Origin: a virus
DNA: 25,074 nucleotides
IMG/VR virus record: IMGVR_UViG_3300005294_000072
Location: 1 to 25,074 of that record
Strand: one strand, 5' to 3'
Shown: positions 1 to 25,074 of the stretch, piece after piece
How positions within the stretch are numbered: the stretch's first letter is position 1
How the letters are laid out: each line of letters begins with the position of its first letter
Position numbers and translations under genes: made by a program
Notes under the pieces: generated by a model
The model's input: only the letters and a program-made list of their open reading frames with translations
What the model was told of the DNA's origin: nothing
Databases searched by the model: none

Positions 1-158
1 GGTGAGAGAGGGTCGGCAGGTCGGCCGGTCCTAAGCCGTTGATTCTAGGACGGTTAGAGCGGTTCTGATGGGCTTGTAGAGCGTAGGTATCAAGTAGGGG
101 TTACGTAGTAGTTGCGTAGGTATTGCATAGTAGTTGCGTGGTAGTCTTGATTTAGTAG
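1..158. other. G-rich non-coding left flank
   Basis: No reading frame of useful length is open here; all plus frames carry early stops. The first 60 bases are much richer in G and C than the rest of the window, with the word GTCGG repeated. An inverted repeat, GTCCTA at 28-33 against TAGGAC at 46-51, is extended by CC/GG around one bulged base, but has no T-run, so it is not a clear terminator. The stretch ends in short direct repeats that lead into the promoter at 159. It may be an upstream control region or lie near a genome end; the sequence does not decide which. Confidence 0.5.
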
Positions 159-161
159 TTG
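106..161 (+). repeat. Three direct copies of TAGTAGTTG upstream of the early promoter
   Basis: TAGTAGTTG occurs at 106-114, 128-136 and 153-161. The first two copies extend to TAGTAGTTGCGT. Start-to-start spacing is 22 and 25 bases, about two helical turns, and the last copy overlaps the -35 hexamer at 159. This arrangement would suit an operator or activator site array controlling the promoter, which is inference. Confidence 0.45.
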
Positions 162-187
162 ACATTGTTAGTTAGTTATGCTATCAT
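159..187 (+). promoter_or_regulatory. Strong sigma70-type promoter for the early block
   Basis: A perfect -35 hexamer TTGACA (159-164) is followed after exactly 17 bases by TATCAT (182-187), a good -10 box. It sits in non-coding DNA, points rightward into the structured region and the long plus-strand gene block, and predicts a transcript start near 194. It is the best host-type promoter I saw in the window and probably drives early transcription. Confidence 0.75.
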
Positions 188-193
188 TGTTTC

Positions 194-828
194 ATGGTTG
201 ATTGATTAAGTAGCTTTACCTTTGAATAACTGAGAAGTAGCTAACTCAGAAAAAGGTTAATACTTCGGTATTATCCGTAGCAAAACGTAAAAACACCTTG
301 CTATTGATAATTAGGTAGAGCTACTTAACGAATTAATCAATGGGAGCATAACACATGTAATATGAATACTGTTACATCGTGCAGTCGGTCAAATAGGTAA
401 TGACAAAGCATAGTTAAACCGGGCTATGTGAAAACATTACCGCATAAAGAGATAATGACAATTTAAAGACTGTGCTAGTTTTGGTACTACGGAAACTAGC
501 GCAATATTAATACCTGCAACATGTTCTCTTGTTTCATACTTTTGGTGATAGTTGCACAATCATATCAGATAGGTGAAATAACCTATAGGAATGAAAAGCA
601 TAGATAATAGGCTAACTCTTAGCAGTCCTTATTATCGATACTATCACCAAAAACATTCATAGAACACGAGAGAATATGTTAGAGGTGCTAATCGCACTTT
701 ATGATAATGCCATTAGTTTAAGTGTATCCGGTAAGGATATCAAAACGTGTCCTAGAAAGGATGAGATGCTGGAATTAACCGGCATGGCAGATAATTATCA
801 ACAACTAACATGCTAGTCAAAGACTGGT
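194..828 (+). ncRNA. Large multi-domain structured RNA (candidate ornate large RNA)
   Basis: There is no convincing coding frame, but helices run almost end to end. Domain 1 is closed by 198-203/335-340 and 206-220/314-328 (15 bp, one U.G) and holds three hairpins: 230-234/245-249, 255-263/268-276 with a cUUCGg tetraloop, and 278-283/298-303. Next come 352-360/372-381, a two-step hairpin 396-402/435-441 with 408-413/424-429, and an 11-bp stem 471-481/493-503. Domain 2 is closed by 518-532/666-680 (15 bp, two wobbles) and 540-552/640-652 (13 bp, perfect), enclosing 569-574/581-586 and 603-611/627-636. Smaller stems follow at 683-688/694-699, 767-772/779-784 and 813-818/822-827. The strong promoter lies just upstream. 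Size and density resemble the ROOL and GOLLD classes of phage RNAs, but no class match was made. It could instead be a very long structured leader. The 3' end is uncertain. Confidence 0.7.
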
Positions 829-846
829 GAAGGATTGAATAGTATC

Positions 847-1125
847 ATGCTTACCTTACGACGATTTAATCCTAATGGCATTCAATATTCTCTTAATGAG
901 AATTATGATGGTTCCACTACCATTATCAAGTCTAATACCACTAAAAGTATCAAGGTTAATTTTGGTATTGATGCTATTAGTCAAGCATGGTATAACTGGC
1001 ATATGAAAGGTCAGTTAATCCAAAAAGCATTTCCATTCTTTAATGCTGATGAAAGAGAATTTCTTATTACCGGCATGACTCCTGAAGAATGGTCAGAAAT
1101 GCTTGAAAAACAAGTAGAAGAATAA
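847..1125 (+). CDS. Conserved-type phage protein, function unknown
   Basis: A 92-residue soluble protein. Its second half (about residues 48-90) contains the pattern IQKAFPFFNADEREFLITG, followed by TPEEW, which I recognise as typical of a widespread small phage protein family of unknown role. Start choice: a TTG at 835 is only one base after the GAAGG at 829-833, so ATG 847 is more likely although its spacing (13) is long. It is the first gene after the structured RNA region and is followed within 2 bases by the next gene, so it probably opens the early operon. Confidence 0.75.
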   Translation: MLTLRRFNPNGIQYSLNENYDGSTTIIKSNTTKSIKVNFGIDAISQAWYNWHMKGQLIQKAFPFFNADEREFLITGMTPEEWSEMLEKQVEE

Positions 1126-1127
1126 TC

Positions 1128-1799
1128 ATGGAAACCACAATAATAACCTGTGACCTATGCACTTCGCCTATCTTTCCTAAGAATGAAGATCCTTCTAAGA
1201 GGTTTCCAGTTCGTTATTTACGATACGATAGCCTTTGTCAAACGTGCTATAATAAGGAAAAGGCTACTGTAGAGCAGAATAATTCTCAACCTATTATGCA
1301 GCAATCTTTAGATTCTATAGTTACCTCGCGTGAACAGTTCTTTAATGCAGAGCGTACAGATTTAGCTCTAATAGAAGGTACTCCATTTGAAAGAGTAATC
1401 AAGATACGCGATAGAATCGACAAGTGGAAGAATCTTCTATTTGAGATTAGGACTAGACAGGAAAGTGCTCAAAGTGCTCTACAAGAATTAGCACAGACTA
1501 TTACAGCGGAAGAAAGAGCAAAGCTAAAGATTAGTGATATTAGTTATATTCCTAACGAAACTAAGCCTAAGCCTAAAATCGCACGTATAAGCAGTGAAGA
1601 AAAGAACCTTAACAATATGGTCAATACCTTGTTTAGACGTGCAATAGACAAGGGAGAAATGACAGAAGAACAGGCAAGAGAGAAAGTAAGAGATATTGTT
1701 AGGAATAGTAAGAATATTATGATAACACGTATGGCAAGTGGAGAATTAAAGTGTACTTGCGCGTCTACTCCTGGTATTTGTAAGGTGCATGAGAAATAA
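1128..1799 (+). CDS. Zinc-ribbon protein with helical middle, unknown function
   Basis: This 223-residue protein starts with a CxxC pair (C9, C12) and a second CxxC (C37, C40), a likely zinc ribbon in the first 45 residues. The middle is charged and helical, with coiled-coil-like stretches rich in Glu, Arg and Lys. The C-terminus has a second Cys cluster (CTCASTPGIC, then KVHEK) near residues 209-223. The pattern suggests a metal-stabilised nucleic-acid or protein binding factor, but nothing identifies a substrate. It starts 2 bases after the stop of the previous gene and is separated by 2 bases from the next. Confidence 0.75.
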   Translation: METTIITCDLCTSPIFPKNEDPSKRFPVRYLRYDSLCQTCYNKEKATVEQNNSQPIMQQSLDSIVTSREQFFNAERTDLALIEGTPFERVIKIRDRIDKWKNLLFEIRTRQESAQSALQELAQTITAEERAKLKISDISYIPNETKPKPKIARISSEEKNLNNMVNTLFRRAIDKGEMTEEQAREKVRDIVRNSKNIMITRMASGELKCTCASTPGICKVHEK

Positions 1800-1801
1800 T
1801 T

Positions 1802-2233
1802 ATGTCTAACAATATTCTTGTTGGAAAAACTATTAAAAAGATTTTTCTTGCTGATGATAGAAAAGCAATTAAATTTGTTCTTGATAATAATGATAGTATT
1901 ATTGCAAGATGTGATGGTGATTGCTGTTCACATACTTGGATTGAAGATTTAATTAATCCTGAGAATGCTATTGATTCTGAAGTACTTTCGGCAGATGATA
2001 TTGATTTGCCTGAAGAATTTCAGAATAAAACCAAGACTGATAATTACGAAGAAGAAATGCTATACTACGGATTTGCTATTGTAACTAATAAGGGCAAATT
2101 TACTATTGCATATCGTAATAGCTCTAATGGTTATTATGGTGGTAATTTGTCATGGCCTGATAACGAATACTATTATGGTGGTGTTCATGGTCAGAATATA
2201 AGTAAAGAAAATTGGGTAGAAGTGATAGAATAA
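1802..2233 (+). CDS. Conserved-type phage protein with GDCCS motif (DUF7448-like)
   Basis: A 143-residue acidic protein. Near residues 39-48 it has GDCCSHTWIEDL, preceded by a beta-rich stretch (KFVLDNNDSIIARC) and followed by an acidic middle and a Gly/Tyr-rich C-terminus (YYGGN, YYYGGVHG). The GDCCSxxWIED signature resembles the DUF7448 type of phage proteins, whose function is unknown; the assignment is from memory of the motif. The gene ends in a small hairpin (GTGATA 2222-2227 with TATCAC 2234-2239) that leads into a non-coding structured stretch. Confidence 0.7.
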   Translation: MSNNILVGKTIKKIFLADDRKAIKFVLDNNDSIIARCDGDCCSHTWIEDLINPENAIDSEVLSADDIDLPEEFQNKTKTDNYEEEMLYYGFAIVTNKGKFTIAYRNSSNGYYGGNLSWPDNEYYYGGVHGQNISKENWVEVIE

Positions 2234-2256
2234 TATCACGCGAGTATAACGAGCGA

Positions 2257-2380
2257 CTAGTTAATAAGGTACACAATGTTATTTTTGCTAGCTCTATTAT
2301 CTAGTACCAAAAAAGATTGTCTAATCCGGTAATATTATTGAGATTAGATAGGTGAAAATGATAATAGGGCTAGTTAAGAT
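2257..2380 (+). ncRNA. Structured RNA element between genes (candidate leader or small RNA)
   Basis: This lies in the 148-bp gap after 2233. A long helix pairs 2287-2301 with 2360-2374 (15 bp, two wobbles). Inside it, 2317-2325 pairs with 2341-2349 (9 bp, one wobble). A competing hairpin pairs GGTAC 2268-2272 with GTACC 2304-2308, which cannot form together with the long helix as a simple nested fold, so two states or a pseudoknot are possible. CTAGTTAA is present at both ends (2257-2264, 2370-2377). The element stops just before ATG 2382 and might control that gene. Its sequence shares words with the large RNA at 194-828. Confidence 0.55.
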
Positions 2381-2381
2381 A

Positions 2382-2513
2382 ATGAAAAAGAAGAAAAAAG
2401 AAGATAGTAAACTATTAAAGGTGCTCAAAGAAAGAAGAGCACAGTTCTATCTTTTTAATGTTAAGTTAAAAAACGAAGAAATTATTGAAAAAGCTAAGAA
2501 AGGCATAAAGTAG
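2382..2513 (+). CDS. Small basic protein, 43 aa
   Basis: A 43-residue, very Lys-rich protein. It begins MKKKKKED and continues with alternating Lys, Arg and hydrophobic residues compatible with one long amphipathic helix. Net charge is strongly positive, so nucleic-acid binding is possible, but no family is recognised. No clear Shine-Dalgarno site is present; the start codon directly follows the 3' strand of the RNA helix ending at 2374, which could expose or hide it. The next gene starts 8 bases after the stop. Confidence 0.5.
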   Translation: MKKKKKEDSKLLKVLKERRAQFYLFNVKLKNEEIIEKAKKGIK

Positions 2514-2520
2514 TATTGTT

Positions 2521-2691
2521 ATGACCATTATATTAACTACAACTGATAAACGATATACCTTATGGAATGTAATTAGTTTTCAAGTATTAGATACTAAAGC
2601 ATTACCAGAATTGCATGATATTGTAGTACATCATTTTGACAGACCTAAGACAATGATTAGTGCTAAAGCTACTAAGATTGAAATTAGGTAA
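2521..2691 (+). CDS. Small protein, 56 aa, unknown
   Basis: A 56-residue protein with beta-type alternation at the start (MTIILTTTDKRYTLWNVISF) and a final basic strand. It has no cysteines, no membrane segment and no recognised family. It fits exactly between the previous small gene and the helicase, with 7 and 4 base gaps, and uses the same codon style as its neighbours, which supports it being a real gene. The longer helicase-frame start at 2660 would overlap it and is less likely. Confidence 0.6.
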   Translation: MTIILTTTDKRYTLWNVISFQVLDTKALPELHDIVVHHFDRPKTMISAKATKIEIR

Positions 2692-2695
2692 TATC

Positions 2696-4378
2696 ATGCT
2701 TGATTTATCATTTGAAACAATTAAAGGCACCAAACTAATTGACAAATGTCCCATATGTTCTAAGATTGCAAAAGAAAAAACATCATTCATTGCTCAGGAA
2801 AAGAAGTTTATAACTCTTGAGTGTGGGCATTTGTTGGTTCGTTCGCTTCCTAAAACTATTGATTATTCTCTGCTTACTTTCGATGGTAATGATTCTTGCT
2901 CACATGATTGGTCTTTACCTCCTGCTAATTCTTACAAAACAATCTGCTCAATTTGTAACGCGAAGCGACCATATCTCTTTCAGATAGATGGTATGAAAGC
3001 TTTAGAGCAAGCTAATGGTCGTTTTGGGATATTTGATGAGCAAGGTTTAGGTAAGACTATTCAATCACTTGGCTATATTAAGTACCACCCGGAATCATGG
3101 CCCTTCTTATGGTTCTGCAAAAGTGGTCTAAAATTCCAGGCCATGAAAGAGATGATACGTATTCTCGGCCCTAAGTTTATTCCTCAAGTCATTGAGACTT
3201 CTAAAGACCATATCTTTCCCGGATTTAACTGTTATATTGCTTCTTATGATATCCTTCGTCGCATGTCCTCTACTAAGTTAGAACAGTTAAACAAACTAGT
3301 CAAATGCGTAGTAATAGACGAAGTACAGCATATTAAAAATCCTGATAGTACAAGAACACAGCAAGTAAGGAAAATGTGTCATGGAATTGATAAGATTATT
3401 CCACTATCAGGAACACATTGGAAGAATAGAGGCAGCGAATCTTTTGTAGCCTGTAATCTAATAAATCCTGCCAAATTTCACTCATTTGAAAACTTTAAAC
3501 TAAGATGGGTAGAATATCATTACGATAGTTCTACTGGTAAGACGAAAGAGGCAGGGTTAAAAAAAGGCTTTCGCGAGTATTGTTCTGACGTATTCATTCG
3601 ACGCGAAAGAACAGAGGTAATGAAAGAGTTACCCCTAATCAATCGTACTAAACTATACGCAGTATTACCTAAAGATGCTCAAAAGTCTTATGATGATGCT
3701 GCTGATGATTTCGTAAAGATTTGGAATAACCTAGTTATAGGCGGAGAAGAGAATAGCTTTAAAGCTGCTGGTAATGTATTATCTGCTCTAAATCAGATGC
3801 GCCAAATTATAGGCGTAGCAAAGATACCGGCAACATTAGATTTTGCGCAAGAGTTTCTCGAAAATACTGACCGTAAGCTACTTATCTTCGTGCATCATAT
3901 TTCTGTTGGGCAGGCTATTTATGATGCTATGACAGAGTTTTGTAAAGATAGTGGTATTAATGTTAAGAAACTTACATCTTCTATGTCTCCAGAAGAAAGA
4001 TTTAAGATGTGTGAAGATTTTAATGCTAATCCTTCTACAAGACTTGCCATATTAAGCACACTAGCAAGTGGTGAAGGTCTAAACTTGCAGACCTGTTCTG
4101 ATGGTATTATGCACGAAAGACAATGGAATCCATCTAATGAAGAACAGGCAGAAGGTAGAATGATACGTATTGGTCAATTGAGTAACAATGTTAACATGAC
4201 CTACGTAGAAGCTGAAGGAACTGTTGATGCTGATTTGGATGCAATAGTTGAGAGAAAACGAATGCAATTCCATGATGCTATGAATAAGGGTGAGAAAGTG
4301 CAATGGAGTCAAGATAGCATCATTAAGGAATTAGGGGAAGCATTGGCTAAGAGGCATAGACTTAAAGGAAAAAGATAA
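2696..4378 (+). CDS. SNF2/SF2-type helicase with N-terminal zinc-binding region
   Basis: A 560-residue SF2 ATPase of the SNF2 group, expected to translocate on duplex DNA or remodel forks during phage replication or recombination. The first 90 residues hold two Cys groups (C18, C21, C43; C69, C84, C87), probably zinc-binding. Helicase motifs then follow in order: Walker A DEQGLGKT (114-121), DEVQ in place of DEAH (208-211), motif III-like LSGTHWKN (237-244) and the motif VI pattern QAEGRMIRIGQ (484-494), typical of SNF2 proteins. ATG 2696 is chosen because AGG lies 7 bases upstream and the earlier in-frame start overlaps another gene. The stop overlaps the next start (TAATG). Confidence 0.92.
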   Translation: MLDLSFETIKGTKLIDKCPICSKIAKEKTSFIAQEKKFITLECGHLLVRSLPKTIDYSLLTFDGNDSCSHDWSLPPANSYKTICSICNAKRPYLFQIDGMKALEQANGRFGIFDEQGLGKTIQSLGYIKYHPESWPFLWFCKSGLKFQAMKEMIRILGPKFIPQVIETSKDHIFPGFNCYIASYDILRRMSSTKLEQLNKLVKCVVIDEVQHIKNPDSTRTQQVRKMCHGIDKIIPLSGTHWKNRGSESFVACNLINPAKFHSFENFKLRWVEYHYDSSTGKTKEAGLKKGFREYCSDVFIRRERTEVMKELPLINRTKLYAVLPKDAQKSYDDAADDFVKIWNNLVIGGEENSFKAAGNVLSALNQMRQIIGVAKIPATLDFAQEFLENTDRKLLIFVHHISVGQAIYDAMTEFCKDSGINVKKLTSSMSPEERFKMCEDFNANPSTRLAILSTLASGEGLNLQTCSDGIMHERQWNPSNEEQAEGRMIRIGQLSNNVNMTYVEAEGTVDADLDAIVERKRMQFHDAMNKGEKVQWSQDSIIKELGEALAKRHRLKGKR

Positions 4379-4986
4379 TGGGAATTGATGCACGAATGAT
4401 TGTAGTTACTACTAATAAGCCATCTAAGGAAGATATTAAACGATGGTCTTATATCTTCGGCTCTGCTTTTGCTCAAGATTTATTTTTAGGTTTTGAGGAT
4501 ACTATTTATAATAAGCCTATTGAATTAATCAAGAATACAGTTGACCAAGATGGTCCCGATTTTGTAATTGACAAGGACAAAACAATATTAGAGATTCCAC
4601 TACCAGGTAGATATTATGGAGAAGGTTATGAAAGAGGTAATCTTCTTACATATATTTATATCGCAGAATTTTTAGAACAGCTTATTCCAGAATCTATTAT
4701 TTATTATGGTGAAGATAGTTCTGGAGTATTATTTGAGCAATTTGACCAAAAGCGAAGAAAAGAATTGCTTGAATACTATATTAAGGTAAACGGACGAGAT
4801 CCTTACGTTAGAGGATTTGATGCTAGAGAAAAGAGTCCTACGCCTATTTGTCCAGTTTGCGATGTAAATATGTTTAAGAATGGATGGGGTAATAAATACG
4901 CTCTATTTACATGTTCCGGTTGTGGATGGAAACAAGTAGAACGTGATGGTAAAGTTAGTAAAGGTTTTACTGTTAAAGAGTTATAA
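4378..4986 (+). CDS. Unknown protein with C-terminal zinc ribbon
   Basis: A 202-residue protein. Residues 1-120 form a mixed alpha/beta, acidic and Tyr-rich domain that I do not recognise. The C-terminal 50 residues carry CPVC (about 159-162) and CSGCGW (about 179-184), a compact zinc ribbon of the kind often used to touch nucleic acid. The start overlaps the helicase stop by TAATG and has an AAAGGA site 8 bases upstream, so translational coupling to the helicase is likely. Partnering with the helicase is inference from position only. Confidence 0.75.
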   Translation: MGIDARMIVVTTNKPSKEDIKRWSYIFGSAFAQDLFLGFEDTIYNKPIELIKNTVDQDGPDFVIDKDKTILEIPLPGRYYGEGYERGNLLTYIYIAEFLEQLIPESIIYYGEDSSGVLFEQFDQKRRKELLEYYIKVNGRDPYVRGFDAREKSPTPICPVCDVNMFKNGWGNKYALFTCSGCGWKQVERDGKVSKGFTVKEL

Positions 4987-4988
4987 TC

Positions 4989-5159
4989 ATGTCAAACCCT
5001 AACCCAAAATGTCCACAATGTGGAAGTTCTCCATATCAGCACGCTATTTGCCAAAAGAATAATCCTCTCTTTAAATGTTATTATGCGTTTATAAAGAGAG
5101 CACATTCTCATCATTTTTGCGGTAATAAAAACTGTAATTGTCATTGGATTACTTTTTAA
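4989..5159 (+). CDS. Small Cys/His-rich protein, 56 aa
   Basis: A 56-residue protein with CPQC at residues 8-11 and, near the C-terminus, a dense Cys/His run (HSHHFCGNKNCNCHW). The two groups could form one zinc site of four or more ligands. It starts 2 bases after the previous stop and ends 9 bases before the next gene. It is below the usual size cut-off of gene finders, but the cysteine pattern and tight packing argue for a real gene. Function unknown. Confidence 0.65.
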   Translation: MSNPNPKCPQCGSSPYQHAICQKNNPLFKCYYAFIKRAHSHHFCGNKNCNCHWITF

Positions 5160-5168
5160 GATTCTTTT

Positions 5169-5345
5169 ATGACTATTCTTCAAGAAATTGAGTTTCGAGA
5201 AAAACAATATTTAAAAGAAATTTATTTCTTACGTGAAGAAAATAAGAGATTACGTACTGAAATAACAGAAAATTTAATTAGTACAATTAAGCATAATGAT
5301 GCTATGTTTTGCTTAGTACTTGAATCTTGTTTAAAAGAGAAATAA
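5169..5345 (+). CDS. Small coiled-coil protein, 58 aa
   Basis: A 58-residue protein whose first 40 residues are a clear heptad-like helix (Leu, Ile, Phe spaced by Glu, Lys and Arg, as in EIEFREKQYLKEIYFLREEN). This predicts a short dimeric coiled coil. The end is more hydrophobic (AMFCLVLESCL). No Shine-Dalgarno site is evident. The stop is followed by T and then the ATG of the next gene. No family recognised. Confidence 0.55.
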   Translation: MTILQEIEFREKQYLKEIYFLREENKRLRTEITENLISTIKHNDAMFCLVLESCLKEK

Positions 5346-5346
5346 T

Positions 5347-5874
5347 ATGGTACTCGGTTTTACCGGCACTCAAAATGGAATGAATAGCTTTCAAGAGTCA
5401 GAAGTGTTAAAACTTTTCGATTCTACACAACCAGAAACATTACATCATGGGGATTGCATAGGATCTGATGCACAATGTCATTACCTATTTCTAAGATGGC
5501 ATGCGTGTAATGATTATATGAAACGCAATATCATCGTGCATCCTCCAATTGATGAGAAAAAGAGGGCTTTTGTTTTGAAAGCTCAGATGGGTCAAAGTTT
5601 AATAGACTTAATGACAAACTGTAAAAACTCTATTGATATTATCGAACTTCAACCACTAAGCTATTTCGACCGTAATTACGAAATAGTAAGAGCCTGCAAT
5701 CTTCTAATAGTTACACCTAAAGAACTAGAACATACTGTAAGGAGTGGTACTTGGAAAACTGTAAGATATGCTTGGCAGTTAAAAAAGGATGTAAGAGTTA
5801 TTCCGCCACTTTTTGCTGCTCCTGCTGATAATACTTATAATGATACTGATTCAGTACTAAAGTTCAATGAGTAA
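5347..5874 (+). CDS. SLOG-fold (YspA/DprA-related) nucleotide-binding protein
   Basis: A 175-residue Rossmann-type protein. The N-terminus reads GFTGTQNGM (residues 4-12), a nucleotide-binding loop, followed by HHGDCIGSDA (about 38-47), which is the usual second signature of the YspA-like SLOG group. Later RN, LLIVTP and RSGTWKTVRYA (about 134-144) match the conserved C-terminal strand and Ser/Thr loop. Members of this group bind nucleotides or nucleotide-like signals and are common in phages; the ligand here is unknown. The gene is packed in the early operon, 1 base after the previous stop. Confidence 0.7.
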   Translation: MVLGFTGTQNGMNSFQESEVLKLFDSTQPETLHHGDCIGSDAQCHYLFLRWHACNDYMKRNIIVHPPIDEKKRAFVLKAQMGQSLIDLMTNCKNSIDIIELQPLSYFDRNYEIVRACNLLIVTPKELEHTVRSGTWKTVRYAWQLKKDVRVIPPLFAAPADNTYNDTDSVLKFNE

Positions 5875-5879
5875 GTAAT

Positions 5880-6074
5880 ATGCCAAAAGACAAAACAATC
5901 AAAGAAACATATCTAGGCGATGGTGTCTATATGAAGTGGGATGGTAATAGATTTACTCTTTATACATCCTATAACGGTAATGAAGTAACTAATAACATAG
6001 TCCTAGAAATAGAAACATGGTTAGCATTAACACGTTTTGTCAAAAGTCTTGAGAATGAGTCTACTATTGTATGA
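5880..6074 (+). CDS. Small beta-rich protein, 64 aa
   Basis: A 64-residue protein. The middle alternates polar and aromatic residues (VYMKWDGNRFTLYTSYNG), as in a small antiparallel sheet, and the end is a short helix. No Cys, no membrane segment, no recognised family. It lies 5 bases after the SLOG gene and 3 bases before the next one. Confidence 0.65.
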   Translation: MPKDKTIKETYLGDGVYMKWDGNRFTLYTSYNGNEVTNNIVLEIETWLALTRFVKSLENESTIV

Positions 6075-6077
6075 TTT

Positions 6078-6272
6078 ATGAAGTATCAAGAAGTCAAATT
6101 TAGTACAGTAGTATATTTCTTGATATGTTTATTTATTCATCCTATTAAATTCTTGAACTGTTTAGAACATTGTAGTGTTAATGATCATAAATTTAATATG
6201 GATGTAGTAAATTTCAATTATGATTTATGGTGTCATGATTGTAATGAAGTTTTTCTCGATGAAATAAAATGA
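6078..6272 (+). CDS. Small Cys-containing protein with hydrophobic N-terminal segment, 64 aa
   Basis: A 64-residue protein. Residues 9-22 (STVVYFLICLFIHP) are hydrophobic enough for a short membrane segment or a buried helix. The rest holds C28 and C32 and a CHDC pair near residues 52-55, which together could bind a metal. Similar CxxC tails occur in several neighbours. The stop overlaps the next start (ATGA). Confidence 0.55.
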   Translation: MKYQEVKFSTVVYFLICLFIHPIKFLNCLEHCSVNDHKFNMDVVNFNYDLWCHDCNEVFLDEIK

Positions 6273-6496
6273 ACCAAGAAGACCTAATCAAAGGCAGAAT
6301 GTACTGTTACTGGTCTAAAGGTATTAATGAAAAGAAACCTTCTCTTAAATTCTGTCGATTAGTTGACTTCGCGAAACGTTATGCAATAGTAGACCGTCTA
6401 GATTTAAGCATAAACAAGAGACAACAGGTAGAGATTAAGAGGCTTAAGGAAGTTCAGAAAAAGAAACAATATGAACAGAAAGAACTGCCTTTATGA
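6269..6496 (+). CDS. Small basic protein, 75 aa
   Basis: A 75-residue basic protein. The first 50 residues look like a small beta barrel (GRMYCYWSKG, KFCRLVDFAKRYAIVDRL), and the last 25 are a Lys/Gln/Glu-rich helix. SH3-like or OB-like small folds look similar, but I cannot assign one. Both ends overlap neighbours by 4 bases (ATGA), which supports translational coupling. Confidence 0.65.
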   Translation: MNQEDLIKGRMYCYWSKGINEKKPSLKFCRLVDFAKRYAIVDRLDLSINKRQQVEIKRLKEVQKKKQYEQKELPL

Positions 6497-6579
6497 AAAA
6501 TGCATTAGAATTTTTAGCAGGCATACTATTATGCATATTTTTCGCCTGTTTCTTAATCATGTTGATGCTAGTATTATAG
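6493..6579 (+). CDS. 28-residue single-pass membrane peptide
   Basis: A 28-residue peptide, almost entirely hydrophobic after MKNALEF (ILLCIFFACFLIMLMLVL), so a single membrane helix. Its ATG overlaps the stop of the previous gene as ATGA, the coupling seen elsewhere in this operon. A competing frame (from 6471 or 6531 to 6671) covers the same bases; I prefer this one because of the overlap and the clean membrane composition, but both could be translated. Phage peptides of this type often act on the host membrane; no specific role is shown. Confidence 0.4.
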   Translation: MKNALEFLAGILLCIFFACFLIMLMLVL

Positions 6580-6594
6580 GTTTATTCATTTATA

Positions 6595-6666
6595 ATGTTC
6601 GCTTGCGTTATTACTTTTATAAACGTAGGCATATGTCTTTTCATAAGCAGTTGGATAATTTGCTGA
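6595..6666 (+). CDS. Possible second membrane micropeptide, 23 aa
   Basis: A 23-residue hydrophobic peptide beginning MFACVITFINV and ending in WIIC, in the same frame as the 28-residue peptide but after its stop. The alternative frame ending at 6671 gives a basic, less hydrophobic tail over the same bases. There is no ribosome-binding site, so this is a weak call kept because the stretch has no better single explanation. Confidence 0.25.
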   Translation: MFACVITFINVGICLFISSWIIC

Positions 6667-6677
6667 AATAATATTTT

Positions 6678-6902
6678 ATGAATACATGCATTTCTGACGA
6701 TGATGTGATTGTCAATATTCAAGGTATTCGTTATGTTACTTGGGGTGAGAGTACTTCATATCTAAATCCAGGTAAGCATTTTTACGTAACAATAACTTAT
6801 AAAGGTAATCATCAATCCTTCGCGTATACTACAGAAGAAAAAGCTAAGAACTTGTTTAATAAAATACGCGCAGCGATGGATAAATCGGTAAAAGAACAAT
6901 GA
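6678..6902 (+). CDS. Small unknown protein, 74 aa
   Basis: A 74-residue protein with an N-terminal beta-rich half (VIVNIQGIRYVTWG, HFYVTITYKGN) and a C-terminal helix (TEEKAKNLFNKIRAAMDKS). The strand-strand-helix layout is common in small phage accessory proteins. No catalytic motif or family is recognised. The stop overlaps the next start (ATGA). Confidence 0.7.
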   Translation: MNTCISDDDVIVNIQGIRYVTWGESTSYLNPGKHFYVTITYKGNHQSFAYTTEEKAKNLFNKIRAAMDKSVKEQ

Positions 6903-7111
6903 TTTTTGACAAACTTCTCATAACTAAATATCTTAAACTCAATATAATTATCTCTCATAAAGGTATTTATGATCATATGAGAATAGTTTGTACTGAGCAA
7001 TCAGCAAGAGACTTTGACAAGATAGTTAATGATACGGTAAGTTATATGCAGGGTAGAATTAGAAATTGGGAAGAACAATATAAGGATAAGATTGAGGAAG
7101 TGGGAAAATAG
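6899..7111 (+). CDS. Small unknown protein, 70 aa
   Basis: A 70-residue protein, mixed at the N-terminus and helical and charged at the C-terminus (YMQGRIRNWEEQYKDKIEEVGK). It overlaps the previous gene by 4 bases and is followed 2 bases later by the next, so it belongs to the same coupled run. No family recognised. Confidence 0.65.
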   Translation: MIFDKLLITKYLKLNIIISHKGIYDHMRIVCTEQSARDFDKIVNDTVSYMQGRIRNWEEQYKDKIEEVGK

Positions 7112-7113
7112 TT

Positions 7114-7314
7114 ATGCTTGAAATTATAGTTAATTGTAATGAAGACGCTGTATTTTTCAAAAACTATGTATTTCATGTAACACAACCATTAAATGTAATA
7201 GATATGTTACAGAAATTATTTGATGAACTAATTGAATATCAGGATAATACTACATTAAGTATACAGTTAGTAAAAATCGACGAAGATACACGCACAATCG
7301 TAGGTGAGTGGTGA
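7114..7314 (+). CDS. Small unknown protein, 66 aa
   Basis: A 66-residue acidic protein with the layout strand, strand, helix, strand (LEIIVNCNEDAVFF, YVFHVTQPLN, MLQKLFDELIEYQ, TTLSIQLVKI). GGGA lies upstream of the ATG at a usable distance. Its stop TGA overlaps the start of the nuclease gene. It may be a partner of the nuclease, which is inference from coupling only. Confidence 0.65.
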   Translation: MLEIIVNCNEDAVFFKNYVFHVTQPLNVIDMLQKLFDELIEYQDNTTLSIQLVKIDEDTRTIVGEW

Positions 7315-8204
7315 AAAGAGTTATTTTAGATGCAACCACGTTAACCAAGCTACAAGTGTGTGATGAATATTATAATCTAACCACTAATCTAAATCTCATA
7401 CCTATTGGTGGAAAAGGTAGAGGTTTAGAAGGTGGTTCTTTGATGCATGAGATGTTGGCAACGTATTATCGTTTGCATAATACTTTTAACTTACAAGATA
7501 GATTACAAGCAGCAGTTTTAACAGGCCAAACATTTATTACTGGTTGTGAAGTATGTATTAGCGGTACAAAATGTCCCATACACACAGACCACCCTTTTAC
7601 CGGCCTAGAATCATTAACCGTTGAAGAAGCGCACGATGTAATAGCTAATTTTCACCAATACCATGAACGATGGAAAAATGATTCCTGGTCAACAGTATCA
7701 GTTGAGCATGTTAAAGGTAAAGTAATTTATGAAGATGATGAGTTATCACTTCTCTGGAAAGCTAAAATTGATTGGGAAGTAGATAATCTTGAAGGTATTT
7801 TCTCAGTAGATCATAAAACAGCCTCGCGTCGTGAGAATACTTTAAGCCTACATAACCAATTCATAGGCCAATCTATTCTAACAGAGCAGAATAAAGTATT
7901 CATTAATAAGATTGGTACGCAAAAGTCTCTTAAAGCTGAAGAAAAGTTTGAACGTGTTGCGGTTAATTATACGAAGAGTAGACAAGTAGAATGGATTAAT
8001 GAAGCAGCAGGATGGGCATATGATCTTATATCTCTTGTAGAATCAGGAGTATACAAGCATCGTATGTCATCTTGTCAAAGTAGTAAATATGGTCCTTGCA
8101 GGTTTCATGAAGTTTGTGAAGCAGAACCGAATGACCGTGTAAGAATTATTAATGAGAAATTTAAAGTTAATGATAAGCCGTGGGATGTGTTGAATGATGA
8201 TTAA
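7311..8204 (+). CDS. PD-(D/E)XK nuclease with probable Fe-S cluster (Cas4/RecB-like)
   Basis: A nuclease of about 297 residues of the RecB/Cas4 type, expected to trim or resect DNA ends in phage replication and recombination. Numbering from GTG 7308, it shows the His of motif I in SLMHEMLATYY, the acidic residue in KIDWEVD, then VDHKTAS, which gives the D-x-K of the active site. Four cysteines fit an iron-sulphur cluster: C18 near the N-terminus, and C256, C264 and C270 near the C-terminus (spacing C-X7-C-X5-C). The start is GTG at 7308 or 7311, the latter overlapping the previous stop as GTGA. The Sak4-like ATPase and SSB-like genes lie further down the same operon. Confidence 0.82.
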   Translation: MKRVILDATTLTKLQVCDEYYNLTTNLNLIPIGGKGRGLEGGSLMHEMLATYYRLHNTFNLQDRLQAAVLTGQTFITGCEVCISGTKCPIHTDHPFTGLESLTVEEAHDVIANFHQYHERWKNDSWSTVSVEHVKGKVIYEDDELSLLWKAKIDWEVDNLEGIFSVDHKTASRRENTLSLHNQFIGQSILTEQNKVFINKIGTQKSLKAEEKFERVAVNYTKSRQVEWINEAAGWAYDLISLVESGVYKHRMSSCQSSKYGPCRFHEVCEAEPNDRVRIINEKFKVNDKPWDVLNDD

Positions 8205-8436
8205 TTTTACGCATGATATTAATGGAGAAGCAGTACCAGATTGTCCAAGATGTAATGGTACTGGAAAACCACATCCTACAGATAATGAAAGAATAAAGAA
8301 ATGTATGTGTGTTCTACATTGGTATGTTTGTCCTACATTAGTATCAGCAGGTAAAAGAGATTTAAGAGGTAGGAAGAAACTAGAGAAATGTGATTGTGCA
8401 ATTAAGTATTATCAAGAACTTTATAATAGTTTTTGA
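8194..8436 (+). CDS. Small zinc-binding protein with DnaJ-like CxxCxGxG motif
   Basis: An 80-residue protein. CPRCNGTGKP (about residues 17-26) is the zinc-finger motif of DnaJ-type proteins. Further cysteines follow in KKCMC, YVC and KCDC. Isolated single or double repeats of this kind are frequent in phage small proteins and may bind RNA, DNA or a protein partner. It overlaps the end of the nuclease gene by 11 bases (two possible ATGs, 8194 and 8197). Confidence 0.7.
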   Translation: MMINFTHDINGEAVPDCPRCNGTGKPHPTDNERIKKCMCVLHWYVCPTLVSAGKRDLRGRKKLEKCDCAIKYYQELYNSF

Positions 8437-8445
8437 GATAACAAA

Positions 8446-8523
8446 ATGCTAACAAAGATGCTCCTATCAATCTGCATAGCTTTAATGGCAGCTTATTTTT
8501 TGATGAAGGTTACTGATGAATGA
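8446..8523 (+). CDS. 25-residue membrane micropeptide
   Basis: A 25-residue peptide, MLTKMLLSICIALMAAYFLM followed by KVTDE: a single hydrophobic helix with a positive N-terminal side. It fills the only gap between two neighbouring genes and overlaps the next start by 8 bases. It resembles the other micropeptides at 6493 and 6595. No Shine-Dalgarno site is evident, so confidence is limited. Confidence 0.4.
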   Translation: MLTKMLLSICIALMAAYFLMKVTDE

Positions 8524-8869
8524 TGAAGAACTTATCTCATTACGAGAAAAGTTAAATTTAGTTACTGAACAACTAAATAATAAAATTATTGAATTTGAAG
8601 CTTATCTTGCAAATTTAGGATTTGGAATTAGAGTATGGTCAGGTGAGCAGGATAAGATAAAGATTGGGTATGGTAAGTTTGACAACAAATGGCATGTATT
8701 AATCAAATATATTACTGATGATGGTAATGAGATAATTAATATTCTTACAAAAGCACCTAGAAATCTAAGATTACACGGTTATAAAAGACGTGATGAATTA
8801 GTTATTGCAATATTAGAAAGTGCTAAGAGCTTAACAGATAAGATTGAAAAAGTAATAACAAAAGAATAA
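8516..8869 (+). CDS. Unknown protein, 117 aa
   Basis: A 117-residue protein with an N-terminal coiled-coil-like helix (EELISLREKLNLVTEQLNN), a central beta-rich part (GFGIRVWSG, KIKIGYGKF, WHVLIKYI) and a C-terminal helix. The layout recalls small phage accessory proteins that dimerise through the first helix. No motif allows a function to be given. Confidence 0.7.
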   Translation: MNDEELISLREKLNLVTEQLNNKIIEFEAYLANLGFGIRVWSGEQDKIKIGYGKFDNKWHVLIKYITDDGNEIINILTKAPRNLRLHGYKRRDELVIAILESAKSLTDKIEKVITKE

Positions 8870-8873
8870 AACA

Positions 8874-9191
8874 ATGGTAACTAATAAACACATACACAAA
8901 TATCAAAAGGAGGTTCTCGGAAAAGATTACCGAATACTCCGGTGTCATATTCCAGGATGTAACCATTATATCCGAGAATCTTTAGGTATAGGTAAATTAT
9001 CTCTTTGTAATAGGTGTAATGAACCTATAGTTTTGACATCATGGCATTTACAGAGAAAGAAGCCACATTGTCAAGAATGTACGAAAGATAGTGGATTTGC
9101 TAAGAAGTATAAAAAGGTTGATGAAGTTAGTACTGATAGGTTGAAAGAATTGCTTACTGCTGATGATTTGTTGAAGAAGGTGTTGAAATGA
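8874..9191 (+). CDS. Zinc-ribbon protein, 105 aa
   Basis: A 105-residue protein with the ligand pattern CHIPGC (about residues 24-29), CNRC (about 45-48) and CQEC (about 66-69), enough for two zinc sites or one extended ribbon. The C-terminus is a basic helix with KKYKKVDEV and RLKELL. It is probably a nucleic-acid-binding accessory protein; the partner is unknown. The stop overlaps the next start (ATGA). Confidence 0.75.
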   Translation: MVTNKHIHKYQKEVLGKDYRILRCHIPGCNHYIRESLGIGKLSLCNRCNEPIVLTSWHLQRKKPHCQECTKDSGFAKKYKKVDEVSTDRLKELLTADDLLKKVLK

Positions 9192-9502
9192 TGTGGAATC
9201 TTGATGAGGCATTAGAATTAATACGCGAGTTACAGCCTAAAGTAAGAGAATTAGGATATCATGTTTTGTTAGGTGGTGGAGTTCTTAATGAAGGTAAATC
9301 AGATAAGGATTTAGATTTATTTTTTATTCCATTAAACAATTATCAAGGTAATGATGATGAGTTAGTTAAGTATCTATTTGACAGGTTTAGTTGGTTAGAT
9401 CCTATTAGAGACTCGCCTGATTATATGTCTGGAGATATGTGGCATTATAAGCATATGCTCAAGAATAAAAGTGAACAGAGGATTGACTTTTTCATTCAGT
9501 AA
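9188..9502 (+). CDS. Nucleotidyltransferase-fold protein
   Basis: A 104-residue protein with a nucleotidyltransferase-type signature, LLGGGVLNEGKSDKDLDLFF (about residues 27-46): a GG pair, a Ser and the D-x-D acidic pair spaced as in minimal nucleotidyltransferases. A third acidic residue could be the Asp in RIDFFIQ near the end. This is the size of a bare catalytic domain, as in antitoxin or tRNA-modifying types, but no substrate domain is present. It may act on a tRNA or nucleotide; this is inference. Confidence 0.6.
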   Translation: MMWNLDEALELIRELQPKVRELGYHVLLGGGVLNEGKSDKDLDLFFIPLNNYQGNDDELVKYLFDRFSWLDPIRDSPDYMSGDMWHYKHMLKNKSEQRIDFFIQ

Positions 9503-9508
9503 AATAAT

Positions 9509-9676
9509 ATGACCATCACCACGATAGCTAACGCAGAAATAGCAGTAGATGTTGTTGATGTTCTTTTTGTTGTTAAGGATAGATATGAAAAGTATTCTGT
9601 TTTTCTTTCTGGTAATAATGAATATCAGATAACTAAAGAAGAATACGAACGGTTGAAGAAGATTTTTATTAAGTAA
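9509..9676 (+). CDS. Small unknown protein, 55 aa
   Basis: A 55-residue protein. It starts MTITTIANAEIAVDVVDVLF, a hydrophobic beta-type segment, and ends in an amphipathic helix (EYERLKKIFIK). No clear ribosome site, no motif. It fills the gap between the nucleotidyltransferase-like and ATPase genes exactly (6-base gaps), which is the main support. Confidence 0.55.
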   Translation: MTITTIANAEIAVDVVDVLFVVKDRYEKYSVFLSGNNEYQITKEEYERLKKIFIK

Positions 9677-9682
9677 ATAATC

Positions 9683-10471
9683 ATGCCTACAATGGAAACA
9701 GCTTCTCTTGATGCTCTATATTGTTTATTCACTGGCGAGTGGGGCGTAAGGAAAAGTACACAAGCATTAACATTTCCCGGTCCACAGTATTGGTTTAGTT
9801 TTGATCAAAAGATGGGTAGTATGCTTCTGCCTATTAAAGCATTCGGTATAGACCCTTCTACTATTCATTATGATGATTATCAAGATTGGGGAAAAGCTGA
9901 GAAGAAGTTAGAAGCATTTCAGCTTACCTGTCCATATAAGACTATTGTAATTGATACTATTGGTACTTGTGGTGATGCTATCAACTCTCAAACTCTTAAA
10001 TTAAAGCGTGGTACTACAACTAAAGATGGTGCAGAAAAGGGAATTACTATTGCTGGTATTCCTGTTAATTCTATTGAAGATTATAAGGCAGAAACAAGTG
10101 CTCTACAGAGTCTCATTCGCCTAACTAAAGACATTCACATTTTTCATAAGGTCAATATAATTCTTATCGCGCACGTAATGATTGATGAGAAGAGTAATGA
10201 AGAGAAAAGTGCAGCGCAATCACGCATAATCGTCAGTGGCGCGCGTAAAATGGCCTTTAAGATTCCAGGTTATTGTCATGAAGTATACCATTTCTTCATG
10301 AAAAGAGAAGCAATCTCACAACGATATGCCGTAAGAACTACGCATAGTATTACAGACTTTGCAAGAACAGCATTACCACTTGAAAAGGAGATAGTGTTGG
10401 ACGATAGTCCGCTGTATGCTAATTATGTAAAACCGGCAATAGAAAAGCTAAAGAACCTGCCGAAGAAGTAA
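9683..10471 (+). CDS. Sak4/RecA-like ATPase with altered Walker A
   Basis: A 262-residue ATPase of the Sak4/AAA_24 type, expected to pair or anneal DNA strands in phage recombination. The P-loop region is G18-E-W-G-V-R-K24-S25; the usual Gly before the Lys is Arg23. Walker B is TIVIDTIG, with D91. The next part, FPGPQYWFSFDQKMG, and the later IILIAHV motif suit this family. The following gene is an SSB-like protein, a pairing seen with Sak4 proteins in many phages. It starts 6 bases after the previous stop. Confidence 0.75.
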   Translation: MPTMETASLDALYCLFTGEWGVRKSTQALTFPGPQYWFSFDQKMGSMLLPIKAFGIDPSTIHYDDYQDWGKAEKKLEAFQLTCPYKTIVIDTIGTCGDAINSQTLKLKRGTTTKDGAEKGITIAGIPVNSIEDYKAETSALQSLIRLTKDIHIFHKVNIILIAHVMIDEKSNEEKSAAQSRIIVSGARKMAFKIPGYCHEVYHFFMKREAISQRYAVRTTHSITDFARTALPLEKEIVLDDSPLYANYVKPAIEKLKNLPKK

Positions 10472-10495
10472 TTCAGTTTTTAGGAGAAAGAACAA

Positions 10496-10930
10496 ATGGG
10501 TTTCGTTAAGATTACTGAAAATGATCTGAAAAAGGGTCTTATCGTTGAGCCTGCATGGTATAGGGTCCATATTGAAGGAATGGAAGAGCGTACTAGTTCT
10601 AAGGGAACATCACAGAATCATTTCCCTACTGGTAAAATTCTGTTTAATGCTGATACCGGAGATACTAGATTCGCAGGTGTTGAGACTCCCAAAGGATGGT
10701 GTTTTAATGAAGGAGCACCAGCTTTTACTATTCCCTTCTTAGTAGCTACTGGTACTAATGAAGCAGAGCTTATGAAGGCTATTAAAGAAGCTGGAGATCA
10801 AGGCATTCGTCTTGATATGGATAGTGCAGTTGGTAAGGATTTGGATATCTTTATTGAGAACGGAGTTTATGAGGGACGTACTCAGAATAAGATTAACCAT
10901 AAATACAGGGCACCAAAGGTTAAAGCCTAG
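10496..10930 (+). CDS. SSB-like single-stranded DNA-binding protein
   Basis: A 144-residue protein. The start has an AGGAG site at good spacing, the best in this part. The beginning (PAWYRVHIEGMEERTSSKG) and the end (LDIFIENGVYEGRTQNKIN, then KYRAP) look like OB-fold strands of small phage SSB or DUF669-like proteins. Most such proteins coat single-stranded DNA and work with the recombinase encoded just before it. No acidic tail is present; the short end is basic. The assignment rests on pattern and neighbours, not on a database match. Confidence 0.65.
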   Translation: MGFVKITENDLKKGLIVEPAWYRVHIEGMEERTSSKGTSQNHFPTGKILFNADTGDTRFAGVETPKGWCFNEGAPAFTIPFLVATGTNEAELMKAIKEAGDQGIRLDMDSAVGKDLDIFIENGVYEGRTQNKINHKYRAPKVKA

Positions 10931-10948
10931 TCAACAACGATAACGAGT

Positions 10949-11120
10949 TTATTCAACCAGGATGCTGTGAATAAGTTGTATGTTTTCACAACAAATAAAC
11001 AGAACATTATATTGTCTTGATAATAACTTCAAGAATATAGTGACTAGATATTGTGAGCAACGAAGTTCAGCGTTGTGTCTACCCACATAATATCCAGAAA
11101 AGGACATCCTGGTTGAATAA
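10949..11120 (+). ncRNA. Multi-branched structured RNA closed by a 16-bp perfect helix
   Basis: In the gap after the SSB-like gene, 10949-10964 (TTATTCAACCAGGATG) pairs perfectly with 11105-11120. Inside are three hairpins: 10966-10971/10985-10990 (6 bp; a 5-bp GTTGT/ACAAC stem competes), 11006-11012 plus 11015-11020 with 11029-11041 (13 bp with a 2-base bulge), and 11058-11062/11071-11075 (5 bp). The fold is thus a closed junction of about 170 nt. No T-run follows, so it is not a simple terminator. It precedes the acidic-protein gene at 11185 and may be a leader or an independent RNA. Confidence 0.65.
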
Positions 11121-11184
11121 TTATTACTATTTACTCAAAGTCGGAAAATGGTGGCACAGCTTCTATCATTTGGGAGAAAATTGT

Positions 11185-11316
11185 ATGGAACATCAGGAAT
11201 ATCGTGATTACTTTATGGATGATGAGAAAGATGAAGAAGAACTTCCTGAAGAAGCAGAAGACGTAGACGAGGAAGAAGAGGAAGAAGTAGATACTGATGA
11301 TGAGGATAATGAGTAA
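11185..11316 (+). CDS. Small, extremely acidic protein, 43 aa
   Basis: A 43-residue protein that is mainly Asp and Glu after MEHQEYRDYFMDDEK. It carries almost no positive charge in its second half, so it could mimic DNA or mask a basic surface, as some phage inhibitors do; this is inference. The longer frame from GTG 11053 runs through the structured element and has no ribosome site, while ATG 11185 has GGGAG with 9 bases of spacing. It overlaps the next start (TAATG). Confidence 0.65.
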   Translation: MEHQEYRDYFMDDEKDEEELPEEAEDVDEEEEEEVDTDDEDNE

Positions 11317-11570
11317 TGGCTGGTTATGATGAAGATAGAGATAGATTAAGTAATGCTAAACAAGCAGGAAAGTACGAAAAATCAACACGCGAACCCCACT
11401 TCCTTCAAATAGACAGACGAATGAAGGAAACGCAGAATGAAATTGAATACATGACTAAGATGCTTGAAAGTAAAAAGGTATACTTAAAGCAATTGGAAAC
11501 AGTACGTAGAATGGTAAAGCCTGCTGACGAGGCTAAGATTCAGGCGCTTATTTCTGTTGGTTTGCTGTAG
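11316..11570 (+). CDS. Coiled-coil protein, 84 aa
   Basis: An 84-residue protein. The first 30 residues are polar and basic, and residues 31-65 form a long heptad-type helix (IDRRMKETQNEIEYMTKML), then a short C-terminal helix ends in LISVGLL. It overlaps the acidic gene by one base, so the two may be made at a fixed ratio and could form a complex. No family recognised. Confidence 0.7.
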   Translation: MAGYDEDRDRLSNAKQAGKYEKSTREPHFLQIDRRMKETQNEIEYMTKMLESKKVYLKQLETVRRMVKPADEAKIQALISVGLL

Positions 11571-11581
11571 ATAATAGAGAA

Positions 11582-11755
11582 TGCTTCTTGGTGCTATACT
11601 GTTCTTCCTTTGGTTGATATGCCTTAAAAGAATCAACTATACAAAAGGTTGGAATATTCTGTAAAATGAACACAAAGCAAAAGAAGCAGAACCTCGCGTA
11701 ATGATTCTGTTAATTTCATTCTGTTGAATGACTAGACAGATAGTTACGCGAGGTT
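11582..11755 (+). ncRNA. Structured RNA element upstream of tRNA
   Basis: Positions 11571-11777 contain no credible gene. 11582-11589 (TGCTTCTT) pairs with 11681-11688, enclosing an 8-bp hairpin 11611-11618/11632-11639. Next, 11690-11701 (AACCTCGCGTAA) pairs perfectly with 11744-11755 over 12 bp, and its loop holds 11706-11710/11736-11740 and 11716-11721/11726-11731 with a TGTT loop, giving one rod of about 66 nt. The rod sits 22 bases before the tRNA. It might guide processing of the tRNA transcript, serve as a terminator without a T-run, or be a separate RNA. This is read by eye. Confidence 0.6.
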
Positions 11756-11777
11756 GTTATTGTTGATAATATTTTCA

Positions 11778-11854
11778 GGGCCATTAGCTCAAATGGTTAG
11801 AGCATCCGGCTCATAATCGGGTGGTTACTAGTTCAAGTCTAGTATGGCCCACCA
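11778..11854 (+). tRNA. tRNA-Ile2 (anticodon CAU), probably lysidine-modified
   Basis: A full cloverleaf with encoded CCA: acceptor GGGCCAT/ATGGCCC, D-stem GCTC/GAGC, anticodon loop CTCATAA with anticodon CAT, and T-loop GTTCAAGTC. CAT alone could mean Met, but the acceptor carries C4-G69 and C5-G68, the pairs known to let TilS recognise tRNA-Ile2, and the D-arm and T-arm read like bacterial tRNA-Ile2. It would then decode AUA, frequent in this AT-rich phage. An initiator tRNA is unlikely since 1-72 is a G-C pair. Confidence 0.85.
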
Positions 11855-11862
11855 ATTTTTTT

Positions 11863-12078
11863 ATGACTAAAGAAAAAGAAGAACTAGTACGTAATCTTAG
11901 AATCAAACTATTTGCTGCTAATTATCCAGAGATTTTTGTAGTTACTGAGAAAGAATTATGTGCTGCTGAAGAATCTATTAGTGAATGGTTAGAATCTCAA
12001 GGTAAAAAACCAATTCTTAAATGTGGTAAACATGGTCTATATTTTAAAGGTTCTCAATTAGTTTTAGAGGTAAAATGA
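11863..12078 (+). CDS. Small unknown protein, 71 aa
   Basis: A 71-residue protein. The first half is helical (KEKEELVRNLRIKLFAANYP), the second has short strands (PILKCGKHGLYFKGSQLVLE). The frame upstream of ATG 11863 reads through the tRNA, so the start is set at this ATG, only 8 bases after the tRNA CCA end and preceded by a T-run and no ribosome site. The stop overlaps the next start (ATGA). Confidence 0.7.
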   Translation: MTKEKEELVRNLRIKLFAANYPEIFVVTEKELCAAEESISEWLESQGKKPILKCGKHGLYFKGSQLVLEVK

Positions 12079-12515
12079 GCAGCCAACACTTCACCGATAT
12101 CCTACAGCAAATGAAAACTATTCATGACAAAAAATCTCACGACTACGCACAAGATACAGACCCATTCTCTAACTTTACACGAGCAGCAACTATTGTCTCT
12201 TGGTTCACTTCTCCTACAGACCAAGTATTTGCAGGCATACTCGGTATTAAGTTCGCACGTTTGGCTGAGCTACTTTCTACTTCAAAAGAACCTAACAATG
12301 AAAGTATTGACGACACGTTTATTGACGCTGCTAACTATTTTGTCTTGTGGGCAGCGTATTACAGACGTGAGAAAGAGTTGAAGAAACTTGTTGAGGAAGG
12401 TCTTAAACATGATATTAGAAGTATCTTTGGACCTAAAGTAGAGGTTAGACCACAAGGTGAATATAAGATGCCTGTAGATTTACCGGAAGTATTAGATAAT
12501 CATTCAGATTTTTAA
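12075..12515 (+). CDS. MazG-like / DUF1599-type nucleotide-pool protein
   Basis: A 146-residue, all-helical protein. KKSHDYAQDTDPFSNFTRAA (about residues 18-37) is the signature found in phage DUF1599-type proteins (predicted MazG-like nucleotide pyrophosphatases or nucleotide-modification partners). Later GIKFARLAELL and ESIDDTFIDAANYFVLW provide the expected Lys, Arg and acidic helix. It would tune or clean the dNTP pool near the polymerase gene. Enzyme activity cannot be decided from the sequence alone. Confidence 0.65.
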   Translation: MSSQHFTDILQQMKTIHDKKSHDYAQDTDPFSNFTRAATIVSWFTSPTDQVFAGILGIKFARLAELLSTSKEPNNESIDDTFIDAANYFVLWAAYYRREKELKKLVEEGLKHDIRSIFGPKVEVRPQGEYKMPVDLPEVLDNHSDF

Positions 12516-12524
12516 CAAATTAAA

Positions 12525-12612
12525 GCCAAGTTGGTGGAATTGGCAGACACAAAGGACTTAAAATCCTTCGACCTAATAAGTCATATCGGTTCGACTCCGA
12601 TACTTGGCACCA
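12525..12612 (+). tRNA. tRNA-Leu (anticodon UAA)
   Basis: An 88-base class II tRNA with acceptor GCCAAGT/ACTTGGC, discriminator A and encoded CCA. The anticodon stem AAGGA/TCCTT surrounds CTTAAAA, anticodon TAA, decoding UUA, the expected favourite Leu codon of an AT-rich genome. The variable arm (ACCTAATAAGT) is long, as in all tRNA-Leu. The T-arm reads ATCGG-TTCGACT-CCGAT. It lies between two genes, 9 bases after the MazG-like gene and 5 before the next. Confidence 0.93.
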
Positions 12613-12617
12613 ATATC

Positions 12618-12863
12618 ATGATAAAGAATCTTTCTGACATAATTTCACATGAATGGCATAGGGCTACTACTCTAGCAAGCTATGGTATGGAACCATTAAC
12701 AATAGGATGGTTTGAAGGTAAGGCTTACATTTACATGTGGAATTATAAAACAGGACGATTTTCTTGGAAAGAATTTAATACAAATAGACCTGAAAAACCT
12801 AGCCCTAATAAGAGTCTATTTGATAGAGATGATGTATTCTATAAGGCATTAAATAAAAGATAA
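12618..12863 (+). CDS. Small unknown protein, 81 aa
   Basis: An 81-residue protein. ATG 12618 is used because the frame upstream runs through the tRNA-Leu gene. It has a Trp/Tyr-rich middle (IGWFEGKAYIYMWNYKTG) and a Pro-rich hinge before a short helix. No family recognised. Its stop TAA overlaps the next start (TAATG). Confidence 0.65.
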   Translation: MIKNLSDIISHEWHRATTLASYGMEPLTIGWFEGKAYIYMWNYKTGRFSWKEFNTNRPEKPSPNKSLFDRDDVFYKALNKR

Positions 12864-13108
12864 TGCCAACCCTAAAAGAACTCTTCAAGAACGAGAAAAT
12901 ATGGTGGAAGAAAGCTATAGTTCTTGAAACTTATCATCTTATGCATGAAATATCTAATAGCGATTGGCACATGAGAGATACTAGTCGTGAATTAAAGTGT
13001 TCTCTCGGCTATGTTTGTGAAGAGTTAATGTTGGCAAAAGAGTTGAAGAGTAATGAAGGGTTGAAGGAATTATCAAGGAATAAGGCTTTGAGGAGTATTA
13101 AAAAGTGA
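12863..13108 (+). CDS. Small helix-turn-helix-like protein, 81 aa
   Basis: An 81-residue helical protein. DWHMRDTSRELKCSLGYVCE (about residues 32-51) has the spacing of a helix-turn-helix in small phage DNA-binding proteins of the type W-x-x-R-D-T-A-x-x-L-x-x-S. The flanks are basic (KEL, KALRSIKK). It could be a transcription regulator or a packaging-like small subunit; no target is visible. The stop overlaps the next start (GTGAATA region, 13105). Confidence 0.55.
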   Translation: MPTLKELFKNEKIWWKKAIVLETYHLMHEISNSDWHMRDTSRELKCSLGYVCEELMLAKELKSNEGLKELSRNKALRSIKK

Positions 13109-13344
13109 ATAATGATTTTCGTAAACTTCAAGCAGTAGTTAAAGTATTAAAAGTACGATTTAATAATTTGAATGTAGAAGAAGTTAATGATATTGCAATT
13201 AAAGTTATTGAAGCAGTAAGAGATCAAGCTTCTTTACGTTATATTGATAGTGACTATGGTTCATTTGAAGTATTTGGTAGTCAACAAGATATTGAAAATC
13301 TTCATAGAACTCTTTCCTCAATGACAAAGAGAATTGATGAATGA
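13105..13344 (+). CDS. Small unknown protein, 79 aa
   Basis: A 79-residue protein starting at GTG 13105, which overlaps the previous stop as GTGA. It has helix, helix, strand, helix layout (LQAVVKVLKVRFNNLNVEEV, SFEVFGSQQDIENLHRTLSS). No motif and no family. It is followed by the polymerase gene with a 4-base overlap. Confidence 0.65.
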   Translation: MNNDFRKLQAVVKVLKVRFNNLNVEEVNDIAIKVIEAVRDQASLRYIDSDYGSFEVFGSQQDIENLHRTLSSMTKRIDE

Positions 13345-15809
13345 ATATTTTTGTACCTGGTACAGGCAATCCTTATGCAAAGATTCTCTTCATAGGAGAA
13401 GCACCATCGTTTGAAGAAGAGAATGCTTTAAAACCTTTTGTTGGCCCTGCTGGTAGATTATTTGATGAATGCCTTCATAATGCTGGTATTGTTCGATCAG
13501 ATGTATGGATCACGAACGTTTTCAAACAGATGATAGTTCCTCAGCAGAAGTTTGGTAGAAAGATACCAGCGGTAGTAAGGGCAGAACAAGCAGGATTAAA
13601 TGTACAGGAATCTATACAAGTACTAAGAACAGAAATAGATGAAATTAAACCTAATGTTATATGTCTCCTTGGCGGCACAGCATTATGGGCACTAAGTGGT
13701 AAAGATAAGATAACGCCTTGGAGAGGATCTATTCTATCTCTCTGGTCTTATAAATGCATACCAACATTCCATCCTGCAACACTATTATATGGTGAAGGAG
13801 AATATTGGCAGAAATATATTATTGAGTTTGATTTTAGGAGAGTATTGTCTCAAAGTGAATACCCAGAAATAAGACGGCCTTCACGTAATCTTTCTATTTG
13901 TCATAATAGTGCTCAGCTTTCTGATTTTATAGAGCGTAACAATGATAAAGATAAGCTCTCAGTGGACATTGAAGCACTTCGTTGTATACCAGTTTGCGTC
14001 AGTCTCGCTTTCGATTCTATTGAAGGTCTTTGTGTCCCTCTTTGGAATAGCACCTCTATCACACGAATTTCCGACATTCCTTCTTCTGACTTGGCTAGTA
14101 TCTGGAATATTCTCTATCTATTACTCAAAGACAAGAATAAAAAGATCATAGGCCAGAACTTTAAATATGACCAAGATAAATTAAGGAGGCTAGGTTTTGT
14201 TATTTCCAATCTTTATTCTGATACTTTGCTTAAACACTTTGCTATATCTCCTGAACTTCCTCACAACTTGGCCTTTCAAACAAGCATTTATACTGAAGAA
14301 CCATACTATAAAGACGAAGGACTTGAATTTGATTACACTAAACATGATATCTCTGATTTGTTACTTTATGGGGCTAAAGATGCTCCTGTAACGTGGGAAA
14401 TAGAGGATAAGCAGGAACAGGATTTAGTTGAAGTAGGAATGCATGATTTTTATTATAACTTCTTGATGAAACTTCATGATCTTTATTCTGACATTGAAAA
14501 TGTTGGATTTCCTGTTAATGAAAAAGCACGCGAGAAGTTACTTCGTAAATATATAAGTTGGTCAGAACGTTTAAGCTATGAACTATTTAAATACGCAGAC
14601 GCGCCTATTAATTGTGATTCATGGCAGCAAGTAGATAAGCTTCTCTATGAAGTAATGAAAATACCACGTAGACAAGGTACTGGAGAAGAAGTACTTACTC
14701 AACTACTCGCGAACGTTGTAAAGAAAGATGACCAGAAAAAGTGCATTACTAATATTCTTGAACAAAGACGTGTTAACAAGACTATTGGAACCTATCTAAT
14801 GGCAATGAATGATTATGATGGTAGAATGCGAACTGCTTGTTATATTCCATTAGATACTGGTAGAACTAGTACAGGATTACAAGATCCACCTATTAGACCT
14901 TATGTAGATAATTTTCGTAATCTAAAAGGTAAGATTGAAAAGAAGAAATGTCATGGAGCAGCCTTCCAAACATTAACAAAGCATGGTGATGTTGGTGGTG
15001 ATATTCGCTTAATGTATTCTTGTGATCCCGGTTGTGTTCTTCTTAATATAGACTCTTCTCAAGCAGAGGCTCGCGTAATTGCACTACTCTCTGATGATGA
15101 AGTTACTCTAAAACTATACGATACAAACGATATTCATGCTCTAACAGCTTCATGGTTCTTAGGTGGTGACGAGTTTAAGTACTCAAAGAAAGTACTAGGC
15201 TATGAATGCCCTGAAAGATTTCTTGGTAAAACATTACGCCATGCCGGACATTTAGGCGCAAAAGGACAAAGAGCAGCTACAGAAGTTAATACGCAGGCTA
15301 GAAAAGCTCATATTGATATTAATATTTCTAAGGCATTTGCTGATAAGGCTTTGCTCATATTCCACAACAAATCTCCCAAGGTGCAGCAAGTATTTCAGAA
15401 AGGTATAATAGCTCAACTCGAAATTGACAGAACATTAATAGCACCTGTACCTTATGGGGTAGATAGTACAATAGGAGGCAAGAGAACATTCCATGAAAAA
15501 TGGTCTGATGAATTGTTTAGGCAGGCATTCTCTTATATTCCACAAAGAGCTATAAGTGATAATACTAAGGCAAGTGCGTTAAGAATACGCGAAAGATTAC
15601 AAGATATAAGAATAGTAGTAGAATCACATGATAGCTTGACCTTTATGGTAGAGATTAATGATCTTGAGGAGGTGGGTAGAGTGGCTAAAGAGGAGTTAGA
15701 AATGCCTATAAGTTTCAAAACATGTAGTTTAAGTAGAAGGGATTTAGTAATACCGGCTGAATTAGAAGTTGGAACTAATTATAAAGAATTGGTGAAGTAT
15801 AAGGTTTAG
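13341..15809 (+). CDS. DNA polymerase, family A, with N-terminal uracil-DNA glycosylase-like domain
   Basis: An 822-residue replicative polymerase with three parts. Residues 1-170 resemble a family 4/5 uracil-DNA glycosylase: GEAP (19-22), FVGPAG (33-38) and HPAT (144-147). Residues 200-350 are a 3'-5' exonuclease: D209/E211, N273/D277, Y343 and D347. The polymerase has TGRTST (506-511), motif A DSSQAEAR (571-578), motif B around R626, K630 and H634, and motif C with H763 and D764 in ESHDSLTF. His in place of the aromatic residue of motif B and Ser after HD are departures from E. coli Pol I. UDG-polymerase fusions occur in some phages (SPO1 is the one I recall). UDG activity is unproven. Confidence 0.93.
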   Translation: MNIFVPGTGNPYAKILFIGEAPSFEEENALKPFVGPAGRLFDECLHNAGIVRSDVWITNVFKQMIVPQQKFGRKIPAVVRAEQAGLNVQESIQVLRTEIDEIKPNVICLLGGTALWALSGKDKITPWRGSILSLWSYKCIPTFHPATLLYGEGEYWQKYIIEFDFRRVLSQSEYPEIRRPSRNLSICHNSAQLSDFIERNNDKDKLSVDIEALRCIPVCVSLAFDSIEGLCVPLWNSTSITRISDIPSSDLASIWNILYLLLKDKNKKIIGQNFKYDQDKLRRLGFVISNLYSDTLLKHFAISPELPHNLAFQTSIYTEEPYYKDEGLEFDYTKHDISDLLLYGAKDAPVTWEIEDKQEQDLVEVGMHDFYYNFLMKLHDLYSDIENVGFPVNEKAREKLLRKYISWSERLSYELFKYADAPINCDSWQQVDKLLYEVMKIPRRQGTGEEVLTQLLANVVKKDDQKKCITNILEQRRVNKTIGTYLMAMNDYDGRMRTACYIPLDTGRTSTGLQDPPIRPYVDNFRNLKGKIEKKKCHGAAFQTLTKHGDVGGDIRLMYSCDPGCVLLNIDSSQAEARVIALLSDDEVTLKLYDTNDIHALTASWFLGGDEFKYSKKVLGYECPERFLGKTLRHAGHLGAKGQRAATEVNTQARKAHIDINISKAFADKALLIFHNKSPKVQQVFQKGIIAQLEIDRTLIAPVPYGVDSTIGGKRTFHEKWSDELFRQAFSYIPQRAISDNTKASALRIRERLQDIRIVVESHDSLTFMVEINDLEEVGRVAKEELEMPISFKTCSLSRRDLVIPAELEVGTNYKELVKYKV

Positions 15810-15812
15810 TTG

Positions 15813-17027
15813 ATGTTAACTTGGATAGAACAGCTAATGGCTACTACCAAAGAGATGGAAAGTCCTACATCTTTTTGGTACTGGTCAGCATTAGCAAGTA
15901 TTTCTGCAGTTATGAAAGATAGTGTCTGGTTATCCCGTGGAGGTGCTTATAAGCTTTATCCAAATATATATGTAATGCTTCTTGCCGGTAGTGCTATGAA
16001 GAAGGGTCCGCCTATTGGTTTGGCGAAAGAGATTGTAAAACTAGTAGGTAACACTAAGGTTATTGTAGGGCGTTCTTCTATACAAGGCATACTGAAAGAA
16101 CTAGGCACGATACAATCCTCGCCTAATGGTAAAGTAGATAAAAAATCAGCAGGATTTATTGTTGCTTCGGAGTTCAGTAGTTCTCTTGTAGAAGATCCAG
16201 CAGCGTTTAATTGTTTAACTGACCTCTACGATCGTCACTATAACATTGGCGAATGGAAAAGTTTATTAAAATCTGAATCATTCTCCTTACGCGACCCAAC
16301 AGTAAGTATGTTAGTAGCTACAAATGATCCACATTTAAGAGATTTCGTTAAGGAAAAAGATATCTATGGTGGATTCTTTGGAAGAATGTTCATTATTAAA
16401 GAGGAACAAGTATCTCGTCTAAACTCTCTTGTAGACGATTTAGAGAATCCACCTGTTCCTACTTTTCTTGCTGAGTATTTGAAGATATTAGCAAAGTTAA
16501 ATGGTCCCTTCGCGTCTATTAGTAAGACTGTGCCGGGAATACTTTATGATGAATGGTATAATGATTTCTACTCTACTGTTCGTAAGCAAGCAATAGAGGA
16601 TAAAACGGGTACTATTGGTCGTTTTGGAGACTCAGTACTAAAGGTAGCTATGCTCTTATCATTAAGTGAAAGACCAGAATTATCAATAACAAAAAGAGCA
16701 ATGGAAGAAGCTATAGGTATTTGTGAAAAGCTTATATCTGGTGTAAGGAAAGCTACAGACTTTAGAGGAGGAATGGCACAATATGCTGATCAAAAAGCTT
16801 TAATCATGCAAGAACTTCTTAACAGACCAGAAAGGAAAATCGCGCGAGCAGCTTTATTAAAGAAGTATTGGATGCATTTCAATAGTGATGAATTAGATAT
16901 CATTATGAGAAGTTTTGACGAATCAGGAACTATTAAACCTCATAGTGAAGGTAATAACTTTATTTATGAAATGCCAGAGCATGTATGGACTGGTTTGCAT
17001 AATCATCTTAAAGGTAAGAAATCATGA
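15813..17027 (+). CDS. DUF3987-type P-loop-related protein (helicase/primase-like)
   Basis: A 404-residue protein with the DUF3987 pattern near its start: LTWIEQLMATTKEMESPTSF, then SAVMKDSVWL and a region LLAGSAMKKGPPIGLAKEIV (about residues 57-76). That region sits where a Walker A loop would be, but reads K-G-P-P rather than G-K-S, so the P-loop seems changed or lost. FIVASEFSS and MLVATNDP later are typical of the family, which is thought to act like a RepA/DnaB-type replication ATPase in mobile elements. It directly follows the polymerase gene, which supports a replication role. Confidence 0.65.
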   Translation: MLTWIEQLMATTKEMESPTSFWYWSALASISAVMKDSVWLSRGGAYKLYPNIYVMLLAGSAMKKGPPIGLAKEIVKLVGNTKVIVGRSSIQGILKELGTIQSSPNGKVDKKSAGFIVASEFSSSLVEDPAAFNCLTDLYDRHYNIGEWKSLLKSESFSLRDPTVSMLVATNDPHLRDFVKEKDIYGGFFGRMFIIKEEQVSRLNSLVDDLENPPVPTFLAEYLKILAKLNGPFASISKTVPGILYDEWYNDFYSTVRKQAIEDKTGTIGRFGDSVLKVAMLLSLSERPELSITKRAMEEAIGICEKLISGVRKATDFRGGMAQYADQKALIMQELLNRPERKIARAALLKKYWMHFNSDELDIIMRSFDESGTIKPHSEGNNFIYEMPEHVWTGLHNHLKGKKS

Positions 17028-17206
17028 GGTATTTTAAATATAATGATCAAGACGGTGATAAGTTTGTAAGTGAGCAAGACATATTAGAAACTTATTATTC
17101 ATACTGGAAAGAACAAATGATTAAAGTAGGTAAAGAAAATCTTATTTCTCCTGAATTATGTATTGAAGATTTTATTGTAGTTCATTGGGCACGGGAAATT
17201 AAATGA
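17024..17206 (+). CDS. Small unknown protein, 60 aa
   Basis: A 60-residue acidic and aromatic protein (MRYFKYNDQDGDKF, TYYSYWKEQMIKVG, IEDFIVVHWAREIK). The N-terminal DQDGDKF loop resembles an EF-hand calcium loop, but it is alone and probably a chance resemblance. It overlaps the genes on both sides by 4 bases, so it is translated as part of the DUF3987 run. Confidence 0.65.
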   Translation: MRYFKYNDQDGDKFVSEQDILETYYSYWKEQMIKVGKENLISPELCIEDFIVVHWAREIK

Positions 17207-17445
17207 AGTACAAATTAATTACAGTAAAAGTTATTGATAGAATAAATCTCAATAAAGAAATTGGCAAACTTATTCGTAAAGAAAGAGAACGTAAGAAAAT
17301 TACGCAAACATTTCTTGCCCAGCAATTAGGAATAACACGAGCAGCAGTTAGCAATTTTGAAGCTGGAAATCATAATATAATGGTATATAACATTTATAAT
17401 ATTTCACTAATACTTAAAGTACCTCTTAAAAAATTGTTACCTTAA
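17203..17445 (+). CDS. XRE-family helix-turn-helix regulator
   Basis: An 80-residue protein with a classic XRE/Cro fold from about residue 20 to 80: IGKLIRKERERKKITQTFLA is helix 1 and the start of helix 2, LGITRAAVSNFEAG is the recognition helix region, and ISLILKVPLKKLLP ends the fold. It would bind an operator as a dimer; the TAGTAGTTG copies at 106-161 are one candidate target, which is a guess. It is the last gene of the plus-strand block and its stop overlaps the end of the opposing gene. Confidence 0.85.
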   Translation: MKYKLITVKVIDRINLNKEIGKLIRKERERKKITQTFLAQQLGITRAAVSNFEAGNHNIMVYNIYNISLILKVPLKKLLP

Positions 17446-17616
17446 AAGCTTCGGTCCCCCATTATAAATACCAAAAACCTGTAAGAGCCAAAGTATAAGG
17501 AATAGAACAACAAGTACTCTTATAACAGTCTTAATAGGATCTGACATAGGAATATAGGTTTCAAGAAGATAGAGACATACACCAACGATTACGAGGACGA
17601 TTAGGACGGTTATCAT
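17437..17616 (-). CDS. Small two-helix membrane protein, 59 aa (holin-like candidate)
   Basis: A 59-residue protein with two hydrophobic helices: residues 1-18 (MITVLIVLVIVGVCLYLL) and about residues 33-50 (RVLVVLFLILWLLQVFG), joined by ETYIPMSDPIKTV. I recall similar small IP-D-P-I-K membrane proteins from many phages and bacteria. ATG 17616 overlaps the TGA of the large upstream gene (ATGA) and has AAGGAG 6 bases before it, so translation is well supported. A holin-like role with the lysozyme is possible but unproven. Confidence 0.7.
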   Translation of the reverse strand: MITVLIVLVIVGVCLYLLETYIPMSDPIKTVIRVLVVLFLILWLLQVFGIYNGGPKLLR

Positions 17617-20048
17617 TGTTTTCTCCTTTTAAGATTTTCGCCAATATTATAATCTAAGTTTTCTGGAAAATAGGTACTCTTTCCAAAACCACCTCTTTCA
17701 TAAGATTGGGTACCTATTCCGCTTCCTGATAACATCATAATAATAGGAGAAAGTTCGGGATTCTTTCTCATAGTATCCATCATATCATCAAAGAACATAG
17801 GAGCAGCTAATTGTATACTTTTGTCAATAGTATGGAATGGATGTTTCTCATCAGCAAATAAAGCATCTACACCAAATTTAGCTGTAGGATGTAGACGATT
17901 AACCATAAATCTAGCAACAGTACTACCTCTCGTTTCTGGTTTAAATCCTTGACCAAATTTAGTAGTCTTACCACTTGTACTGCTTGTACTTTGACCACTC
18001 TTCATACGATGTGCAAGTACTAAAAACTGTTGTAAACCTCCTGGTAAATCAATTCGTGTATCACCTATCTTTATCTTACCAAAATCAGAATTGTCAGGAT
18101 CAGTACTAACAGAAGCGCCAGTATATTTAGCTAAACCTGCAAAAGTAGTCCACATAGCTACACGTCTTGCCATACCTTCTAAATAAGCTCGTCTAACTTG
18201 TGGACTAGACATAACATAAGTAGAGGGATTAAGCATTCTTGCTTCGCTTGCAATGTTTCGAGGTGAAAAGAAAGTATTACTTAATAGCCTCGCGTGTTTT
18301 TCTAACTGCACATTTATAGGACCGGCTTCAGCGCCTAGTGTTCCACGCTTTAAAGACGTATTGACAATTTCACCAAGCTGTTTAAGAAGTACATTATTAG
18401 TACGTGGATTCATTAACTCAGGATTATCTGATTTAGTAGTAAAGAATCCACTCTTATCTTTACCAGTACGTTTAGCTTCTTCATAAAGCTTTTCTGCATT
18501 AGTAAATAGATCAGTAAATGCACTTTCGCTCAGATGATTAACAAATGCATTATAAGCTCTATTACTTCCTGCTACAAGTTTACCATATAGAGGAATCTTT
18601 TCGGCTAATTCTCCACGAATAGCATCATCTCTCTTAGAGTATTTCTTCAAATCTCCCATACGTATACCAGCTTCTTCAGCTATACTAGGTACACGTTTAG
18701 TTTTTGGTAATCCTGTAGCTTTATCAATAATAGGCTTGCCAGTTTTAGAAACTACGGGAGCAGTACTTTCCTTAAAAAGAGGATTGCTTAATCTCTGAGC
18801 ATCCATAGCATCTGATGCTGCTTTTGAACCATATGCTCTAAATGCTTTACCCCATGCTTGAAACCAAGGTTTAGTACCTACATAAAAGTTACCCTGACGA
18901 AATGCAGCAGAAGATACAAAAGGAGGATCTACTGACATTAAACCACGAGGAAGGTCATATATTTTTTGTAATGCTGAAGTCTTTATAGGAGGTGTAGTTG
19001 TAGGTGAAAGGCCAGCATTCATTTCTGTTATATCGTCTATACCTGGTAATAACTGTTTAGGTTGTGTAGTTTCAAGAGGTTTAATATCTAAAGATTTCCT
19101 ACGCGAACCAAAAGAAGGTATAGCACTATCAACAGGAGCAGTTAAAGGCTTTTCAACTGTTTCAGCAACTTTACCCTTACCCATTTTCCTAAAAATATCC
19201 TTACCAGTATCGCTTAGTTGCATTCCTTCTACTGGTAAATTCTCTACACTCTTCTTAACAATTTGCCCATCATTACCAAGTTCATAACCAGCATTATAAA
19301 TCTTATCTACATTCTCTTTAGTAATTTCTTTTAAATACTGCTTACCGTCTTTAATTCTTATTGGTAGCTTAGGATTTTCCGGTTTCTCAATACCCATCCC
19401 CATACGCTTAAAGATATCATCACCTTTATTAGGATAATTAGGATGAGGATTATCAACTAATTCCTGAGCAGGTGCAATTTCTCTACCTTTAATATCTCGT
19501 ATAGGTTCTTTCGTTACTGGTATTTCTGATTTGACTTCTAACTTCTTAGGTAACTCCACCTTCTCAGCAGTTTTGGCAGCATCAACTACCTTATCAAGAT
19601 TACCCCTCTTACCAAACAATTCTCTACCAGCATTAACAGCACCTTCTGCTCCTGATGGTAAGAGTAGATTGCCTATATTGGTTAATGTGTCTATTTTACT
19701 TTCATTCTTAAATACTTCACCACCAGGATGAGCTGCTCCACGAAGAGCTTCATTACCTACAGTAGCACCTAATAACTGATCCTTAATAGATTTACCAAAA
19801 CCACCCCAAAAAGTAGTAGGTTCTAGATAATCTCCTGATGCTTCATCTCGTGCTATGGGTTTTATATTCTTGTCAATAGAACTGGTAAAACTTGGTGGAG
19901 CTTTAGCTAATGATTTTTTAGCTTCACCTATAATATCATCAGCATTTTCTTCAATAGGCTCTAAATCTAATGGTTTTAAATCAAGCTTCTTTTTAGGTAG
20001 AGAACTACTAGATGATACAATAGGCACAAGATCAAGCTTTTGAGGCAT
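17613..20048 (-). CDS. 811-aa internal-virion-type protein
   Basis: An 811-residue protein. The first 340 residues are low-complexity, charged and Pro-rich, with the short pattern LDLxPL/I repeated at 4-10, 21-33 and again as SLDIKPLE (319-326), and DIFKRMGMG (211-219) repeated as DIFRKMGKG (284-292). Residues 350-811 are mostly helical, with one hydrophobic segment (MWTTFAGLAKYTG). Length, composition and place at the end of the structural block recall large internal or ejection proteins of phages with short tails, or large polyvalent phage proteins; I cannot choose. The ribosome site AAGGTGGGA precedes ATG 20048. Confidence 0.6.
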   Translation of the reverse strand: MPQKLDLVPIVSSSSSLPKKKLDLKPLDLEPIEENADDIIGEAKKSLAKAPPSFTSSIDKNIKPIARDEASGDYLEPTTFWGGFGKSIKDQLLGATVGNEALRGAAHPGGEVFKNESKIDTLTNIGNLLLPSGAEGAVNAGRELFGKRGNLDKVVDAAKTAEKVELPKKLEVKSEIPVTKEPIRDIKGREIAPAQELVDNPHPNYPNKGDDIFKRMGMGIEKPENPKLPIRIKDGKQYLKEITKENVDKIYNAGYELGNDGQIVKKSVENLPVEGMQLSDTGKDIFRKMGKGKVAETVEKPLTAPVDSAIPSFGSRRKSLDIKPLETTQPKQLLPGIDDITEMNAGLSPTTTPPIKTSALQKIYDLPRGLMSVDPPFVSSAAFRQGNFYVGTKPWFQAWGKAFRAYGSKAASDAMDAQRLSNPLFKESTAPVVSKTGKPIIDKATGLPKTKRVPSIAEEAGIRMGDLKKYSKRDDAIRGELAEKIPLYGKLVAGSNRAYNAFVNHLSESAFTDLFTNAEKLYEEAKRTGKDKSGFFTTKSDNPELMNPRTNNVLLKQLGEIVNTSLKRGTLGAEAGPINVQLEKHARLLSNTFFSPRNIASEARMLNPSTYVMSSPQVRRAYLEGMARRVAMWTTFAGLAKYTGASVSTDPDNSDFGKIKIGDTRIDLPGGLQQFLVLAHRMKSGQSTSSTSGKTTKFGQGFKPETRGSTVARFMVNRLHPTAKFGVDALFADEKHPFHTIDKSIQLAAPMFFDDMMDTMRKNPELSPIIMMLSGSGIGTQSYERGGFGKSTYFPENLDYNIGENLKRRKQ

Positions 20049-21049
20049 TATTCTTTCCCACCTTTAGGCTTATCTTTAAAGTAGCCCTGCTTGATAGCTT
20101 CATCTAATTGACTAGCAGGAAGATGATATGGCTTACCATCTTTATCATAAACAACTACTCTGCCTTCTGGTACTTTTGCTTCGTTTGGAAGAACAGTATC
20201 CTTTGCAGGAGGTAACTTTCTTTCAGGATTATTATCACTAGTAGTATCTTTAGGATTGCGGAAAAATTCTCCTTGATAGGTTGCTGGTCTAGTATTTTGT
20301 AGTTCTTGCTTAGCGGCATTATTTTTATCTGCTAGTTCTTTTTGACCAGATAATCTTTCGCTAATTTCAGCAAGCCTATTCTGACTACCTCTATCTATAG
20401 CTTCGATTCTATGCTCGCCTTTAAGATTAATTTCATCCTCATCACTAAGAGTACCACTATCAATACCTGTATCATGAGTAGTCTGAGTCACAGGATCATA
20501 GATATGAATATTACCACCCTTAGTACGAATTATTTGTGCATTAGGATGTTTAGCTTTAAAATCATAGATATCTGCACGATGTTGAGCTATCTCAGTTCTA
20601 GCTTTATCATTAGTAGTTTTTTCTTCTAACTTTTTCTCGCCTAATTCTTTGGTATTCTCTAATCCTTTTTCTTTAACATCAAGACCACGTTCTCCTAAAG
20701 TACTTTTACCTTCAAATTCTCTTTTCTTTTCTTCAAGGTTAAAATAATCAGAAGCAGACATTCCATTATAAGTAGGTGGTAAGAATGTCTTTTTCGGTTC
20801 TTCATGCTGTATAGGCTGCTTAACTTGCTGACCTATCTGTTGTAGCATAGGCGTTTGCTGTTGTTTAGGCTGTAGCATTTCCCTCTTAAAGCTACGATCC
20901 TTTTCATTCTCTTGCTGTAAAGCAGCTAATATACCAGGAAGAATAGACTGAATATCCATTCCACCATGAAAATCAGGCGGACCAAATTCAGCTTGTTGAG
21001 GACTATCACCATAAATACTATTCATGCGTAATCTATTAACAGGAAACAT
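20048..21049 (-). CDS. Gln/Glu-rich coiled-coil virion-type protein, 333 aa
   Basis: A 333-residue protein. The first 80 residues are Gln/Pro-rich (LQPKQQQTPMLQQIGQQ). Residues 105-180 form a long charged coiled coil with repeats such as KGLENTKELGEKKLEEK. Another helix lies near 205-250, and the tail is basic and Gly/Lys-rich. There is a strong site GGGAGG 8 bases before ATG 21049. It shares the layout of the proteins on both sides (repeat- and coiled-coil-rich), so it is probably part of the same virion structure. No family recognised. Confidence 0.6.
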   Translation of the reverse strand: MFPVNRLRMNSIYGDSPQQAEFGPPDFHGGMDIQSILPGILAALQQENEKDRSFKREMLQPKQQQTPMLQQIGQQVKQPIQHEEPKKTFLPPTYNGMSASDYFNLEEKKREFEGKSTLGERGLDVKEKGLENTKELGEKKLEEKTTNDKARTEIAQHRADIYDFKAKHPNAQIIRTKGGNIHIYDPVTQTTHDTGIDSGTLSDEDEINLKGEHRIEAIDRGSQNRLAEISERLSGQKELADKNNAAKQELQNTRPATYQGEFFRNPKDTTSDNNPERKLPPAKDTVLPNEAKVPEGRVVVYDKDGKPYHLPASQLDEAIKQGYFKDKPKGGKE

Positions 21050-21051
21050 AA

Positions 21052-22632
21052 CTAATTCCTCCCACTAAGAGCACGCATAAGCTGCATAATCATTTCCATC
21101 GCATTTTGATTATTGCCCTGATTAATAGTATTTTGTAAATTAGCTCCTTGCATAGCTTGATTACCGAATAAACTAGCCATTGCAGGAGTAGTACCGTATA
21201 GACCTTTCATACCTTCTAATATTTGCTGTATTTGATTATTTTGATCACTACCTAATGCCGAACGCTTAAAAGGTAATTCTAGATTAATTCTTCGGCCTTC
21301 GTTAGTATCTTGTACATTTGATTTAATTGCTGAATTAAATAGATCAGTATTTGCTCTACTAATATCTTCACGCGCACCAATATTTCGTAAGTTACCTTGA
21401 TTCATCAAATCAACGTTTGCTCGACCTATTTCATTATTACCAGCAATATCTCGATTGAATAGATCAGTATTCATTCTGTTCGTATCATTTGCACCGGAAA
21501 CGTTACGATCATTCACATCATTAGAACGATCGAACATTGTCTTATTGAACGCATCAGTCCTGCCAATGTTGAACAGATTGCCTTGATTAATCAGATCAGT
21601 ATTAGTTCTGTTAACATCATCAGTACGTCCAAGATTATACAGATTACCCTGGTTTCTCAAGTCAACATTAGCCCTACCAGTTTCATCAGCACGACCGATA
21701 TTGTATAGATTACCTCTATTAACAGTATCTACATTTGCTTCATTAACTCTATTACGATTACCTACGTTAGCAGCATTTGCAGAGGTAAGAATACTAGCAT
21801 TCTCTCTACCTATTTGATTCTGCAAGTCACTCTGCTGACCAGTAACAGATGCATAAATAGGCGATGCTTGTAGCTTATTACCTGCTACATTCTGAGCTAT
21901 TCCAGCATTAACATTTTGCGTAGCTCCTGCTATTTTATCACTTAGCTCTCTTGCCATCTTACTCTTTAAAGCAGCATAGCTAGCAGAAGAGCCCTGAATA
22001 GCTCTTGACCTATCAATTTCTCTTTGAGCATTAGCATAAACAGAACGTAGAGGACTAATACCTCTTTCCCTTAAATCTGCTATTCCTTGCGCGTCATAAC
22101 CACCAGTTTCGCTTAAATTCTTTAACTTACCAATAGCATCCGTTAAATCACTAGACTGCTTATATTGGCTAAGAATAGGCGAAACATCTTCAGGCTTACC
22201 ATACTGCTGTGGATTAAATTCGCCAGGTTTATCATATGTTCCCGGCCTATATTCTCCAGGCTTATCTAATGTTTTAGGCGTAAATCTTTCAGGAGCAGCC
22301 ATATTACCAGCACTATATGCCATAGGCGGTTTATATGCCATTGAAGGAATATTCATGCCATACTGTTTAGGCTTATATTCTTCAGGAGCACCATAACCTA
22401 TTGGCTTAAATGCTTCAGGTTTATAATCACCAATAATAGGCTGCTGTTGATTTGTCTTATTCAACAATAATCTACGATAAGCCTCCATTATACCACTATA
22501 ATCTTGTTCACCTTGATGAACTGCTTTACCATATAGATTATACTGATTAAGCAGACCATTAGGTGAACCAACATAATCACCACTAGGATTATTGTAGGGA
22601 TAACTTCTTACTGGTAGTCCACCTAATGCCAT
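21052..22632 (-). CDS. Asn-rich 22-residue repeat protein, virion-type
   Basis: A 526-residue protein from ATG 22632 (GGAG 7 bases upstream; a start five codons earlier lacks it). Residues about 65-150 are Pro/Tyr-rich short repeats (YKP, EYRPGTYDKPGEF). Residues about 274-447 hold imperfect repeats of exactly 22 residues, each two 11-residue halves such as NVDLRNQGNLYNLGRTD. The conserved Asn spacing suggests a long right-handed or hendecad coil, or a stacked Asn ladder. The last 70 residues are Gln/Asn-rich. Position between the lysozyme and the coiled-coil protein suggests a structural or tail-shaft-associated part. Confidence 0.6.
   Translation of the reverse strand: MALGGLPVRSYPYNNPSGDYVGSPNGLLNQYNLYGKAVHQGEQDYSGIMEAYRRLLLNKTNQQQPIIGDYKPEAFKPIGYGAPEEYKPKQYGMNIPSMAYKPPMAYSAGNMAAPERFTPKTLDKPGEYRPGTYDKPGEFNPQQYGKPEDVSPILSQYKQSSDLTDAIGKLKNLSETGGYDAQGIADLRERGISPLRSVYANAQREIDRSRAIQGSSASYAALKSKMARELSDKIAGATQNVNAGIAQNVAGNKLQASPIYASVTGQQSDLQNQIGRENASILTSANAANVGNRNRVNEANVDTVNRGNLYNIGRADETGRANVDLRNQGNLYNLGRTDDVNRTNTDLINQGNLFNIGRTDAFNKTMFDRSNDVNDRNVSGANDTNRMNTDLFNRDIAGNNEIGRANVDLMNQGNLRNIGAREDISRANTDLFNSAIKSNVQDTNEGRRINLELPFKRSALGSDQNNQIQQILEGMKGLYGTTPAMASLFGNQAMQGANLQNTINQGNNQNAMEMIMQLMRALSGRN
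21292..21813 (-). repeat. Coding repeat array (22-residue units)
   Basis: This part of the 526-aa gene encodes about eight imperfect units, mostly exactly 66 bp long, with one 54-bp unit. The units diverge in sequence but keep the Asn/Gly/Arg positions, so they look old and kept by selection on the protein rather than recent DNA repeats. Confidence 0.75.
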
Positions 22633-22633
22633 G

Positions 22634-23086
22634 CTATTTCTCCACAAAGAGATTATATTCTTCTTTTCGACGCGTAGTTAATCCATTAGAAGGTACAAGA
22701 GCACCATTAACTCTTACCTTATTCCATCTTGTAAATAAATCTTCATTAATAATCATTTTAGCATTAATAGCTGTTAATAAAGAACTATTTAGGAACCCAC
22801 TTTTACCAATATTATAGATAAAAGAAGCAAGAGCATCTATTTGATTTTGATTCAATGGCACGCGAACGCATTTTTCAATAAAATCAAGAAATTCTTGCAT
22901 TTTGCCATTAAATAGTGCTTCTGCAACAGGAAGATTAATAATCATACCTTCTGTTACAGGAGCACCATTTATAGTAGTATTACCCCATCCAATGGTCCAT
23001 ATTTTACCAATATCAAGATAAGATTGTAGACGAAGTTCTTCTTTACCTTTAATATAGTTTCTACCCCTATCAGATAATGATAACAT
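22634..23086 (-). CDS. Lysozyme (GH24, T4-type endolysin)
   Basis: A 150-residue muramidase that cleaves the glycan backbone of peptidoglycan. From ATG 23086, the catalytic triad of T4 lysozyme aligns with a fixed offset of five: E16, D25 and T31 (motif KEELRLQSYLD, then WTIGWGN). T4 His31 is Asn36 here. PVTEGM, ALFNGKM and ALASFIYNIGKSGF fit the family. No signal peptide or SAR helix is present, so export by a holin, or carriage in the virion, is needed. A longer frame to 23122 would overlap the preceding gene; ATG 23086 is 1 base after that stop. Confidence 0.9.
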   Translation of the reverse strand: MLSLSDRGRNYIKGKEELRLQSYLDIGKIWTIGWGNTTINGAPVTEGMIINLPVAEALFNGKMQEFLDFIEKCVRVPLNQNQIDALASFIYNIGKSGFLNSSLLTAINAKMIINEDLFTRWNKVRVNGALVPSNGLTTRRKEEYNLFVEK

Positions 23087-23087
23087 A

Positions 23088-23456
23088 TTACAACTCAACA
23101 CCAATCTCACCTTCTGCTTCAATAGTTAATGATGTAGAAGCACTTGCCCCACCAACTAAGAAGTCAGCAACTTTAAATAAAAATTCACCATAGAAATCAA
23201 CATAACTATTAGCAGCAACGCTTACATCAGTACCCATAAATTCAGTACCAGCAACGTTACCACCAGTAGCACCTTTGTACAATTTAAAAGTTACTGCGCC
23301 TGCTGTTTTATTGAGTATATGAATATGATTAAGAATAATATACAAATTCCTACTACCACCACCATTAGTACCACCAGTAGTAGTACCAGGATTCATAATA
23401 TTGGTAGTATAAGTATTCGTTAAAGCAAGAGGTCCAAGATTAAATGGCGTTCTCAT
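23088..23456 (-). CDS. Beta-rich virion-type protein, 122 aa
   Basis: A 122-residue protein. After a Gly/Thr-rich linker (about residues 22-36) it is mostly beta strand: YIILNHIHILNKTAGAVTFK, LYKGATGGNVAGTEFMG and SVAANSYVDFYGEF. This pattern occurs in small decoration or minor tail proteins of phages, a single beta-sandwich domain. It overlaps the collagen-like gene by 4 bases. Exact role unknown. Confidence 0.6.
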   Translation of the reverse strand: MRTPFNLGPLALTNTYTTNIMNPGTTTGGTNGGGSRNLYIILNHIHILNKTAGAVTFKLYKGATGGNVAGTEFMGTDVSVAANSYVDFYGEFLFKVADFLVGGASASTSLTIEAEGEIGVEL

Positions 23457-24448
23457 GAGTTCTTTACTCCAAACATTTCAATTGTTCCAGAAGCTATAGT
23501 ACCACCAGCAGAGGGAAGAAATTGTACAGCATCAATATCAGCAGCAGATAATCTCCAGGCACTACCTATAAAATTATAAAATTGATTATTATTATTTCTA
23601 TAACTTAAATGATATTCAAGATGCTTATATACTGCTGAATTTAAGGGATTAAACAATCTTATGGTTCCACATATACTTGCAACTCCTGCAGTATTATCTG
23701 AATCTGGCATTAATCGTATAGAAGATGCTCCTGCTGATGCAACATTATCTGTAGATGCTCCAGTATTATTAATCCAACTAGCATATCCATAATCACTTGC
23801 ACCAGAATCATAAGTAGAACCATTATCCGTAGAAGTTCTCATTAATAAATCTACGTTATCAGTAGTAAGTATTATATTTTCTAGTATAAAATCATAAATA
23901 TTATATGCAGAAGTTATTAATGATGTAAAAGGTAAAGTTGCACTTGCTGATGCCGTTTGAGATCCGAGTCTTTGATAACTTCCACTTCCTCCACTTGATA
24001 CAGAACTAAATATCTGTACTGGACTCTTAGTTATCTCAACAAATCTAGAAGGTATAAAAGGACCAATAGGCCCTTGAGCACCAGTAGTACCAGGATTACC
24101 TTGATTACCTAGTATTGGTATATATTTTGGATAACTCTCTACATAATGTTTTATTATACCTAATGGTCCAGGTAATGAAGCTCCATTTAATCCAGCATTA
24201 CCTTGAATACCTTGTGGTCCTGGTATAGGAGGTCTATTAGATCCACCACCTTCTCTACTACCATAAGATATCTGAAAAATCTGATTGATCTCAGTAATAT
24301 CATTAGAAATACTACCAGACCCTACAGAACCCTGAAGATCAGAAAACCCTTTAATAAGTTGAAAAATTACCTGATAAAGAGCATTATTCTCCTGCTGTAA
24401 TCTAGTAGAATTAAGCGTAGATAATAAGCGACTAATATCGTAGGGCAC
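23453..24448 (-). CDS. Collagen-like tail fibre or minor virion protein
   Basis: A 331-residue protein starting at GTG 24448 (AGG 7 bases upstream). Residues about 72-100 and 117-131 contain Gly-X-Y runs (IPGPQGIQGNAGLNGASLPG and GNQGNPGTTGAQGPIGP), which suggest a trimeric collagen-type shaft. The rest (about 135-331) is Ser/Thr/Asn-rich and beta-type, likely the C-terminal knob. Its N-terminus is a charged helix for trimer formation. Such proteins are usually tail fibres or head-fibre decorations. Confidence 0.75.
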   Translation of the reverse strand: MPYDISRLLSTLNSTRLQQENNALYQVIFQLIKGFSDLQGSVGSGSISNDITEINQIFQISYGSREGGGSNRPPIPGPQGIQGNAGLNGASLPGPLGIIKHYVESYPKYIPILGNQGNPGTTGAQGPIGPFIPSRFVEITKSPVQIFSSVSSGGSGSYQRLGSQTASASATLPFTSLITSAYNIYDFILENIILTTDNVDLLMRTSTDNGSTYDSGASDYGYASWINNTGASTDNVASAGASSIRLMPDSDNTAGVASICGTIRLFNPLNSAVYKHLEYHLSYRNNNNQFYNFIGSAWRLSAADIDAVQFLPSAGGTIASGTIEMFGVKNS

Positions 24449-24462
24449 TTTTTTACCTAATA

Positions 24463-24759
24463 CTAACGCGGATACTCAGAATAAAGTGGCTTAATAAATA
24501 CCGTTATTTTACTAATATTAAAAGTTTCATTAATTACAAGAGTACCTAATTCTAAATATATTCGCTGAGAAGTAAAGTTAGCAAGTTGGGTAGGTTGTAT
24601 TGCTGTAGTACTTGCCATTGCAATATCTGTTAAATCTTCAGAAGAGATATCATCAAGAGAATATAAAATTTGATAAAGATTACCACTACCTGTTACGCGT
24701 AATCTTGTAGCGTTTGCATGTAGTATTTCACCACCGAATTGATTATTTGTTTTTGCCAT
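24463..24759 (-). CDS. Small virion-type protein, 98 aa
   Basis: A 98-residue protein, mostly beta-type (LRVTGSGNLYQILYSLDDIS, RIYLELGTLVINETF, KITVFIKPL). A strong GGGGGA site precedes ATG 24759. It lies in the structural block with the fibre gene 14 bases after it. The content and composition suit a small structural protein such as a head or tail decoration part; no family recognised. Confidence 0.55.
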   Translation of the reverse strand: MAKTNNQFGGEILHANATRLRVTGSGNLYQILYSLDDISSEDLTDIAMASTTAIQPTQLANFTSQRIYLELGTLVINETFNISKITVFIKPLYSEYPR

Positions 24760-24762
24760 ATC

Positions 24763-25074
24763 TTATCCCCCTATAAAACCTGTTTTAACATGAGGATTCG
24801 GAATAGCAAATTCAGCAGTATCGTCATTTGTAGGACTATTTATGTATAATGTATCACTAGTCTTATCAGCTACAATACGATATACACCAGAAGCAGCAGT
24901 AGCCAAAATTTTAATTACACCTAATTTAACGCTACCAGAAAACTCTGTACCAGGGCCAGGACCAACAGGAGGATCAGGTATAACTGGAAAACCATCACTA
25001 TAAGCTGTAACACTTATATCAATATCAGTTGGTAAAGTATTTGGTAAAAAGAATGAAAGAAAAATACTGCTCCA
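24763..25074 (-). CDS. Virion-type protein, C-terminal part (cut by the window edge)
   Basis: The last 103 residues of a protein whose start lies outside the window; the frame is open to the edge. It contains a Pro/Gly run (IPDPPVGPGPG) and beta-type segments (KLGVIKILATAASGVYRIVA). It ends HVKTGFIGG. Its stop is 3 bases before the start of the 98-aa gene. Probably structural, by its neighbours. Confidence 0.6.
   Translation of the reverse strand, partial: WSSIFLSFFLPNTLPTDIDISVTAYSDGFPVIPDPPVGPGPGTEFSGSVKLGVIKILATAASGVYRIVADKTSDTLYINSPTNDDTAEFAIPNPHVKTGFIGG

Follow-up and report, generated by a model that had tools for sequence, protein, structure and literature searches.

A densely structured noncoding region, a proposed leader, behind a putative promoter at the start of a phage early region

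The stretch of DNA analyzed here (the window) comprises 25,074 nucleotides, positions 1 to 25,074 of the virus record IMGVR_UViG_3300005294_000072. Replication genes occupy the plus strand up to 17.4 kb and include, in addition to those listed in Table 1, genes for a PD-(D/E)XK nuclease and an AAA ATPase, and beyond this point endolysin and other late-type genes lie on the minus strand. The first clear early gene begins with the ATG at 847 (the mechanical ORF starts with the TTG at 835) and has homologues in relatives of the phage. It is preceded by several hundred bases of leader that follow a putative promoter. Two tRNAs were found in the window, the nearest of which (at 11778) is located about 11 kb from the leader.

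Table 1. Positions of features in the window
Feature	Position	Strand	Basis
Sigma70-type promoter, TTGACA-17-TATCAT, extended -10 (TGc)	159-187	+	Consensus match
Domain 1 (W1), 5'-terminal long helix and junction with 2-3 arms	194-343	+	MFE -50.2, z -8.0
Domain 1b, hairpins	346-515	+	z -4.5 (plus strand), z -0.6 (minus strand)
Domain 2 (W2), two nested long stems around two arms	516-682	+	MFE -54.8, z -8.8
Possible ORF46 (46 aa), start inside Domain 2 helix	676-816	+	Codon score
7-bp hairpin directly before SD-like GAAGGA of next gene	812-828	+	Folding
First clear early gene, small protein	847-1125	+	phrog_20898, E 2.7e-13
W3, helix of 8 bp + 15 bp, branched top	2278-2383	+	z -5.9, plus strand specific
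SNF2 helicase	2660-4378	+
W4, three arms enclosed by a perfect 16-bp helix	10949-11120	+	z -7.3 (its gap), no strand preference
W5, helix of 13 bp, 23 nt before tRNA-Met (11778)	11690-11755	+	Folding
UDG and family A DNA polymerase	13341-15809	+

The strong promoter proposed in the initial annotation is matched by a putative sigma70 site, in which the boxes TTGACA (159-164) and TATCAT (182-187) are separated by a 17-nt spacer, agree with the consensus at 11 of 12 positions and have a TG preceding the -10 box. This site ranked top among 14 promoter-like sites in 1-2700, and the start of transcription predicted from it, at about 194, coincides with the opening of the long helix of Domain 1. A scan of 1-2700 revealed no intrinsic terminator-like site between 194 and 2700, and the hairpin at 812-828 was rejected as a terminator because it has no U-run. 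Similar promoters that point inward and lie no more than 320 nt from the contig end were observed in 8 of 83 contigs of the phage family, as compared to 0.66% of background tiles, which suggests that these contigs terminate near the left end of the genome and that this promoter is used first.

The region folds far more stably than expected. The minimum free energy (MFE) of 190-840 was -203.7 kcal/mol, whereas dinucleotide shuffles reached -136.9 ± 8.1 kcal/mol (z = -8.2). For 190-675 alone, the z score was -10.25 and none of 100 shuffles was equally stable. The MFE fold of the leader contains 24 helices of 4 bp or more, and three stems of 13 bp or longer were counted in 190-835, as compared to a shuffle mean of 0.016; two or more such stems occurred in 0 of 4,000 shuffles. 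The assertion that such dense structure is rare by chance is thus borne out. The minus strand of the leader also folds strongly (z = -6.3). Nevertheless, the plus strand surpasses it by 28 kcal/mol (null, -6.6 ± 6.9; 0 of 100 shuffles), which therefore points to selection on the RNA and agrees with the G.U pairs that had been noticed in the helices. The segment 194-675 is a genuine structured region at the RNA level, and the structured region lies where it had been placed initially.

The long helix of Domain 1 consists of 195-203/331-339 and 206-221/313-328, giving 25 bp that span a 2x2 loop; the z score of this domain was computed over 194-345. Its main stem had been described as 15 bp long. 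The stem exists, but it measures 16 bp (206-221/313-328) and continues for another 9 bp past the 2x2 loop. Similarly, the cUUCGg sequence reported for this domain is present at 263-268, but the corresponding hairpin costs 3.1 kcal/mol relative to the MFE fold, has a pairing probability of 0.003 and forms part of an alternative, cloverleaf-like fold. Domain 1b is structured on the plus-strand RNA only, with pairings at 352-362/371-381, at 396-402/435-441 together with 408-415/422-429, and at 471-482/492-503 (12 bp). In Domain 2, the 15-bp (518-532/666-680) and 13-bp (540-552/640-652) stems were found exactly as annotated, and the 3' strand of this domain carries an SD-like GAGAG and the ATG of ORF46. 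When small internal loops are allowed, the basal helices of W1, W2 and W3 comprise 30, 23 and 23 pairs, respectively. The remaining part, 683-834, is weakly structured (z = -2.5).

The codon score of ORF46 (0.03) is intermediate between that of an out-of-frame null (-0.17 ± 0.09) and that of real genes (0.13 ± 0.08), so that the firmly noncoding part is limited to about 194-675; no ORF of more than 28 aa was detected on the plus strand before 676. The segment 676-816 may encode a 46-aa protein, though it is possibly no gene. Accordingly, the original view that about 635 bases are free of genes applies to about 194-675 but possibly not to 676-816.

Searches for known RNA families and for homologues were negative. 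A cmscan search of the window against 4,227 Rfam families at gathering thresholds retrieved the two tRNAs only, in agreement with the earlier remark that no named class had been matched, and a search of 1-1130 with E values up to 10 returned exclusively chance matches of eukaryotic or streptococcal origin. ROOL, GOLLD and OLE were rejected as families since no covariance model matched, and group I and II introns, riboswitches and tmRNA were excluded solely by the absence of Rfam and ARAGORN matches. The kinship to ROOL and GOLLD that had been suggested was not supported: there is no Rfam match, the nearest tRNA is remote, and relatives show no conserved core. Using blastn, we found no homologue of the leader sequence among INPHARED phages or PLSDB plasmids; none was detected in 257 fetched loci (blastn and nhmmer) or in the whole records of 30 relatives. 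A scan of IMG/VR with patterns of 16 to 18 bases gave matches that look like chance and no homologue, single-sequence covariance models of Domain 1, Domain 2 and W3 found no match in about 2.3 Mb of DNA, most of it from related phages, and exact-peptide patterns retrieved no near relative from the viral collection in which they were tried. A possible trans target, namely, the complementarity of 391-405 to 5476-5490 of the window over 15 nt, was taken as chance.

Besides the leader, the early operon holds three further long-stem elements, W3, W4 and W5. The closing strand of W3 covers the start of ORF43 (43 aa, 2382-2513). The gap that contains W5 (11571-11777) has a z score of -6.3 and shows no strand preference. 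The W4 helix joins the gap before the mechanical ORF 11053-11316 to bases within that ORF, and either the real start is located downstream (ATG 11186) or the 5' part of this gene is folded.

The polymerase of the window shares 66% identity with that of its closest relative, G001 (locus L043), 63% with G002 (L044), 55% with L158, 50% with L157 and 35-49% with many others. The 182 kb of noncoding DNA from this family contained 34 stems of 13 bp or longer, as compared to 2.4 in shuffles; a few of these stems come from contigs with shared sequence, so that the 34 do not all represent independent cases. In a small sample of contigs from unrelated phages (33 kb), there were 3 long stems, 2 of them in a single contig, versus 0.05 in shuffles. 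An excess of long stems is hence not unique to the phage family of the window. A less strict descriptor, which asked for a basal helix of 16 or more pairs topped by branches, was dropped, as it gave 389 cases versus 325 in shuffles, and what might be called a class therefore rests on long uninterrupted stems.

Two relatives share the layout of the window at a contig end, with a promoter, a structured leader and early genes, and have no sequence in common with it. In L203 (IMGVR_UViG_3300036863_000017), about 390 noncoding bases separate a promoter at 234-262 from the first gene at 655; the leader (z = -9.2) has stems of 14, 19 and 14 bp. In L197, a promoter at 184-213 precedes a 28-bp helix with three arms (z = -7.5), the 3' strand of which reaches the start codon at 397. 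The plus strand is significantly favoured in L197, in L171 and also in W3. Leader length among the relatives ranges from about 120 to 640 nt, and in most of those that have a promoter at the left end the leader is short and unstructured. When positional equivalents were sought in the closest relatives, G001 and G002, the left-end leader of G001 proved to be short and ordinary; similar elements are present in its gaps at L132 1723-1837, 1876-1980 and 2349-2501. The ornate leader is thus recurrent, but not universal, among the relatives. The elements have 33 8-mers in common (19 ± 5 expected), and this slight excess, together with weak pairwise scores, made homology among them unconvincing. One pair of related elements, L051:5836-5985 and L052:7212-7390, each before a small gene, is homologous (83% over 108 nt); inspection by eye revealed about 2 compensatory pairs and 1 mismatch in the inner helix and a different outer helix, which is too little to count.

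Several further observations were made in these genomes. In L203, the segment 60-700 is structured even more strongly (z = -16, from 20 shuffles), the right arm of an inverted repeat located upstream (85-98/255-268) lies over the -10 box and start site, and a 177-aa protein (1338-1871) contains a long low-complexity N/Y run (YYNYYNNYNNNYYNYY...). The SD sequence AAGGAG of L051 has two alternative upstream pairing partners in a switch-like arrangement. Two hairpins of G001 (L132:529-577 and L043:9483-9542) have in common the stem ends GGTGCGGTT ... GGCCGCACC, which include tandem U.G pairs, and differ otherwise. Relatives that otherwise have little in common share a conserved poly-T tract ahead of the early region (L132:99-182, L203:147-238, L199:8139-8166 and L212:470-497), whereas the 158 bases before the promoter of the window have none. 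Iteron-like repeats AGTAGGGAAA, spaced by about 10-12 nt and with an inverted copy across the poly-T tract, are homologous among four contigs (L199:7930-8420, L212:250-760, L219:1-310 and L209:1-210); this repeat region is possibly a replication origin or terminus region. Finally, tblastn showed that the DNA polymerase gene of L061 (3206-6628) is split by about 1 kb at query residue 631, with both halves intact, and the insert is possibly an intron or another insertion.

Several closing helices are predicted to bury the ribosome binding site (RBS) of the next small gene. The predicted accessibility was 0.22 at the start of ORF46, within the lowest 2.7% of 600 control starts, and 0.10 at that of ORF43 (2382), below all 600 controls. 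The same extreme rank (below 600 of 600) was obtained for the starts at L197 397, L171 8823, L189 910 and L051 5967; all of these element-adjacent starts had been chosen because a stem stood there. In an unbiased count, the 3' arms of long stems covered 40 of 3,417 starts, as compared to 20-34 at shifted positions, whereas 5' arms were depleted at starts (17 of 3,417 versus 26-44). The enrichment of 3' arms looks real but is modest (40 versus about 26).

On this basis, we propose that the region serves the phage early operon in cis as a 5' leader composed of several domains, a proposal for which we consider the chances to be about even. The structure, its plus-strand bias, the promoter match, the recurrence in relatives and the occluded starts on which it builds are all computational observations. 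An early-operon leader appears likelier than a free-standing RNA, since no terminator was found in 194-2700 and small genes follow directly. Host RNA polymerase would transcribe the leader from the promoter that comes first at the left genome end, and the transcript, beginning at about 194 within the long helix of Domain 1, would have a paired and protected 5' end. The long helices of Domains 1 and 2 (25-28 bp) and of W3 (23 bp) are of a length that RNase III cuts, although helix length on its own does not define an RNase III site; putative cleavage would split the leader from the downstream messages. The closing helices would mask the RBS of ORF46 and ORF43, and translation of these genes would begin after cleavage or refolding.

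Phage T7 has a strong host promoter near its left end and a noncoding leader that precedes the first small gene. The window resembles the T7 early region (R0.3 to R1.3) in its putative left-end promoter, which points towards the early genes and the position of which is suggested by the 8 of 83 contigs, in a noncoding leader before the first small gene, and in long imperfect helices between early genes; leader and intergenic helices measure about two turns or more. RNase III cuts the T7 early transcript at five sites (PMC4858673). However, the T7 sites are short single hairpins, whereas the helices of the window, in which cleavage is putative, enclose multi-branched domains that follow one another almost without a break along the leader. 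A second parallel is the lambda N leader, in which RNase III reportedly relieves the repression of N translation (Wilson et al. 2002, as cited in PMC4858673). A comparable control of ribosome access to the next gene by structure in an early leader is proposed here, through predicted masking of the downstream RBS. In contrast to lambda N, the window contains no identified N-like protein, boxA/boxB or NUT site, and its helices overlap the starts directly. OLE RNA, which is bacterial and has dedicated protein partners, is likewise large and ornate (about 600 nt) but differs in that the leader has no Rfam match. Taken together, there is no sequence family for this leader, and it is probably a variant of the early-leader kind.

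The alternative that deserves most attention is a large trans-acting noncoding RNA that is made early, released by processing and persists as a stable RNA, which forms a cage or scaffold or acts as a decoy for a protein of the host or of a defence system; we regard this as possible, yet rather unlikely. With its dense helices and multi-branched domains over about 480-640 nt, the leader is similar to ROOL and GOLLD, which are likewise phage encoded, several hundred nucleotides long and ornate in secondary structure, form RNA-only cages and are frequently located near tRNA islands (PMC12286853). Moreover, its 648 nt represent the longest noncoding stretch behind a strong promoter in about 250 loci. 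However, it differs from these RNAs in having neither an Rfam match nor a tRNA island nearby, and transcription would be expected to run on into genes. RNAs of this type retain a conserved core, whereas members of this family have no sequence conservation and their leaders vary in length as described above. The lack of a terminator and the occurrence of smaller elements of the same style between other genes also argue against a trans-acting role. A related idea, that these leaders are a type of large phage RNA with a conserved place and architecture rather than sequence, which is excised and acts on host or defence machinery, is in our estimation unlikely.

It is improbable that the inverted repeats act as DNA, in cruciform formation, replication, recombination or packaging, with RNA folding as a by-product. 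The arms of several stems are perfect palindromes (540/652 and 10949/11120), iteron-like repeats occur at the left end of relatives, the minus strand of the leader folds well, and W4, W5 and the first element of G001 show no strand preference. These features are opposed by the 28 kcal/mol advantage of the plus strand over the whole leader, by the restriction of Domain 1b to this strand and by the significant plus-strand bias of W3, L197 and L171.

We consider it very improbable that the leader functions in processive antitermination or attenuation, in which the nascent RNA either modifies the polymerase, as the put RNA of HK022 does with host RNA polymerase, or switches folds to control read-through. 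The location at the start of an early operon would fit, as would the other folds that Domain 1 can adopt at a cost of up to 3.1 kcal/mol and the recurrence of the first-stem octamer AAGTAGCT in an inner loop of this domain, which might allow a strand switch. On the other hand, 1-2700 contains no terminator-like target and the leader sequence is unconserved, unlike put. Chance structure or a decayed coding region has a negligible probability: 676-834 is weakly structured and may be coding, but for 194-675 chance is refuted by the shuffle tests, and decay is at odds with plus-strand ORFs that do not exceed 28 aa before 676.

Early phage leaders set the expression of the first genes, and searches for families miss them when only architecture persists. 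If the trans-acting reading were true, the region would represent another large phage RNA alongside ROOL and GOLLD. If the reading that we favour, that of an early-operon leader, is correct, a widespread lineage of phages from soil and sediment would use a series of RNA elements with long helices and multiple branches to control early translation. Such a device would be more elaborate than those of T7 and lambda N, and alignment-based RNA discovery would overlook elements of this kind.
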